The notes under the pieces were generated by a model, which worked only from the letters and a program-made list of their open reading frames with translations, made no database searches and was not told the origin of the DNA. Source: a beta proteobacterium AAP65 (GTDB taxonomy: Bacteria > Pseudomonadota > Gammaproteobacteria > Burkholderiales > Burkholderiaceae_C). Taken from it: a stretch of DNA of 64,000 nt. The DNA lies in the NCBI GenBank assembly GCA_001295865.1, contig LJHW01000020.1:124001-188000 (forward strand). The letters run 5' to 3'. Positions 1-64,000 of the stretch are shown here, piece after piece. Both the position numbers and the translations under genes were made by a program. Position 1 is the first letter of the stretch; the number at the start of each line of letters is the position of its first letter.

Positions 1-2
1 GT

Positions 3-67
3 TGGCTTGCCCTGTTTGCTCGTGACCTGACCAACTCCGTCGGTCGGCTGATGCTCAACTTTATGTG
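3..67 (+). CDS. 3' end of an unidentified gene
   Basis: The first bases carry an open frame that ends at a TGA 7 bases before the next ATG; its last residues read LTNSVGRLMLNFM. The tight spacing to the following nuclease-like gene suggests both belong to one transcript. Too little remains to name a family, and the frame could be chance. Confidence 0.35.
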
Positions 68-74
68 AGGCGGC

Positions 75-731
75 ATGAGCAAGAAACTGCTGCTCGTTGA
101 CCTCGAGAACAAGCATAAGGTAGACCTCTCACCATTGGATCAGAGCTACAGGGCCGTCATCTTCGTGGGGGCAAATCAGAACCCTCCCAAGGCTTCCAGG
201 AAGCCTTCTACGGCCCATAGGTTCAGTCGGGTGGACTTCCTGAAGATTTCTGGGGCCGGCAAGAACGCCCTGGACTTCCACATAGCCTTTGAGCTTGGCC
301 GCACCTTTGAGACGGCCCCCGACACGCAGTGCTTCGTTCTGAGCGGCGATAAGGGATTTGATCCGCTGCTGAACCACCTCAATAGCAGCGGCATGCATTG
401 CCGCAGGATAGAGAGCATTGAAGAACTCGTGCTTGTCGCTGGGGTGCCAGCCCTGGATTTGGTGGTCTGCCGGCACTGCAAAAAGGCCAGCACGATTGAG
501 CACCATGGAGGCCGGTGGTGCAGCAACTGCGGACGGTTCGCCACACCGCCTGATCCCCAGCTCTTGCCCTCCAATCGGCCTGGCTTCGTTGAACCTGAGA
601 AGGCCTGGGAAGACGATGGTGGAATCATTGCCGAATGCGGCTGGTGCCACCAGAAGGCCGACATGACGGGTGGCATCTATGACGACGGGGAGTGGATGTG
701 TGGGCACTGCGTTGCCCGCTACGCAACGTAG
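75..731 (+). CDS. NYN/PIN-like nuclease domain protein with two zinc ribbons
   Basis: 218 residues. The N-terminal half looks like a NYN/PIN-fold RNase domain: the first strand LLLVDLEN has Asp9 and Glu11, AGKNALDFHIAFELGR supplies Asp67, and the strand FVLSGDKGFD supplies Asp92 and Asp96, the usual acidic metal-binding set. The C-terminal half has two CxxC...CxxC zinc ribbons (Cys132/135/149/152 and Cys188/191/209/212). In PIN/NYN families these acidic residues coordinate divalent metal for RNA cleavage; zinc ribbons often bind nucleic acid or protein. A GAGG Shine-Dalgarno lies just before the ATG, and the preceding frame ends 7 bases upstream. The nuclease role is inferred from motifs; the biological target is unknown. 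A defence or RNA-processing role on a mobile island is possible. Confidence 0.7.
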   Translation: MSKKLLLVDLENKHKVDLSPLDQSYRAVIFVGANQNPPKASRKPSTAHRFSRVDFLKISGAGKNALDFHIAFELGRTFETAPDTQCFVLSGDKGFDPLLNHLNSSGMHCRRIESIEELVLVAGVPALDLVVCRHCKKASTIEHHGGRWCSNCGRFATPPDPQLLPSNRPGFVEPEKAWEDDGGIIAECGWCHQKADMTGGIYDDGEWMCGHCVARYAT

Positions 732-990
732 AAATGGGTCGGGATCGGCCTGCGGTCAATGGCCGCTTTCCGAACGACCAAAGACTGCAACGGGGCGAGG
801 CCGTGTGAAAACTCGGTCTTGTCCCGGTCGCGCGCATAGTCGACCGTCCAGATCGGTCCAGGATCGACGATTGGCATCGCGGAAGGGGTTCGATAACCCC
901 GAAAGTTTCGCGTTTGCCGAGTTTTCCCACGCCCTCGGTCGTGAACGGGCCCTCGACTTGCTACTCGACAGCAGACACCCAGGGTCACCG
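732..990. other. gene-free stretch between convergent genes
   Basis: No supported gene here. Open frames on both strands lack ribosome-binding sites and recognisable protein character. A small hairpin GGGGTTCGATAACCCC sits at 885-900, without a T-run. The style (AATGGCCGCTTTCC, then GTGTGAAAACTCG) resembles intergenic repeat sequence scattered in betaproteobacterial genomes, but no second copy occurs in this window. Confidence 0.4.
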
Positions 991-1332
991 TTATCGATGC
1001 CGCTTGGACGCGTGCGCGGTAAGCATTGATCCTCGGTATCGCACTGCGCACTCGTCAACATAGCAGATGTACTCCGCGACAATCTGGCGGAGCAGATGCC
1101 CTCGACTGGTAGCTGCGTCTTCGGTGATCAGATCGAAACGTTCTAGCAACTCTGCTGGAATGCGAAACGTGACAACACGGCTCGTCGCCGACCGTTGGCG
1201 TCGCTCTTCTGCTTCTGCGTACTGGAAAGCATCACGAATTGCTTTTGCTTGCTGCCGCAGAACGTGTGCAGCATCGCTCGCCCCTTTATCTGGTGCTTGG
1301 TCGCTTTCTGGTGGATACATGATGATGGACAT
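991..1332 (-). CDS. ribbon-helix-helix (CopG/Arc-type) DNA-binding protein
   Basis: 113 residues. After a charged, alanine-rich N-terminal segment, residues about 52-90 form the pattern of an RHH fold: the strand RVVTFRIPAEL followed by two helices (LLERFDLITEDA and GHLLRQIVAEYI). Such proteins dimerise through the strand and bind direct or inverted repeats as repressors of toxin-antitoxin, plasmid copy or transfer operons. No toxin gene sits next to it. The start has a GAAGGGAA ribosome-binding site. A direct repeat just upstream is a candidate autoregulatory site. The fold is fairly clear; the target is inferred. Confidence 0.65.
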   Translation of the reverse strand: MSIIMYPPESDQAPDKGASDAAHVLRQQAKAIRDAFQYAEAEERRQRSATSRVVTFRIPAELLERFDLITEDAATSRGHLLRQIVAEYICYVDECAVRYRGSMLTAHASKRHR

Positions 1333-1363
1333 GCGGCGTTCCCTTCAGTTGGTTGATTCCGCC

Positions 1364-1379
1364 GTATTTAGAAGTATTT
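1364..1379. promoter_or_regulatory. direct repeat, candidate RHH operator
   Basis: GTATTT-AGAA-GTATTT: two identical hexamers with a 10-bp period, 32 bases before the start codon of the ribbon-helix-helix gene. Ten-base-pair spacing places both half-sites on one helix face, as RHH dimers prefer. Autoregulation is inferred from position and family habit. Confidence 0.35.
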
Positions 1380-1472
1380 CGCTGAATGCCTGCAGACCAG
1401 GTTGATTTTGAATCTCGACACACGCAGAGCCTTGACGAAAGCTCACGCATGTTGTTCAAGTTTGATTGTTGA

Positions 1473-1518
1473 CACATGGATAAGAGTATTAGATTTCCAT
1501 GTGTATGTTTTCAAACAT
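1473..1518. promoter_or_regulatory. AT-rich region with two palindromes
   Basis: CACATGGA (1473-1480) is mirrored by TCCATGTG (1496-1503) across 15 AT-rich bases. Immediately after comes the palindrome ATGTTT-TC-AAACAT (1505-1518). A TTGACA-like hexamer overlaps the first arm. The arrangement suits regulator binding or an origin-like function, but no protein partner can be named. Confidence 0.35.
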
Positions 1519-1526
1519 GCTGAGTA

Positions 1527-1735
1527 GGGCGAGCTTGCCTCGCCCGTAACCCGCCGAAGGCGGAAGTAGTAGGCGGGACTGGCGCGTAGCGACAGGCACG
1601 GCTCCGTGCCGCCAGGCACGGTACTCGTTGACCCGCAATGCAGCGTTGTGAACGTGCGCATCAGCTACCCGGCTTGCGCCGGGAGGCGGTGCCTGTCGCT
1701 GCGCGCCAGTCCCGCCTACTTCCCCTTCGGGGGCG
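1527..1735. repeat. long inverted repeat with nested hairpins
   Basis: A 28-base arm starting GGCGGGACTGG at 1572-1599 recurs in inverted orientation at 1689-1716 with one mismatch, and the symmetry continues imperfectly outward (1551-1733). The 89-base interior and flanks hold further hairpins: GGGCGAG-CTTGC-CTCGCCC at about 1527-1545, GGCACG-GCTC-CGTGCC, and CCCGGC-TTGC-GCCGGG. Its GC content is well above that of the surrounding island DNA. It could be a BIME/REP-type or MITE-like element, an origin, or a structured RNA locus. No supported gene overlaps it. Confidence 0.6.
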
Positions 1736-1864
1736 AATGCGCGGCGGGGCCGCTCTAATGGCTATGCGTCCTTGGCAAGCATGGTATCTGTACCGCAAGT
1801 GCAAATTTTCTAACCCGCACGATTGATTAATCTAAATAGCCAATCTCAATCAGAGGTTGGATCA

Positions 1865-2356
1865 ATGAACGTATCAGAGCCAAAGGCACCATCCAAGCGC
1901 GGCGGCGCTCGTACAGGTGCGGGTCGCAAGAAGATCGATCCGCAAGCCAGAAACGAAATGCTTATCGACGAGTTGATCTTTCCAGCGGTTTGCGCTGCTT
2001 TCCACTCAGCGCCTGGGCAATGGAGAGAGCGACTTCTGTCGTTCGAGTTGAGCGGTGTTCAGATTCGAGAAGCCTACGGACACGAGGGATTGCGCGAGTG
2101 GAAGTCTTACTTCACTGCGATCAGAAAGGGCGGGTGCACACGTAGCCGCGTGGGTTATCAGACGCTCTGGAGATTCAACATCGCAAAGTACGGATTCATC
2201 CTGAAGCTTGTTGAAAATCTCGGGCACACCATCAAGGATCTTCCCAATCCGGGTTTCCCACCGCAGAAGATGCTTGACCGTCTTAAGGCCCTCGACGCAC
2301 GGCGTACGGCGAAGAAGAAGGCGGCAGTCGCAGTCGCAGTCGCTGCACGAATCTAA
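1865..2356 (+). CDS. hypothetical protein with basic N-terminal GAR motif
   Basis: 163 residues from the ATG at 1865, chosen because a GAGG ribosome-binding site sits before it; an in-frame TTG at 1823 would add 14 unlikely residues. The start region reads KRGGARTGAGRKK, the Arg/Gly-rich signature found at the N-terminus of many phage and plasmid proteins (for example terminase small subunit-like and other DNA-binding proteins). The middle is mixed alpha-helical with aromatic residues, and the tail is an Ala/Lys/Val run encoded by a repetitive GCAGTC tract. No specific family is recognised. The basic ends suggest nucleic-acid binding; that is inference. Confidence 0.6.
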   Translation: MNVSEPKAPSKRGGARTGAGRKKIDPQARNEMLIDELIFPAVCAAFHSAPGQWRERLLSFELSGVQIREAYGHEGLREWKSYFTAIRKGGCTRSRVGYQTLWRFNIAKYGFILKLVENLGHTIKDLPNPGFPPQKMLDRLKALDARRTAKKKAAVAVAVAARI

Positions 2357-2406
2357 GCGGCATTACCCCGAAACGACGCGTAACGCTCAACCTGAAAATC
2401 GGCCGC

Positions 2407-2443
2407 TTGATAGTATTTCCATATCGCGCAATACCGCGCGATA
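2407..2443 (+). promoter_or_regulatory. promoter with inverted-repeat operator over the -10
   Basis: A -35-like TTGATA (2407-2412) is followed after exactly 17 bases by AATACC (2430-2435). That -10-like hexamer lies precisely between the arms of a perfect inverted repeat, TATCGCGC (2422-2429) and GCGCGATA (2436-2443). A dimeric regulator bound there would block RNA polymerase. It would drive the two small genes beginning at 2461. The -10 matches consensus only weakly, so promoter activity is inferred. Confidence 0.45.
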
Positions 2444-2460
2444 GCAAACGGAGAATCCTG

Positions 2461-2649
2461 ATGGCAACCGCTCAAACCTCGAAGACCGTCGAACCCGCAG
2501 CCGCTCCGAAGGCGAAGCGTCAGCCCACCTCGATGGTGGACCGCATGAAGGCGCAACTCAGCGCTGCAGCGTTTAAGGCCAAGGTCACGGCCGACGAACT
2601 GACCGTGCTGGAAACACACGTTGCGAAGCTGAAGTCGCTGCTGTCGTGA
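2461..2649 (+). CDS. small Ala/Lys-rich hypothetical protein
   Basis: 62 residues. The N-terminus is Ala/Pro/Lys-rich and disordered-looking (AAAPKAKRQP); the rest is predicted to be a helix with regular hydrophobic spacing ending VAKLKSLLS. A GGAG ribosome-binding site stands 8 bases before the ATG. Its stop overlaps the start of the next gene as GTGA, so the two are translationally coupled. No family is recognised; the basic character would fit a small DNA-binding or accessory protein. Confidence 0.55.
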   Translation: MATAQTSKTVEPAAAPKAKRQPTSMVDRMKAQLSAAAFKAKVTADELTVLETHVAKLKSLLS

Positions 2650-2945
2650 CCAACCTTGACCCGGCCAAGTTTGGTATGGGTCAGGTCGTCAGCACGCTTC
2701 AAGCACTTCACTTCTGCCGTAAGCACCGCATCGACATCTCCACCTTGTTGGTGCGCCACGCTTCAGGAGACTGGGGCGACATTACTACGGCCGACAAATG
2801 CGTCAACGATGCGGCGGTGCTGGACGGCAGGCGCATTCTGTCGGCATATAGCTTCTCTGCTGGCAGGGTGTGGGTGTTGACTGAGGCGACAGGTGAGAAC
2901 GGCGTTCGCGCTTCGACCTGCATCATGCTACCGAGCGACTACTAG
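2646..2945 (+). CDS. small hypothetical protein, coupled to the preceding gene
   Basis: 99 residues from a GTG start that overlaps the previous stop by four bases. The protein has no signal peptide or transmembrane segment and no motif I can assign. An intrinsic terminator lies 85 bases after the stop, closing a two-gene transcript that begins at the operator-bearing promoter near 2407. Coupling and terminator are the main evidence that it is real. Confidence 0.55.
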   Translation: MTNLDPAKFGMGQVVSTLQALHFCRKHRIDISTLLVRHASGDWGDITTADKCVNDAAVLDGRRILSAYSFSAGRVWVLTEATGENGVRASTCIMLPSDY

Positions 2946-3029
2946 GCAGCAGCCAGCCCGGACGCGGGCAAAATAAGGGCATTTCTGCCGAGACTTTGCA
3001 GCCCAACAATTTGGAAGTCGGCACAGCTC

Positions 3030-3052
3030 AGAGACCTTCGGGTCTCTTTTTT
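3030..3052 (+). terminator. intrinsic terminator
   Basis: AGAGACC-TTCG-GGTCTCT followed by a run of T: a perfect 7-bp stem on a UUCG tetraloop, downstream of the gene ending at 2945. Confidence 0.85.
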
Positions 3053-3210
3053 GCTTGTGCCTAACTGTCCATCTTTCAATGCAATGATGATACGGTGCCG
3101 TGCCTTGCGCAAGTAGCGGACTAACTGGCCGGCGACATCCAGACTTGAATACAAGGTACCTTTCACCCGGACCGAACCGGTGTCACCGGCGTCGCCTGGG
3201 TGGCCCGCAG

Positions 3211-5295
3211 CTACAGCAGGTGCTTGTATACGACGTTATTTCGGTTCAGCCAGTCGATGTACATCGTCCGCTGCTTTTCCGGAAGATTGAACCCAATGGG
3301 CATGCCGCCCTTTGCGCTCATGCCAAAGTTGCGCGCGTTCGTCAGCAATTCCGACAGTCTGCGTTCCATCGCTGTCATGGGACCATGCAGGGTGAGGGTT
3401 TGTTGCGGCGGATTGTGAAAGCTCCAGGGCGTTGGCACATACCTTAATAGGTCGCTATGCACGAGACGCCTCGCATACATCGGGTCAATCAAGACGACGC
3501 ACGGCTTGCCAGCAAAGCGGAATCCCTGGTTTCTTCCAATCGCTTGGTTGGCTAGATCGGCCAGCAGAATGGTGTTCAGAGCCTGCGGGTTCTCGCTCGC
3601 CGGAAACTGCGCCCATAGGTTCAATGCTACTGACGGGTTCGGCACCGACAGCTTGACGATGGTGCTGTGCTCGGCGAGGTCGTTGCGGCCCTTGTTGTTC
3701 ATCAAGTTCAGGTCGCAGCCGAGGCCGTCGGCGATGAAGGCTACGTCGGTAAACTCTTCCTTTAGCTTTTCCGCAATCAGCACCAGCAGAATGTGGTTGC
3801 CCTTGCGGACGAGCCGCGTGCTTAGCAAAGTTACGTGGCAATTTGGATCTGGCTTGGCGCGCAACACACCTTTAGCTGCATACAACGCTCCGCACTCAGG
3901 CGCCCACTTCATCGTGGTGTTCAAAGTCCGAAAAGCGAGCTTAGCCGTGATGTGCTCGGTTGTCGTTACCAGAATCTTTGGGGCAAAACCATCCTTTTGC
4001 CTGAACCCACGTTGTAGTCCATAGCCCAGCCAGCTTGTCGCTGGGCGTTCTTCAAACTGCTTATTTTGAAATGATGCGACTTGATGCTCGTAGGCTTTCT
4101 GCGTCCACTCTGCGGCAATCCGCTTCGCCAGCAGCGGAGGGTAGCCCTGCTTTTCCCAATGAGAAGTGAGCACCCAGTCTTGCTGGTATTTTGGCAATGC
4201 CCTTTCCTTGCGATAGACCGCCTCCAAGTCCTTGTCTTCAATTAGTCGGCGGAAGTCGAAATCCGTGCGATCAGGGTCATCGATGATGACGACGATTCCC
4301 GGTAGCCCAAGCTCCACGCCCACCAAAGGCAATCCCTGGGCGTCGGCTTTTGGTGTTGGGTCTGACGACGGGATGACGTTTGGAAGAAATCTTGTTCCTG
4401 GCGGTGGCGCGCTATCGTCGTCATGCCACCTGTGCTTATGTTGAATCCGCTTTTCACCTTTGAGAAGTCCAAGCGCGTGCCACCACGGCCGGTGCCGCGC
4501 GGTGCAGTACGCCTTGAACGCGGTGAGCGTCATCAACACCACGTCCGTATGCAAGCCCGCCACCGGCGGCGACTTGTATTGGGTGTACAGCTTGTCGAAA
4601 GTTTCGTGAACTTTGTCCGTTGGGTATCCGGCCGCGTCAAGCGCCTTTCGCAGAGCTTGCCGCGTGCTGGGCTCGTCAAGCTGTGCTGCCGAGTATGGCG
4701 ACCTAGGCTCGTGGTAGACGGGCCTCAAGTCCACGCCGATGCTGGCAAGCTGCTCTTGCAGGTGACGTGCTTTGGATCGATGCCGGTGGATGCGCAGGTT
4801 AGGCCACCGCTCCCGAAACCCTCGCTCCTGCTCGACAAGCTGATCGTTGGTCTTCGAGCAAAAGACCACCGTGAATCCACGTTCCACAAGCTCGCCGACG
4901 ATGGATGACTTGCCGGCGCCCTCGCGGGCCTGCCAGACGAAGTGATGCATCGGCCACGGGTACGGCCATTTGCCGTTGCTTTTGACGGGAGGGCTGGCCT
5001 TCGTCGTCCTCTCGATGAACTTTGCTTTCCTGACCGCGTGATGGCGCGCGGCGTTGCGATCAACCGTCTGAAAGTTGGCGCTGCGCCCCTTGCCCTTGTT
5101 TGCTTGGATGTGCTCGTCAACCTCAGCGCGGAATTTTTCGTGGTACTCGTCGGCCCAGCGTGCCGTGACCTCGCCCAGAGTGCCCGCTGTCCGGTTCGCC
5201 AGATCGACAATGTGCGACCCGCCGTCCACGCCCTCCAAGAACTTGAACTCAGGCTCCAGCCCTAAGAGGTACCGCGCAAGTGGGCTATCGCTCAC
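3211..5295 (-). CDS. large P-loop, superfamily 2 helicase-like protein
   Basis: 694 residues. After a charged N-terminal segment there is a Walker A motif AREGAGKSS at 123-131 followed by a strand VVFCSKTNDQL like helicase motif Ia. A Walker B-like strand IVVIIDDPD lies at 334-342, and QAIGRNQGFR at about 584-593 resembles motif VI (QxxGRxxR) of SF2 helicases. The order and spacing fit a two-domain ATPase acting on nucleic acid, but the Walker B is atypical and the protein is divergent. It is the largest gene of the island and points toward the terminator-bounded small genes. A replicative, packaging or defence role are all possible. I cannot assign a named family. Confidence 0.6.
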   Translation of the reverse strand: MSDSPLARYLLGLEPEFKFLEGVDGGSHIVDLANRTAGTLGEVTARWADEYHEKFRAEVDEHIQANKGKGRSANFQTVDRNAARHHAVRKAKFIERTTKASPPVKSNGKWPYPWPMHHFVWQAREGAGKSSIVGELVERGFTVVFCSKTNDQLVEQERGFRERWPNLRIHRHRSKARHLQEQLASIGVDLRPVYHEPRSPYSAAQLDEPSTRQALRKALDAAGYPTDKVHETFDKLYTQYKSPPVAGLHTDVVLMTLTAFKAYCTARHRPWWHALGLLKGEKRIQHKHRWHDDDSAPPPGTRFLPNVIPSSDPTPKADAQGLPLVGVELGLPGIVVIIDDPDRTDFDFRRLIEDKDLEAVYRKERALPKYQQDWVLTSHWEKQGYPPLLAKRIAAEWTQKAYEHQVASFQNKQFEERPATSWLGYGLQRGFRQKDGFAPKILVTTTEHITAKLAFRTLNTTMKWAPECGALYAAKGVLRAKPDPNCHVTLLSTRLVRKGNHILLVLIAEKLKEEFTDVAFIADGLGCDLNLMNNKGRNDLAEHSTIVKLSVPNPSVALNLWAQFPASENPQALNTILLADLANQAIGRNQGFRFAGKPCVVLIDPMYARRLVHSDLLRYVPTPWSFHNPPQQTLTLHGPMTAMERRLSELLTNARNFGMSAKGGMPIGFNLPEKQRTMYIDWLNRNNVVYKHLL

Positions 5296-5311
5296 GGCTT
5301 ACGCTCCCAAC

Positions 5312-5602
5312 ATGGGTGATCCGCGGGTGCGCAGACGCATCAACGCCGTGATCGACTGGGTGCTGCCCTACGTGGCGCAGGGCACAGGGCCTTACGAGTG
5401 GTCCGCGAAAAACCTGCGCAAGGTTTTCGGGAACACGAGCAACAACGCGTTGTCGCGGTGGCTGATGGCGAACGTGCTTCAACAGACAGGGTTCTATCGA
5501 GTCGGCGAGTTTCCCTATGCCTACCTGATTCGTCCTGAAGGCATCGAGAAGATGCTCGCACTGCTGCAAGAAGCCGATCAACAGAAAAGCGCCCGTTTGT
5601 GA
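5312..5602 (+). CDS. small winged-helix-like hypothetical protein
   Basis: 96 residues from the ATG at 5312, only 16 bases from the start of the divergent helicase-like gene, so the two promoters must overlap the reading frames. The start RVRRRINAVIDWVLPY is basic; NLRKVFGNTSNNALSRWLM looks like a helix-turn-helix, and the C-terminus resembles a wing plus helix. It may be a small DNA-binding partner or regulator of the helicase gene. No family is recognised. Confidence 0.5.
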   Translation: MGDPRVRRRINAVIDWVLPYVAQGTGPYEWSAKNLRKVFGNTSNNALSRWLMANVLQQTGFYRVGEFPYAYLIRPEGIEKMLALLQEADQQKSARL

Positions 5603-5644
5603 CACGCTGAAAGCAGCCACAATATATGATGTACAGAAGTTGGC

Positions 5645-5672
5645 CAAAAAATGGCCAACCCGAAGGTTGGCC
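5645..5672 (-). terminator. intrinsic terminator of the four-gene operon
   Basis: Read on the minus strand: GGCCAACC-TTCG-GGTTGGCC, then A and a run of six T. A perfect 8-bp stem with a stable tetraloop, 9 bases after the stop of the gene at 5682-5873. Confidence 0.9.
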
Positions 5673-5681
5673 CGGTCTTCC

Positions 5682-5873
5682 TTAGGCGAGGCCTTCTCGC
5701 CTCAGCAATTCCATCGCTGCCCGATAGACAGCATCGTGGACTTCCTGACCATCGCTGTGCGGTGGGACTTCGAAGCCTGGCTCCATCAGGAGGGCCACCA
5801 CGTCGGCCCAGTTGATGCTGTAGCGGCGTTGCAGGTCATTTCGAGCTTCACGCTCAATGTGTGCGGGGATCAT
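5682..5873 (-). CDS. small hypothetical protein, last gene of the island operon
   Basis: 63 residues beginning MIPAHIEREARND; a mostly helical, charged protein with WADVVALLMEPGFEVP in the middle and a helical end AAMELLRREGLA. It follows the preceding gene by 42 bases that contain a strong hairpin (5889-5910) and is followed directly by an intrinsic terminator. No known family is recognised. Operon position is the best support. Confidence 0.55.
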   Translation of the reverse strand: MIPAHIEREARNDLQRRYSINWADVVALLMEPGFEVPPHSDGQEVHDAVYRAAMELLRREGLA

Positions 5874-5888
5874 GAGTGCTCCGGTGCG

Positions 5889-5910
5889 GAGCCGGCCCGG
5901 AGGCCGGCTC
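5889..5910 (-). other. intercistronic hairpin
   Basis: GAGCCGGCC-CGGA-GGCCGGCTC: a perfect 9-bp stem with a 4-base loop and no T-run, between the third and fourth genes of the operon. It may stabilise upstream mRNA or reduce expression of the last gene. Confidence 0.6.
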
Positions 5911-5915
5911 GTTCC

Positions 5916-6107
5916 TCAGGTTCCGTCGAACGGGGTCCAGTCGAAATCCTCGACCACGTTCACGCACACAGTTCCCCTCGGCCCTTGGACGACGTTGTCC
6001 GTGCCGAAGATGTCCCGCATGTCGCTCTGCAGATCCTCGAGCGTGAGTCCTGCAGCAAGCAGTTCCGTTCCATCGACTGTGAAGGTCACGGTATTGAAGT
6101 ACTTCAC
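5916..6107 (-). CDS. small hypothetical protein, translationally coupled
   Basis: 63 residues from a GTG that overlaps the stop of the preceding gene (GTGA). The sequence starts VKYFNTVTFTVDGTELLAAG and ends in the acidic-aromatic tail VVEDFDWTPFDGT. The beginning resembles the strand pattern of the operon's first protein (TTVTFNVITDD), so the two may share a fold. No family is recognised. Confidence 0.55.
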   Translation of the reverse strand: MKYFNTVTFTVDGTELLAAGLTLEDLQSDMRDIFGTDNVVQGPRGTVCVNVVEDFDWTPFDGT

Positions 6108-6568
6108 TCTTCGCCCCCGTTGCTTGGACCCCAGCTTTGCCTGACCTCCTCGACGTATGCCGTGGCTGTGCGCACCTTCTGTGGCTTTGGCGTCGTGACG
6201 AGCATGTCGTCGAGCATGTTGCCTTCGGCGGCGATGATGCACTTCGCGATCAACTCGCAGGCCGCATCGGCATCCGGCACGTAGAAATAGGTCTTGCCCG
6301 GGACAATCTCAAGCGCGGAGGCGCCGGACTTGAACGTGACCCGGTAGCCCTTCGACACCTTCTCTGTCCAGGCGGTGCAGAGGTTTCCGAACTTGTTCAG
6401 ATTGCCCTCGCCCGCTCGGATCTTGTCGATCTGACCCTTGCCCGTCTGGATGAAGTTGTATCGCGCCTTGTCAAGCAAGTCATGGAAGGTTGGGCGCTTG
6501 TCCTTGGTCAGCGTGCCGCCCTCAATGCTGGACAGTTCGGCCAAAAACCGAGATTGGTTCGCGCTCAT
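6104..6568 (-). CDS. hypothetical protein, second gene of the island operon
   Basis: 154 residues from the ATG at 6568, which overlaps the stop of the upstream gene (ATGA); a longer in-frame start would run into that gene. An N-terminal helical part (FLAELSSIEGGTLTKDK, HDLLDKARYNFIQTG) is followed by a beta-rich segment (GYRVTFKSGASALEIVPG, TYFYVPDADAACELIAKCI) and a charged tail. No catalytic motif, signal peptide or membrane segment is seen, and I do not recognise the family. Coupling to both neighbours suggests equal-ratio production of a complex. Confidence 0.6.
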   Translation of the reverse strand: MSANQSRFLAELSSIEGGTLTKDKRPTFHDLLDKARYNFIQTGKGQIDKIRAGEGNLNKFGNLCTAWTEKVSKGYRVTFKSGASALEIVPGKTYFYVPDADAACELIAKCIIAAEGNMLDDMLVTTPKPQKVRTATAYVEEVRQSWGPSNGGEE

Positions 6569-6810
6569 GCCGTGCCTCCCATCTTGTGGCTGCACTCCAT
6601 CCACTGCGCGGTCGTCAGCAACTTAAACAGCGTGCTGCCGACGAATTCGTGCAGGTCCTGGGGCTGATCGATGTCGATCGTGGTGGCAGCGTTCCCGTGC
6701 TCACCGTAGTTGACATCGACAATCAGGTACTGCGCCCCGTTGTCGTCGTCAGTGATCACGTTGAACGTGACCGTTGTCGGCTTCTTGCCGACCATCGTGG
6801 GCATCGTCAT
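6565..6810 (-). CDS. hypothetical protein, first gene of the island operon
   Basis: 81 residues from the ATG at 6810, chosen for an AAGGAG ribosome-binding site nine bases upstream. It looks beta-rich and acidic (TTVTFNVITDDDNGAQYLIV, TTIDIDQPQDLHEF). Two Met residues stand at 1 and 3. Its stop overlaps the next start. It lies 301 bases inside the island edge that disrupts comEC. No family is recognised. Confidence 0.55.
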   Translation of the reverse strand: MTMPTMVGKKPTTVTFNVITDDDNGAQYLIVDVNYGEHGNAATTIDIDQPQDLHEFVGSTLFKLLTTAQWMECSHKMGGTA

Positions 6811-7023
6811 GATGCTGAGCTCCTTGGCCAGTGGCCATGTGCTCTGCCTCGACGGAAAAGTTGGGTAGATGCCAAGGCAGGGCGGTTGACGCCTGAACAA
6901 CCGTGTCGCTGCCTTCTCGGCTATCGAGCGTCATTGACGCGCGGGCGGTGGTTGATCTCGGGCCAAGCGGAAGCGGCCCTTGCCCTGCCTCGGGCTGCCA
7001 CGTATAGGTACGGGCTGCTGTGG

Positions 7024-7053
7024 ACTTTAATCGATCTAAGTGGTTGTCGTCAA
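7024..7053 (-). promoter_or_regulatory. candidate promoter of the four-gene island operon
   Basis: On the minus strand TTGACG is followed after 18 bases by TAAAGT. It would give a leader of about 200 bases before the ATG at 6810. Readthrough from comEC is also possible. The leader (6811-7020) shows no gene on the plus strand; on the minus strand it is crossed by the run-on comEC frame. Confidence 0.35.
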
Positions 7054-7110
7054 ACCGCTTTTGCCCTTCATCTGATACATTTGTTACAGCAAAAACTAAA
7101 GTATCGATTA
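7026..7110. repeat. island end with inverted TAATCGAT repeats
   Basis: The octamer TAATCGAT occurs at 7028-7035 followed by CTAAG, and in inverted orientation at the very edge (7096-7110, read on the minus strand as TAATCGATACTTTAG). This AT-rich DNA contrasts sharply with comEC, which begins at 7112. The pair may be recombinase or transposase sites at the element end. The other end is outside the window, so target duplication cannot be checked. Confidence 0.4.
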
Positions 7111-7111
7111 C

Positions 7112-7981
7112 GCCTGAGATCGACATCAGGTGGGCCACGCCCGTGAGGCGGAAGACCTCCCAATCCTCGCGCGCGATGGCGGCCTGGTCGCCGATCAACA
7201 AGGCCGCCAGCACATCGGCCGCAGCGCCCTCGCCGACCTGGCGCTGCAGCGCGTCGCGCAACGCTTGGCGTGCGCGCTGCACGGGGGCGCCGGCCTTGCC
7301 GTCCAGCTTCTCGGGTGGGCTCTCGGGCCGCGCCCGGACGTAGCCGCTGGCGCCCAGGCCGCGCTCGAACATCCACAGCTCCAGGTCGAAGCCGTGCGGG
7401 TTCATCGCGCCGTGCGGCTGGCGCAGGCGCAGCGTGAAGCGCCAGCGCTGGCCGGCGCGCAGCGGCTCTTCGGGGCCGGCGAGCAGGCTGTCTTCGTCGA
7501 AGCCGCGGTACCAGCCGAGCGACAAACGTTCGGGCACACGCACCGGCGCGCCGCGCAGCGTGGCGGCCTCGGGCTCGAAGACGAAGCGTGTGCCCTGCAG
7601 GCTGTGGCGCGGCAAGTCGGAGATGAGGCCGGTGACCTGCAGGTCCACCCCCTCCAGCGCGGCGGGCAGGCGGTCCAGCAGCTTCAGGTGCGCGCGTGCC
7701 GCGGTGCTGCCGTAGCCCAGCGTGGCCGCGGCCAAGAGCAGCAGCGCCAGCAGCGCCCACCGCACCCCGGCGCGATCGCCCGGCGCGGCCCAGCTGCGCC
7801 AGCCCCACAGCACCGCCCAGCCCAACACCGTTGCCAGCCCGGCGGCCCCGGCCAGGGCTGCGAGCCCGGGCAAGGCGGCTTCTTGCAACTGCAGCAGCGC
7901 CCCGCCCAACAGGCCCCAGGCCAGCGCCGCAGCCGGGGCCGCCCAGCCGCGTGGGGCGGTGGCGACAGGCCGGGTTTGCAT
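7112..7981 (-). pseudogene. comEC: comEC, N-terminal fragment cut by island insertion
   Basis: ComEC/Rec2 is the inner-membrane channel that carries single-stranded DNA into the cytoplasm during natural transformation; intact proteins have about 750-850 residues. Here 290 native residues remain: N-terminal hydrophobic helices, an OB-fold-like DUF4131 region, and the start of the competence domain, ending in GVAHLMSISG. The family motif normally continues with Leu-His; here it switches to Val-Ile-Asp and unrelated low-GC codons. The frame then runs on for about 120 foreign codons to a stop at 6749-6751. The product should be non-functional as a channel. The missing C-terminal part may lie left of the window, beyond the island. 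Confidence 0.85.
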
Positions 7982-8110
7982 GCGGGCCAGTGTAGGATTC
8001 CGCCGCCTCGCACAGGCCCCCCAGAGGGGCTCCCTCTCGCGTTGGCACCCTCACCCGCAGCCCCGCACGGCGGCACGCAGCACACCCCTTTTTCCCCGCC
8101 GGAGACCCGC

Positions 8111-8575
8111 ATGAGCACCCCCATCGCCGAACGCCTGTCAGCCCTGGGCATCACGCTGCCGCCCGTGGCCGTGCCCGCCGCGGCCTACGTGCCTTTCGTG
8201 CGCACCGGCTCGCTGGTTTTCCTCTCGGGCCACATCGCCAAGCGCGATGGCAAAGCCTGGGTGGGCCAGTTGGGCACCGACATGGACACCGACACCGCCA
8301 AGGCCGCCGCGCGCGCCGTGGCCATCGACCTGCTGGGCACGCTGCAGGCCGCGGTGGGTGATCTCTCGAAGGTCAAACGCATCGTCAAGCTGCTGAGCCT
8401 GGTCAACAGCGCGCCCACCTACACCGATCACCACCTCGTCACCAACGGCGCCAGCGAGCTGATCGGCCAGGTTTTCGGCCCCGAGATCGGCGCGCACGCG
8501 CGGGCCGCCTTCGGCGTGGCGCAGCTGCCCATGGGCGCCTGCGTGGAGATCGAGCTCATCGCCGAGGTCGAGTGA
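8111..8575 (+). CDS. RidA/YjgF family protein
   Basis: 154 residues of the RidA-like clade found in many proteobacteria (UK114-like family 1). RidA proteins deaminate reactive enamine/imine intermediates formed by PLP enzymes, though this clade is less well characterised. The typical segments LVFLSGHIAKRDG, VKRIVKLLSLVNSAPTYTDH and GVAQLPMGACVEIELIAEVE span the trimeric fold. A GGAG ribosome-binding site lies before the ATG. It diverges from comEC and its stop overlaps the possible GTG start of dsbB. The catalytic Arg of true RidA is not evident, so the substrate is uncertain. Confidence 0.8.
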   Translation: MSTPIAERLSALGITLPPVAVPAAAYVPFVRTGSLVFLSGHIAKRDGKAWVGQLGTDMDTDTAKAAARAVAIDLLGTLQAAVGDLSKVKRIVKLLSLVNSAPTYTDHHLVTNGASELIGQVFGPEIGAHARAAFGVAQLPMGACVEIELIAEVE

Positions 8576-9087
8576 GGATGGCGATGCGCGGTTCGGGTTC
8601 ACACGCGCGCGGCGGCATCTCGGCGCGTGTGTGGTGCGCGCTGACGGTGCTGCTGTCGCTGGGCGCCGTGGGCGCCGCGCTCTTCACCCAATACGTGTGG
8701 GACATGCAGCCCTGCGCCTGGTGCGTGCTGCAGCGCGTGGTCTTCGTCGCCATCGCACTGGTGGCACTGCCCGGCATCTTCGTGCGCAACGCGTGGATGC
8801 GCTGGCTGGGCGGCGGCGCGATGGCCTTGCTGGCCATCGCCGGTGCCACCGCCGCGCTGTGGCAGCACTTCGTGGCGGCGCAGAGCGCTTCTTGCGCCAT
8901 GACGCTGGCCGACCGCTGGATGCGCGCCTCGGGCCTCGATGAACTGGCGCCGCAGCTCTTTGCCGCCTACGCCAGCTGTGCCGATGCGAAGGTGAACCTC
9001 TTCGGCATGCCCTACGAGTTCTACAGCCTGGGGCTGTTTGCGCTGCTGGCCTTCGTGGCGCTGCGCGTGATGCGCGCGCGCCGCTGA
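8572..9087 (+). CDS. dsbB: disulfide bond formation protein B
   Basis: Inner-membrane protein that reoxidises DsbA and passes electrons to quinone. Four hydrophobic helices are visible. The first periplasmic loop has the CxxC pair in QPCAWCVLQR, and the second loop carries two further cysteines (SASCAMTL and YASCADAKV), the four Cys needed for electron relay. Length (about 170) is normal. Start choice is open: a GTG at 8572 overlaps the previous stop, and ATGs follow at 8578 and 8584, the last best spaced from GAGG. Cotranscription with the RidA-like gene is likely. Confidence 0.88.
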   Translation: MRMAMRGSGSHARGGISARVWCALTVLLSLGAVGAALFTQYVWDMQPCAWCVLQRVVFVAIALVALPGIFVRNAWMRWLGGGAMALLAIAGATAALWQHFVAAQSASCAMTLADRWMRASGLDELAPQLFAAYASCADAKVNLFGMPYEFYSLGLFALLAFVALRVMRARR

Positions 9088-9090
9088 CAA

Positions 9091-9112
9091 GGCCGGCCCG
9101 GGCGGGCCGGCC
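9091..9112. terminator. hairpin between convergent dsbB and parC
   Basis: GGCCGGCCC-GGGC-GGGCCGGCC, a perfect 9-bp GC stem in the 40-base gap. There is no T-run, so termination is only suggested by placement. Confidence 0.5.
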
Positions 9113-9127
9113 GCTCAGACTGCGGCC

Positions 9128-11437
<2,310 letters not shown>

Positions 11438-11656
11438 CGGCGGGGGCCCAGGACAAAACATCACGCGCGGCCCGATGGGGCCGCAGAAAAGAACGCGGTC
11501 CCACAGGACCGCCGGCCCGATTTTCGCCGCACCCGCGGGAAAGCCCGCAGCCGCGGCACCTCAAGTCACTGGGCGAGGTGTCGAAAGACCATGGCAAGAG
11601 GATGGCGCGGCGGGCGCCGGCCGTCCCGCCCACCCCAGCGCCGAGGACAGCTGCCC

Positions 11657-12484
11657 ATGCCGAGCCTGAACGACTACACCGCCCGTGCCATCGACATCCC
11701 TGCGATGCCAGAAGTGGCGCAGAAACTGATGCGCAGCCTCTCCCGCGACGATCTGTCGCTGCAGCACGTGGCAGATCTGGTCAGCCGCGACCAGGCCCTG
11801 GCCGGCAAGGTGCTGCGTTTGGCCAACTCGTCGCGCTTCTCACCTGCGCGCAACGTGGCCACGCTGAAGGACGCCACGATGGTTCTGGGCCTGGGCCACC
11901 TGCGCGACCTCACGCTCTCGGCCTGCCTGAGTGGCGCCCTGCCCTCGCCCCAGGGCTTCGACCGCCTGCGGCACTGGCGCGGCAGCATGGCGATGGCGGC
12001 CTATGCCCAGGCCGTGGCCCACGCGCTGGGCGAAGACCAGGACGTGGCCTATCTGGGCGGGCTGATGCTGCGCAGCGGCCGCATCCTGATGGCGCTGGTG
12101 GACCCGCAGCGCTGCCTGGAGGTGGACCTCCACGCCACCGTGCCCGATTCGACGATCGGCTGGGAAGAAACGCTGATGGGTTGCAGCCACCCGCAGGTGA
12201 GCACGGCCATCGCTGCGCATTGGCACTTTCCGGCCGTGCTGGAAGACGCCTTCCGGGCCGCGGCCGACCCGCTCGCCGCACGCCCCTTCAGCCGCCTGGG
12301 CGCGGTGCTGCGCCTGGCCAGCGTCATCACCGATCTGCGCGAGGCGGGGCAAGACGCCGCCGTCGGCCTGGCAGAACTGCAGGCCCCGCTGCTGCAGCAC
12401 CTGGGCCTGCAGATCGAAGACCTGTGCCTGCACCTGCCACCGCACGAACAACTGCTGGAGAACGCCCAGCAGCTGCTGCACTGA
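11657..12484 (+). CDS. HDOD domain protein
   Basis: 275 residues, essentially a single HDOD domain: IPAMPEVAQKLMRSLSRDD, LVSRDQALAGKVLRLANSS, VLGLGHLRDLTLSACL. HDOD proteins resemble HD phosphohydrolases but lack the metal His-Asp pair; they usually act in signal transduction, often coupled to cyclic-di-GMP, motility or stress. No receiver, GGDEF or EAL domain is attached. The 219-base gap upstream, shared with parC, should hold both promoters. Its stop lies one base from the end of the convergent peptidase gene. The signal is unknown. Confidence 0.82.
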   Translation: MPSLNDYTARAIDIPAMPEVAQKLMRSLSRDDLSLQHVADLVSRDQALAGKVLRLANSSRFSPARNVATLKDATMVLGLGHLRDLTLSACLSGALPSPQGFDRLRHWRGSMAMAAYAQAVAHALGEDQDVAYLGGLMLRSGRILMALVDPQRCLEVDLHATVPDSTIGWEETLMGCSHPQVSTAIAAHWHFPAVLEDAFRAAADPLAARPFSRLGAVLRLASVITDLREAGQDAAVGLAELQAPLLQHLGLQIEDLCLHLPPHEQLLENAQQLLH

Positions 12485-12485
12485 A

Positions 12486-14498
12486 TCACCGCTGGCCGGT
12501 GATCTCCGCGAAGAAGGCCTCGGTGCCCGGCTTGCGGCCGAGGAAGGCCTCCACCATGGCCTGCGGCGCCACCTCACCGCCGCGCGAGAGGATGAGCTCG
12601 CGGTAGCGCCGGCCCACGGCCGGGTCCATGAGCTTGCCCTGGAAGGCCGAGAGCATGTCCAGCGCCATCACCTCCGACCACAGGTAGCCGTAGTAGCCCG
12701 CGCCGTAGCCGCCCATCAGGTGGCCGAAGCCGGCCGGGAAGCGCGTGCCTTCCACGTAACCCAGCGGCAGGCTCTTCTCCAGCGCCACCCAGGCGGCCAT
12801 GGCCGGCTGCGGGGCGCCGGTGTGCAGGCGCATGTCGTAGCTGGCGTACTGCCACTGGCGGCTGTAGCGCATGGCGCGGCCGAAGGTGCGGGCGCGGTCG
12901 AGCTGCTGCAGTTGCTCGGCGCTCAGGCGCGGGCAGTCCTTGCACACCTCGGCCAGCACGGCCAGGGTCTCGGGGCGACGCGCCCATTCCTCGAACATCT
13001 GCGAGGGCGCTTCGACGAAATCACGCTTCACCGAGGTGCCGGCCTGGTCGGCATAACGTGTCTGCGAGAACACGCCGTGCAGCACGTGACCGAACTCGTG
13101 CAGCAGGGTTTCGAGCTCGTTGTGGTCCAAGCCCTGGCGGTTGAAGTTGGTCACCAGCACCGAGGCCGGCCGCAGCTTGGCCAGGCTGGAGCCCGGCACC
13201 ACGCCGAAGGCCGCGGCGTGGTTGTACTTGCCCTCGCGCGGGAAGAGGTCGAGGTAGACGCTACCGACGAAAGCACCACCGTCCGCGTCGAAGACATCGT
13301 AGTAACGCACCTCGGGGTGCCACACCGGCACCTTGGCGGCCGCGAAACGCACGCCGTAGAGGCGTTCGGCCAGGCGGATGGCGAAGGCCACCGAGGCGTC
13401 GGTGGGGAAGTAGGCGCGCAGCTTTTCCTGGTCGACGGCATAGCGCGAGCGCTTCAGCCGCTCTTGCAGGAAGCTGGTGTCCCAGCGCTGCACCTGCACC
13501 TGCGCCAGCGGCAGGCCCAGTTGTGCGGCCTTCTCGGCGCGCAGTTCGGCCAGTTCACGCAGCTCGCCGGCGTCCACGGCCTTGCGCACGCCTTGCAGGA
13601 AGTCTTCCACCGCCTTGGGCGTCTGCGCCATGCGGCGCTTGAGCACCATGCTGGCGTAGTCGGGCTGGCCGTGCAGCTGCGCAAGTTCATGGCGCAGCTG
13701 CAGCGCGCGGTCCAGGCGCTGCAGGTTGGCCTCGCCGCCCTGGTTCTGGAAGGCCGTCCACAGCTTGCGGCGCGCCTCTTCGTTGCTGGCGTTGGTGAGG
13801 AAGGGCACCACGGTCGGGTAGTCCATGCCCAGCACCAGGCGGCCTTCGGCGTCGCGCTTGCGCTCCTTCAGCCAGGCCTCGGGCAGGCCGGCGGCTTCGG
13901 CCACGGAGATCGTCACCGTGCTCGGGTCTTCATTGACGGCCTTCTGGAAGGCCAGGCCCAGCACTTCCAGCTCGTCGCTGATGGCCTTGGCGCGGGCGCG
14001 TTTGTCAGCGGGCAGCGAAGCGCCGCTGTCCTCGAAGCTCTCGATCAGGTCGTCGCGGTAACGCGCGTCGATGGGGTCGGCGGCCTGCAGCGCCTGCACA
14101 CGGCGGTACAGCGGCACGCTCTGGTAGAGCTCGGTGCTCAGCGGGCTGAGCTTCTCGATACAGGCCTGGGCCGCATCGCGCACGGCCTTGCTGGGCGACA
14201 CGTTGGCCAGCAGGTAGACCGGGTTGCCGAAGCTCGCGCTGCGCAGCTGCAGGCGGTTGAAGTCGGACAACAGGCGTGCGGGATCTCGGCCCTTTTCCAT
14301 GCTGGCGATGGCCGCGCGCGTGGCCTTGAGTTCGGCGGTGCAGCGGTTCTTGATGGTGGGCGCGTCGTACAGGGCCACCAGCGAGCGGCCGGCCGGGGCC
14401 GGCGCCGGGCTTTGGGCTTGGGCCAGCGCGGGCAGCAGCCACGCCGGGGCGCTGCACAGCAGCGGCCAGAGGGTACGAAAGCGGGGTGAGGTCTTCAT
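12486..14498 (-). CDS. M3 family oligopeptidase, exported
   Basis: 670 residues from the ATG at 14498. A signal peptide (LLCSAPAWLLPALAQAQS) is followed by a thimet oligopeptidase-type M3 domain. The zinc motif is H467-E-F-G-H471 in TLLHEFGHVLHGVF, with the downstream Glu in DFVEAPSQMFEEW, and the C-terminal substrate-binding segment GYGAGYYGYLWSEVMALDM. M3 enzymes degrade short peptides; most are cytoplasmic, so the leader predicts periplasmic or extracellular action. Convergent with the HDOD gene. Confidence 0.88.
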   Translation of the reverse strand: MKTSPRFRTLWPLLCSAPAWLLPALAQAQSPAPAPAGRSLVALYDAPTIKNRCTAELKATRAAIASMEKGRDPARLLSDFNRLQLRSASFGNPVYLLANVSPSKAVRDAAQACIEKLSPLSTELYQSVPLYRRVQALQAADPIDARYRDDLIESFEDSGASLPADKRARAKAISDELEVLGLAFQKAVNEDPSTVTISVAEAAGLPEAWLKERKRDAEGRLVLGMDYPTVVPFLTNASNEEARRKLWTAFQNQGGEANLQRLDRALQLRHELAQLHGQPDYASMVLKRRMAQTPKAVEDFLQGVRKAVDAGELRELAELRAEKAAQLGLPLAQVQVQRWDTSFLQERLKRSRYAVDQEKLRAYFPTDASVAFAIRLAERLYGVRFAAAKVPVWHPEVRYYDVFDADGGAFVGSVYLDLFPREGKYNHAAAFGVVPGSSLAKLRPASVLVTNFNRQGLDHNELETLLHEFGHVLHGVFSQTRYADQAGTSVKRDFVEAPSQMFEEWARRPETLAVLAEVCKDCPRLSAEQLQQLDRARTFGRAMRYSRQWQYASYDMRLHTGAPQPAMAAWVALEKSLPLGYVEGTRFPAGFGHLMGGYGAGYYGYLWSEVMALDMLSAFQGKLMDPAVGRRYRELILSRGGEVAPQAMVEAFLGRKPGTEAFFAEITGQR

Positions 14499-14635
14499 GG
14501 TGGGGCGCACCGGGCGTGCCGGCGAAGTGGGGCCAGCTTGCAGCATAGGCGCCCGGCGCCGGCAGGCCGCGCCGGCTGCGACCAGCTGCAGCGTGCTGCG
14601 ATGAACCCGGCCCCGCAGCGGCCGAGCGCCGGCGC

Positions 14636-15181
14636 TCAGCTGCCTTCCAGCCCCAGCGCCACGCGCGCCTGGTACTCGCGGTCGAGCAGGCTCATCACCA
14701 CCAGCGTGTCGTAGCCGTCGGCCGGCTGGCCCGGCGCGGGCTGCAGACGCACGCTTTCGCGCAGCCGGCCTTCTTCGACAAAACCTTCGCTGGCATACAG
14801 CGCCAGCGCGCGTGTGTTGAGGCTCTTCACATCCAGCCAGAAACGGTGCGCGCCCAGGTCGCGGAAGGCCAGGCGCTTGAGCACACGCACACACTGCCGG
14901 CCCAGGCCGCGGCCCTTGGGCTGCAGCACCAGGCGCTTGAGCTCCACGCTCTTGTGCGGGTTGCGGCAGCCCTGCAGGATGACGAAACCGTCGCGGCCGC
15001 CGCCTTCACCCGCCGCCCCGGCGCTCGCGTCGATGATGAAGTGGCGGAAATCCGGAAAACGCACCGCGCTCTCGTGTTGCGTGCGTTCCCAGGGGGTGAT
15101 GAAAGGCAGGTTGGCGGGATCGGTCTCGACGCTGGCGACGTAGTCGAGGTCGGACAGCATGGTCGGCCGCAGGCTCAGCAT
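14636..15181 (-). CDS. GNAT family N-acetyltransferase
   Basis: 181 residues. The acetyl-CoA pyrophosphate loop is in LKRLVLQPKGRGLGRQCVRV, followed by the usual helix and strand FRDLGAHRFWLDV and the end motif ALALYASEGFVEEGRLRES, a RimJ/RimL-like arrangement. The ATG lies inside the 3' end of the SDR gene (7-base overlap), making it the third gene of a parE-SDR-GNAT transcript. Substrate is unknown: protein N-termini, amino acids and small amines are all possible. Confidence 0.8.
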   Translation of the reverse strand: MLSLRPTMLSDLDYVASVETDPANLPFITPWERTQHESAVRFPDFRHFIIDASAGAAGEGGGRDGFVILQGCRNPHKSVELKRLVLQPKGRGLGRQCVRVLKRLAFRDLGAHRFWLDVKSLNTRALALYASEGFVEEGRLRESVRLQPAPGQPADGYDTLVVMSLLDREYQARVALGLEGS

Positions 15182-16122
15182 GACCGCCCCGCCGCGGACG
15201 TGGCGCCGGCAGCTGCGCGCTGTGCGAGCGCGGCGTCCAGGCGCGCCACCAGTTCATCCCGACCCATCAACATCGCCTCGCCTTCGTTGGCATCGAGCAG
15301 GCGCTCGATGAGCTGGTGGACCACCCGGTCGCCTTCCCAACGGCTGCCGACCAGATAGCGGGCCCGCGGCGCGTCGTCGAACAGCGCGTGCAGCACCGCT
15401 GCGGCCACCGCCTCGGGCGGCGACTGGCGGCGGTTGCTGGCCGATTCGGGCTGAGAGGGGTCGAAGGGCGCGGGCACGCCGCCATCGCTGTCGAGCTGCG
15501 CCAGCAGAGCGGCCGCGGCCTCCGCAAAAGGTGGCCCGGCCCGCTGCAGACGTGCGCGCAGGCCGGCCGCACCACGCTGGCCTATCCCCGTGGCCACGGC
15601 ACCTGGCTGCACGATGCTGACCGCCACGCCGTGCGGCGCCAGCTCCAGGCGCTGGCACTGCGCATAGGCTTCCAGCGCGTGTTTGCTCGCGGTGTAGGGG
15701 CCGTAGAGCGGGCTCGTGATGCTGCCGCCCATCGAGCCGATGTGCACGATGCGGCCCTGGCCTTCACCCGCGGCCAGCAGGGCCGGCAGCAAGGCGCGGC
15801 TCAAGCGCTGCGGGCCCAGCAGGTTGGTGTCGAGGATGTCCTGGAACTCATCGTCGTTGAAGGTGTGCAGCCAGCCCAGACCGCCGACACCGGCGTTGTT
15901 CACCAGCCCATGCAGCACCGGCAGGCGCTCGGCCAAGGCCTGGACCTGCGCGGGCTGGCGCACGTCCAGTGCCACGGGCTCGATGCCGGCGATGGCCCCC
16001 AGCGCCGCCAGGTCGGCCGACTGGCGCGCGCAAGCCCAGACACGGTGGCCTTGGCCGGCCAGGGTCTCGGCCACACAGCGGCCGATGCCGGCCCCGGCGC
16101 CGGTGACGACGACGTGCTTCAG
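15175..16122 (-). CDS. short-chain dehydrogenase/reductase
   Basis: About 315 residues. The NAD(P)-binding motif TGAGAGIG stands directly at the N-terminus, then LVNNAGVGG, the catalytic Ser in HIGSMGGSI and the YxxxK pair in YGPYTASKHALEAY, followed by PGAVATG. This is a complete classical SDR core with a longer C-terminus. There is no ATG, GTG or TTG in frame between the parE stop and the Rossmann motif. The only candidate near the proper N-terminus is a CTG overlapping the parE TGA (cTGA), used here as the start. The next in-frame ATG (16290) lies deep in parE. The substrate is unknown. Confidence 0.82.
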   Translation of the reverse strand: MKHVVVTGAGAGIGRCVAETLAGQGHRVWACARQSADLAALGAIAGIEPVALDVRQPAQVQALAERLPVLHGLVNNAGVGGLGWLHTFNDDEFQDILDTNLLGPQRLSRALLPALLAAGEGQGRIVHIGSMGGSITSPLYGPYTASKHALEAYAQCQRLELAPHGVAVSIVQPGAVATGIGQRGAAGLRARLQRAGPPFAEAAAALLAQLDSDGGVPAPFDPSQPESASNRRQSPPEAVAAAVLHALFDDAPRARYLVGSRWEGDRVVHQLIERLLDANEGEAMLMGRDELVARLDAALAQRAAAGATSAAGRSC

Positions 16123-18122
16123 ACGTCCACCTCGACCTCGTCGCCGCGCAGCTCCATCAGGTCGCGCCGCGCCTGGGCTTCGCCCTTGCCCATCAGCTTG
16201 CCCAGCAGCGTGCCGGTGGCATCGAACCCGCGGCCCAGCCAGCTCACGGGCAGCAGGCGGCGGGTTTCGGGGTTCAGCGTGGTCTCCCACAGCTGCTCGG
16301 CGTTCATCTCGCCCAGGCCCTTGAAGCGGCTGATGCTCCAGCTGCCTTCTTTGGCGCCTTCCTTGCGCAGCTTGTCGAGCGCAGCTTCGAGTTCACCTTC
16401 GTCCAGCGCGTACAGCTTGGCGGCCGGACGCTTGCCGCGTGCGGGGGCATCGATGCGGTACAGCGGCGGCCGCGCGATGTAGACATGGCCGCGCTCCACC
16501 AGCTTCGGGAAGTGGCGGAAGAAGAGCGTGAGCAGCAGCACCTGGATGTGCGAGCCGTCGACATCGGCGTCGCTCAGGATGCAGACCTTGCCGTAGCGCA
16601 GGCCGCTGAAATCGGGCTCGTCGTTGGGGCCGTGCGGGTCCACGCCCACGGCCACGGCGATGTCGTGGATCTCGGTGTTGCCGAAGAGCCGGTCGCGGTC
16701 GACCTCCCAGGTGTTGAGCACCTTGCCGCGCAAGGGCAGCACGGCCTGGGTTTCCTTGTTGCGGCCCATCTTGGCGCTGCCGCCGGCGCTGTCGCCCTCG
16801 ACGAGAAACACCTCGTTGAACAGCAGGTCGCGGCTTTCGCAATCGGTCAGCTTGCCGGGCAGCACGGCCACGCCGCTGCCCTTGCGCTTCTCCACTTTCT
16901 GGCTGGCGCGCTGGCGCGTCTGCGCCTGGCGGATGACGAGCTCGGCCAGCTTCTTGCCGAGATCCACGTGCTGGTTCAGCCACAGCTCCAGCGCCGGCTT
17001 CACGTAGGCCGACACCAGACGCAGCGCGTCGCGGCTGTTCAGGCGTTCCTTGATCTGGCCCTGGAACTGCGGGTCCAGCACCTTGGCTGAGAGCACGAAG
17101 CTGGCGCGTGAGAACACGTCTTCCGGCATCAGCTTCACACCCTTGGGCAGCAGGCTGTGCAGGTCGATGAAACCCTTGATGGCGCCGAACAGGCCGTCTT
17201 TCAGGCCGCTCTCGTGCGTGCCGCCGGCCACGGTGGGGATGAGGTTGACATAGCTCTCGCGCAGCAGCGTGCCTTCGTCGGTGAAAGCCACGCACCAGGC
17301 AGCACCCTCGCCTTCGGCGAAGGTTTCGCTCTCGCTCGCGGTCGCGTACTGCGCACCTTCGAACAGCGGGATCAGCGGGTCGGCCACCAGGCTCTGCTGC
17401 AGGTAGTCGCGCAGGCCGGCGGCGTACTTCCAGGTGGTGACTTCCGGGTCCTTCTGACCAGCTTTCTCCACCGTCAGCGTCACCGTCACGCCAGGCATCA
17501 GCACGGCCTTGCTGCGCAGCAGGTGCAGCAGTTCGCCACGCGGCAGATCGGCGCTCTCGAAGTACTTCGCATCGGGCCACACGCGCACCGTGGTGCCGTG
17601 TTTGCGGTCGCCCGCCCCCGCCTTGCGCAGCACCAGCGGCTCGATCACGTCACCGCCGTTGCCGAAACACAGCGCGGCCACCTGGCCTTCGCGCCACACC
17701 GTCACCTGCAAGCGCTTCGCGAGCGCGTTGGTCACGCTCACGCCCACGCCGTGCAGGCCGCCGCTGAAGCTGTAGGCGCCACCGGCCCCCTTGTCGAACT
17801 TGCCACCGGCGTGCAGGCGTGTGTAGACGATCTCGATCACCGGCACCTGTTCTTCGGGGTGCAGGCCGAAGGGGATGCCGCGGCCATCGTCTTCCACGCT
17901 GATGCTGCCGTCGGCATGCAGCGTCACGCCGATGCGGCTGCCGTGGCCGGCCAGGGCCTCGTCGGCGGCGTTGTCGATGACCTCCTGGATGATGTGCAGG
18001 GGGTTGTCGGTGCGGGTGTACATGCCCGGCCGCTGTTTCACGGGCTCCAGGCCCTTGAGCACGCGGATGGAGGCTTCGCCGTAGCTGCCGTTTTGAGAAG
18101 TGGTCTGCTTGATGGAGGGCAT
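16119..18122 (-). CDS. parE: DNA topoisomerase IV subunit B
   Basis: 667 residues, the ATPase subunit that pairs with ParC. The GHKL ATP site shows VIDNAADEALAGH and the glycine loop EDDGRGIPFGLHPEE, then the lid region GGLHGVGVSVTNALA. The TOPRIM domain has FLVEGDSAGGSAKMGR and ILSDADVDGSHIQVLLL with the metal-binding acidic residues. The C-terminus ends ELRGDEVEVDV. Length is typical of betaproteobacterial ParE. Two overlapping genes follow on the same strand. The order of catalytic motifs fits GyrB too; length and absence of the GyrB insertion favour ParE. Confidence 0.94.
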   Translation of the reverse strand: MPSIKQTTSQNGSYGEASIRVLKGLEPVKQRPGMYTRTDNPLHIIQEVIDNAADEALAGHGSRIGVTLHADGSISVEDDGRGIPFGLHPEEQVPVIEIVYTRLHAGGKFDKGAGGAYSFSGGLHGVGVSVTNALAKRLQVTVWREGQVAALCFGNGGDVIEPLVLRKAGAGDRKHGTTVRVWPDAKYFESADLPRGELLHLLRSKAVLMPGVTVTLTVEKAGQKDPEVTTWKYAAGLRDYLQQSLVADPLIPLFEGAQYATASESETFAEGEGAAWCVAFTDEGTLLRESYVNLIPTVAGGTHESGLKDGLFGAIKGFIDLHSLLPKGVKLMPEDVFSRASFVLSAKVLDPQFQGQIKERLNSRDALRLVSAYVKPALELWLNQHVDLGKKLAELVIRQAQTRQRASQKVEKRKGSGVAVLPGKLTDCESRDLLFNEVFLVEGDSAGGSAKMGRNKETQAVLPLRGKVLNTWEVDRDRLFGNTEIHDIAVAVGVDPHGPNDEPDFSGLRYGKVCILSDADVDGSHIQVLLLTLFFRHFPKLVERGHVYIARPPLYRIDAPARGKRPAAKLYALDEGELEAALDKLRKEGAKEGSWSISRFKGLGEMNAEQLWETTLNPETRRLLPVSWLGRGFDATGTLLGKLMGKGEAQARRDLMELRGDEVEVDV

Positions 18123-18158
18123 GCGGCCGATTTTAGGAGGGGGCCTGTGCCGCCCTCT

Positions 18159-18626
18159 TCAAGCGAGCTCGAAACGCATGAACCAGAAGCCCGGCCGCGG
18201 CTGCAACTGCACCACCGCACCCAGCCGGGTGTAGAAGCCTGGTCCGTCGGTGCCGAAGTAGACGCGCTCGCAGCCCAGGCCGCGGGCCTCGGCCAGCAGG
18301 TAGCGCACCAACGCCGAGCCCACGCCGCGCCCACGCCAAGGCTCGGCCACCACCATGCCGGCCAGCCAGGGGTGCCACTCGGGGTGGTCGTCGTCGTCGC
18401 TGTCGACGAGGTTCACCACGCCAACCAGGCGGCCCTCGTGCAGCGCCACCAGGCACAGCGGGATGTGGTCGGCGCGGTCGGCCTGGCCCAGGCGCTCGAA
18501 CATGCCGTCTTCGCTGGCGCCGGGCACGGTGAGCCAGAACTCTTCGTGGATCAGCGCCGCCACCGCGCGCCGCAACGCCGGCACCTCGCAGAGGTGGTGC
18601 AGCGTGACGGGCAGCGGCGTGCTCAT
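18159..18626 (-). CDS. GNAT family N-acetyltransferase
   Basis: 155 residues from the ATG at 18626. The core motif LAGMVVAEPWRGRGVGSALVRYLL matches acetyl-CoA-binding motif A of GNAT enzymes (RGxGxG/A), followed by CERVYFGTDGPGFYTRLGA. Such small stand-alone GNATs modify varied small molecules or peptides. It lies 17 bases after the end of dadA on the same strand, so cotranscription is likely, but no functional tie to D-amino acid oxidation can be read. It has no obvious relation to the GNAT at 14.6 kb. Confidence 0.8.
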   Translation of the reverse strand: MSTPLPVTLHHLCEVPALRRAVAALIHEEFWLTVPGASEDGMFERLGQADRADHIPLCLVALHEGRLVGVVNLVDSDDDDHPEWHPWLAGMVVAEPWRGRGVGSALVRYLLAEARGLGCERVYFGTDGPGFYTRLGAVVQLQPRPGFWFMRFELA

Positions 18627-18643
18627 CGGCCCAAGCTCGGGGT

Positions 18644-19900
18644 CTACGGGCGGTAACGCGACATCGCCAGCCCGCTGACGTCGATCTCGGGCTGCTTGCC
18701 GCTCACCAGATCGGCGATGACGCGGCCGGTGCCGGCCGCCATGGTCCAGCCCAGCGTGCCGTGGCCGGTGGCCAGCAGCAGGTTCTGCACCGGCGTGGGG
18801 CCGACGATGGGCGTGCCATCGGGCGTCATGGGGCGCAGGCCGCACCAGAAACTGGCCTTGCTGACGTCACCACCGCGCGGGAAGAGGTCGCTCACCACGT
18901 GGTTCAGCGTCGCGCGGCGGCCTTCGCGCAGGTTCAGGCTGTAGCCGGCGAGCTCGGCCGTGCCGCCCACGCGGATGCGGTCGCCCAAGCGCGTGACGGC
19001 CACCTTGTGCGTCTCGTCCATGATGGTGCTCTCGGGGGCGTACTGCGCGTCGGTGATGGGCACCGTGATGCTGTAGCCCTTGACCGGGTAGACCGGGATG
19101 CGGATGCCCACCGGCTCCAGCAGCTGCGGGCTGAAGCTGCCCAGCGCCAGCACCACCTTGTCGGCCTGCAGCAGGCCGGCGTCGGTGTGCACGCCGGTGA
19201 TGGCACCGCCGCCCACCTGCAGCGCCTGGATGCGCGTGTTCCAGCGGAACTTCACGCCCAGGGCCGCAGCCATCTCGGCCAGGCGGTTGGTGAAGAGGTG
19301 GCAGTCGCCGGTTTCGTCGTTGGGCAGGCGCAGCGCGCCGACGAACTTCTCTTGCGTGAGCTTCAGCGCAGGCTCCACGGCGCAGAAACCGGCGCGGTCC
19401 AGCACCTCGAAGGGCACGCCGTACTGCTTGAGCACGGCCACGTCACCGCCGATGCTGTCGAGCTGCTTCTGCGTGCGGAAGAGCTGCAGCGTGCCTTGCG
19501 CACGGTCGTCGTAGGTGATGCCGGTCTCGGCGCGCAGTTCTTTCAGGCAATCGCGGCTGTACTCCGCAATCGGCACCATGCGGCTCTTGTTCAGCGCGTA
19601 GGCTTTTTCGGTGCAGTTGGCCAGCATCATCGCGCCCCAGCGCCACATGGCGGGGTCGAGCAGCGGCCAGATCACCAGCGGGCTGTGCTGCATCAGCATC
19701 CACTTGATGGCCTTGATGGGCACGCCCGGGCCGGCCCAGGGCGCGCTGTAGCCGGGGCTCACCTCGCCGGCATTGCCGAAGCTGGTTTCCAGCGCGGCCC
19801 CGCTCTGGCGGTCGACCAGTTCCACCTCGTGCCCGGCCTTGGCCAAGTAGTAGGCCGTCGAGACCCCGATCACACCGCCACCCAGCACCAGCACCTTCAT
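18644..19900 (-). CDS. dadA: D-amino acid dehydrogenase, FAD subunit
   Basis: 418 residues from the ATG at 19900, preceded by GGAGG; a GTG three bases earlier is less likely. DadA oxidises D-amino acids, mainly D-alanine, to 2-oxo acids at the inner membrane face and feeds electrons to the respiratory chain. The N-terminus is a dinucleotide-binding fold [19 protein letters not shown] with acidic VELVDRQSG. Later come [20 protein letters not shown], typical of DadA, and the C-terminal FAD segment [16 protein letters not shown]. No racemase gene (dadX) is adjacent. Confidence 0.92.
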
Positions 19901-19977
19901 CACGACCTCCGGAAAGTGGTGTCACTCTAGCCAGCCCGGCGCCGACGACTTGCAGCGTTTTCCGAGACAATGGCCGA

Positions 19978-21225
19978 ATGAATGCAGCTTCCGCGCCAGA
20001 CCGGGCGACACAAACGCCGTCGCCGGGCCTGTCGATGCGGCAAGTGCTCATCTGCGGCGCACTCATCGTCACGCTCAGCATGGGCATCCGCCACGGCTTC
20101 GGCCTGTGGCTGCAGCCCATCACCATGGAGCGCGGTTGGTCGCGCGAGACCTTCGCCTTCGCGCTGGCCATCCAGAACCTCGCTTGGGGTCTGGCCGGGC
20201 CCATCGCTGGCGGCCTGGCCGACAGGTTCGGCGCCTTCCGCGTGCTGGTGGTGGGCGCCGTGCTCTACGCGCTGGGCCTGGTGTTCATGGGCCTGGCCAC
20301 CAGCGGCCTGGCCTTCATGGGCGGCGCCGGCATCGTGCTGGGCCTGGCGCAGAGCGGCACCACCTACGCGGTGGTCTACGGCGTCATTGCGCGGCAGGTG
20401 GCCCCTGAAAAACGCTCGTGGGCCATGGGCATCACGGCGGCGGCCGGCAGCTTCGGCCAGTTTCTGATGGTGCCGGTGGAAAACGGGCTCATCGGCGGGC
20501 TGGGCTGGCAGAACGCGCTCTTTGTCCTGGCCTGCATGGCGCTGATCATCGCGCCGCTGGCCTTGGGCATGCGCGAGCCCCCCAAGGCCGTCAGCAGCGG
20601 CCCCAAGCAAAGCGTGGCCGCGGCGCTGCGCGAGGCTTTCACCACGCCCAGCTTCGGCCTCTTGATGGCCGGCTACTTCGTCTGCGGCTTCCAGGTGGTG
20701 TTCATCGGCGTGCATATGCCCAGCTACCTGAAGGACCAGGGCCTGAGCCCCGAGGTGGCCACTGGCGCGCTGGCGCTCATCGGGCTGTTCAACGTCTTCG
20801 GCACCTACACGGCCGGCAGCCTGGGGCAGCGCCTGCCCAAGCGCTACATCCTGAGCGCCATCTACGCGCTGCGCTCGGTGGCCATCGTGGCATTCCTGCT
20901 GGCACCGTTGACGCCCACCAGCGTCTACATCTTCTCGGCGGTGATGGGCTTCCTGTGGCTGAGCACGGTGCCGCCTACCAACGCCATCGTGGCGCAGATC
21001 TTCGGCGTGCAGTACATGAGCATGCTCGGCGGCTTCGTCTTCCTCAGCCACCAGGTGGGCAGCTTCCTGGGCGTGTGGCTGGGCGGCAAGCTGTTTGATG
21101 CCACCGGCAGCTACGACGTGGTGTGGTGGATCGCCGTCGGCCTGGGCGTGTTCGCCGCGCTGGTGAACCTGCCGGTGCGCGAAGTGGCGCTGGTGCGCGG
21201 CGGCCCGGTGCCCAAGCCGGCCTGA
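19978..21225 (+). CDS. MFS transporter, monocarboxylate/oxalate-formate type
   Basis: 415 residues with about twelve hydrophobic helices. The early segment GIRHGFGLWLQPITMERGWSRETFAFALA is typical of the MCT-like/OFA MFS subgroup. The loop motif GGLADRFGAFRVLVVG lies between helices 2 and 3, and the second half contains KDQGLSPEVATGALALIGL. These carriers usually move organic acids or related anions; the substrate here is not known. It diverges from dadA across 77 bases. A 42-residue membrane peptide gene starts 5 bases after its stop. Confidence 0.85.
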   Translation: MNAASAPDRATQTPSPGLSMRQVLICGALIVTLSMGIRHGFGLWLQPITMERGWSRETFAFALAIQNLAWGLAGPIAGGLADRFGAFRVLVVGAVLYALGLVFMGLATSGLAFMGGAGIVLGLAQSGTTYAVVYGVIARQVAPEKRSWAMGITAAAGSFGQFLMVPVENGLIGGLGWQNALFVLACMALIIAPLALGMREPPKAVSSGPKQSVAAALREAFTTPSFGLLMAGYFVCGFQVVFIGVHMPSYLKDQGLSPEVATGALALIGLFNVFGTYTAGSLGQRLPKRYILSAIYALRSVAIVAFLLAPLTPTSVYIFSAVMGFLWLSTVPPTNAIVAQIFGVQYMSMLGGFVFLSHQVGSFLGVWLGGKLFDATGSYDVVWWIAVGLGVFAALVNLPVREVALVRGGPVPKPA

Positions 21226-21230
21226 TCTTC

Positions 21231-21359
21231 ATGAAACGCCGCGCCCTGCCCCTGCTGATGGCCGCCCTGGCCACTGCCGTGCTGGCGGCCGTCTTCATGG
21301 CCTACCTGAACCCGCACACGGTGGTGGACCTCGCCAACCGCGTGTGGAGCTGCTTCTGA
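21231..21359 (+). CDS. 42-residue single-pass membrane peptide
   Basis: A short frame starting MKRRALPLLMAAL, one hydrophobic helix (about residues 6-27), and the ending DLANRVWSCF. Its stop codon overlaps the ATG of the methyltransferase (TGATG) and its start is 5 bases after the MFS stop, so it sits within a continuous operon. A coupled position and a sensible membrane peptide support it as real. Function is unknown. Confidence 0.6.
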   Translation: MKRRALPLLMAALATAVLAAVFMAYLNPHTVVDLANRVWSCF

Positions 21360-21940
21360 TGCAGCCGCCCGCCATGCACGGCCTGGGTGCGCCCTCGGCC
21401 TGGGTGCGGCGCTTCACCCCGCTGCTGAAGCCCGGCGCCACGGTGCTGGATGTCGCCTGCGGCGGCGGCCGCCACCTGCACTGGTTCGCCTCGCAAGGCC
21501 ACCGCGTCACGGGCGTGGACCGCGACCCCGCCGCGCTGGCGCTGGTCGCCCAGGCCCTGCCCGCGGCCGAGTTGCTGCAGGCCGATCTGGAAGGCGCGCC
21601 CTGGCCCCTCCCCGGCCGCCAGTTCGACGCCATCGTCGTCACCAACTACCTCTGGCGCCCGCTGTTCCCGGCGCTGCTGGCCGCGCTGGCGCCCGGCGGC
21701 GTCTACCTGCACGAGACCTTTGCCGATGGCCACCAGCACATCGGCCGCCCGAGCCGGCCCGACTTCCTCTTGCAGCGCGGCGAGCTGCTGCGCGTGTGCG
21801 CCGCGCTGCGTGTGGTGGCCTATGAAGATGGCTACGAGGCCTCGGCAGACCCCGCCGGCAGCGGCCGTTGCATGCAGCGCATCGTGGCGGTGAACGAAAC
21901 GGCCGCGGGCGGTGTCGAAGCCCGCTGGCCCCTGGGCTAG
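21359..21940 (+). CDS. class I SAM-dependent methyltransferase
   Basis: 193 residues from the ATG overlapping the previous stop. Motif I is [19 protein letters not shown], motif [16 protein letters not shown], and the later strand [14 protein letters not shown] completes the Rossmann methyltransferase core; then [17 protein letters not shown]. It resembles the TehB/UbiE-like group of small-molecule methyltransferases (Methyltransf_11/25). Substrate unknown. Confidence 0.82.
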
Positions 21941-22005
21941 ACCGGGCTGCCGGCCCCCGGGCCCAGGCGGCTAAAATCCGCCGATTCACCTTGTCCCCAT
22001 CCTGC

Positions 22006-22893
22006 ATGAACCCCATCCAAGGCAGCATCGTCGCGCTCGTGACCCCGATGCACGCGGACGGCGGCATCGATTTCGATGCCCTGCGCCGCCTCATCGACTG
22101 GCACATCGCCGAGGGCACCGACTGCATCGGCGTGGTCGGCACCACCGGCGAATCGCCCACGGTGTCGATGGCCGAGAACTGCGAGGTCATCCGCGTGGCG
22201 GTGGAACATGCCGCCGGGCGCGTGCCCATCATGGCCGGCACGGGGGCGAACTCCACGGCCGAAGCCATCGAGCTCGCGCGCTTCGCCAAGCAGGTGGGCG
22301 CCGACTGCCACCTCTCGGTGGTGCCTTACTACAACAAGCCTTCGCAGGAAGGCATCTACCAGCACTTCAAGGCCATCAGCGAAGCGGTTGATTTGCCACT
22401 GGTGCTTTACAACGTGCCCGGCCGCACCGTGGCCGACATGCTGCCCGAGACCACGCTGCGCCTTGCCGCATTGCCGGGCATCGTGGGCATCAAGGAAGCC
22501 ACCGGCAACATCGAACGCGCCTGCCAGCTCATCAAGCACCGGCCCGAAGGTTTTGCCGTCTACTCGGGCGACGACGGCACCGCCGTAGCGTTGATGCTGC
22601 TCGGCGGTGACGGCAACGTCAGCGTCACGGCCAACATCGCGCCGGGTCTGATGCACCTGATGTGCAAAGCCGCCATCGCCGGCGACGTGGCCACCGCGCG
22701 TGAACTGCACCTGCGCCTGCTGCCGCTGCACAAACAACTGTTCTGCGAGCCCAGCCCGGCGCCGGCCAAATGGGCCCTGGCCCAACTGGGCCGCTGCGCG
22801 CCGCACGTGCGCCTGCCCATCGTGCCGCTCACCGCGGCCGGTCAGGCCGCTGTCGGCCAGGCTCTGCGCGACGCCGGCGTGCACGCCGTCTGA
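22006..22893 (+). CDS. dapA: 4-hydroxy-tetrahydrodipicolinate synthase
   Basis: 295 residues, the first committed enzyme of lysine and diaminopimelate synthesis, condensing pyruvate with aspartate semialdehyde in the cytoplasm. The TIM-barrel landmarks are present: [33 protein letters not shown], the catalytic Tyr in [12 protein letters not shown] and the Schiff-base Lys in [19 protein letters not shown] -10-like hexamer stands at 21972-21977. bamC follows, the order common in Burkholderiales. Confidence 0.96.
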
Positions 22894-22970
22894 GCCGCGC
22901 CCGCCTTCATCCACGCCACCTTTACCCCTGCTGGCAGGGCCTGCTCCAGGCCGCTGCGGAGACCTTGAAC

Positions 22971-24152
22971 GTGAAACCTGTTGCTCTTGCCTCGGCCCCT
23001 GCCGCCCATCCGGCCCGCCCTTTGCATGCCGTGGCCCTGGCCGTCGTGGTGTTCGGCGCCACCGGCTGCACCACCGTGGGCGATGGCCTGTTCTCGAACG
23101 ACAAGGTCGACTACCGCTCCACCGTGGTCAAGACCCAGCCGCTGGAAGTGCCGCCCGACCTGACGCAGCTCTCGCGTGAGTCGCGTTACCAGCCGCAGGG
23201 CGGCGTGGTCAGCGCGGCCGCGGCAGGTGGCACGGCGGCCCCGGCGGTGCCCGGCGCAGCCGCCGCACCGACGGTGGCCCTGAACAACCTGGGCGACATG
23301 CGCGTGGTGCGCGACGGCCAGCGCCGCTGGCTGGTGGTGCCGCAGACGCCCGAGCTGCTGTGGCCGCGCCTGAAGACTTTCTGGCAGGAGCGCGGCTTCA
23401 CGCTCGTGGAAGACAACGCCGCCGCCGGTGTGATGGAGACCAACTGGTCGGAAAACCGCGCCAAGCTGCCCAACGACATCGTCCGCAACACCGTCGGCCG
23501 CCTGCTGGGCAACCTGTACGACACCGGCGAACGCGACAGCTACCGCACACGCCTGGAGCGCACGCCCGCCGGCACCGAGATCTACCTCAGCCACCGCGGC
23601 GTCGAAGAAGTTTTCACCACGCAGCAGCGTGACAGCGGCACCACCTGGCGTGCACGGCCTTCCGAGCCCGAGCTCGAGGCCGAGATGCTGAGCCGCCTGC
23701 TGGTGACGCTGGGTGCCGCCGAACAACCGGCGCGCAGCGCGGTGGCGGCAGCACCTGCGGCCTCGGCCCCGGCCGCTGCCGCACCGGCGCCGCAAGTGGT
23801 GGTGACCTCGCAGGCCACCTCCTTGACCATCGCCGAACCCTTCGACCGCGCCTGGCGCCGTCTGGGCGTGGCCCTGGACCGCAGCGGCTTCACCGTCGAA
23901 GACCGCGACCGCTCGGCCGGCATCTACTACGTGCGTTACGTCGACCCGAAGAGCGCCGGCAAAGAAGAGCCCGGGTTCTGGTCACGCCTGTTCGGCAACG
24001 ACACCAACCCGCTGGCGGCCGTGCGCTACCGTGTCGTGCTCAAGAGTGCGGCGGGGCAGAGCGAGGTGTCGATCCAGGGCTCTTCGGGCAACCCCGAAAT
24101 GGGCGCGAACGCCAAGGCCATCATCGCGCGCCTGGCGCAAGAACTGAAGTAA
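22971..24152 (+). CDS. bamC: outer membrane protein assembly lipoprotein BamC
   Basis: 393 residues from a GTG start with GGAG upstream. A lipoprotein signal ends at the lipobox FGATGC with Cys33 as the lipidated residue. After it comes DYRSTVVKTQPLEVPPDLTQL, the extended N-terminal stretch that in E. coli BamC contacts BamD. Two repeated helix-grip domains follow (LVVPQTPELLWPRLKTFW and SLTIAEPFDRAWRRLGVAL), linked by an Ala/Pro-rich segment. It belongs to the BAM complex that inserts beta-barrels into the outer membrane. A bidirectional terminator follows. Confidence 0.92.
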   Translation: MKPVALASAPAAHPARPLHAVALAVVVFGATGCTTVGDGLFSNDKVDYRSTVVKTQPLEVPPDLTQLSRESRYQPQGGVVSAAAAGGTAAPAVPGAAAAPTVALNNLGDMRVVRDGQRRWLVVPQTPELLWPRLKTFWQERGFTLVEDNAAAGVMETNWSENRAKLPNDIVRNTVGRLLGNLYDTGERDSYRTRLERTPAGTEIYLSHRGVEEVFTTQQRDSGTTWRARPSEPELEAEMLSRLLVTLGAAEQPARSAVAAAPAASAPAAAAPAPQVVVTSQATSLTIAEPFDRAWRRLGVALDRSGFTVEDRDRSAGIYYVRYVDPKSAGKEEPGFWSRLFGNDTNPLAAVRYRVVLKSAAGQSEVSIQGSSGNPEMGANAKAIIARLAQELK

Positions 24153-24173
24153 GCGCGGCACCGCGCGCCCAAG

Positions 24174-24198
24174 AAAAAGCCGCCCGAGGGCGGCTTTT
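24174..24198. terminator. bidirectional intrinsic terminator
   Basis: AAAAGCCGCC-CGAG-GGCGGCTTTT lies between convergent bamC and gltA. T-runs flank the stem on both strands, so it can end both transcripts. Confidence 0.85.
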
Positions 24199-24251
24199 GT
24201 TTTGGCTGCGCTGCCGCCCCGAACAGGCGGCAACGCTGGCAGCGGGCGCGA

Positions 24252-25562
24252 TCAGCGCTCGCCGATAGGCTTGACGTTGCGCGCCGGTGAACCGACGAAG
24301 AGCTGGCGCGGACGGCCGATCTTGTACTCGGGGTCGCCGATCATTTCGTTGAGCTGGGCGATCCAGCCCACGGTGCGCGCCAGCGCGAAGATGGCGGTAA
24401 AGAGGCTGACCGGGATGCCCAGGGCGCTCTGCACGATGCCCGAGTAGAAGTCGACGTTGGGGTAAAGCTTGCGGCTGACGAAGTAGTCGTCTTCCAGCGC
24501 GATCTTCTCCAGGGCCATGGCCAGCTTGAACAGCGGGTCGTCGTGCAGGCCGGTGGCCTGCAGCACCTCGTGGCAGGTTTCGCGCATCAGCTTGGCGCGC
24601 GGGTCGTAGTTCTTGTAGACCCGGTGGCCGAAGCCCATCAGCTTGACGTTGCTGTTCTTGTCCTTGACCTGCTTGATGAACTCGCCAATCTTCTCCACGC
24701 CGCCCTGGCGCTGGATGTCCTTCAGCATGGTCAGCGCGGCTTCGTTGGCACCGCCGTGCGCCGGGCCCCAGAGGCAGGCCACGCCCGCGGCGATGGCGGC
24801 AAACGGGTTCGTACCCGAGCTGCCGCACAGGCGCACGGTGGAGGTGCTGGCGTTCTGCTCGTGGTCGGCGTGCAGGATGAAGATGCGGTCGATGGCGCGC
24901 ACCAGCACGTCGTCGGGCTCGTACTCTTCACACGGCGTGGCGAACATCATGCGCATGAAGTTCGCGCTGTAGCTCAGCGAATTCTTCGGGTAGATGTAGG
25001 GCTGGCCGATGCCGTACTTGTAGGCCATGGCCACCAGCGTGGGCATCTTCGCGATCAGGCGGATGGCGCTGATCTCGCGGTGCACCGGGTTCGTGATGTC
25101 GGTGCTGTCGTGATAGAAGGCCGAGAGGCCGCCCACCAGGCCCGTCATCACCGCCATCGGGTGGGCATCACGGCGGAAACCGCGCAGGAAAAACTGCATC
25201 TGCTCGTTGACCATGGTGTGGTTGGTCACGAGCTTGGTGAAGTCGTCTTTCTGCGTCGCGTTGGGCAGTTCGCCCTTCAGCAGCAGGTAGCAGGTCTCCA
25301 AGAAGTCGCACTGCGTCGCGAGTTGCTCGATGGGGTAACCGCGGTACAGCAGCTCGCCCTTGTCACCGTCGATGTAGGTGATGTTGCTGTTGCAGCTGGC
25401 GGTGCTGAGGAAACCCGGGTCGTAGGTGAACTTGCCGGTCTGCGCGTAGAGCTTGCGGATGTCGATGACATCCGGTCCGATGCTGCCCTTGTACAAGGGC
25501 AGTTCCATGCTGGGGCTGCCATCCGAGAAGGACAGGGTGGCTTTCACGTCGGAGGGGGTCAT
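24252..25562 (-). CDS. gltA: citrate synthase, type II
   Basis: 436 residues, the usual length of the NADH-sensitive hexameric type. It condenses acetyl-CoA and oxaloacetate. Family landmarks include [20 protein letters not shown] at the N-terminus, the catalytic His region [28 protein letters not shown], and the C-terminal Asp/Arg region around [15 protein letters not shown]. It follows sdhE by 57 bases with no visible terminator, making it the last gene of the sdh operon. Confidence 0.96.
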
Positions 25563-25619
25563 GGGCTGGGCCTTTCTTCGGGTTCGGACAGCAGGGACTA
25601 CGGATTCAGCAATGCGGGC

Positions 25620-25901
25620 TCAATGGCGGCTCACGCGCATCAACGCCAGCACCTCGTGCACCTCGGGGGTGTCACAAGGTTCGTCTTTCAGGTCGTGGGG
25701 CTGCTTGCGGGCGAGCAGCAGGTCGAGCAGGTCGTTGTCGGCCAGCGCCATCAGCGCCTGCAGACCATCGGCCTGGCGCACGGTGAGCGTGGCTTCATGG
25801 CGCTCGAAGAAACGCTGCACGAAGAGGTCGTTCTCCAACAGGCCGCGGCGGCAGCGCCACTTCAGCTTGGACAGCGAACGTTCGTCGAGCAGCGCGTCCA
25901 T
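25620..25901 (-). CDS. sdhE: FAD assembly factor SdhE
   Basis: 93 residues with the hallmark RGLLENDLFVQRF (family motif RGxxE) at about 19-23. SdhE binds SdhA and promotes covalent flavinylation of succinate dehydrogenase. It lies 4 bases after sdhB and before gltA, the standard position in betaproteobacteria. Confidence 0.93.
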   Translation of the reverse strand: MDALLDERSLSKLKWRCRRGLLENDLFVQRFFERHEATLTVRQADGLQALMALADNDLLDLLLARKQPHDLKDEPCDTPEVHEVLALMRVSRH

Positions 25902-25905
25902 GGCA

Positions 25906-26610
25906 TCAGATGGCGCGGCGGACCATCAGCTCTTTGATCTTGCCGATGGCCTTGGTGGGGTTCAGGCCCTTGGGGCAGACATCGACGCAATTCATGATGG
26001 TGTGGCAACGGAAGAGCCGGTACGGGTCTTCCAGGTTGTCCAGGCGGCCGGCCGTGTCTTGATCGCGGCTGTCGGCGATGAAGCGGTAGGCCTGCAGCAA
26101 GCCGGCGGGGCCCACGAACTTGTCGGGGTTCCACCAGAAGCTCGGGCAGCTGGTGCTGCAGCTCGCGCACAAGATGCACTCGTACAGGCCGTTCAGTTCA
26201 TCGCGCTCTTCCGGCGACTGCAGGCGCTCCTTCTCAGGGGCCTGCGTCTCGTTCACCAGGTAGGGCTTGATGCTGTGGTACTGCTTGAAGAACAGCGTCA
26301 TGTCCACGATGAGGTCGCGGATGACGGGCAGACCCGGCAGCGGCTTGAGCACGATGGTGCCCGGCAGCGTGCGCATGTTGGTCAGGCAGGCCAGGCCGTT
26401 CTTGCCGTTGATGTTCATCGCATCGGATCCGCACACGCCTTCACGGCAGCTGCGGCGGAAGCTCAGCGTCGGGTCCACGGCCTTGAGCTTGTTCAGCGCG
26501 TCGAGCAGCATGCGCTCGTTGCCGTCGAGCTCCACCTGCAGCGTCTGCATGCGGGGCTTGGCGTCGGTGTCGGGGTCGTAGCGGTAGATCTGGAAGGTGC
26601 GTAGCGTCAT
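25906..26610 (-). CDS. sdhB: succinate dehydrogenase iron-sulfur subunit
   Basis: 234 residues from the ATG at 26610. The 2Fe-2S ligands lie in RRSCREGVCGSDAMNINGKN and LACLTNM; the 4Fe-4S and 3Fe-4S clusters use CILCASCSTSCPSFWWNP and FRCHTIMNCVDVCPKGLNP. It carries electrons from the SdhA flavin to ubiquinone in complex II. It follows sdhA by 17 bases. Confidence 0.96.
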   Translation of the reverse strand: MTLRTFQIYRYDPDTDAKPRMQTLQVELDGNERMLLDALNKLKAVDPTLSFRRSCREGVCGSDAMNINGKNGLACLTNMRTLPGTIVLKPLPGLPVIRDLIVDMTLFFKQYHSIKPYLVNETQAPEKERLQSPEERDELNGLYECILCASCSTSCPSFWWNPDKFVGPAGLLQAYRFIADSRDQDTAGRLDNLEDPYRLFRCHTIMNCVDVCPKGLNPTKAIGKIKELMVRRAI

Positions 26611-26627
26611 GGGGTACTGCTCCTGAC

Positions 26628-28424
26628 TCAGAAAGTGCGAACCTTGGGTGGCACGGATTCGACCGACAGCGGCTTCAGGTTCACAGGCTTGTAGTCGAGG
26701 CGGTTGCCTTCCGAGTACCACAGCGTGTGCTTCATCCACACCTCGTCGTTGCGGCCGTTCGGATGCTCGGGCGTGTCGCCGTAGTCGTTGACGGTGTGGG
26801 CACCGCGGCTTTCCTTGCGGGCGGCGGCACTCACCATCGTGGCTTGCGCGCTCTCGATGAGGTTGTCGACTTCCAGCGCCTCGATGCGCGCGGTGTTGAA
26901 GACCTTGCTCTTGTCCTTCAGGCCGATGGCCTTCACGCGCTCGGCGAGGTCGGCCACCTTCTTCACGCCTTCGTCCATCAGCGCCTGGGTGCGGAAGACG
27001 CTGGCGTGGCGCTGCATCGTGTCGCGCAGGTCGTTGGCCACGTCTTGCGCGTACTCGCCGTTGGTGGTGCTGTCCAGGCGTGCCAGGCGCGCCAGGCTGG
27101 CATCGGCGGCATCGGCCGGCAGCGGCTTGTGGCTCTGCTTCTTCAGGCCGCTGTCGACGATGTGGTTGCCGGCCGCGCGGCCGAAGACCAGCAGGTCGAG
27201 CAGCGAGTTCGTGCCCAGGCGGTTGGCGCCGTGCACGCTGACGCAGCTGCATTCGCCCACGGCGTAGAAGCCGTTGACGACGCTGTTGGGATTGCCGTTC
27301 TTCGGCGCCACCACCTGGCCGTGGATGTTGGTGGGGATGCCACCCATCTGGTAGTGGATGGTCGGCACCACGGGAATGGGTTCCTTGGTGATGTCGACGT
27401 TGGCGAAGTTGTGGCCGATCTCGAAGACGCTGGGCAGGCGCTTCAAGATGGTGTCGCCACCCAGGTGCGTCATGTCGAGGTTGATGTAGTCCTTGTTCGG
27501 ACCGCAACCGCGACCTTCCTTGATCTCCTGGTCCATGCAGCGCGAGACGAAATCGCGCGGCGCCAGGTCCTTCAGCGTCGGCGCGTAGCGCTCCATGAAA
27601 CGCTCGCCATTGGCGTTGCGCAGGATGGCGCCTTCACCCCGGCAGCCTTCGGTCAGCAGCACGCCGGCGTTGTGCACGCCGGTGGGGTGGAACTGCCAGA
27701 ACTCCATGTCTTCGAGCGGAATGCCCGAACGCGCGGCCATGCCGAGGCCATCACCGGTGTTGATGAAGGCGTTGGTGCTGGCGGCAAAGATGCGGCCGGC
27801 GCCGCCGGTGGCAAACAGCGTGGTCTTGGCTTCGAGGATGTAGACGTCGCCCGTCTCCATCTCCAGCGCGGTGACGCCCAGCACATCGCCTTCGGCGTCG
27901 CGGATCAGGTCCAGCGCCATCCATTCGACGAAGAAGTTGGTGCGCGCCTTCACGTTCTGCTGGTACAGCGTGTGCAGCATCGCGTGGCCAGTGCGGTCGG
28001 CCGCGGCGCAGGCGCGCTGCACGGGCTTCTCGCCGTAGTTGGCGGTGTGGCCACCGAAGGGGCGCTGGTAGATCGTGCCGTCGGGGTTGCGGTCGAAGGG
28101 CATGCCCATGTGCTCGAGCTCATACACCACCTTGGGCGCTTCGCGGCACATGAACTCGATGGCGTCCTGGTCGCCCAGCCAGTCAGACCCCTTGACGGTG
28201 TCGTAGAAGTGGTAGTGCCAGTTGTCTTCGGCCATGTTGCCGAGCGAGGCACCGATGCCGCCCTGCGCCGCCACCGTGTGGCTGCGCGTGGGGAAGACCT
28301 TGCTCAGCACGGCCACGTTCAAGCCGGCCAGCGCGAGCTGCAGCGAAGCGCGCATGCCGGAACCGCCGGCACCCACGATGACGACGTCGAACTTGCGACG
28401 CGGAAGAGAGTTGGTCAGTGCCAT
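26628..28424 (-). CDS. sdhA: succinate dehydrogenase flavoprotein subunit
   Basis: 598 residues. The FAD fold begins VVIVGAGGSGMRASLQLALAG; the flavinylated His is in SHTVAAQGG. Substrate-binding segments include MEFWQFHPTG, LTEGCRGEGA and RDFVSRCMDQEI, and the C-terminal part has GAHTVNDYGDTPEHPNGRN. It oxidises succinate to fumarate in complex II. sdhD ends 3 bases before its start. Confidence 0.97.
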   Translation of the reverse strand: MALTNSLPRRKFDVVIVGAGGSGMRASLQLALAGLNVAVLSKVFPTRSHTVAAQGGIGASLGNMAEDNWHYHFYDTVKGSDWLGDQDAIEFMCREAPKVVYELEHMGMPFDRNPDGTIYQRPFGGHTANYGEKPVQRACAAADRTGHAMLHTLYQQNVKARTNFFVEWMALDLIRDAEGDVLGVTALEMETGDVYILEAKTTLFATGGAGRIFAASTNAFINTGDGLGMAARSGIPLEDMEFWQFHPTGVHNAGVLLTEGCRGEGAILRNANGERFMERYAPTLKDLAPRDFVSRCMDQEIKEGRGCGPNKDYINLDMTHLGGDTILKRLPSVFEIGHNFANVDITKEPIPVVPTIHYQMGGIPTNIHGQVVAPKNGNPNSVVNGFYAVGECSCVSVHGANRLGTNSLLDLLVFGRAAGNHIVDSGLKKQSHKPLPADAADASLARLARLDSTTNGEYAQDVANDLRDTMQRHASVFRTQALMDEGVKKVADLAERVKAIGLKDKSKVFNTARIEALEVDNLIESAQATMVSAAARKESRGAHTVNDYGDTPEHPNGRNDEVWMKHTLWYSEGNRLDYKPVNLKPLSVESVPPKVRTF

Positions 28425-28427
28425 GAC

Positions 28428-28793
28428 TTACAGCCTCCAGAGCACTTGAATGGCCCAGCCCATGCAGCCGATGAGCCAGACGATGGTGAACACCTGCAGC
28501 ACCAAACGCAGCGCTGCGGGCTTGACGTAATCCATCCAGATGTCGCGCACGCCCACCCAGGCGTGCCAGCCCAGGGCGACGAAGAGCACGAGCGTGAGCA
28601 CCTTCATCCACTGCGCCGAGAAGATGCCCGCCCAGGCGTCGTAGCCGATGGGGCCGCTGGTGAACAGCACCTGCGCCAGCAGCACCACCGTGTAGATGGC
28701 CATCAGCGTGGCGGTGACGCGCTGGCTGAGCCAGTCGCGCATGCCGTAGTGGGCGCCCGTGACGACGCGCTTCGAACCGTAGTTGACCGACAT
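28428..28793 (-). CDS. sdhD: succinate dehydrogenase membrane anchor subunit
   Basis: 121 residues with three hydrophobic helices. The start VNYGSKRVVTGAHYGMRDWL is typical of betaproteobacterial SdhD. WHAWVGVRDIWMDYVKP carries the conserved haem-ligand His and quinone-site Asp/Tyr region. Together with SdhC it holds haem b and the ubiquinone site. Confidence 0.92.
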   Translation of the reverse strand: MSVNYGSKRVVTGAHYGMRDWLSQRVTATLMAIYTVVLLAQVLFTSGPIGYDAWAGIFSAQWMKVLTLVLFVALGWHAWVGVRDIWMDYVKPAALRLVLQVFTIVWLIGCMGWAIQVLWRL

Positions 28794-28806
28794 GTCAGCG
28801 CCCCCT

Positions 28807-29229
28807 TCAGTAAACGCCGAAGAGCTTGGCGCCCAGCGCGGCGGTGAGCGCGAGGCTCAGCACCAGCGTGACGACGGCCGAGTTCTTGCCATGGGCCTTG
28901 GTGACGCTGTGCGTCATGTCCATCCACAGGTGGCGCACACCGGCGATGAAGTGGTGCAGGTAGGCCCAGATCAGGCCCAGCACGGTGAGTTTGACGAACC
29001 AGCCCGGCACGAAACCGATGCCGGCGCTGAAGGCGCTGGTGAAACGCTCGTAGCTGATCTCGGACGTGACGCTGACATCGAAGAGCCAGATCACGAAGGG
29101 CAACAAAACGAACATCAAGCCACCGCTGACGCGGTGCAGGATGGACACCCAGGCTGCCAGCGGAAGACGGTACTTCGTGGCGTCGACCAGGCGCATGGTG
29201 CCGGGTCTTTGTCTGCTCATCTCAGGCAT
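28807..29229 (-). CDS. sdhC: succinate dehydrogenase cytochrome b556 subunit
   Basis: 140 residues with three transmembrane helices. ASVWSILHR-type signature appears as AWVSILHRVSGGLMF, and the haem-ligand His lies in AYLHHFIAGVRHLWMD. It is the first structural gene of the sdh operon; the 93-base gap after the gntR gene should hold a promoter, with an AT-rich core TTGCAATAAACT at about 29269-29280. Start may be the ATG at 29229 or at 29220. Confidence 0.93.
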   Translation of the reverse strand: MPEMSRQRPGTMRLVDATKYRLPLAAWVSILHRVSGGLMFVLLPFVIWLFDVSVTSEISYERFTSAFSAGIGFVPGWFVKLTVLGLIWAYLHHFIAGVRHLWMDMTHSVTKAHGKNSAVVTLVLSLALTAALGAKLFGVY

Positions 29230-29322
29230 GTGTACTTCTCGTGGTGAAACCGGGTGAAACCCTCGGAGTTTATTGCAATGCAGCAGGCTTACGCAGAGCT
29301 GGTCAGGGCATGTTGACAGGCT

Positions 29323-30132
29323 TCAGCTGAGCTCGTTGCGGTAGTGGTGAGTGGCCGTGTGATAGAGCCCGCGGCGCAGTTCCACGGGGCGGTCGCCATA
29401 GGTGTAGGCCAGCCGCTCGACCGACAGCAGCGGCTCGCCCTCGCGCACCGCCAGCAAGGCCGCTTCGGCGGCGCTGGCGCCGACCGCCCGTACCTTCTCT
29501 TCGGCACGGATCATGTGGACATTGAATTCGGCCTCGAAGAGCCGGTACATCGGCCCGCGCCAGGCCTGCAGGCGCTCGGCCGTCAGGCCCTTGAACAGCG
29601 TGCCGGGCAGCCAGATGTCGTCGAGCACCACGGGCCGAAGCTCGCTGCCTTCGGGTACCAGCAGCAGCCGGCGCACCTGCACGGCGGCCTCACCGGCGCT
29701 CAGCGCCAGCAGGCGCGCCACCTCGGCCGGCGCCCGCATGCGGCGGCATTCGAGCAGCCGGCGCTGCAGCTGCGGCGCGCTGCCGTCGTCGGGCAGCAAG
29801 CGCAGAAAGCGGAATTGCGTGGCGCGCTCGGCATGCGTGGCCACGAAGGTGCCCTTGCCCTGGCGGCGCACCAGCACGTTGTCGGTGGCCATTTCGTCGA
29901 TGGCTTTGCGCACCGTGCCTTGGCTGACACGGAAGCGCGCGGCCAGTTCCACCTCGCTGGGGATGGCCTGCCCTGGCAGCCATTCACCGGCCTGCAGGCT
30001 TTGCAGCAGCAAGGCCTTGATCTGCTGGTACAGCGGGCTGAAGGCCGGCGCACCCTGGCCCGGGGCCGCAGGCTGCGCGCCTGACGCCGAAGGCTGGCCG
30101 GGGGTGGGCAGGACGGAAGACATCGCCGGCAT
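29323..30132 (-). CDS. GntR/HutC-family transcriptional regulator
   Basis: 269 residues. The winged helix includes YQQIKALLLQSLQAGEW, IPSEVELAARFRVSQGTVRKAI and VRRQGKGTFVA, the GntR DNA-binding pattern. A UTRA effector-binding domain of the HutC type follows (from about residue 105 to the end). UTRA regulators respond to small organic ligands. The gene precedes sdhCDAB-sdhE-gltA and diverges from mdh, so it probably controls TCA-cycle flow in response to an organic acid. The candidate operator lies just upstream. Start is at 30132 or the ATG at 30123. Confidence 0.88.
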   Translation of the reverse strand: MPAMSSVLPTPGQPSASGAQPAAPGQGAPAFSPLYQQIKALLLQSLQAGEWLPGQAIPSEVELAARFRVSQGTVRKAIDEMATDNVLVRRQGKGTFVATHAERATQFRFLRLLPDDGSAPQLQRRLLECRRMRAPAEVARLLALSAGEAAVQVRRLLLVPEGSELRPVVLDDIWLPGTLFKGLTAERLQAWRGPMYRLFEAEFNVHMIRAEEKVRAVGASAAEAALLAVREGEPLLSVERLAYTYGDRPVELRRGLYHTATHHYRNELS

Positions 30133-30142
30133 TCTCTCTCAG

Positions 30143-30167
30143 AAGTCTTGCATAAGACATAAGACTT
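30143..30167. promoter_or_regulatory. candidate GntR operator between gntR and mdh
   Basis: Inverted repeat AAGTCTT (30143-30149) and AAGACTT (30161-30167) with 11 bases between; within it GTCTTGCATAAGAC is also palindromic and CATAAGA is tandemly repeated. It stands 11 bases before gntR and upstream of a TAGAAT -10-like hexamer (about 30187) for mdh. Control of both directions by the adjacent GntR protein is inferred. Confidence 0.6.
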
Positions 30168-30245
30168 CAGTCAGGGTGCGGCGACTAGAATCCGGGCTTC
30201 GTGTTCCCTGCACGTTCACACCCTTTTTTGATCCAGGAGACCTCC

Positions 30246-31232
30246 ATGTCCAAGAAGCCCGTTCGCGTGGCTGTCACCGGCGCCGCCGGCCAGATCGGCT
30301 ACGCCCTGCTCTTCCGCATCGCCAGCGGCGAAATGCTGGGCAAGGACCAGCCGGTCATCCTGCAGCTGCTGGAAGTGCCCGTCGAAGGCCCGCAGAAGGC
30401 GCTGAAGGGCGTGATGATGGAACTGGACGACTGCGCCTTCCCGCTGCTGGCCGGCATGGAAGCGCACAGCGATCCGATGACCGCCTTCAAGGACACCGAC
30501 TACGCGCTGCTCGTGGGTTCGATGCCGCGCAAGGCCGGCATGGAGCGCGCCGAGCTGCTCAGCATCAACGGCCAGATCTTCATCGGCCAGGGCAAGGCGC
30601 TGGACGCCGTGGCCAGCCGCGACGTGAAGGTGCTGGTGGTGGGCAACCCCGCCAACACCAACGCCTGGATCGCGATGAAGAGCGCGCCGAGCCTGCCGCG
30701 CGAGAACTTCACCGCCATGCTGCGCCTGGACCACAACCGCGCCCTCAGCCAGCTGGCTGCCAAGACCGGCAAGCCTGTGGCCAGCATCAAGAACCTGGCC
30801 GTGTGGGGCAACCACAGCCCGACCATGTACGCCGACTACCGCTTCGCCACCATCGAAGGCGCCAGCGTGAAGGACATGATCAACGACCACGCCTGGAACA
30901 AGGACGTGTTCCTGCCCACCGTGGGCAAGCGCGGCGCCGCCATCATCGAAGCACGCGGCCTGAGCAGCGCCGCCAGCGCCGCCAACGCCGCCATCGACCA
31001 CATGCGCGACTGGGCCCTGGGCACCAACGGCGGCTGGGTGACGATGGGCGTGCCGAGCAACGGCGAGTACGGCATCCCCAAGGACACGATGTTCGGCTAC
31101 CCCGTCACCTGCGAAGGCGGCAAGTACAAGATCGTCGAAGGCTTGGCCGTGGACGAGTTCAGCCAGGGTTGCATCGACAAGACCTTGGCCGAGCTGATCG
31201 GCGAGCAGGACGGCGTCAAGCACCTGCTGTGA
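30246..31232 (+). CDS. mdh: malate dehydrogenase
   Basis: 328 residues of the LDH-like MDH group typical of betaproteobacteria. NAD-binding [18 protein letters not shown]; substrate arginines in [16 protein letters not shown] and [13 protein letters not shown]; catalytic His in [12 protein letters not shown]. It oxidises malate to oxaloacetate with NAD. An AGGAGACCTCC ribosome-binding site precedes the ATG. A strong terminator follows. Confidence 0.97.
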
Positions 31233-31277
31233 GCCAGCGCCGGCCGAGTGCCGGCTCTGTTGCAGCCCGCCCCTCCG

Positions 31278-31302
31278 AAGGGCCCCGCGAGGGGCCCTTT
31301 TT
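31278..31302 (+). terminator. intrinsic terminator after mdh
   Basis: AAGGGCCCC-GCGA-GGGGCCCTT, a perfect 9-bp stem running into TTTTT. Confidence 0.88.
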
Positions 31303-31376
31303 GCTTTGCGGGACCGCGCTGTGCGCTCGCCCTACACTGGCAGGCCCGGCCCAGTGCCGCCTGCCTGCCAGCCGCC

Positions 31377-32375
31377 TTGCCTGCCGCCCACCACCCCCGC
31401 AGCGCCCTCTTCGACCCCGACGAAGCGGCCATCGCGCCGCTGCCGGTCTGCGACCACTACGCCGGCGTCGAGCCCCGCATGACAAAAAGCCTGCAACTGC
31501 AGGCCGAGATGGGCCCGGTCTTCGACATCACACTCGACAACGAAGACGGCGCCCCGGTCGGTGGCGAAACCGACCAGGCACAGCTGATCGCCGGCCTGCT
31601 GGCCAGCCCCGACAACCGCTGGGGCCGGGTCGGCGTGCGCCTGCTGCCGGTGCAGCACCGCCTGTTCACCGAAGTGGCCGCCACGGTGCTGGCCGCCGCG
31701 CGTGCACCGGCCTACCTGATGCTGCCCAAGCCCGAGAGCCTGGCCGATGTGCTGCGCGCGGTGAAGACGCTCGACGCGCTGGGCGGCAGCGCCATCCCCG
31801 TGCACGTGCTGATCGAAACGCACGGCGCGCTGCGCGATGTCTTCGCCATCGCGGCGTTGCCCCGTGTGCAGTCGCTGTCGTTCGGCTTGATGGATTTCGT
31901 CTCGGCGCACCGCGGCGCCATTCCGCAGGCGGCCATGGGCATGTCGGAGACCGGCGGCCAATTCGCGCACCCCCTGGTGCTGCGTGCGAAGCTGGAAATC
32001 GCTGCGGCCTGCCACGCTGCAGGCAAGACGCCTTCGCACTGTGTCGTCACCGAATTCAAGAACGAGCGTGCGCTGCGCGCGGCGGCCGAGAAGGCCAGCC
32101 GCGCGCTGGGCTACACGCGCATGTGGAGCATCCACCCGGCGCAGATCCGCCCCATCGTCGAGGCTTTCTCGCCCACGGCCTCGGAGATCGAGGACGCCAT
32201 CGAAATCATCACCGCGGCGCAGGCCGCGCAGTGGGCGCCGATCCGCCACCAAGACACCCTGCACGACCGCGCCAGCTACCGCTACTTCTGGCAGGTCATC
32301 GAACGCGCCCACCGCGCCAGCCTGGCCGACGGCCCGCAACTGCCCGCCGAGCTGCGCCTGGCCTGGTTCGGCTGA
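31377..32375 (+). CDS. HpcH/HpaI aldolase, citrate lyase beta subunit-like
   Basis: 332 residues from a TTG at 31377, chosen because an upstream ATG lies before the mdh terminator and the family normally starts just before HHPRSALFDPDE. The (beta/alpha)8 fold shows DITLDNEDGAPVG, a metal-binding Glu in HVLIETHGALRDVF, and the LSFGLMDFVSAHRG segment. Relatives cleave citramalyl-, malyl- or citryl-CoA esters; no citrate lyase alpha or gamma genes are adjacent, so it is a stand-alone CitE-like lyase or thioesterase. Its location next to mdh fits C4/C2 acid metabolism. Confidence 0.85.
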   Translation: MPAAHHPRSALFDPDEAAIAPLPVCDHYAGVEPRMTKSLQLQAEMGPVFDITLDNEDGAPVGGETDQAQLIAGLLASPDNRWGRVGVRLLPVQHRLFTEVAATVLAAARAPAYLMLPKPESLADVLRAVKTLDALGGSAIPVHVLIETHGALRDVFAIAALPRVQSLSFGLMDFVSAHRGAIPQAAMGMSETGGQFAHPLVLRAKLEIAAACHAAGKTPSHCVVTEFKNERALRAAAEKASRALGYTRMWSIHPAQIRPIVEAFSPTASEIEDAIEIITAAQAAQWAPIRHQDTLHDRASYRYFWQVIERAHRASLADGPQLPAELRLAWFG

Positions 32376-32396
32376 AACCCTTTCATCGCCCACCGC

Positions 32397-34316
32397 ATGC
32401 AACCACGCGCCGCCTTCCTGCTCGCCCTGGCCCTGGCCTGGGGCAGCGCCCACGCACAGCAGCTGCAGCTGCGTGTGCTGCACACCAGCGACCTGCACAT
32501 GAACCTGCTGGGCTGGGACTACTACCAGGACAAGCCCACCGAAGAGTTTGGGCTGGACCGCACCGTCACGCTGATCAAGGCCGCGCGTGCCGAGAAGCCC
32601 AACACGCTGCTCTTCGACAACGGCGACCTGCTGCAGGGCAGCCCACTGGGCGACTTTGTCGCCAAGGTCAAGCCGCTGCCGGCCGGCGCCGTGCACCCGG
32701 CCTTCAAGGTGTTGAACGCGCTGAAGGTCGACGCCGCCACTTTGGGCAACCACGAGTTCAACTTCGGCCTGCCCTTCCTGCGCCAGGCGCTGGCCGGCGC
32801 GGCCTTCCCGGTGGTGAGCAGCAATGTCGTGGTCGACGACGGCGGCCCGGCCGATAAGGCCAAGCCGGCCTTCCCCACGCACGTGCTGCTGGAGCGCCGC
32901 TTCGTCGACGACACCGGCGCGCCGCACACGCTGAAGATCGGCGTCATCGGCCTGGTGCCGCCGCAGATCCTGCAATGGGACCGCCAGCACCTGCAGGGCC
33001 GCGTGAAGGTGCAGGACATGGTGGCCAGCGCACGCGCTCTGGTGCCACGCCTGAAGGCCGAAGGCGCCGACGTGGTGGTGGTGCTGGCCCACACCGGCTT
33101 CTCGCGCACGCCGCCTGCGCCGATGGCCGAGAACGTGGTGGGTGCGCTGGCCGAGGTGCCGGGCGTGAACGCCATCCTCTTCGGGCATGCGCATGGCGAA
33201 TTCCCGGGCCCGGCTTTCGCCAACTACCCGAAGGTGGATGTCACCAAGGGCACCATCCACGGCGTGCCCGCGGCCATGCCCGGCGCCTGGGGCAGCCACC
33301 TCGGCGTGGTGGACCTGGTGCTGAAAAAAGCAGGCGGCGGCTGGCAGGTGAGCGACGCGCGCGCCGAGATCCGCCCCATCCGCGACCGCGCCACGCGCAA
33401 GGCGCTGGTGGCGCCCGACCCGATGGTGGCCACGCTGGTGCAGGCCGAGCACGAAGGCACGGTGGCGCACATGCGCGCCGAGGTGGCGCGCACCACGGCG
33501 CCCATCCACAGCTATTTCGCGCAGGTCACCGACGACCCCAGCGTGCAGATCGTCAGCAACGCGCAGCTGGCCTACGCGCGCAAGGCGCTGGCAGGCACGC
33601 CGCTGGCCACGCTGCCGCTGCTCTCGGCCTCGGCGCCCTTCAAGACCGGCGGGCGCGGCGGCGCGGGCTACTACACCGACATCGCGGCCGGCCCCGTGGC
33701 GCTGCGCAACGTGGCCGATCTCTACATCTACCCGAACACCGTGAAGGTGGTGAAGCTCACGGGCGCGCAGGTGCGCGAGTGGCTGGAATTCGCCGCCGGC
33801 GCCTTCAATCGCATCGACCCCGCCGGCCCGAAAGAGCAGAACCTGCTCAACCCCGGTTTCCCCAGCTTCAACTTCGACACGCTCGACGGTGTCAGCTACC
33901 GCATCGACGTGACGCAGCCCGCACGCTACGAACGCAGCGGCCAGCTCGTGGCGCCGCAGGCGCGCCGCATCGTCGAGCTGCGCTACCAGGGCCAGCCGGT
34001 GGACGACAAGGCCGAGTTCCTCGTCGTCACCAACAACTACCGCGCCTCGGGCGGCGGCAGTTTCCCCGGCCTGGACGGCAGCAACATCGTGCTGGACGCG
34101 CCCGACGAAAACCGCGAGGCGCTGACGCAATACCTGCAGGCCGCACGCACGGTGGACCCGGCGGCCGATGGCAACTGGCGCATCCTGCCCGTGCCCGGTG
34201 TGTCGCTGCGTTTTGCCTCGGGGGCGGGCGGCATCGCGCACCTGGCGCGCACGCCGCAGGTGCGGCTGGTGCAAGACCGGGGTGACGGCAGCGCTTTGTT
34301 CGAACTGCAGCCTTGA
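32397..34316 (+). CDS. cpdB: 2',3'-cyclic-nucleotide 2'-phosphodiesterase/3'-nucleotidase
   Basis: 639 residues with a signal peptide ending SAHAQQ. The N-terminal metallophosphoesterase domain has HTSDLHMNLLGWDYYQDK, NGDLLQGSPLGDF, GNHEFNFGLPF and FGHAHGEFPG, following the E. coli CpdB order rather than UshA. The C-terminal 5'-nucleotidase domain binds the nucleoside (NLLNPGFPSFNFDTLDGV). It works in the periplasm to salvage phosphate and nucleosides. The next gene starts 2 bases after its stop. Confidence 0.92.
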   Translation: MQPRAAFLLALALAWGSAHAQQLQLRVLHTSDLHMNLLGWDYYQDKPTEEFGLDRTVTLIKAARAEKPNTLLFDNGDLLQGSPLGDFVAKVKPLPAGAVHPAFKVLNALKVDAATLGNHEFNFGLPFLRQALAGAAFPVVSSNVVVDDGGPADKAKPAFPTHVLLERRFVDDTGAPHTLKIGVIGLVPPQILQWDRQHLQGRVKVQDMVASARALVPRLKAEGADVVVVLAHTGFSRTPPAPMAENVVGALAEVPGVNAILFGHAHGEFPGPAFANYPKVDVTKGTIHGVPAAMPGAWGSHLGVVDLVLKKAGGGWQVSDARAEIRPIRDRATRKALVAPDPMVATLVQAEHEGTVAHMRAEVARTTAPIHSYFAQVTDDPSVQIVSNAQLAYARKALAGTPLATLPLLSASAPFKTGGRGGAGYYTDIAAGPVALRNVADLYIYPNTVKVVKLTGAQVREWLEFAAGAFNRIDPAGPKEQNLLNPGFPSFNFDTLDGVSYRIDVTQPARYERSGQLVAPQARRIVELRYQGQPVDDKAEFLVVTNNYRASGGGSFPGLDGSNIVLDAPDENREALTQYLQAARTVDPAADGNWRILPVPGVSLRFASGAGGIAHLARTPQVRLVQDRGDGSALFELQP

Positions 34317-34318
34317 CG

Positions 34319-36721
34319 ATGAAGCGCCTGCGCGAACTGCGGCAGCGCCCTGCCGGCCTGGTGGTGCTGGGCACGCTGGCCCTGCTGGCCGGCCTGGCCG
34401 TGCTGGCAGTGCTGGTGCTCTCGCTGCTGACCTTGTGGTGGAGCTTCGACCTGCCGCCGCTGGACAAGGCCGTGGACTACCGCCCGCGCCAGCACCTGCA
34501 GGTGCTGGCCGCCGATGGCAGCGAGATCGCGCAGTTCGGCAGCGAGCGGCGTGTCTTCGTGCCCATCGCGCAGACGCCGCAGGCACTCAAGCAGGCCGTG
34601 CTGGCGGTGGAAGACGCCGGCTTCTACGAACACAGCGGCATCAGCTGGAAGGGCGTGGTGCGCGCGGCGTGGTCCAACCTCACCGGCGGCATCGGCGGCG
34701 GCGCCAGCACCATCACGCAACAGGTCTCGCGCACCTTCTTCCTCAGCACGCAGCGCACGCTGGAGCGCAAGGTGAAAGAAGCGCTGATCGCGCGCCAGCT
34801 CGAGCAGACGCTGAGCAAGGACGAGATCCTGGAGCTCTACCTCAATCAGATCTACCTCGGCCAGCGTGCGTATGGCTATGGCGCAGCGGCGCAGGTCTAC
34901 TTCGGCAAACCGCTGGCGCAATTGAACCTGGCCGAGAGCGCCATGCTCGCCGGCCTGCAGCAGAACCCCATCTACGCCAACCCCATCAACAACGCCGCGG
35001 CGGCCACCAAGCGCCAGCGCTGGGTGCTCGACCGCATGCAGCGCACGGGCGCCATCACCGAGGCACAAGAGGCCGAGGCCCTGGCCTTCCAGCTGGTCTA
35101 CCGCAAGCCGGCGTTTGTCGAGGTGCAGGCCCAGCACGTGGCCGAGATGGCGCGCCGCGCGGTGGTGGAACGCCTGGGCGAAAAGGCCTACACCGAGGGC
35201 GTGCGTGTGCACACCTCGCTGGTGGCCGACGAGCAGCGCGCCGCCCACGCCGCGTTGCGCCGTGCCCTGCTGGCGCACGAACGCCGCCAGCCCTGGCGCG
35301 GCCCCGAAGGTTTTGAAGCCCTGCCCGCCGATGCCGACGGAGCCGCCGGCGTGGAACGGGCCGCCGGCTTGGCGCTGAAAGACGGCCGCGACGACGACGA
35401 CCTGCGCCTGGCCATCTTGCTGGCCGCCAGCCCGCGCGAGCTGGTGGCGCAGTTGGCCAGCGGCGAGCGTGTCACGCTGCGGGGCGACAGCCTGCGCTGG
35501 GTGCAATCGGCCCTGGCCCCGGGCGCGCCGCCAAGCAGGGCGTTGCGCCGCGGCAGCATCGTGCGCCTGATGGCCCAGCCCGGCCGGCCGGGTGCCGAGG
35601 GCAAAACCACGGCACCCACCTGGGTGCTGGCGCAGTGGCCGCAGGCCGAAGGCGCGTACGTGGCGCTTGACCCCAGCACCGGCCGCATCCGCGCGCTGGT
35701 GGGCGGCTTCTCCTTCACGCGCAGCCAGTTCAACCGCGTCACCAGCGCCTGGCGCCAGCCGGGCTCGAGCTTCAAGCCCTTCCTGTACTCGGCGGCGCTG
35801 GAGCAGGGCGTGATGCCCGAGACGCTGGTGAACGACGCGCCCTTGATCGACGCCGCCGGCAACGCCAGCCCTGGCCTGCGCCCGGGCAACTGGAACCCTC
35901 AGAACAGCGACGGCAACTTCGATGGCGAGATTTCCGTGCGCGAAGGCCTGGTGCGCAGCAAGAACCTCGTGAGCATCCGCGTGCTCGACCACATCGGCAT
36001 GAGCGCGGCGCGGCAGTGGATCACCCGCTTCGGCTTCGAGCTCAACCGCCACCCGAACAACCTGACGCTGGCGCTGGGCACGGGCAGCACCACGGCGCTG
36101 CAGATGGCCGCGGCCTACGCCGTGTTCGCCAACGGCGGCCACCGCGTGGCGCCGGTGCTCATCGAGAAGATCGTCGATGCACGGGGCCAGGTGCTCTACG
36201 AAGCCCCGCCGCCGAGGCCGCTGGACGCCAGCACCCGCGTGATTCCGGCGCGCAACGCCTTCCTTGTCAACACGCTGATGCGCGACGTGACCGCGCGCGG
36301 CACCGCGGCGCGAGCGCAGGGCGCCCTGGGCCGCAGCGATGTCTACGGCAAGACCGGCACCACCAACGATGCGGTGGACGCCTGGTTCGCCGGCTGGGCG
36401 CCGGGCGTGGCCGCGGTGGCCTGGATAGGCCATGACGAACCCAAGAGCCTGGGTGAACGTGAATCGGGCGGCGGCCTGGCGCTGCCGGTGTGGATAGACG
36501 CTGTGGCAAGCAGCCTGCGCGGCGTGAACTTCCAGCCGCTCTACCAGCCCGAGGACGTGGTGGCCATCGAAGGCGACTGGCGCTATGTCGAATACGAGGC
36601 CGGTGGTTTTGTCGTGAAGGTGGGCGAGGCCGAGCTGCCGATATCGCCCGAGGAGGCTGCCTGGGCGGCGCTGCCCGCGGTTGCCGCCTCGGCCCCGGCA
36701 GCAGCGGCCAGCACGCGCTGA
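34319..36721 (+). CDS. mrcA: class A penicillin-binding protein 1A
   Basis: 800 residues. One N-terminal transmembrane helix (about 15-42). The glycosyltransferase domain has AVEDAGFYEHSG (catalytic Glu98) and GGASTITQQVSRTFF. The transpeptidase domain has the SxxK motif as SSFK starting at Ser483, SKN in VRSKNLVSI and KTG in YGKTGTTNDAVD. The insert between the domains fits PBP1A with an OB-like region. It polymerises and cross-links peptidoglycan in the periplasm. The ATG at 34319 is preferred to a TTG overlapping the cpdB stop. Confidence 0.93.
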   Translation: MKRLRELRQRPAGLVVLGTLALLAGLAVLAVLVLSLLTLWWSFDLPPLDKAVDYRPRQHLQVLAADGSEIAQFGSERRVFVPIAQTPQALKQAVLAVEDAGFYEHSGISWKGVVRAAWSNLTGGIGGGASTITQQVSRTFFLSTQRTLERKVKEALIARQLEQTLSKDEILELYLNQIYLGQRAYGYGAAAQVYFGKPLAQLNLAESAMLAGLQQNPIYANPINNAAAATKRQRWVLDRMQRTGAITEAQEAEALAFQLVYRKPAFVEVQAQHVAEMARRAVVERLGEKAYTEGVRVHTSLVADEQRAAHAALRRALLAHERRQPWRGPEGFEALPADADGAAGVERAAGLALKDGRDDDDLRLAILLAASPRELVAQLASGERVTLRGDSLRWVQSALAPGAPPSRALRRGSIVRLMAQPGRPGAEGKTTAPTWVLAQWPQAEGAYVALDPSTGRIRALVGGFSFTRSQFNRVTSAWRQPGSSFKPFLYSAALEQGVMPETLVNDAPLIDAAGNASPGLRPGNWNPQNSDGNFDGEISVREGLVRSKNLVSIRVLDHIGMSAARQWITRFGFELNRHPNNLTLALGTGSTTALQMAAAYAVFANGGHRVAPVLIEKIVDARGQVLYEAPPPRPLDASTRVIPARNAFLVNTLMRDVTARGTAARAQGALGRSDVYGKTGTTNDAVDAWFAGWAPGVAAVAWIGHDEPKSLGERESGGGLALPVWIDAVASSLRGVNFQPLYQPEDVVAIEGDWRYVEYEAGGFVVKVGEAELPISPEEAAWAALPAVAASAPAAAASTR

Positions 36722-36743
36722 GGCGGCTGCGGCGAGCTATGCC

Positions 36744-38210
36744 TCACAGCTCGGGCGCGATGCCCTCGGCGTAGTCGTACAGCGCTTCCAGCAAGCCCTG
36801 CGCGCGCTCGTCGCCAGCGGTGTCGGCCGCTTCGGCCAGCTGGTCGATGCGTTCGAAGTAAGCCTCCAGCGTCAGCCCCCCGCCACGGCCGTGGTGCAGG
36901 CGTTCGGCGCGGTGCTCTTCCCAGCGCTGCTGCTCCTCGTCGTTCAAGGTCTGCGGGAAGTTTCGCGCGCGGTAGCGGAAGAGCAGCTCGTCCAGCCGCG
37001 CGTCGTTGAAAGCCACGCGCTGGCTCGCCAGCTTCTCGGGCGACAGCGCCCGCAGGCGCTGCAGCGTGCGGCGGTCGTCATTGCCGACGAAGCCGCCGTA
37101 GAGGTCTTCATCGACATCCGGCGCTTCGGCCGGCGCGGGCCGCACGAAGACCTGCGGCCACAGCGCATCGAACACACCACCCGCACCCAGCGCCGCCGCG
37201 GTCTCGGCGTGTGCCATCGCCGCCGGCAGGTCCAGGCCCCAGCGCTCGGCCGCACCGCCCAGCGTCTTCAGGTTGCCGATGACGATGGGGCTCTTGTTGA
37301 GGTGGATGGTCTTGATGGGCAGGCGCTGTTCGCCCTGCCCGGCCGCATCCAGTTCTGTCTGGCGCGTGAACAAACGGCGGCGCACGGTGTCAGCGTCCAG
37401 CCCTTCGAGCGCCCGCGGGTCGTGCGCCAGGTCCCAGACGATGAGCTCGTTCTTGTTCGTCGGGTGCATGCCCAGCGGCCACACCACGGCCAGGCAGCCG
37501 CGCTCCACCGGGTACATGCCCGAGAGGTGCACAAAAGGCCGACCCACGCCGATCTCTGCGGCCACGGCGTCCTTCTTGCGCAGCTTCAGGCAGAAGTCCC
37601 ACAGCCGCGGCTGCTTGCTCTTGATCAAACGCGCCAGCGCGATGGTGGCGCGCACATCGCTCAGCGCGTCGTGCGCGGCTTCGTGCGCCAGGCCGTTGGC
37701 GGCAGTCAGGTGCTCCAGCTTGAACGAGGGCCGGCCGGCCATCTCGGGTGCGGTGTGCACGGGCCATTCGATGCCCTCGGGCCGCAGCGCCCAGCAGCAG
37801 CGCACCACGTCCAGCAGGTCCCAGCGGCCGCAACCGTTCTGCCATTCACGTGCATACGGGTCGATGAGACAACGCCAGAAGAGGTGGCGCGTGACCTCGT
37901 CGTCGAAGCGGATGCTGTTGTAGCCCAGGCCCACCGTGCCGTCCTGCGCCAGTTCACGCTCGATGGCTGCGGCGAAGGCGTGTTCGGGCACACCCTGGTG
38001 CAGCGCCTGCTGCGGCGTGATGCCGGTGAGCAGCACGCTTTCGGGGTCGGGCAGGCTGTCGGGCGCGGGCTGGCAGAAGAGCATCAGCGGCTCGCCGATC
38101 TCGTTCAACTCGGCATCGGTGCGCACGCCGGCAAACTGCGAAGGACGGTCGCGGCGCGGCACACGGCCGAAGGTCTCGTAGTCGTGCCAGTAGAAGCTCA
38201 ATTCGCTCAT
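36744..38210 (-). CDS. sbcB: exodeoxyribonuclease I
   Basis: 488 residues from the ATG at 38210. The DnaQ-type 3'-5' exonuclease signature is complete: Exo I in FYWHDYETFGRVP, Exo II in LGYNSIRFDDEV, Exo III in HDALSDVRATIALA. Downstream SH3-like and helical parts are typical of ExoI (HLSGMYPVERGCLAVVWPL, NKSPIV). It degrades single-stranded DNA and takes part in mismatch repair and recombination. Confidence 0.95.
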   Translation of the reverse strand: MSELSFYWHDYETFGRVPRRDRPSQFAGVRTDAELNEIGEPLMLFCQPAPDSLPDPESVLLTGITPQQALHQGVPEHAFAAAIERELAQDGTVGLGYNSIRFDDEVTRHLFWRCLIDPYAREWQNGCGRWDLLDVVRCCWALRPEGIEWPVHTAPEMAGRPSFKLEHLTAANGLAHEAAHDALSDVRATIALARLIKSKQPRLWDFCLKLRKKDAVAAEIGVGRPFVHLSGMYPVERGCLAVVWPLGMHPTNKNELIVWDLAHDPRALEGLDADTVRRRLFTRQTELDAAGQGEQRLPIKTIHLNKSPIVIGNLKTLGGAAERWGLDLPAAMAHAETAAALGAGGVFDALWPQVFVRPAPAEAPDVDEDLYGGFVGNDDRRTLQRLRALSPEKLASQRVAFNDARLDELLFRYRARNFPQTLNDEEQQRWEEHRAERLHHGRGGGLTLEAYFERIDQLAEAADTAGDERAQGLLEALYDYAEGIAPEL

Positions 38211-38304
38211 GCGGGCACGATAGCGCAAGCCCTGGGCAGCCCCGATGCAAGAAGCGGCGTCGGCCCCTAGACTGCGCCGCTTCGCTGTCTTCACCCCGCG
38301 TCCT

Positions 38305-40323
38305 ATGCCCACCCTGCACCGCCTCACCACCGCCCTCTTGGCCGCCGGCCTGGCCAGCGCCGCGCTGGCCCAGAAGCCCGCCGACCAGCCCGGTGCCTGC
38401 ACCGACTTCGACGCCTACGCCAACGCCGAATGGCTGGCCCGCACCGAACTGCCACCCGACCGCGCGCGCATCGGCAGCTTCGACGCGCTGCGTGTGGCCA
38501 ACGACCGCCTGCTCGAACAAGGCCTGCGCGAGATCGCCACCGATCCTTCACGCGCGCGCACGCCGGGGCTGAAGCTGCTCTCGGCGCACTACCGCGCCGG
38601 GTTGGACACCGCCAGCATCGAAAAGCGCGGCCTCAGCGCCGTGCAGCCCTGGCTGGCGCGCATTGCCAAGCTCGAACGCGCACAGCTGCCGGCACTCATC
38701 GGCGAGATGGCGCGATTGCAGATCAGCGCACCCGTGGCCGTTTTCGTCGGCACCGACGCCAAAGACGCCACGCGCCACGCCCTGCAGGTCAGCCAGGCCG
38801 GCCTGGGTCTGCCCGACCGCGACGACTACTTCGGCACCGACGACAACAGCCGCAAGCTGCAGGCCGCCTACCGCGTCTACGCCGAGCGCCTGCTGAAAGC
38901 CGCCGGCGCCCCGGCCGATGCCGCGACGATCGACGCGCTAATGGCCTTCGAGCAAGACCTCGCCCAAGCCTCGATGACCCGCGTGCAGCGCCGCGACCCC
39001 AACGCCGTCTACAACCCGATGACGGTGGCGCAGCTGCAGCAGCAGGCTGCGGGCTTCGACTGGGCCGCCTGGCTGCAGGCCTACGCCGGCCTGGGCGCGA
39101 ACCAGGGTCTCATCGTCGGCCAGCCGGCCTTTGCACAGGGCGTGGCGGCGCTGGCCGAAAAAGCGCCACTGGAAACCTGGCGGACCTACCTGCGCGTGCG
39201 CGCGCTCGACGCCATCGCCGAGCACGGCCCGCAGGGCGTGGCGCAGGCGCATTTCGACTACACCCAGGGCGCCATCCGCGGCCTGAAGGCCGCGCCGCCG
39301 CGTGTGGAGCAGCTCATCCTCATGATCGGCGGCCGCACCGGGGGTTCGCCGCTGGGCGAAACGCTGGGCGAGCTTTTCGTCACCAAGGCCTTTTCGCCGG
39401 CAGCCCAGCAGCGCGCGCTGGCCATGGTGGCCGACATCAAGCTGGCCATGCAGCGCCGCATCGACGCCCTGCCCTGGATGAGCGAGCCCACCAAGGTGCT
39501 GGCGCAAGCCAAGCTGGCGGCGATGGCGGTGAAGATCGGCGGCCCCGAGAAGTGGAAAACCTACGAAGGCCTCGTGCTGCAGCCCGATGACTTCGCCGGC
39601 AACCTGCTGAAGATCAACGCCTGGCACAGCGCGCAGCGCCTGGCCGATCTGAACCGGCCCGTGGACCGCAGCCGCTGGAACACCAGCCCGCACATCGTCA
39701 ACGCGTTTGCCGCAGGCGGCAACCAGATCGTCTTCCCGGCCGGCATCCTGCAGCCGCCCTTCTTCGACGAGAAGGCCGACGACGCCAGCAACTACGGTGG
39801 CATCGGCATGGTCATCGGCCACGAGATCACGCACCACTTCGACGACCGCGGCCGCCAGTTCGATGCCGTGGGCAACCTGCGCGATTGGTGGCAGCCGGCA
39901 GACGCCGCGGCCTACAAGGCGCGCGCCGACCAGGTGGCCGCGCTCTACAGCAGCTACGAGCCCGTGCCCGGCGTGCGCATCAACGGAAGGCAGACGCTGG
40001 GCGAGAACATCTCCGACCTGGCCGGCATCCAGATCGCCTTTGACGGCCTGCAGATCGCGCTGGCCCGCCAGCGCGCGGCGGGCCAGCCGGCACCGCTGAT
40101 CGACGGCCGCACGCCCGAGCAGCGCTTCTTCCTCTCGCACGCCACGGTCTGGCGCGGCAAGTACCGCACCGAAGCGCTGGTGGACCAGCTGCGCACCGGC
40201 GCGCACTCACCGGGGCGCTGGCGCATCCTGGGGCCGCTGTCCAACATCCCGGCCTTCGCGCAGGCGTTCAGCTGCAAGCCGGGCGACCCGATGGTGGCCG
40301 CCACACCCATCGTCGTGTGGTGA
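38305..40323 (+). CDS. M13 family metalloendopeptidase (PepO/neprilysin type), exported
   Basis: 672 residues from the ATG at 38305, with a signal peptide LLAAGLASAALAQ. Zinc motif HEITH starts at His506 in MVIGHEITHHFDDRG, and the third ligand lies in GENISDLAGIQIAFDGL (ENxxD). Start of mature protein DFDAYANAEWL is the usual M13 entry. The C-terminus keeps the SC motif-like end AQAFSCKPGDPM. It cleaves peptides in the periplasm or outside the cell. Confidence 0.9.
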   Translation: MPTLHRLTTALLAAGLASAALAQKPADQPGACTDFDAYANAEWLARTELPPDRARIGSFDALRVANDRLLEQGLREIATDPSRARTPGLKLLSAHYRAGLDTASIEKRGLSAVQPWLARIAKLERAQLPALIGEMARLQISAPVAVFVGTDAKDATRHALQVSQAGLGLPDRDDYFGTDDNSRKLQAAYRVYAERLLKAAGAPADAATIDALMAFEQDLAQASMTRVQRRDPNAVYNPMTVAQLQQQAAGFDWAAWLQAYAGLGANQGLIVGQPAFAQGVAALAEKAPLETWRTYLRVRALDAIAEHGPQGVAQAHFDYTQGAIRGLKAAPPRVEQLILMIGGRTGGSPLGETLGELFVTKAFSPAAQQRALAMVADIKLAMQRRIDALPWMSEPTKVLAQAKLAAMAVKIGGPEKWKTYEGLVLQPDDFAGNLLKINAWHSAQRLADLNRPVDRSRWNTSPHIVNAFAAGGNQIVFPAGILQPPFFDEKADDASNYGGIGMVIGHEITHHFDDRGRQFDAVGNLRDWWQPADAAAYKARADQVAALYSSYEPVPGVRINGRQTLGENISDLAGIQIAFDGLQIALARQRAAGQPAPLIDGRTPEQRFFLSHATVWRGKYRTEALVDQLRTGAHSPGRWRILGPLSNIPAFAQAFSCKPGDPMVAATPIVVW

Positions 40324-40354
40324 GGTGATGTGAGCCGGGGCGCGGCCGGCCGGC

Positions 40355-40696
40355 TCAGCCGCGGCGGCCGAGGCCCGCGCGCTGCAGCCTCGGCTGCAGC
40401 TTCTGCCACAGCCGCCAGGCGCTCCAGGCCCGCCAGCCCAGCCGCCAGGCGCGGCGCGGGCGCATCACCACCAGCACCACGCCGGCGGCCAGCGGCACTT
40501 CGGGGTGGGTCCGCAGCCAACGCCAGCCGGCCAGCAGGCGGTCGGCGAAGCCCAGCGGCGCGCGCAGCGCCTGCGCTTCCTGCGCGAACTGCCGGCGCAG
40601 TGCGGCGCTGCGCTGCAGCAGGGCTTGCTGGCGCTGCGCCAGCGGCGCCAGGCGTGCCGGCGAGGGCGGGGGCGAAGCGGCGTTGCGTGCGTTCAT
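40355..40696 (-). CDS. YqjK-like protein
   Basis: 113 residues, highly basic, with a helical Gln/Arg-rich N-terminal half (RLAPLAQRQQALLQRSAALRR) and a hydrophobic stretch VPLAAGVVLVVMRP. It matches the third gene of the yqjD-yqjE-yqjK arrangement. Its ATG overlaps the stop of the YqjE-like gene by four bases. Function is not established; the set is linked to the envelope and stationary-phase ribosome anchoring. Confidence 0.7.
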   Translation of the reverse strand: MNARNAASPPPSPARLAPLAQRQQALLQRSAALRRQFAQEAQALRAPLGFADRLLAGWRWLRTHPEVPLAAGVVLVVMRPRRAWRLGWRAWSAWRLWQKLQPRLQRAGLGRRG

Positions 40697-41175
40697 GACC
40701 GCCCGGGGCCTGGGCCGGCGGCCCGGTCTGGATTGGGCGAAGGCGCGGGCGCTGACTCAGGCGTTGGCGCCGTCGCCGGCAGCGCCACGCCGCGCAAGCC
40801 TTCCAGATCGCGCTGCAGCTCGCCCAGCGTCAGGGCAAAAGGCCCGCCTTCGCTGGCCTGCAGGCCCGCACGCGCCCACACCAGCAGGGCCACGCCGCCC
40901 GCCACGAACAGCAGCAGCATCACGCCCAGCGCGGCCAGGCGGTAGCTGTCCCAGAACAGCAGCAGCACGAAGGCCGCGGCCAGCACCGCGGCCACGCCCA
41001 GCATCAACAGGCCCAGGCCCACACGCCACAGCGCGTCGAAGAGACGCAGCTTTTCGGCCTCGAGCTCGGTGCCGACGAGCGCCAGCCGCAGCTGCACGGT
41101 GCCCAGCGCGGTGGCCAGCAGGGTGCGCAGCGAGTGGAAGAGCCCGCCCGCGGCGGGCGGGCCGTTCAGCGCCAT
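40693..41175 (-). CDS. YqjE-like phage holin family membrane protein
   Basis: 160 residues: amphipathic start GLFHSLRTLLATALG, then two strong hydrophobic helices (about 54-74 and 81-101), and a Pro/Ala/Ser-rich tail. This is the pattern of holin-X/YqjE proteins, which despite the name are chromosomal inner-membrane proteins. It stands between a DUF883 and a YqjK-like gene, as in E. coli. Function unknown. Confidence 0.78.
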   Translation of the reverse strand: MALNGPPAAGGLFHSLRTLLATALGTVQLRLALVGTELEAEKLRLFDALWRVGLGLLMLGVAAVLAAAFVLLLFWDSYRLAALGVMLLLFVAGGVALLVWARAGLQASEGGPFALTLGELQRDLEGLRGVALPATAPTPESAPAPSPNPDRAAGPGPGRS

Positions 41176-41206
41176 TTCGGCAGCCGGTTTGACAGGGCCG
41201 GGCCGG

Positions 41207-41518
41207 TCAACGGCGCCCGATCAACATGCCCACGATCACACCGATGCCGGCGCCGATGGCCACCGATTTCCACGGGTGCTCGTGCACATAGTCGTCAGCG
41301 GCATGGCCCACGGCCTTGGCCTTCTCGGTGGCCGATTCCTGCAGCGCCAGCAGGCTGTCCTTGGACTGCGCCAGCCGCTCTTGCAACCGCTCGCGCAGTC
41401 CGACGGCGCCTTCGCCCATCTCGCTGGCTGTCATCTTCAGCAGCTGTTCGGCATCGGCCACCACCACGCGCAGGTCGGCCATCAGCTTTTCGCGTTGCAT
41501 TGCGGTCATCTCGGTCAT
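41207..41518 (-). CDS. DUF883/YqjD-ElaB family protein
   Basis: 103 residues. A long amphipathic helix (LMADLRVVVADAEQLLKMT, LRERLQERLAQSKDSLLAL) is followed by DYVHEHPWKSVAIGAGIGVIVGMLIGRR, the family's C-terminal membrane anchor with the conserved HPW. The E. coli relatives bind ribosomes in stationary phase and anchor them at the inner membrane. First gene of the trio. Confidence 0.88.
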   Translation of the reverse strand: MTEMTAMQREKLMADLRVVVADAEQLLKMTASEMGEGAVGLRERLQERLAQSKDSLLALQESATEKAKAVGHAADDYVHEHPWKSVAIGAGIGVIVGMLIGRR

Positions 41519-41624
41519 CGTTCGCTCCTGAGGGTTGCTACTGAGGACCTTGAACTTACCACCCCCTGCGGGGCGGCCCGGTTCGACGTCATTGCCCGAG
41601 CTCGGGCCTTTGCCGCCGCCGGTT

Positions 41625-42746
41625 TCAGCAGCGCCGCACCACCACGCTGCCGATGGAGTAACCCGCGCCGAAGCTGCAGACCACGCCCAGGCTGCCGGCC
41701 GCCAGATCGGCGTGGTGCTTGTGGAAGGCGATGATGCTGCCGGCACTCGCCGTGTTGGCGTATTCGCTGAGGATGATGGGCGCGATGTCATCGCCCACCT
41801 CGCGCCCCACCAGCTTCTTCAGCACCAGCTGGTTCATGCCCAGGTTGGCCTGGTGCAGCCAGTAGCGGCGCACCGCGGTGGGCTCGAAACCCAGGCTCTG
41901 CAGGTGGGCCTCGATGTGCGCCGCGGCCATGGGCACCACCTCCTTGAAGACCTTGCGGCCTTCCTGCATGAAGGTCTTGTCGCGCGCGTCGGGGTCGGTG
42001 TCTTCGCAGCGGTTCATGAAACCCGCGTTGTTGCGGATGTTGTTGCTGTACTGCGTGACGAGGTGGGTGCCCAGCACTTCCCACTGGTCGGCGCTGGTGG
42101 CGGTGTCGGCGGCTTCCACGATGACGGCGGTGCACACGTCACCGAAGATGAAGTGGCAATCGCGGTCGCGCCACTCCAGGTGCGCCGAGGTGATCTCGGG
42201 GTTGACCACGAGCACACACTTCGCGCTGCCGCACTTCACGGCGTTGACGGCCTGCTCGATGGCGAAGGTGGCGCTGCTGCAGGCCACGTTCATGTCGAAG
42301 CCATAACCGCGCGCGCCGATGGCGGCCTGGATCTCGCAGGCCATGGCCGGGTAGGCGCGCTGCATGTTGGCGGCGGCGCAGAGCACGCCGTCGATGTCGC
42401 TGCCCTGTTTGCCAGCGGCGGCCAGGGCCTGTTTCGCGGCGGCCACGGCGATCTCGGCCATCAGGCTGAGCTCATCGTCGGCGCGCGGCGCGAAGCGCGG
42501 CTTCATGCGCGTGGGGTCCAGCACGCCCTCTTTTTCCAGCACGTAGCGCTGCTGGATGCCCGAGGCTTTTTCGATGAACTCGACGCTGGAATGTGTCAGC
42601 GGCTGCCGCGTGCCGGCGGCGATCTCATCGGCGTGTTGGGCGTTCTGCAGGTCGGCGTAAGCGTTGAAGCTGGCCACCAGCTCGGCGTTGCTGATCACCT
42701 GCGAGGGCTGGAAGAGCCCGGTCCCGGATATGACGACTTTTTTCAT
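41625..42746 (-). CDS. beta-ketoacyl-ACP synthase III-like protein
   Basis: 373 residues. Catalytic Cys in DMNVACSSATFAIE, His in YWLHQANLGMNQ, Asn in SEYANTASAGS, the FabH Cys-His-Asn triad. It is longer than housekeeping FabH (about 317-330) and starts GTGLFQPSQVISNAEL, closer to a variant KAS III used for special acyl starters or secondary products. Related genes are sometimes annotated fabH2 or fabY-like. It is monocistronic here. Starter substrate unknown. Confidence 0.87.
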   Translation of the reverse strand: MKKVVISGTGLFQPSQVISNAELVASFNAYADLQNAQHADEIAAGTRQPLTHSSVEFIEKASGIQQRYVLEKEGVLDPTRMKPRFAPRADDELSLMAEIAVAAAKQALAAAGKQGSDIDGVLCAAANMQRAYPAMACEIQAAIGARGYGFDMNVACSSATFAIEQAVNAVKCGSAKCVLVVNPEITSAHLEWRDRDCHFIFGDVCTAVIVEAADTATSADQWEVLGTHLVTQYSNNIRNNAGFMNRCEDTDPDARDKTFMQEGRKVFKEVVPMAAAHIEAHLQSLGFEPTAVRRYWLHQANLGMNQLVLKKLVGREVGDDIAPIILSEYANTASAGSIIAFHKHHADLAAGSLGVVCSFGAGYSIGSVVVRRC

Positions 42747-42834
42747 GCCGGCAGTTTAGGCGGGGCGCCCCGGTCGCCCCACCGGGGCGATTCCCAATCC
42801 GGAGCAGACCGGCCCCCGCCCTGCGCGGCGCCCT

Positions 42835-43515
42835 TTACTTGGCCTTGGTCTTGCGCGCCGCGCTGCCGCCGCTGGCGAGCGCGTCGCTCATGCCGATCAG
42901 CACACCGCTGACCATGGCCGTGTAGCTCTCGGCCAGCACCTGCGCGGCGCGCATGCTGGCGGCACGGCTGTTGCGCAGCGCGCTCTGCATCTGCTCGGCC
43001 ATGGCCTCGACCGTGGTGGCCGCCTGCGCGCCGCTGAGCGTGCCGCCGGCCTGCATCTTCTCCAGGATGGGCGCCCAGGCGCTGGCCAGGGGCGTGCCCG
43101 CGCCGGCGGCGGCCTTTTTCATGGCCGCGAACATCGTGTCTTCCATCTTCTCGAGGTCGGCCAGGGCCTTGCCCAGGTGCTTTTCGCGCAGATCGGCGCC
43201 TTGCGTCACCAGGGTGCTGAGGGCCACGCGGTTGGCCTCCACGGCCTTGAGCAGGGCCTGGTCGATGCCGGTGACGGCCTGGTCGAGCAGGCTTTCGGCG
43301 TCGATGCCCGGCAGCGGGTTCTTCGCGATACCGGTGCTGGCGGCCTCGGCCACCTGCTTGAGCGCGCCGCGGATGTTCTTCAGCGTGAGCTCGCGGCCCT
43401 GCAGCGCCGCCAGCGTGGCGTCGGTGGTGGCCTTGCGCAGCTGCGTGCCCTGCTGGGCGGTGGCGCTCTCGAACATCGAGATCAGCGCTTCGGCATCGAA
43501 CATCGGCATGGCCAT
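42835..43515 (-). CDS. helical phasin-like protein, possibly DUF6781
   Basis: 226 residues, almost wholly alpha-helical and Ala-rich, with amphipathic repeats such as LLDQAVTGIDQALLKAVEAN and KALADLEKMEDTMFAAMK, and a basic tail SGGSAARKTKAK. It resembles phasins and the betaproteobacterial DUF6781 proteins. Phasins coat polyhydroxybutyrate granules. It begins 20 bases after the nitronate monooxygenase gene, so it may share the FNR-controlled transcript. The granule role is only an inference. Confidence 0.65.
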   Translation of the reverse strand: MAMPMFDAEALISMFESATAQQGTQLRKATTDATLAALQGRELTLKNIRGALKQVAEAASTGIAKNPLPGIDAESLLDQAVTGIDQALLKAVEANRVALSTLVTQGADLREKHLGKALADLEKMEDTMFAAMKKAAAGAGTPLASAWAPILEKMQAGGTLSGAQAATTVEAMAEQMQSALRNSRAASMRAAQVLAESYTAMVSGVLIGMSDALASGGSAARKTKAK

Positions 43516-43535
43516 GGGACAGGTCCTTTGGGCGT

Positions 43536-44828
43536 TCAGGTGGGGTGGGCCGCCATGCTCGCACTGGGGGCGGCCTGCGGCAAGCCCGGCGCAGCGCCGG
43601 GGGTGAGCAGGCGCTCCAGCAGCTCGCGCACGCTGCGGATCTGCGCGCCGAAAGGCAGCTCGCCCGCGCCGCGGAAAAACAGGCCCTTCTTCTCGTCACC
43701 GCGCAGCGCCGCAGCGAGCTGGTGGTCGATGCAGAACTGGCCCCAGCCCTTCAAGCCATCGCGCAGCCCGCACTGCGCCAGGCAATCGAAAGCCTTGGTA
43801 CAGCGCGCCTTCGCGTGGGCCACGGCCTGCAGCCGCCCTTCGTGCGCCAGGTACTGGCGCAGCCAAGGCGTGGCCACGGCGCGCGCGGGCAGGCCGGCGA
43901 CGCTGGTGAACTCGACCACGTCTTCTTCGCGCGCTTCGGCCAACACACGCTTGAACACCGGGTCGGCATCGGCCTCGGTCGTGACGGCAAAGGGTGTGCC
44001 CAGTTGCACCGCGGCCGCGCCCAGGGCCTGCAGCTCGGCAATCTGCTCGTAGCGGCGGATGCCGCCCGCGGCGATCAGCGGCACCTCGCGTTCCAGCCCC
44101 GCGCTGCGCAGGAAGGCCAGGCTTTGCGGGATGACGTTCTCGAAGTCAAAACGCGGGTCTTGCAGATCGGCCACACGCGCCGCGCCCAGGTGACCACCGG
44201 CCAGGCGCGGGTGTTCGATGACGATGGCGTCGGGCAGGCGCTTCTTGCGCTCCCACTTCTTCACGATGAGCTGCACGCCGCGTGCATCGCTGAGGATGGG
44301 CACGAGCGCGGCACGCGGGTGGTCTTGGGCGAGGTCGGGCAGGTCCAGCGGCAGGCCGGCGCCCACCACCACGGCGTCGATGCCGGCTTCCAGCGCGCGG
44401 CGCACCTGCGCGGCGTAGGCGCTCACCGCGCGCATCACGTTCACCGCCAGCAGGCCGCGCCCGCCGCTGCGCACACGCGCCGCAGCGATTTCACGCGACA
44501 GCGCTTCGAGGTTGGCGGCGTCGATGGCGGTCTTGGCCGCCTCGCCGTTGCCCAGGCCGCGCGTCTGCGCCATCAGGTCGGGGTGCAGGCGCCGCAGGTC
44601 GACGCTGCTGAGCGTGCCCACGCCCCCGGCCGCGGCCACGGCGCCGGCCAGGCGCTGCGCCGAAACACCCACGCCCATGCCGCCCTGCACCACCGGCAGC
44701 AGTTGGCGGCCGGCCAGCTGCAAGGGGCGCAGGCCGCTGCGCGCCAGCAGGCTGGCGAGTTGTTCGGCCTGATCAACTTGCTCGGCTTGCTCGGCTTGCT
44801 CAGCCTGGTCGGCTGCTGTGGCGCTCAA
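43536..44828 (-). CDS. nitronate monooxygenase-like FMN protein
   Basis: 430 residues. After an unusual Ala-Glu-Gln repeat leader, the TIM-barrel of the 2-nitropropane dioxygenase family starts VVQGGMGVGVSAQRLAGAVAAAGG. Phosphate-binding segments PLIAAGGIRRYEQI and GAAAVQLGTPFAVTTEA follow. The C-terminal third contains several Cys (KARCTKAFDCLAQCGLR, QFCIDH), longer than in standard NMO. Its start overlaps the end of usp, so the pair is coupled. Members oxidise nitronates or serve as NAD(P)H:quinone reductases; the substrate is open. Confidence 0.82.
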   Translation of the reverse strand: MSATAADQAEQAEQAEQVDQAEQLASLLARSGLRPLQLAGRQLLPVVQGGMGVGVSAQRLAGAVAAAGGVGTLSSVDLRRLHPDLMAQTRGLGNGEAAKTAIDAANLEALSREIAAARVRSGGRGLLAVNVMRAVSAYAAQVRRALEAGIDAVVVGAGLPLDLPDLAQDHPRAALVPILSDARGVQLIVKKWERKKRLPDAIVIEHPRLAGGHLGAARVADLQDPRFDFENVIPQSLAFLRSAGLEREVPLIAAGGIRRYEQIAELQALGAAAVQLGTPFAVTTEADADPVFKRVLAEAREEDVVEFTSVAGLPARAVATPWLRQYLAHEGRLQAVAHAKARCTKAFDCLAQCGLRDGLKGWGQFCIDHQLAAALRGDEKKGLFFRGAGELPFGAQIRSVRELLERLLTPGAAPGLPQAAPSASMAAHPT

Positions 44829-45268
44829 TGCAGCACCAGCACCGGCAAGGTGCTGCGCGAGATCACGCTCTTGGTGTGCGAGCCGAACAGCAACTCGCCC
44901 AGCGCGCCGCGGCCGTGTGTGGCCATCACCAGCAGGTCACAACCGTGTTCGACGGCTGTGGCCACGATGGTGTTGTCCACCGTGTCGCTGCGCTTGAAGC
45001 AGCCTTCGAAAGGCACACCGGCGGCCGCCGCGTGGGCGGCAAAACGGTCGAGCGTGGCCTGGGCGTGGGCCTCGGTGCGCTGGCGGTGGTCTTCGGCCTG
45101 GCGCAGGTAGGCGCTCATCACCGAGCTTTCGGTGGGCAGCGGCGGCAGGGGCTCGGCCACGAAACCGGTGATGCGCGCGCCCAGCTTGCTGGCCAGGCCC
45201 ACGCTTTGCACGAAAGTGCGTTCCGAGAGTTCACTGCCGTCGATGGGCACAAACAGATGGGTGTACAT
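44825..45268 (-). CDS. universal stress protein, UspA family
   Basis: 147 residues, one Usp domain: start HLFVPIDGSELSERTFVQS, and the ATP-binding end MATHGRGALGELLFGSHTKSVI with the G-2x-G-9x-G(S/T) pattern. It is followed by the nitronate monooxygenase-like gene with a four-base overlap. An FNR-type promoter sits upstream, predicting induction under oxygen limitation, a known habit of Usp genes in related bacteria. Confidence 0.92.
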   Translation of the reverse strand: MYTHLFVPIDGSELSERTFVQSVGLASKLGARITGFVAEPLPPLPTESSVMSAYLRQAEDHRQRTEAHAQATLDRFAAHAAAAGVPFEGCFKRSDTVDNTIVATAVEHGCDLLVMATHGRGALGELLFGSHTKSVISRSTLPVLVLH

Positions 45269-45313
45269 GGCGCAGCCTCAGGGGGTCCGGCAAGGGGCCG
45301 GAGCTTCGCCCTC

Positions 45314-45355
45314 AGTCTAGGAAGGGCCGGGCGCTGCGGGCTTGATGCCGGTCAA
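45314..45355 (-). promoter_or_regulatory. FNR/Anr-type class II promoter of usp
   Basis: On the minus strand TTGAC-CGGC-ATCAA (45342-45355) matches the FNR half-sites TTGAT-N4-ATCAA in nine of ten bases. Exactly 22 bases later comes TAGACT (45314-45319), a good -10. This puts the box centre near -41.5, the class II geometry. The start codon of usp is 46 bases beyond the -10. Confidence 0.75.
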
Positions 45356-45476
45356 GACCCGCTGCAAGAAGCCGCGCCTCAGGAAGCCCTGTCGGCGCTC
45401 CGGGAAAACGCCCGTTGTTGCCCGCGCCACCGCGCGCCGATGATCGGCCGCGCCACACAACGAGGAGGAGACACGC

Positions 45477-46370
45477 ATGCACAAGACCACCCCTTGGCGC
45501 TGGCTGGCGGCCCTGGGCCTGCTGGCGGCAGGCGCCTGGCTGGCCCTGGCCCAGGCCACCAACTACAGCCTCTGGATCAACGGCCGCACCGGCGGTGGCC
45601 AGGTGGGCAACCACGCCGATTTCACCTACTGGGGCCCGGCCACCACCGCCGCCGGCGTCAACAAGAAGGCCGTGAACTGGGACGGCTACAACCGCATCAG
45701 CACCACCAACGGCAACATCCGCGACGCGCTGGACTGCTACTGCACCGGCCCGAACTGGTGCTACGTGGCGGCGCACTCGGCCGGCAACCTGCAGATCGGC
45801 TATGCGCTGGCGCTGTACGGCACCAGCAGCCGCAGCATCAAGACGCCCACACCGAACAGCGCCGGCCAGTGCGGCAACAGCGGCGCCGGCACACAAACGG
45901 GCTGGAACATCAAGTGGGTGAACGTGGCCGGCGGCGCGGCCGGTGGCAGCGAATTGGCCGACGCCGGCGACTGGGCGCTGAGCGAACCGCTGGTCAGCGA
46001 CCTCAAGACCAGCACCGCACGGGCGCTGTACAACCACAACGCCACCACCGCCAAGTGGTTCTACATGTACGCCGGCAGCAAGGGCACGCTCTACAGCTTT
46101 GTGCTGCCGGGGCAGGACGATGAAGCCATCGCCTACCACTCCAGCGGCGGTGTGTCGGGCAGCAGCGGCGCTTCGTTCTGCAACCCGAGCGACTGGCTGT
46201 GCAACGACCTCACGCTGGGCACCGCCGCCAACCAGGGCGGCCGCGCGAAGTGGAGCTACCACTCGGTGCGCTTCCGCGACGACAGCGAGGCGCTGGACCA
46301 CTACACCCGCGGCAACTGGGGCGGCATCGTCTCCAAGGTGCGCGCCGACATGGTGGCCAACGCCAAGTGA
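45477..46370 (+). CDS. secreted hydrolase-like protein with AHSAG motif
   Basis: 297 residues from an ATG preceded by GAGGAGGAGA. Signal peptide: LAALGLLAAGAWLALAQA. The mature part has NYSLWINGRTGGGQVG, then CYVAAHSAGNLQIGYALAL, where Ser101 in the GHSxG-like AHSAG forms a nucleophile elbow of an alpha/beta hydrolase. A late His (SYHSVRFRDDSEALDHY) could complete a triad. Several Cys suggest disulfides. The next gene overlaps by four bases. An esterase or lipase-like role is an inference; the family is not recognised. Confidence 0.65.
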   Translation: MHKTTPWRWLAALGLLAAGAWLALAQATNYSLWINGRTGGGQVGNHADFTYWGPATTAAGVNKKAVNWDGYNRISTTNGNIRDALDCYCTGPNWCYVAAHSAGNLQIGYALALYGTSSRSIKTPTPNSAGQCGNSGAGTQTGWNIKWVNVAGGAAGGSELADAGDWALSEPLVSDLKTSTARALYNHNATTAKWFYMYAGSKGTLYSFVLPGQDDEAIAYHSSGGVSGSSGASFCNPSDWLCNDLTLGTAANQGGRAKWSYHSVRFRDDSEALDHYTRGNWGGIVSKVRADMVANAK

Positions 46371-47629
46371 AGCAGCGGCCGGGCCTGCAGCGCCGGCAGC
46401 AGGGCCGTGCCGCCTGGCTGGGCGTGGCGGCGCTGGCCGCTGCGCTGGCCGGGGTGGCCTGGTGGCAAGGCGCGCTGGGTGACTTGCAGGCGGCCACGCC
46501 GGCCCGGCTGCTGGACGCCGCGGCCCCCGCAGCGCCCGACGCCACGCCCACGCCCGCAGCGACCGCAGCGTCGGGCAGCCGCACGGGCCTCGGGGTGCCG
46601 CTCAGCCCGCTGGGCCTGGCGCAGCGGCGTGAACAGCTGGAACTCTGGCAGGGCCGGCTGGAGCGTGCGCGTGACACGCTGCAGGGTTACCAGGCCGGTG
46701 CGGTGTACCCGCACAGCTCACGCCCGCTCACCGAGCACCCCGACCAGCAGCGCCCCTTCGACCCCATCACCGAAGAGCGGGCGCTGCGTGTGCCCGGCGG
46801 CAGCAGCACGCAGGGCGTGCGCCTGCGCACCACGCAGGAACGTGTGTTCGCCAGCGGCATGGAGAGCAACCGCATCACCCTCACGCTCACCGACGAGCAG
46901 GGCCGCCCGCTGCCGCTGCGCGTGCAACGCGCGGTGCAGAAAGAGGTGACACCGCCCGGCGCCACCGCGCGCACGGCCGAGGTGGCGTTGGCCGTCAACG
47001 ACACCGGCACCCAGGGCGACCTGGTGGCCGGCGACGGCACCTGGTCGGCGCTGATGCAGCCCGGCGCACAGGGTTTCGCCAACTTCGCCGGCACGGTGCG
47101 CCTGGAACTGAACCTCGAATACGCCGGCCAGCCCGGCTTTTTGTACTTCGACCTGGTCTACAGCCCGGAACAGGCCGCCACCTGGCTGCCCGGCGTGCGC
47201 GAAGCGGCCACGCCCGCCGGGCTGGACTTTTTCGTCAAGGCGCAGGTGCAGCAGGCCGGGCGCTACGTGCTGAGCGGCCGCGTGGTCGATGCGCGTGGCG
47301 CGCCCGTGGCACTGGTGCAGTTCAACGGCGAGGTCGGCACCGGCGCGGTGGAGTTTCAACTGCCGGTTTTTGGCAAGCTCATCCGCGACGTGAAGCCCGA
47401 GTTCCCGCTCGTGTTGCGCGACGTGGAAGGTTTCCTCCTCAAGCCCGACACCTTCCCCGACCGCGTGATGCTGGCGCGGCGCATCGGCGAACAGCACCGC
47501 TCGCGCAGCTACACGCTGGCGAGCTTTTCCGATGCCGAGTGGCAGAGCGAAGAACGCACGCGTTACCTCACCGAGCTGGGCAAAGACGTGGCCGAGGCCG
47601 AACAGAAGGTGCGCCAGCTGCAGCCTTGA
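46367..47629 (+). CDS. membrane-anchored protein with choice-of-anchor X-like domain
   Basis: 420 residues from a GTG that overlaps the stop of the hydrolase-like gene. One N-terminal hydrophobic helix (about 16-34), an Ala/Pro/Thr linker, then an extracytoplasmic beta-rich domain with ALAVNDTGTQGDLVAGDGTW, similar in style to choice-of-anchor X domains, and a C-terminal part with PEFPLVLRDVEGFLLKP and a helical end. Coupling suggests it works with the secreted hydrolase-like protein, perhaps as a chaperone or foldase in the way lipase foldases are membrane-anchored. That parallel is speculative. Confidence 0.6.
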   Translation: MKQRPGLQRRQQGRAAWLGVAALAAALAGVAWWQGALGDLQAATPARLLDAAAPAAPDATPTPAATAASGSRTGLGVPLSPLGLAQRREQLELWQGRLERARDTLQGYQAGAVYPHSSRPLTEHPDQQRPFDPITEERALRVPGGSSTQGVRLRTTQERVFASGMESNRITLTLTDEQGRPLPLRVQRAVQKEVTPPGATARTAEVALAVNDTGTQGDLVAGDGTWSALMQPGAQGFANFAGTVRLELNLEYAGQPGFLYFDLVYSPEQAATWLPGVREAATPAGLDFFVKAQVQQAGRYVLSGRVVDARGAPVALVQFNGEVGTGAVEFQLPVFGKLIRDVKPEFPLVLRDVEGFLLKPDTFPDRVMLARRIGEQHRSRSYTLASFSDAEWQSEERTRYLTELGKDVAEAEQKVRQLQP

Positions 47630-47654
47630 AGGCGGCAACGTGGCGCACCGCCCT

Positions 47655-48092
47655 TCAGCGCGGCGCCGGCTTGAACGGCACCATGCGCGCGTTGATCTCC
47701 ACCGACGCCACTTCGGCATCGGCCCCCATGCGGCGCACCAGCAGATCCAGCGCGCCGGAAGGGTAGGCCGCAGGTGAAACGGCCACCAGCGCGCTGCCCA
47801 CCCCGAGCGTCTGCACGTAATGCAGCGCCACACCGTGGCGCTTCGCCATGGCGTCGAGCGCACGCTGCACGCTGGTGCGCGCCGGGCCCTCGCGGCCGGC
47901 CTCGCGCAGCGCCGCCCGCAAATCGGGCCGCTTGAACTGCAGGATGAGCTGGTCAGCGTGCACGGCCGTGTCGGGGCGCGGCGCCACCACCGGACCCGGC
48001 GCCCCGGCGTGGGCCCCCGGCAGCGCCGCCCCGGCGGCCAGCAAGGTGCAGGCCGCCGCGCGCAGGCCCGCCGAGTGAAGTCGTTTCAGCAT
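47655..48092 (-). CDS. stand-alone subtilisin-propeptide (I9-like) protein
   Basis: 145 residues from the ATG at 48092. Signal peptide ending ALPGAHAG. The remainder, about 47-140, aligns by eye with the propeptide of the upstream subtilisin: RTSVQRALDAMAKRHGVALH against RTRVMQRLEALSARTQLRLK, and EVASVEINARMVPF against EVLSVELNAMMVPL. I9-type propeptides act as intramolecular chaperones and tight inhibitors. The gene starts 7 bases after the protease stop. It may inhibit or help fold the protease in the periplasm. Confidence 0.7.
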   Translation of the reverse strand: MLKRLHSAGLRAAACTLLAAGAALPGAHAGAPGPVVAPRPDTAVHADQLILQFKRPDLRAALREAGREGPARTSVQRALDAMAKRHGVALHYVQTLGVGSALVAVSPAAYPSGALDLLVRRMGADAEVASVEINARMVPFKPAPR

Positions 48093-48099
48093 CGTCCAC

Positions 48100-49860
48100 T
48101 CACTGCGGCGCATAGCGGCCGACCAATGTGACGTTCGAGTACGCCGAGTAGGCACGCACGTTCACGTGGTAGGTGCCGGCACGGATGTTGGTGATGGTGC
48201 AGGTCTCGGTATTGCCGTTGCGGTAGGGCCGGCAGTCGTAGGTGGTGGTGGTGGGTGCGGTGCCGAAACGCACGTACAGATCGGCGTCGCCGGTGCCGCC
48301 ACTGATCGAGAAGCTCAGGCTGGTGCGGCCGGCGGGCACCACCATCGTGAAGCGGTTGTCGGTGCCGGTGGCGCCCGAGATCACGCGCGCCACGTTGTTC
48401 TGCAGCACGTTGCCTGCAGGCGGTGGGGGCGGCGCCGTGCCGCCGATGGCGGTGAGCGCGGCGTTGGCATCGACGATGCCGGTGCCGCAGCCGCTGCAGG
48501 CCTGCGGGAACACGCGGGCCGAGTTGCGCAGCGTGTTCTCGATCTCGGTGGGCGTGGCCGTGGGTTTGGCCTGGAACAGCAGCGCCGCCACACCCGCCAC
48601 GTGCGGCGTGGCCATGCTGGTGCCGTTGTAGCTGGCGTAGCTTTCGGCGGCCGGCACGGTGGTGCCGCTGTTCAGCGTGGAGAGGATGCCCGCGCCCGGC
48701 GCCGCCACGTCCACCACCGTGCCGAAGTTCGAGAAGCTGGCCTTGCCGCCGCTGCGCGTGGTGGCCGCCACGGTGATGACCCCCGTGCAGTTGGCCGGGC
48801 GCGCATTGCTGGCGTTGACGTTGCTGTTGCCCGCCGCCACCACCACCGCCGCACCCAGCGTGCGCGCGGTGTTGATGGCCGTCTGGTAGGTGGTGCCGCA
48901 GGTGCCGCTGCCGCCCAGGCTCATGTTGATGACCTTGGCCGGGTTGGCGTTGGCGGGTGCACCCGGCACGCTGCCGCCGGCCGACCACACGATGGCATCG
49001 GCGATGTCGGCCAGCGTGCCACCGCACTTGGCCAGCGCACGCACCGGCACGATCTTCGCGCCGAAGGCCACACCGGCCACGCCGGCGGCGTTGTTGGTGA
49101 CGGCGGCCACCGTGCCGGCCACGTGCGTGCCGTGCCAAGAACTGTTGGCGGCCGTGGGGCGGCCGCACTCGCCGGCCAAAGACCAATCGCCTTCGTCGCG
49201 GGCGTTGTTGTCGCGGCCGTTGCCGTCGCGGGCGGCGGCGGCGTCGGAGACGAAGTCGTAGCCCGGCAGCACGTTGGCGTTGAGGTCGCTGTGCGGCACG
49301 ATGCCGGTGTCGATCACGGCCACCACCACGCCGGCGCCCGTGCGGCGGTCCCAGGCAGGCACGGCGTTGATGCCGCCCGTGCTTTCAAAGTAGTGCCACT
49401 GCTCGGGGTAGCGTGAGTCGTTGGGCGTGAGCAGCGGCACCATCATCGCGTTGAGCTCGACCGACAGCACCTCGGGATCTTGGCGCAACTGCTCGGCCAA
49501 AGCCGCCAGGTCGGGCTTGCGCGCGCTGCGGGTGTCGCCGCTGTCGTCGGCCACGTCGATCAGCTGCGCTCCGATGGCCAGCCCGCGCACGTGCTTCAGG
49601 CGCAGCTGGGTGCGGGCCGAGAGGGCTTCCAGCCGCTGCATCACGCGGGTGCGCGCCGCGAAGGAAGCGCTGCTGCCCTTGAGGTCGGCCGCGGCGGCGC
49701 CGTCACGGTACTTCACGATCAAACCCTGGGCCGGTTGTTCGGCCGCTTCGCGCATCGGCTGGAACTCTTCCTGGCCGGCGTGGGCCTGTGGGGCCAGCGC
49801 CCACAGCGCAGCCATGGCGCCAACGATCAGGTGCCGCCGGGGTAGAACTTGTCGAGACAT
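48100..49860 (-). CDS. secreted S8 family serine protease with PPC domain
   Basis: 586 residues from the ATG at 49860, with GAGG upstream. Signal peptide ends APQAHAG. An I9 propeptide covers about 45-143. The catalytic domain has Asp184 (VAVIDTGIVPHSDL), His243 (WHGTHVAGTVAAV), the oxyanion Asn345 (VAAGNSN) and Ser415 (NGTSMATPHVAG). A Pro-rich linker leads to a C-terminal pre-peptidase domain (GTGDADLYVRFG, RAGTYHVNVRAYSAYSNV) that is usually trimmed after secretion. Its stop is 7 bases before the stand-alone propeptide gene. Confidence 0.93.
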   Translation of the reverse strand: MSRQVLPRRHLIVGAMAALWALAPQAHAGQEEFQPMREAAEQPAQGLIVKYRDGAAAADLKGSSASFAARTRVMQRLEALSARTQLRLKHVRGLAIGAQLIDVADDSGDTRSARKPDLAALAEQLRQDPEVLSVELNAMMVPLLTPNDSRYPEQWHYFESTGGINAVPAWDRRTGAGVVVAVIDTGIVPHSDLNANVLPGYDFVSDAAAARDGNGRDNNARDEGDWSLAGECGRPTAANSSWHGTHVAGTVAAVTNNAAGVAGVAFGAKIVPVRALAKCGGTLADIADAIVWSAGGSVPGAPANANPAKVINMSLGGSGTCGTTYQTAINTARTLGAAVVVAAGNSNVNASNARPANCTGVITVAATTRSGGKASFSNFGTVVDVAAPGAGILSTLNSGTTVPAAESYASYNGTSMATPHVAGVAALLFQAKPTATPTEIENTLRNSARVFPQACSGCGTGIVDANAALTAIGGTAPPPPPAGNVLQNNVARVISGATGTDNRFTMVVPAGRTSLSFSISGGTGDADLYVRFGTAPTTTTYDCRPYRNGNTETCTITNIRAGTYHVNVRAYSAYSNVTLVGRYAPQ

Positions 49861-50194
49861 GTCAGATCCTCGTTGTGCAGTCGGTGGAAGGGTCGGGGCT
49901 GTGGGGCTGCTTGTGCATGACGTTGGCGGGTTAGCCCGTAGCAAGGCTGCAGCGAACCCGCGGCAAACCCGCAGCAATCGCCATGCCAAACACGGCGCGC
50001 TGCAGCCTTTGCTGCGGCCCATTGTTCGGGGCGCCTGATGAACGCGCATCCAGGGTCAACCCGCACGCACCAAGCGCTCTGGTCACAAGACTTGCCGGCC
50101 GTCACAGCCCGCAGGCGCTGGCTACACTTCTTGCCGCTGACTGGCCTTCTTCCGCACTCTCGCTTCCATCCGGGCCTGCCCGGCGCGCACCACC
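49861..50194. promoter_or_regulatory. divergent intergenic region, serC promoter candidate
   Basis: No gene is seen here. Toward serC, GTCACA (50101-50106) and TACACT (50123-50128) are spaced 16 bases and could form a sigma-70 promoter about 65 bases from the ATG. For the protease no clear -35/-10 pair stands out; the stretch nearer to it is rich in GGGGCTG-like runs. Confidence 0.4.
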
Positions 50195-51277
50195 ATGACC
50201 CGTGTCTACAACTTCAGCGCCGGCCCCGCCGCGCTGCCCGAGAGCGTGCTGCAACAGGCGGCCGCCGAAATGCTCGACTGGCGCGGCAGCGGCATGGGCG
50301 TGATGGAGATGAGCCACCGCGGCCCGCAGTTCACGCAGATCGCTGCCGAGGCCGAGCGCCTGCTGCGTGAGCTGCTGCAAGCCCCGGCGAACTACAAGCT
50401 GCTCTTCATGCAGGGCGGTGCGCTGGCCGAAAACGCCATCGTGCCGATGAACATGCTGCGCGGCAGTGCGAGTGCCGACTACATCGACACCGGCGAGTGG
50501 AGCAAGAAGTCGGCACAGGAGGCCCGGCGCTACGGCGGCGTCAACATCGCCGCCAGCGGTGCGGCCAGCGGCTACACGGCCATCCCCGCGCGCGACACCT
50601 GGCAGCTCGACCCGCAGGCCGCCTACGTGCACATCTGCAGCAACGAGACCATCGGCGGGCTCGAGTATCAGTACACGCCCGACGTGGGCGAGGTGCCGCT
50701 GGTGGCCGACATGAGCAGCAGCATCCTCAGCCGGCCGGTGGACGTGTCGAAGTACGGCCTGATCTACGGCGGCGCGCAGAAGAACATCGGCCCTGCCGGG
50801 CTGACGCTGGTGATCGTGCGCGAAGACCTGCTCGGCGGCGCCCTGCCCTGCACGCCCACGGCCTTCAACTACCAGGTGGTGGCCGACAACGGCAGCATGT
50901 ACAACACGCCACCCACCTACGCGATCTACATCGCCGGGCTGGTGTTCCACTGGATCCAGCAGCAAGGCGGCCTGGCCGCCATGGAAGCGCACAACGCCGC
51001 CAAGGCCGCGCTGCTGTACAGCGCGCTGGACGCCAGCAGTTTCTACAGCACACCCGTGGCGCGCGAATGCCGCAGCCGCATGAACGTGGTCTTCCGCCTG
51101 CCCGACGAGCGCCTCGACGCTGCCTTCCTGAAGGGCGCCGAAGCGCGCGGCCTCGTGCAGCTCAAGGGCCACCGTGTGGTGGGTGGCATGCGCGCCTCGA
51201 TCTACAACGCCATGCCGCTGGCCGGCGTGCAGGCGCTGGTGGATTGGCTGCGCGAGTTCGAGAAAACACAAGGCTGA
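50195..51277 (+). CDS. serC: phosphoserine aminotransferase
   Basis: 360 residues, the normal length. PLP enzyme making phosphoserine from phosphohydroxypyruvate and glutamate, needed for serine and often pyridoxal phosphate synthesis. Landmarks: [43 protein letters not shown], and the PLP Lys in [23 protein letters not shown]-started hydratase gene follows within 6 bases. Confidence 0.96.
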
Positions 51278-51283
51278 GCCGCG

Positions 51284-52054
51284 GTGGGCCCGCCACTGCT
51301 GCACCTGGCCGGCAACGGCCTCGCCACCATCACGCTGCAGCGCCCGCAGCACCACCACCGGCTGCACCGCGAGGACCTGCACACGCTGCAGCAGCACCTG
51401 CACACGCTGAGCGCCGAGCCGCTGGCGCGCGCGCTCGTCATCACCGCCAGCGGCCCGGTGTTCTGCAGCGGCTTCCACCTCGGTGAACTGGAAGCAGCCG
51501 AAACCGGCGCCGCCGACCCGCAGCTCTTCGAGCACACGGTCGACGCCTTGGAAGCGCTGCCGCTGCCGACCGTGGCGCGCCTGAACGGCAGCGTCTACGG
51601 CGGCGCCACCGATCTCGCGCTGGCCTGCGACTTCCGCCTCGGCGTGCAGGGCATGGAGCTGCGCATGCCGGCCGCGCGCCTGGGCCTGCACTACTACCCC
51701 AGCGGGCTGCAGCGATATGTCTCGCGCCTGGGCCTGCAGACGGCCAAGCGCCTCTTCCTGCTGGCGCAGGCGGTGCCGGCCGAAGAACTGCTGCGTTTCG
51801 GTTATCTCGACCAGCTCGTGCCTGCCGATGCGCTGGACGCGGCCACCGACGCCACGGTGCAGGCCTTGCTCGCCGGCGCACCGCTGGCGCTGCAGGGCAT
51901 GAAGCTTTCGCTGAATGACACCGCGCGCGGCCCCGATGCCGCCGCCAGCGCCCGCATCGCAGAACGTGTGGCGCAGTGCGCCAACAGCGCCGACCTGCAA
52001 GAGGGCCTGGCGGCCTGGGCCGGCCGGCGCAGCGCGCGTTTCAGCGGCCGTTGA
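51284..52054 (+). CDS. enoyl-CoA hydratase/isomerase family protein
   Basis: 256 residues from a GTG. Crotonase fold: oxyanion segment ITASGPVFCSGFHLGELE and second loop LNGSVYGGATDLALACDFRLG, then RLGLHYYPSGLQRYVSRLG. The two Glu residues of true enoyl-CoA hydratases are not clearly conserved, so it may act on another CoA ester. It lies 6 bases after serC. The 3' end overlaps the convergent membrane-protein gene by 14 bases. Confidence 0.82.
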   Translation: MGPPLLHLAGNGLATITLQRPQHHHRLHREDLHTLQQHLHTLSAEPLARALVITASGPVFCSGFHLGELEAAETGAADPQLFEHTVDALEALPLPTVARLNGSVYGGATDLALACDFRLGVQGMELRMPAARLGLHYYPSGLQRYVSRLGLQTAKRLFLLAQAVPAEELLRFGYLDQLVPADALDAATDATVQALLAGAPLALQGMKLSLNDTARGPDAAASARIAERVAQCANSADLQEGLAAWAGRRSARFSGR

Positions 52055-52679
52055 CGGCAGCGCCCGGGGTGGCCCGGGTGGCAGCGTCTTCGCCTGCCCG
52101 CGCCAGCTGCCGCCACAGGCTGGCCGCCCAGGCCGCGCCCAGCGCGGCCGAGAGCGCCAGCAGGCCCTGCCCGGTGCGCAGCTGGCTTTCCAGCGAGTAG
52201 GCGTTGCACAGGCGCAGGTCGGTGCTGAGGAAGTAGAAGCCCAGCCAAGCCATCATCGGCAGGCCGTAGCCCAGGAAAAACAGCTGCACCGCCAGCGGCG
52301 CCTGCACCCAGCCCTGGCGCAGCGCCACGCCAGCCAGCCACAGCGTGGCCAGCTTGCCGGCATCGGCGCTGGGCAGCACCACGGCGCGGTCTACCAGCGC
52401 CGGCACCATCCAGTAGGCGGTGATGCACTGCGCCAGCATGAAGCCGGTGAGGCCGTAGCGGTTGCAGCGCGCCCAGCGCCCGCCCAGCGCCTGTGGCCAG
52501 ACCGCGGCCGCGCAGGCACCGGCGAGCACCAACAACGGCATCTGCACCAGCATGTGCCAGACCATGCTCTGCTCGATGAAAACACGCAGCGGTGGCAACG
52601 ACAAGGCCAGCGCCAGCACGGCCGTCACCAGTGCCGCAGACTTCAGCAACGGCCGACGCGAGAAGGTCGCGGCCGTCAT
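52041..52679 (-). CDS. membrane protein of the oxidase cluster
   Basis: 212 residues from the ATG at 52679, overlapping the SCO stop (ATGA). About six hydrophobic helices; the segment VWHMLVQMPLLVLAGACAA contains a membrane His, and later AYWMVPALVDRAV and GYGLPMMAWLGFYFLS. It looks like a small CtaG-like or other oxidase-assembly membrane protein but I cannot place it firmly. Its location at the end of ccoN-ccoO-cytochrome-SCO suggests assembly or copper handling. Confidence 0.6.
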   Translation of the reverse strand: MTAATFSRRPLLKSAALVTAVLALALSLPPLRVFIEQSMVWHMLVQMPLLVLAGACAAAVWPQALGGRWARCNRYGLTGFMLAQCITAYWMVPALVDRAVVLPSADAGKLATLWLAGVALRQGWVQAPLAVQLFFLGYGLPMMAWLGFYFLSTDLRLCNAYSLESQLRTGQGLLALSAALGAAWAASLWRQLARAGEDAATRATPGAAVNGR

Positions 52680-53365
52680 GGCGTGCGCGACACGCTGCGG
52701 CCGGCCTCGGCCAGGCGCAGCGCGAGCTGCAGCGCCTGCGCGCGCTGATCCAGGCCCAGGATGCGCACCAGCCGGCCATCGGCCGTGACGATGTGCAGCG
52801 CCGCGTTGTGCTCGAACTCGCCCAGCGGCGCCGGCACCACCATGATGCCGAAGCTGTCCAGCAGGCGGCGGCGGTCGGCCGGCGCGGCCAGGCTCAGCAG
52901 CTGCCAGGCCTCGGGCAACATCCGCATGCGGCGCGCGTAGTCGGCCAGCGCGGGCGGGCGGTCTTGCTCGGGGTCGAAGCTGATGGACAGCAGGCCCACG
53001 CGGTCTTGCAGGCCCTGGGCCAGCACCTCGGCCTGCAGCTGCTGGAACACCGTGCCCAAAGCCAGGCACAGCGTGGCGCAGCGGGTGTAGACGAAATCGA
53101 CGATCCACACGCGGCCGTCGGCGGCCAGCAGCTCGCGCAGGCCCTGCTCGCGGCCCTGCGCGTCGATGACGCGGAAATCGGGCACCGGCAGTGGCGCCTG
53201 CGCCACTTCGCTGCGGCGCAGCGTCTCGGTGGTGTAGGCGGTGCCACCCGCGGTGGCGTGGAACAACGCCACCAGGCCGGCCAGCAGCACGGCCAGACAC
53301 AGGCTGAAGGTGGCGATCAGCCCGTCGGTGGGCGCCGCAGCGCCGGGCGCGGCGCCGCCGGCCAT
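52676..53365 (-). CDS. SCO1/SenC family copper chaperone
   Basis: 229 residues. One N-terminal membrane helix, then a thioredoxin-like periplasmic domain with the copper-binding cysteines in YTRCATLCLALG (CxxxC) and the distal His in EFEHNAALHIV. SCO proteins deliver copper to the binuclear or CuA centre of oxidases. Placement directly behind the haem-copper oxidase genes fits CuB insertion, since this oxidase has no visible CuA subunit. Confidence 0.88.
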   Translation of the reverse strand: MAGGAAPGAAAPTDGLIATFSLCLAVLLAGLVALFHATAGGTAYTTETLRRSEVAQAPLPVPDFRVIDAQGREQGLRELLAADGRVWIVDFVYTRCATLCLALGTVFQQLQAEVLAQGLQDRVGLLSISFDPEQDRPPALADYARRMRMLPEAWQLLSLAAPADRRRLLDSFGIMVVPAPLGEFEHNAALHIVTADGRLVRILGLDQRAQALQLALRLAEAGRSVSRTP

Positions 53366-53366
53366 C

Positions 53367-54014
53367 TCAAGACTCCAGCGCCTTGAGCGCAGCGCCGCCG
53401 TCGTAAGGGCCGGTCTGGTCTTTCGTGGCCTCGCGCTGGGCCTTCACGGCCGCGGGTGTGATGGGCGCGGCCTGGTTGCCCCAATCGCTGCGGATGTAGC
53501 TCAGCACGGCGGCGATCTCGTCGTCGCTCAAGGTGCCGAAAGCCGGCATCACGCCCTTGTAGGTGTTGCCCTTGACGACGATCTCGCCCTGCACGCCGTG
53601 CAGCAGCAGGCTGATCAGCACCTTCTCGCTGCCCAGCACCCACTCGGCCCCGGCCAGCGGCGGGAAGACGCCGGCCACGCCCAGGCCCGAAGCCTGGTGG
53701 CAGGCCGCGCACTTGGCGCCGAAGAGCTGTTTGCCATCGACGGCGGGCGCGGCACCCGCGGTGGCCACGGCGGGGCGCAGCAGGCTCACGGTGCGTTGGT
53801 CGCCGTAGGCCGAGGCTTCGCCCGAGGGCGTGGACGCGATGTAGAAGGCGCCCCACATGCCCATGGCGCCGAGAAACATCGTGAAGAACCAGGGCAGCGG
53901 CCGCACCTTCTCGTCGGGGTCGGGCTTCTCGCGGCGCATGGCCGCGAATTCGCTGGTGTGGAAGTCGGGGTCGTCGCCGTTCGGGCGACGGTCATCACGC
54001 GGGTCGGTGGCCAT
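53367..54014 (-). CDS. monohaem cytochrome c of the oxidase cluster
   Basis: 215 residues. A charged N-terminus, one transmembrane helix (FFTMFLGAMGMWGAFYI), then a class I cytochrome c domain with CAACH and the distal Met in GVMPAFGTLSDDE. It takes the position of CcoP but has a single CxxCH, where typical CcoP has two. It probably feeds electrons to CcoO. Its ATG overlaps the ccoO stop (TGATG). Confidence 0.88.
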   Translation of the reverse strand: MATDPRDDRRPNGDDPDFHTSEFAAMRREKPDPDEKVRPLPWFFTMFLGAMGMWGAFYIASTPSGEASAYGDQRTVSLLRPAVATAGAAPAVDGKQLFGAKCAACHQASGLGVAGVFPPLAGAEWVLGSEKVLISLLLHGVQGEIVVKGNTYKGVMPAFGTLSDDEIAAVLSYIRSDWGNQAAPITPAAVKAQREATKDQTGPYDGGAALKALES

Positions 54015-54655
54015 CAGCGGGGCGCCTTTCGGTCAACGGCCGGGTCGTCGGCGGCCTTCAAGGCCGGGTAGGTGCGGTCCAGCGCGATCAGGTACTCCAC
54101 CAGCGCCAGCGCCTCGGGCTTGGCCACCACCACCTGCCCGGGCTTGGCATAGGCGGGCGGCAGGTTCACCACCACCTCGCCCGGCTGGGCGGCACCTTGG
54201 CGCACCTCGAACATGAAGGGATAGGCCGGCATCGTCGAGCCCGGCGTGTAGGCGCGCGGCGCGTAGAGATGGCCCAGGTGCCAGTCGCGGCTGGGCTGGC
54301 GCGCACCGATGTTCAAGAGATCGGGCCCGGTGCGCATGGTGCCCAGCAGGTGTGGCGTGTCGTAGGCGTAGTCGGCGGCTATCGATGCGCGGCCCCAGCC
54401 GCGCAGCGCATCGGGCGCCTGCGCGATGTCGCGCGGCTGCTGCGAGTGGCAGTAGACGCAGCCGTTGGCGATGTAGCTCTGACGCCCTTCCAACTGCACC
54501 GCGGTGTAGGGCTTCAGGCCCGGCGGCGGCTGCGTGTCTTTCAGCAGCAGGTAGGGCATCACCACCAGCAGCGCCGTGGCGCCGGAGAGGATCACCATCG
54601 AACCGACGACGAGACGCATCTCGTCCATCTCGAACCGGCCCACACCGAAGCTCAT
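54014..54655 (-). CDS. ccoO: cytochrome c oxidase cbb3-type subunit II
   Basis: 213 residues. One N-terminal helix and a monohaem domain with CVYCHSQQPRDIA and RTGPDLLNIGAR, and the axial Met in STMPAYPFMFE, all CcoO features. It passes electrons from cytochrome c to CcoN. The start overlaps the ccoN stop by four bases. Confidence 0.9.
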   Translation of the reverse strand: MSFGVGRFEMDEMRLVVGSMVILSGATALLVVMPYLLLKDTQPPPGLKPYTAVQLEGRQSYIANGCVYCHSQQPRDIAQAPDALRGWGRASIAADYAYDTPHLLGTMRTGPDLLNIGARQPSRDWHLGHLYAPRAYTPGSTMPAYPFMFEVRQGAAQPGEVVVNLPPAYAKPGQVVVAKPEALALVEYLIALDRTYPALKAADDPAVDRKAPR

Positions 54656-56334
54656 GCCACACCTCCACGGGCCACGGCCGGCTGCGGCGCAGCGGCGCCT
54701 GCCGCCACGGTGTCAGGCGCGGCCAGCAGGGCCGCCCCCAAGCGCCGGGGCCCGAACTTCCAGCCCATCATGAAAAAGTGCAGCGCAAAGACCAGGTGGC
54801 CCAGCGTCATCAACGCGCCGCCGACCGAACGCGCCTGCAGGTAAGGCAGCGTCAGCGCCACGCTCTCCATGAAGGGGATGTCCTTGTCGAGCATGGCCAG
54901 GCCCTGGTACCAGCCGCCGAAAGACAGGCCGATGAAGTAGACGCCGAAGCCGCCCAGCACCAGCCAGAAGTGCGCCGAGATCATCCACGGGTACGGCCAC
55001 TCCCACTTCATCACGCGCGGCATGATGAAGTAGATGGCACCGAACATCACCATCGAGAAGAAGCCGTAGAGCCCCAGGTGCGCGTGCGCCACCGTGTAGT
55101 GCGTGAAGTGGGTGACGGTGTTGACGCTGCGCAGCGCCTGCAGCGAACCCTGCACCGAAGCGGCCGTGTACATCATCGCGCCCAGCACGATGAAACGCAG
55201 CGTGGGCGAGTACAGCAGCGCGCGGAAGTTGCCCAGCACCGTGAGGTGCTGGTTGATGGCCACGGCCAGCACCGGCACGATCATCATCATGCTCTGCACG
55301 ATGCTGATGGTGATCAGCCACGAAGGCACGGGCCCGCCGATGAGGTGGTGCCCGCCCACCTGGCTGTAGAAGAAGGCCAGCGACCAGAAGCCCAGCAGGC
55401 TGAGGTTGTAGCTGTGGATGGGTTTGCCCAGCACCTTGGGGATGAAGTAGTAGGCCGCGGCCAAGCCCAGCGGCGTGAACCACAGGCCCAGCGCGTTGTG
55501 GCCGTACCACCAGTTCATGGTGGCCTGCTGCACGCCGAAGTGCAGGTCGGGCCAGTTGCCCACCAGGAAGAGGATGGGGAACCACAGCAGCCCGGCGGCG
55601 ATGTACCAGACCGACACGTACAGGTGCGCCACCTTGCGCTGCAGCAGCGTCAGCCACATCGGAAAACCCACCAGTGCGCCGCCGATGACGAGCAGGATGT
55701 CGATGCGCCAGGGGTATTCCAGCCACTCCAGGCCGTCGGAGTGGCCCAGCGCCAGCGCCACCGTACCGGCGGTCACGCCGATGGTCCACAGCGCGCCGCC
55801 GATCAGCGCGTACTTCGCGCCCACGAGTTCGGTCTTCAGCAGCCGCGGAATGAGCCACAGCGCCACACCGATGCCGGCCATCGAACACCAGCCGTAGGCC
55901 ACCAGGTTCAGGTGGATGGGGCGGATGCGGCCGAAAGTGAGCCAGGCCTGCTGCACCAGCCAGTCGGGCGCGTGCATCTTGATCGAGGCCACCAGCCCGG
56001 CCACCGAGGCCAGAACCAGCCACACCACGGCGATGGTCAGGCACACGCCCACCACCAGCGAGCTGCTCTGGTCGGCACGCAGACGCGTGGCCACCTCCTG
56101 CGCGTTGCGCTGGCTGTCGACCTGCGTCGGGTCCATGGCCTGCTGCAGGCTGCCGCGCTGTTGCTGCGTGGCGGCCGGATCTTCGACCCGGCCGACCTCG
56201 TCGCTGTCGAAGATCTGCACCGAAGCGGCGCCACCGCTGCCGAACAGGCCCTTGGCCATCGACGCGATGAAAACGAACAGCGCCAGCACCGACAGGATGA
56301 AGGTGCCCAGCAGAACACTGACGGTCAGGTCCAT
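54652..56334 (-). CDS. ccoN: cbb3-type cytochrome c oxidase subunit I, N-terminally extended
   Basis: 560 residues from the ATG at 56334; typical CcoN is about 475. The catalytic core has haem and CuB ligands in HLNLVAYGWCSM, WWYGHNALGLWF, VGGHHLIGG and HFTHYTVAHAHLGLYGFF. The extra N-terminus is a membrane helix followed by GSGGAASVQIFDSDEVGRV and a soluble linker before the first usual helix. The beginning is somewhat like the small assembly protein CcoS, which is absent here, but that resemblance is weak. It reduces oxygen to water and may pump protons. No FNR box is seen upstream. Confidence 0.9.
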   Translation of the reverse strand: MDLTVSVLLGTFILSVLALFVFIASMAKGLFGSGGAASVQIFDSDEVGRVEDPAATQQQRGSLQQAMDPTQVDSQRNAQEVATRLRADQSSSLVVGVCLTIAVVWLVLASVAGLVASIKMHAPDWLVQQAWLTFGRIRPIHLNLVAYGWCSMAGIGVALWLIPRLLKTELVGAKYALIGGALWTIGVTAGTVALALGHSDGLEWLEYPWRIDILLVIGGALVGFPMWLTLLQRKVAHLYVSVWYIAAGLLWFPILFLVGNWPDLHFGVQQATMNWWYGHNALGLWFTPLGLAAAYYFIPKVLGKPIHSYNLSLLGFWSLAFFYSQVGGHHLIGGPVPSWLITISIVQSMMMIVPVLAVAINQHLTVLGNFRALLYSPTLRFIVLGAMMYTAASVQGSLQALRSVNTVTHFTHYTVAHAHLGLYGFFSMVMFGAIYFIMPRVMKWEWPYPWMISAHFWLVLGGFGVYFIGLSFGGWYQGLAMLDKDIPFMESVALTLPYLQARSVGGALMTLGHLVFALHFFMMGWKFGPRRLGAALLAAPDTVAAGAAAPQPAVARGGVA

Positions 56335-56510
56335 GGGGGGTTGCTCAACACAGGGTCCAGTGACACCCCCCGATGGCGGCGTCTGCCGACATGCTGTCAC
56401 CAAAGGGCCCGACCCTCGGGTCATGGGGCTTTGCTGCACCTCAGGCCCAGCGTGAATGTCCTGTGAGGCCTTGGCTGTAATCTCTGGCTCGCACGCACGA
56501 CGAGGACACC

Positions 56511-57080
56511 ATGCGCCCGCCCGTCACCCCCCGCTCACGCCGCCTGCTCGGCACCTCCCCGGCCTTCGCGCTGCTGCTGGCGCTCGCTGGCGGGCCCGCG
56601 GCTGCGCAGCCTGCAGCGCCCGGCCCAGCGCCCGCCGCAAGCACCGCGGCCAGCGCCGCTGCCACAGGCACGGCGCTGGACGGCCAGGCCTTCAAGCTGC
56701 CGGTCGGTGATGGCCGCGTGCGTGTGCTGATGTTCTGGCGCACCGACTGCGCGGTGTGCCTGAACAAGATGCCCGAGCTGCGCGCCAACGCCCAGGGCTG
56801 GCGCGAACGGCCTTTCGACCTGGTGCTGATCAACACCGACGCGCGGCGCGGTGATGCCGTGGCCTACGACCGCCTGCGCCGCGACCTCAACGGCCGCCAG
56901 GGCCCGCTGATCAGCACCTGGACAGGCGATGTGCAGCTGCCCCGGGCCTGGCAGGCCGGCGCTGGTGCGCCGCGCCTGCCGCTGATGCTGGTGATCGACG
57001 GCCAGGGCCGGGTGACGGCGCGCCACGAAGGCCGCGTGCCACCCGAGCTGTGGGACGAGGTGGCCGAGCTGCTGCCCTGA
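56511..57080 (+). CDS. TlpA-like thioredoxin-fold protein, exported
   Basis: 189 residues. Signal peptide LLLALAGGPAAAQ followed by an Ala/Pro linker and a thioredoxin fold with the CxxC in FWRTDCAVCLNKMPEL. The later cis-Pro segment is RLPLMLVIDGQGRV. TlpA-type proteins reduce apocytochrome or SCO/CuA cysteines in the periplasm. It diverges from the oxidase cluster, consistent with reducing SCO or cytochrome c, though this is inferred. Confidence 0.82.
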   Translation: MRPPVTPRSRRLLGTSPAFALLLALAGGPAAAQPAAPGPAPAASTAASAAATGTALDGQAFKLPVGDGRVRVLMFWRTDCAVCLNKMPELRANAQGWRERPFDLVLINTDARRGDAVAYDRLRRDLNGRQGPLISTWTGDVQLPRAWQAGAGAPRLPLMLVIDGQGRVTARHEGRVPPELWDEVAELLP

Positions 57081-57098
57081 AGCGGCGCTGAGCTTGCT

Positions 57099-58541
57099 TC
57101 AGGCCGCGCCGTAGCGCCGCGCGAGTTCCTTGGCGGCCTGCGCCTCGGTCTGCAGCCGCGTGCCGCCCAGCCACAGCGCTTGCGCGCGGCCGCGGGCGTC
57201 GTGTTCCAGGCGCGCGGTTTCGCCAAAGCTGGCAAAACCGCCGGCCTGCACGAAGCGGCCGTGGCGCGTGTTTGCATCCACCGCGCTTGCCGGCTCGATC
57301 TGCGGCGCATCGAGCAGCGGGTTCGTCAGACCGGGGTTGGCCACGAACACACGGCCGCCCAAAGGCAGCAGATCGCTGGCGCCCCACAAGCTCCACCAGC
57401 GCCCGCCCCAGCCGGCCGCCGCAGCGCTGGGCGCGCCGTGTTCGGCCGCGGTGCGCAGCAGCTGCAGCGCGCCGTCCACCCACACGCCGGCCATGCCGTC
57501 GGCAGCGTTGGTGAGGATGGAGAGGCTCAAGCCCTGCGCTGGCACGCACACCGTGCGCGTGAGCGTGCCCTGGAAGCCGCCGGTGTGGCCGACGTGGTCC
57601 CACGCAGCGCCGCCGCCGGGTGTGCTGCCGCTGAGCGTGCCCAGGCCGTACCAGCGCTCCACCGTGCCGTAGGGGTCGCGCCACTGGCGGCGCACCAGCT
57701 CGCGGCGGCTCGCGGGGGTGAGCACGCTCTCTGCCGCTTCAGGGGCGAGGCTCGCGAAAAAACACGCCAGGTCGCTGGCAGTGCTGATGAAGCCGGTGGC
57801 CGCGGCCAGCACGTTGGTCGGGTTGCGGCCGGGGATGCCCACACGCCGGCCCAGCGGCCACTTGGCGCTGTGGCCCTGGGCGAAAGGCGCCTTGTCGGCG
57901 AGCTGCGGCGCGTCGGGCACGGTGTCCTTCAGGCCGGCGGCCTGCACCACCTCGCGCTGCACCCAGGCGGTGTAGGGCTCGCCGGTCACGGCCTCGATCA
58001 CCAGGCCCAGCAGGCCGTAACCGTGGTTGCTGTACTTGAAGCGTGTGTTGGCCGGCAGCACCGCGCCGCGGGCGAGGTCTTCACGCAGCGCGGCTTCGTC
58101 CAGGAAAGGCCGGCGGTCGCTCCACTGGCCGGCATCAAAGCCGTCACGCACCAGGCCGGCGGTGTGGCTGAGCAGCTGCGTGAGCGTGGCCGCGGCCACT
58201 TCGGGCGGCAGGCCGGGCACATAGGCGCCCACGGCGTCGTCCAGCTTCAGCCGGCCTTGCTCGCGCAGCTTCAACACCGCCACCGCGGTGAAGGTCTTGG
58301 AATGCGAGGCCACGCGGAAGCGGTGGCGCGGCGTGAGCTTGGTGCCATCACCGCCCTGCCCCAGCGCAAAACTCAGCAGCACGCGGCCCTGGTGGGCCAC
58401 GGCCACACTGACGCCCGGCTGCTCGCTGATGCGCAGCTGGTGCTTCAGCCAAGGCTGCAGGTAGGGCAGCGCAGCAGCCCAGGCGGGCACGCTGTCGGCT
58501 GTTGATGCGGCGTTCGCGACCTTCTGCTTTGCCGTCGCCAT
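57099..58541 (-). CDS. serine hydrolase, class C beta-lactamase fold
   Basis: 480 residues from the ATG at 58541; a GTG two codons earlier overlaps the thiolase stop. The SxxK motif is ASHSKTFTAVAVL, YxN is YSNHGYGLLG and the third motif is VGHTGGFQGTL, with an extra C-terminal beta domain. No signal peptide is evident, so it is probably a cytoplasmic esterase or peptidase rather than an antibiotic-degrading enzyme. Cotranscribed with the thiolase. Confidence 0.85.
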   Translation of the reverse strand: MATAKQKVANAASTADSVPAWAAALPYLQPWLKHQLRISEQPGVSVAVAHQGRVLLSFALGQGGDGTKLTPRHRFRVASHSKTFTAVAVLKLREQGRLKLDDAVGAYVPGLPPEVAAATLTQLLSHTAGLVRDGFDAGQWSDRRPFLDEAALREDLARGAVLPANTRFKYSNHGYGLLGLVIEAVTGEPYTAWVQREVVQAAGLKDTVPDAPQLADKAPFAQGHSAKWPLGRRVGIPGRNPTNVLAAATGFISTASDLACFFASLAPEAAESVLTPASRRELVRRQWRDPYGTVERWYGLGTLSGSTPGGGAAWDHVGHTGGFQGTLTRTVCVPAQGLSLSILTNAADGMAGVWVDGALQLLRTAAEHGAPSAAAAGWGGRWWSLWGASDLLPLGGRVFVANPGLTNPLLDAPQIEPASAVDANTRHGRFVQAGGFASFGETARLEHDARGRAQALWLGGTRLQTEAQAAKELARRYGAA

Positions 58542-58543
58542 GC

Positions 58544-59728
58544 TCACAGGCGCTCGAAGATCGCAGCGATGCCCTGGCCACCGCCGATGCACATCGTCAC
58601 CAGCGCATAACGCCCGCCCGTGCGGTGAAGTTCGTACACCGCCTTGGTGGCCAGGAAGGCGCCGCTGCAACCAATCGGGTGGCCGAGAGCAATCGCGCCG
58701 CCGTTGGGGTTGACCTTGGCCATGTCGAACTCCAGCCCGCGCGCCACCGCGATGGCTTGCGCCGCAAAGGCCTCGTTGCTTTCGATCACGTCCATCTGCT
58801 GCAGCGTCAGGCCGGCCTTCTTCAGCGCCAGCTTGGTGGCGGGGATGGGACCTTCGCCCATGATCTCGTTGGGCACACCGGCCACGGCGTAACCCGCCAG
58901 GCGCGCCATCGGCTGGTGGCCGTGGGCCGCGGCCACGCTGGCATCGGCCAGCACGAAGAACGCCGCGCCGTCGTTGATGCCGCTGGCGTTGCCGGCCGTC
59001 ACCGAGCCGTCCTTTTTGAAGGCCGGCTTCATCTTGCCCAGCGTCTCCATCGTGGTGGCAGGCTTGACGTGTTCGTCGGTGTCGAACACCACCTCGCCCT
59101 TTTTCGTCTGCTTGACGATGGGCACGATCTGGCTCTTGAAGCGCCCCTCGGCGATGGCCGCCGCGGCCTTGCGGTGGCTCTCCACGGCAAAAGCATCCTG
59201 CTCTTCGCGCGTGATGCCCCACTTGGTGGCCAGGTTCTCGGCAGTGATGCCCATGTGGCCGACGCCGAAGGGGTCGGTGAGCGTGGCCACCATCATGTCG
59301 AGCATCTGCGTGTGGCCCATGCGCGCGCCGCTGCGCATGGCGGGGCTCAAGTAGCCGCCGCGGCTCATCACCTCCACGCCACCGCCGATGCCGTAGTCGC
59401 AATCGCCCAGCAGGATGTTCTGAGCGGTCGTCACGATGCCCTGCAGCCCGCTGCTGCACAGGCGGTTGACGGCCATGGCCACGCTGTCCATGGGCAGGCC
59501 GGCCTGGATGCTGGCCACGCGCGCCACGTAAGCGAAGCGGCTCTCGGTGGGGATGGTGTTGCCCACCGTCACGTAGTTGATGGCCTTCGGGTCGACGCCC
59601 GAGCGCTGCACGGCTTCTTTCATCACGGTACCGGCCAGTTCGGCGGGTTCCAGCTCGGCCAGGCTGCCGTTGAAGGTGCCGATGGCGGAACGGGCGGCGG
59701 CAAGAATCACGACGTCGCGGGTGCTCAT
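58544..59728 (-). CDS. acetyl-CoA acetyltransferase (thiolase)
   Basis: 394 residues. Nucleophile Cys in AVNRLCSSGLQG, with the catalytic His in NPNGGAIALGHPIGCSGAF and second Cys in VTMCIGGGQGIAAIFE. This is the biosynthetic/degradative thiolase II fold, joining two acetyl-CoA or cleaving 3-ketoacyl-CoA. PhaA or BktB type are both possible; no phaB or phaC is next to it. First gene of a two-gene transcript. Confidence 0.92.
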   Translation of the reverse strand: MSTRDVVILAAARSAIGTFNGSLAELEPAELAGTVMKEAVQRSGVDPKAINYVTVGNTIPTESRFAYVARVASIQAGLPMDSVAMAVNRLCSSGLQGIVTTAQNILLGDCDYGIGGGVEVMSRGGYLSPAMRSGARMGHTQMLDMMVATLTDPFGVGHMGITAENLATKWGITREEQDAFAVESHRKAAAAIAEGRFKSQIVPIVKQTKKGEVVFDTDEHVKPATTMETLGKMKPAFKKDGSVTAGNASGINDGAAFFVLADASVAAAHGHQPMARLAGYAVAGVPNEIMGEGPIPATKLALKKAGLTLQQMDVIESNEAFAAQAIAVARGLEFDMAKVNPNGGAIALGHPIGCSGAFLATKAVYELHRTGGRYALVTMCIGGGQGIAAIFERL

Positions 59729-59845
59729 GCTTGAAGTCTCCTGTGGGTGTTGAAAGGGGTGCGGCACCGAGTGGGCGCTCGCCGGCTGGCACCGGGCTGA
59801 CGCGGGCTGCACCCACCGCGCAGCCCCACGCCAGCACGCCCGGGC

Positions 59846-60922
59846 GTGCTTGGGCAGAATCCTGCCATCTTTGAGCAGCCCCCCAGGCCCGTCCGGCTGG
59901 CGGCCCCGCCGCCCGTGCGAAGCGCGCCCCCTCCCCCCGTCACACCGCTCAGCCATCACGAGATCCTGGGCCTGGTGGAGCCCTTCACGCGCGCCGGCCT
60001 CTCTGTCGACCTGCCAGCCAGCGACCGCGCGGCGCGCTGCTTGCGCTTCAAGCCCCTTGAGCACGCCGCCACCGACGAACACCCGGCGCTGCAAGAGGTG
60101 TTGCAGCTCGACATCCCCACCCCCGGCGGCCGCCACCCCTCGCCCCCGCGCCTGACACGCACGCTGCACCTGCCCGGCGGCCTGCAGGCGGTGCTGGTGG
60201 CCGAAGGCGGCACGCCGGGCGAGCTGCTGGCGCGCGTGGCGGCCATCCCGCTGCAGCGCCAGCTGCTGCACGGGCCCGGCCTGCTGGTGGCCAAGACCCT
60301 GGCCCTCGAGAGCAAAGGCGCCGCGCCGCCCGACGCCCACGCGCCGCTGCTGATGAGCCAGGCCACCGCCCACGTGGCCCACGCCGGCGGCCTGGTGCTG
60401 CGCTACAAACAAAGCCCGGTGAAGGGCATCTCGGCCGAGTTCGAGCTGGAGGCCGCCGACGGTCAGCCCCTGGCCCTGCCCGACGACCTGCTGGCCGTGC
60501 TGGGCTGGAGCTGGGCGCGCCTGGTGAAGCGGCAGAACGGCTGGAACACACGCCTGCGCCTGCGCGGCGAGGGTTTCAAACGCAGCCGCGACGGTGAACT
60601 GAAGCTGGAGCTGGCGGTGCGCCACCTGGCGCAGACCCTGGCCGAACCGCCGGCGCGTTTCCACGAACGCCAGGCCGCGGCGCGCTGGGCCGCGGCGGGC
60701 CGGCGCTGCATCCCGCTGCTGGGCGCGATCTTGATGGTCATCGGCGCCTGGGCCTTCGCGAAGCTGGAACCCGACCTGCCGCAGGAGTCGGTCTTCCGCA
60801 TGCTGATCTTCCACGCGCCGCCCATCATCATGGTGGCGCTGTTCTGCCTCAACGAGCTGCCGCGCGTGGAGATACCGCCGCTGCCGCGGCGCCTGCGCCA
60901 GGCGCAGTGGCGCAGCTCCTGA
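59846..60922 (+). CDS. hypothetical protein upstream of a MoxR/VWA pair
   Basis: Up to 358 residues; the start is uncertain (GTG at 59846 or GTG at 59915 before PPVTPLSHHEIL). The main part is a soluble domain with no motif I recognise; the C-terminus has two hydrophobic helices (LLGAILMVIGAWAFA and LIFHAPPIIMVALFCL). It is 30 bases ahead of a MoxR-type ATPase and may be that ATPase's membrane-bound client or partner. Confidence 0.6.
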   Translation: MLGQNPAIFEQPPRPVRLAAPPPVRSAPPPPVTPLSHHEILGLVEPFTRAGLSVDLPASDRAARCLRFKPLEHAATDEHPALQEVLQLDIPTPGGRHPSPPRLTRTLHLPGGLQAVLVAEGGTPGELLARVAAIPLQRQLLHGPGLLVAKTLALESKGAAPPDAHAPLLMSQATAHVAHAGGLVLRYKQSPVKGISAEFELEAADGQPLALPDDLLAVLGWSWARLVKRQNGWNTRLRLRGEGFKRSRDGELKLELAVRHLAQTLAEPPARFHERQAAARWAAAGRRCIPLLGAILMVIGAWAFAKLEPDLPQESVFRMLIFHAPPIIMVALFCLNELPRVEIPPLPRRLRQAQWRSS

Positions 60923-60952
60923 GCCTTCCCTGACCCCGCACCGGCCGGCCCC

Positions 60953-62059
60953 ATGCACAGCAACCCGATGAACATCCCGCCGCTCAGCATCGCGGCGGCC
61001 AAGGCCGCGCTGGCCGAGCAGTTCGCGCAGCCGCTGCTGCGCCGGCGCGCCACCATGCTGTGGGGGCCGCGCGGCGTGGGCAAGTCGTCCATCGTGCGCC
61101 AGGTGGCGGCGCAGCACGGCGTGCCGCTGGTCGACCTGCGCCTGACCACCATCGAGCCCGTGGACATCCGCGGCGCGATCTACGCCGACGAGGTGCAGGG
61201 CAAAACCGTGTGGTTCCCGCCCGAGTTCCTGCCCGGGCCTGAAGTGCCGGCCGGCATCCTGTTCCTGGACGAGCTCACCGCGGCCGACCAGCGCCTGCAG
61301 ATCAGCGCCTACTCGCTGATCCTCGACCGCCAGGTTGGCCACTACCGCCTGCCCGAGGGCTGGATGGTGGTGGCCGCCGGCAACGCGAGTTTTCACGGCG
61401 CGGTCAGCCACGACATGGGCACGGCGCTGGCCGACCGGCTCTTCCACTTCAACGTGCAGGCCACCATCGACGCTTTTCTCGCGCATGCGCTCGCCCAAGG
61501 TTTTGCACCCGAGGTCATGGCCTACCTGAAGGTGCGGCCCGACAAGCTGGACGACACCGCCGCGCAGCTCGCGGCCGACCACCTGGTGGGCAGCAGCCCG
61601 CGCGGCTGGGAAGACATCTCCAACGTCCTGAAAAGCGGGCTGAGCGAGGCCGTGCAGCGCCACTTCGTGCAAGGCCGCATCGGCGCGGCCAATGCGGCCG
61701 AGTTTTTCGGCGTGCTGCGCGAGCTGCGCGCCGGCGCCGATGTGCTGCAGATCCTGGCCGCCGCGCCCGGCGAGCCCACGCTGGCGCTGCTGCCCACCAC
61801 GCTGGACGGTCTGTACGGCTTGATCTACGGCCTGGTGGCGGCCTGCACCGAGGCCCCGGTGCTGGCGCGCGCGCTGGACATCGCCGAAGCCCTGCCCACG
61901 CACCGGGCCGGCGGCGCCGCCGGCCTGCCGCTGCGCGAGGCGCAGACGCTGGCGATGGAGCTGCTGTTCCAGCAGGCGCTGGAAACCGGGCTGGAGGCCA
62001 CCGTGATGGACAGCGCAGCCTACCGGCGCTACAGCGCCGAGCGCACCGCCAACAGCTGA
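60953..62059 (+). CDS. MoxR family AAA+ ATPase
   Basis: 368 residues. Walker A in MLWGPRGVGKSSIVRQV, Walker B in GILFLDELTAADQRLQIS, sensor segment MVVAAGNASFHGAVS and arginine-finger region TALADRLFHF. MoxR ATPases act as chaperones that mature or remodel partner complexes, usually with a VWA protein. The VWA-bearing gene begins 1 base after its stop. Confidence 0.92.
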   Translation: MHSNPMNIPPLSIAAAKAALAEQFAQPLLRRRATMLWGPRGVGKSSIVRQVAAQHGVPLVDLRLTTIEPVDIRGAIYADEVQGKTVWFPPEFLPGPEVPAGILFLDELTAADQRLQISAYSLILDRQVGHYRLPEGWMVVAAGNASFHGAVSHDMGTALADRLFHFNVQATIDAFLAHALAQGFAPEVMAYLKVRPDKLDDTAAQLAADHLVGSSPRGWEDISNVLKSGLSEAVQRHFVQGRIGAANAAEFFGVLRELRAGADVLQILAAAPGEPTLALLPTTLDGLYGLIYGLVAACTEAPVLARALDIAEALPTHRAGGAAGLPLREAQTLAMELLFQQALETGLEATVMDSAAYRRYSAERTANS

Positions 62060-62060
62060 G

Positions 62061-63398
62061 ATGGACCACCGCGGCACGCGCGCCGTGCAGCGTTTGGTGG
62101 AGTACGCGCCCTCCACCGGCGGGCTGGCGCTGTGGGTGAGGCATCACGACGACGGCGCCACCGACGCACCCGGCCCCGAGGCGCCACCGCCCGTCACCAC
62201 CGACGGCCTGACGCTGCGTTACGGCCCCGGCTTCGCCGCACTGCCGCTGGCGCAGCAGACGGGCTGGGTGGCGCACGAGGTGCTGCACATTGCGCTGCGC
62301 CATCCGCAGCGTTTTCTCGCGCTGCAGGCGGTGCTGGGCGATGTCGACCTCACGCTCTTCAATACCTGCGCCGACGCGGTGGTGAACAGCGCGCTCTCGC
62401 ACCTGGCCTGGCTGCAGCTGCCCGAAGGCGGGGTGATGCTCGACACGCTGCTGGAAGCCACCCTGGCGCTGGCGCAGCCGGTGGAGAAATCGCTGCTGGA
62501 ATGGGATGTCGAGCGGCTGTACCGGGCGCTGGACGACAGGCGCCCGGCCCGTGGTGGCGGGGCGCGCCGCGAGCCCGAGGCGCAGGCCCGCAGCGGTGGC
62601 AGCGAAGGTGAAGGCCGCAGCCCGCAAGCATCGAACCAGCCTCCACGCGAAGACGGCCCGCGCGCCGCACGCGCCCGCGCATTGGGTGCCGCGACCGCAC
62701 GCGACCTGCGCCCCAGCGCGCACGCGCGTGAAGCGCCCGAAGCCGAAGCCGAAGCCGCGCGCGAATGGGGCGAACGCCTGCTGCGCGCGCACGCCGGCGA
62801 CGGCGAGTTCTCGATGCTGCGCACCTTGCTGGCCGACCTGCCGCGCACGCGCACGCCCTGGCAGCAGGTGCTGCGCACGCAGCTGGCGCGGGCCCTCACG
62901 CCCAAGCTCGGCGTGGCCTGGTCGCGCCCGGCGCGCAGCTACATCGCCAACCAGGGCCGCAACGCCGCCGGCCACCGCCTGCCCTGGGAACCGGGCTTCA
63001 GCATGGCGCGCCGTGTGCCGCGGCTGGTGGTGGTGGTGGACGTGTCGGGCAGCATCGAAGAGCCCGTGCTGCAGCGTTTTGCGAGCGAGATCGACGCCAT
63101 CACACGCCGCCTGGACGCCGGCCTGACGCTGGTGGTGGGCGACGACCGCGTGCGTGCGGTGACCCACTGCGAGCCCGGCCGCTCACAGCTGGCGGAATTG
63201 GTGTTCGAAGGCGGCGGTGGCACCGACTTCACGCCGATGCTGGAGGAAGCCGACCGCCACCGCCCCGACATCGGCGTGGTGCTCACCGACCTGGAAGGCC
63301 CGGCGAACTTCCGCCCACGCTGGCCCGTCATCTGGGCCGTGCAGGCCCAGCACGCAGCAGCGCTGCCGCCTTTCGGCAGAGTGCTGGTGCTGGACTGA
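62061..63398 (+). CDS. DUF2201-type putative metallopeptidase with VWA-like domain
   Basis: 445 residues. The N-terminal half has a zinc motif in WVAHEVLHIALRH (HExxH); the middle is a charged Arg/Glu/Ala linker; the C-terminal half is a VWA-like domain with MIDAS DVSGSIEE and GGGGTDFTPML. This is the common partner of MoxR ATPases. Cellular substrate unknown. A long hairpin follows the stop. Confidence 0.88.
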   Translation: MDHRGTRAVQRLVEYAPSTGGLALWVRHHDDGATDAPGPEAPPPVTTDGLTLRYGPGFAALPLAQQTGWVAHEVLHIALRHPQRFLALQAVLGDVDLTLFNTCADAVVNSALSHLAWLQLPEGGVMLDTLLEATLALAQPVEKSLLEWDVERLYRALDDRRPARGGGARREPEAQARSGGSEGEGRSPQASNQPPREDGPRAARARALGAATARDLRPSAHAREAPEAEAEAAREWGERLLRAHAGDGEFSMLRTLLADLPRTRTPWQQVLRTQLARALTPKLGVAWSRPARSYIANQGRNAAGHRLPWEPGFSMARRVPRLVVVVDVSGSIEEPVLQRFASEIDAITRRLDAGLTLVVGDDRVRAVTHCEPGRSQLAELVFEGGGGTDFTPMLEEADRHRPDIGVVLTDLEGPANFRPRWPVIWAVQAQHAAALPPFGRVLVLD

Positions 63399-63428
63399 CG
63401 CACGCGGGGCCGGTGGCCCCGCGTGCGT
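63398..63428. terminator. 14-bp perfect hairpin between convergent genes
   Basis: Arms ACGCACGCGGGGCC and GGCCCCGCGTGCGT with a 3-base loop fill the gap between the VWA gene and the metalloprotease. There is no T-run, so it may be a factor-assisted or bidirectional stop. Confidence 0.55.
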
Positions 63429-63432
63429 GGGG

Positions 63433-64000
63433 TCACCGGCCGAAGCGGTAAGCGGAGAACGCGGCGTCCATGCGCACGTCTTGCGCGGGCGTGAACTGGA
63501 ACATGCACGCGTCGTCGGTGTAGTCCATGAAGTTCGTGATGGGGTCGTTGCCGGCGATGTTCGCGCAGCTGTTGCGGCCCGTGGGGCAGCCGTAGGCCGC
63601 CGAGCGCTCGGCCGGCGTGTCGGCCACGAGGTCACCACCACCGGTGGCGTTGCGCGAGCAGCCGCCCTGGAAGGTGTGGTACAGCCCCATCCAGTGGCCC
63701 ACCTCGTGCGTGCCGGTGTCGCCCAGGTTGTAGGGCGCGGCCGTGCCGCCGGGCAGGCTCTGGTTCAGCAGCACCACGCCGTCCATCTTGGGCTTGCTGG
63801 CATAGCTGTTCGGGAAGGTGGCCCAGCCCAGCAACCCGCCGCCGATGCCGGCAACGTAGATGTTCAGCGTTTCGGCCGTGCCCACGCGCAGCGCGTTCTT
63901 GGCTTGCGTCTCGGCCGTGGTGCCGGGTTGCATGGTGTACCAGGCGTCGTTGGCGGTGGTGGTCACGCCGGCGAGGTTGTAGGTCCAGCCGGTGCTGGCA
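63433..64000 (-). CDS. M43 (pappalysin-type) zinc metalloprotease, 5' end outside window
   Basis: At least 189 C-terminal residues are visible, the frame open to the window edge. The extended zinc motif is [17 protein letters not shown] (HExxHxxGxxH) and the Met-turn is in [38 protein letters not shown] is typical of the M43 family. Cys pairs point to a secreted enzyme. N-terminus and signal peptide cannot be seen. Confidence 0.87.

Follow-up and report, generated by a model that had tools for sequence, protein, structure and literature searches.

The window analysed here, a stretch of 64,000 nucleotides that corresponds to bases 124001-188000 of contig C13 (G000:C13, 198,817 bp) in a 95-contig draft assembly, raises the question of what interrupts the competence gene comEC, by which mechanism the interruption came about, and why this gene is involved. 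The N-terminal part of comEC is an open frame on the minus strand (7115..7981, with the ATG at 7981) that matches PF13567 (DUF4131) with 97 bits, positions 1-32 of PF03772 and, partially, TIGR00361 and NF008580. The frame is normal through VAHLMSISG and departs from the family consensus within the Gly codon that closes the HLMSISG motif. The sequence-only reading had placed the break directly after HLMSISG, within one codon, and the break is confirmed; the core of the junction (7113-7114) is the right-hand end of the interval then given. The rest of the gene, sought to the left, was found 22.4 kb away on the same contig (G000:C13:107936-108676, minus strand), where it matches positions 30-266 of PF03772, the Competence domain, and is followed by the metallo-beta-lactamase domain. 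A PF03772 search of the genome gave two matches, both of them pieces of the split gene, and no second comEC.

The insert between the two parts measures 22,436 bp (C13:108677-131112) and its GC content is mostly 0.54-0.61, against about 0.70 outside; within the window the value is 0.60 at 6001-7000 and 0.71 at 7001-8000. In the sense of comEC, the N-side junction reads ATGTCGATCTCAGG followed by the element, and the C-side junction reads the element followed by GGGCTGCACGTGACG. Comparison of both junctions leaves in common the dinucleotide GG of the comEC Gly codon (7113..7114, minus strand, CC on the plus strand, marking the right-hand crossover point, and C13:108675-108676), a core deduced from these two junctions. 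The shared stretch is 2 bp, and neither a longer target duplication nor a long direct repeat was found at the junctions. A 22-kb mobile island is integrated at one exact spot of comEC. Both pieces of the gene are still open reading frames, in keeping with an insertion that is recent or might be reversed.

At the far end of the island, 30 nt from the core, starts the gene of a large serine recombinase (LSR) of 512 aa (C13:108707-110245, plus strand; L005:4707-6245, plus strand). The protein matches PF00239 (Resolvase, 67.5 bits), PF07508 (Recombinase, 44.3 bits) and PF13408 (Zn ribbon, 42.4 bits), all above the Pfam cut-off, and, at 243 bits, a PHROG integrase family. In 27 aligned relatives the serine at residue 12, which we take to be catalytic, is invariant. 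The protein has the features of a serine integrase, with the three domains, a length of 512 aa where roughly 450-700 are expected, and a 2-bp identical core. The attP lies beside the integrase gene and has related half-sites, as judged by a fixed-register comparison of the right element arm beside the core (7089..7112, minus strand), one half of attP, with the left arms of the island and of two related elements described below. The right arm is identical to the left arm of L010 at 15/24 positions (shuffle p 3e-4), to that of L149 at 12/24 (shuffle p 0.02) and to the island's own left arm at 11/24 (shuffle p 0.04), the symmetry of the island's own two arms being weak. The left arms of the three relatives match one another at 18, 18 and 16 of 24 positions; the shuffle p is below 1 in 20,000 for two of the comparisons and 2e-4 for the third, and common descent alone may account for part of the agreement. 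Dyad symmetry of the joined ends about the GG was also considered as proof of the core and set aside, since it is weak (11/20, p 0.015) and other centres score equally well.

Two junctions with a common GG and an LSR at the far end indicate an island integrated by an LSR. In the proposed mechanism, an attP beside the LSR gene would recombine in a single crossover with an attB in comEC made of the conserved codons H-L-M-S-I-S-G-L-H, the GG of the Gly codon serving as the crossover dinucleotide, and the island would thereby be integrated; precise excision, helped by a putative directionality factor, would restore comEC. That this complete-looking LSR integrated the island into comEC by a GG crossover is the best explanation of the whole, and we consider it very probable; the enzyme at work was presumably the one that the island itself encodes.

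A search with the LSR protein (8000 candidates scored, 595 homologues) gave, among the 120 homologues listed, 36 sequences with 45-100% identity (P0001-P0036, the query counted and two of them partial), the next standing at 37%. In a FastTree phylogeny of 34 close-family LSRs and selected other LSRs, these 34 group together in a single clade (support 0.998) that contains none of the others. The same GG in comEC is found beside all three close-family LSRs whose flanks are readable, namely the island's own, that of Variovorax sp. Sphag1AA (L010, 62% identity), where the comEC C-part begins at the core, and that of the genus-mate G955 (L149, 66% identity), whose 5,367-bp contig ends inside the element; in both relatives the readable junction is the C-side one. 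A further locus (L141, genome G840) has a 300-base stretch in common with L010 and was counted as the same strain. The proposal that a site-specific element uses a conserved coding motif of comEC as its target is borne out by the LSR at the island end, where an integrase had been looked for, and by these related elements at the same codon.

The L010 island (L010:5946-8103) is a remnant, with little beyond an open integrase gene, and the N-side of comEC next to it is deleted to about residue 240.

The close family is sparse. It was detected in 1/399 genomes of the family (E 1e-60) and in 2/81 of the genus, the own genome counted in both, and in 1/101 genomes of the genus of G350; it was not found among 15 genomes of the genus around G466, nor among 21 genomes of the genus around G409 in a search without a positive control. 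Among the best 80 matches in IMG/VR all were distant, with at most 41% best-segment identity, and no close relative was found. The target is strongly conserved: of 30 comEC loci in the GTDB family, 29 have the motif, the one miss being the C-part of the split gene itself (L130), and the GG occurs in 29/29 motif-bearing copies, with many flanking positions invariant. In the five genus-mates examined the motif is uninterrupted (5/5), although one of these, G719, which also contributes a locus (L111) to the 29, has comEC broken further upstream by another insert.

The G719 insert (G719:C22, L140:4298-11355) splits comEC near codon 259 of the reference, roughly 20 codons ahead of the island site. 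It is a different insert, 7 kb long and of lower GC, with JetD-like, ThsA/SIR2-like and GGACT genes; no LSR was seen in it, and its ends have, by eye, apparent inverted repeats with CATC on both sides.

More distant LSRs adjoin comEC in 1/11 loci of the order search (L014/L023, genome G273), in 0/8 loci of the genus searches and in 1/80 IMG/VR loci (L105), counts that may miss comEC neighbours, since some of these loci end near the LSR. The comEC copies at these two loci are both broken at codon 277 of the reference (L025), 3 codons ahead of the island site. In G273 only the N-side of comEC is seen, the C-part not being found on that contig. The loci L105 and L158 lie at opposite ends of a single viral contig of 42,314 bp, a phage thus bracketed by both comEC halves, which have TCG in common at the break. 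The G273 and L105 LSRs fall outside the close family and apart from each other in the FastTree phylogeny, and a search with the L105 LSR matched only itself.

Scanning viral contigs with a single comEC sequence confirmed nothing, and a scan with a comEC alignment gave seven loci (L152-L158). Two of these (L153, L154) carry essentially the whole comEC. In three inovirus-like IMG/VR contigs (L152, L155, L156) comEC breaks at codons 281-285. They encode Zot-domain and replication proteins, both typical of inoviruses. A Resolvase-domain protein adjoins comEC in L152 and L155, and L156 has a similar C-terminal sequence beside comEC and comEC pieces at both ends. The pattern that picked out these contigs overlaps the motif, and their clustering is therefore partly a matter of ascertainment; the three LSR lineages at comEC, for their part, were found via the integrase and not via a comEC pattern. 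With the small serine recombinase of L152 as query, 57 viral loci were returned; comEC clearly adjoins 1/57, on the contig of L152 itself, so that this recombinase group as a whole is not specific for comEC. All in all, a comEC site within codons 277-285 appears to be common to unrelated elements.

Some other contigs touch on this subject. In four IMG/VR loci (L216, L218, L222, L224) a common coding sequence comes after relatives of the L152 recombinase; on our reading it resembles the start of hrcA, which suggests another fixed target of this recombinase group. A 40.5-kb viral contig (IMGVR_UViG_3300031825_000036; L157/L165) has comEC pieces at its ends that meet at about codon 330, which is not the same site. 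The record of the Pseudomonas phage vB_PaeS_AV002 (PQ349087.1, L161) has at its end a short ComEC-like stretch (54% identity, reference residues 551-607), which may belong to the host, at a site of integration, or be a gene of the phage.

Why should comEC be the target? With the same LSR mechanism, the gene could be merely a convenient piece of conserved DNA whose role in uptake is irrelevant, and we regard this as evenly poised between right and wrong. The site is strongly conserved at the DNA level (GG in 29/29, with many flanking positions), and distantly related LSRs are known to use common conserved target sites (PMC10083194). However, the same source describes LSR targets as strongly enriched in DNA competence genes (PMC10083194); three LSR lineages and the inovirus-like contigs break comEC within codons 277-285; and in a genus-mate comEC is broken elsewhere by a different insert with defence genes. 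A tentative proposal, which we hold to be possible and somewhat doubtful, is that codons 277-285 of comEC (HLMSISGLHVTM) are a convergent hot spot, reached independently by at least three LSR lineages and by inovirus-like phages with small serine recombinases, where switching off uptake would make the element safe from transformational removal, and precise excision could restore uptake.

The LSR is not the only recombinase of the island, whose right-hand 7.1 kb lie in the window (1..7112) and which continues outside it to C13:108677. In the window it encodes a PIN7-domain protein of 218 aa (75..731, plus strand; PF18475, 69 bits), a ribbon-helix-helix protein of 113 aa that is a possible regulator (991..1332, minus strand; PF01402, 25.5 bits, with a weak CopG-like PHROG match), and four ORFs lacking family matches, of 177 aa (1823..2356, plus strand), 694 aa (3211..5295, minus strand, the largest of the four, unmatched in Pfam, PADLOC, NCBIfam and PHROGs), 166 aa (6104..6604, minus strand) and, near the right end, 111 aa (6565..6900, minus strand). 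The type I restriction-modification proteins HsdR, HsdM and HsdS are encoded at L005:6772-12521, followed by a SIR2-domain protein (PADLOC ThsA, 70.5 bits), a NucS-domain protein (PADLOC candidate PDC-S11, 533 bits), a 447-aa ORF with no assignment and a partial tyrosine recombinase of 217 aa (L005:16489-17142); a 647-aa GHKL-ATPase-domain protein matches a restriction-enzyme family far below the cut-off (81.9 vs 550). By resemblance, the restriction-modification, SIR2 and nuclease genes of the cargo are probable phage-defence genes. No structural phage genes were found among 10 island proteins compared with PHROGs or 17 compared with Pfam, and the PHROG matches among the 10 are limited to the two recombinases and, weakly, the ribbon-helix-helix protein.

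That the tyrosine recombinase moved the island, with the LSR as a passenger, is very unlikely, even though it matches Phage_integrase (95.7 bits) and PHROG integrases: it sits mid-island, with about 10 kb or more on each side, its alignment to XerC/XerD-type models is confined to their C-terminal part, no long direct repeat is present at the junctions, and the comEC junction in L010 and L149 is marked by the LSR, not by this gene. A Tn7-like transposon directed to comEC via TniQ/TnsD, which the sequence-only reading had entertained, is highly improbable. Tn7-like islands do target conserved genes, including comM in Acinetobacter (PMC11472951), but Tns/TniQ families are absent among the 17 island proteins covered by Pfam scans (8 + 9, some small ORFs lying outside the set), the target duplication that was looked for comes down to a common core of 2 bp, against a multi-base (5-bp) duplication, and an LSR sits at the island end. 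An assembly chimera, for which the draft state of the genome in 95 contigs might speak, is barely credible, since one 198.8-kb contig spans both junctions and holds both comEC halves, the same C-side junction recurs in two independent assemblies (L010, L149), and the expected 2-bp core is present.

The LSR-integrated island has known counterparts. Serine recombinases that integrate at a dinucleotide site in comEC are likewise found in the streptococcal prophages Phi1207.3/Tn1207.3, Phi10394.4, phi29854 and the S. suis phage phi-SsuSH0918_comEC, and GA is the dinucleotide of Phi1207.3 (PMC4260502). In contrast to the island, with its break at reference codon 280 and its one LSR, these prophages affect about the last 195 codons and have two adjacent recombinase genes; what is annotated as left of comEC amounts to the last 594 bp in the phi29854 record and to 582 bp in the S. 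suis phage, so that the 3' end is used and not codon 280. The streptococcal elements are moreover phage genomes, some with macrolide resistance. Membership of the island in the Phi1207.3-type group, which requires 3'-end insertion and two recombinases, was therefore rejected. LSR elements in comK, comM-type and other genes likewise place an LSR in a conserved competence gene. In the consulted part of one article, mobile elements are listed in comK, comYC, comFA and comM, and comEC is not among the disrupted genes there (PMC4774983); comEC also has 0 occurrences in the main text of another article, to which the count is limited (PMC10083194). In Acinetobacter baumannii, islands with defence systems (CBASS, Zorya) likewise interrupt a competence gene, which is a different one (comM); the AbaR islands there are Tn7-like and lack an LSR (PMC11472951). 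In Piscirickettsia salmonis, comEC is likewise interrupted by mobile elements, which are, however, various and at non-identical positions, with erosion, whereas the island family here uses one codon; the same article describes the disruption of comEC by mobile elements as rare, the known cases being limited to streptococcal isolates (PMC12955456). Transposons in comEC are mentioned, too, in a further source (PMC12637031). Serine-recombinase prophages in comEC are already known from streptococci; an LSR island at the comEC HLMSISG motif was not found in the titles and abstract openings listed from the open-licence literature.

ComEC is the DNA channel, and an Acinetobacter comEC deletion strain is non-transformable (PMC11472951). 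Since the only comEC found in the genome is split, ComEC function and DNA uptake would plausibly be lost for as long as the island stays there. It is debated whether selection on mobile elements favours the disabling of transformation (PMC4774983, PMC12637031). The integrase, together with its attP and attB, is a potential genetic tool. An LSR island family, a tailed-phage-sized contig with an unrelated LSR, a third LSR lineage and inovirus-like contigs all break one short comEC motif, and these separate cases are a natural set for testing the transformation-disabling idea.
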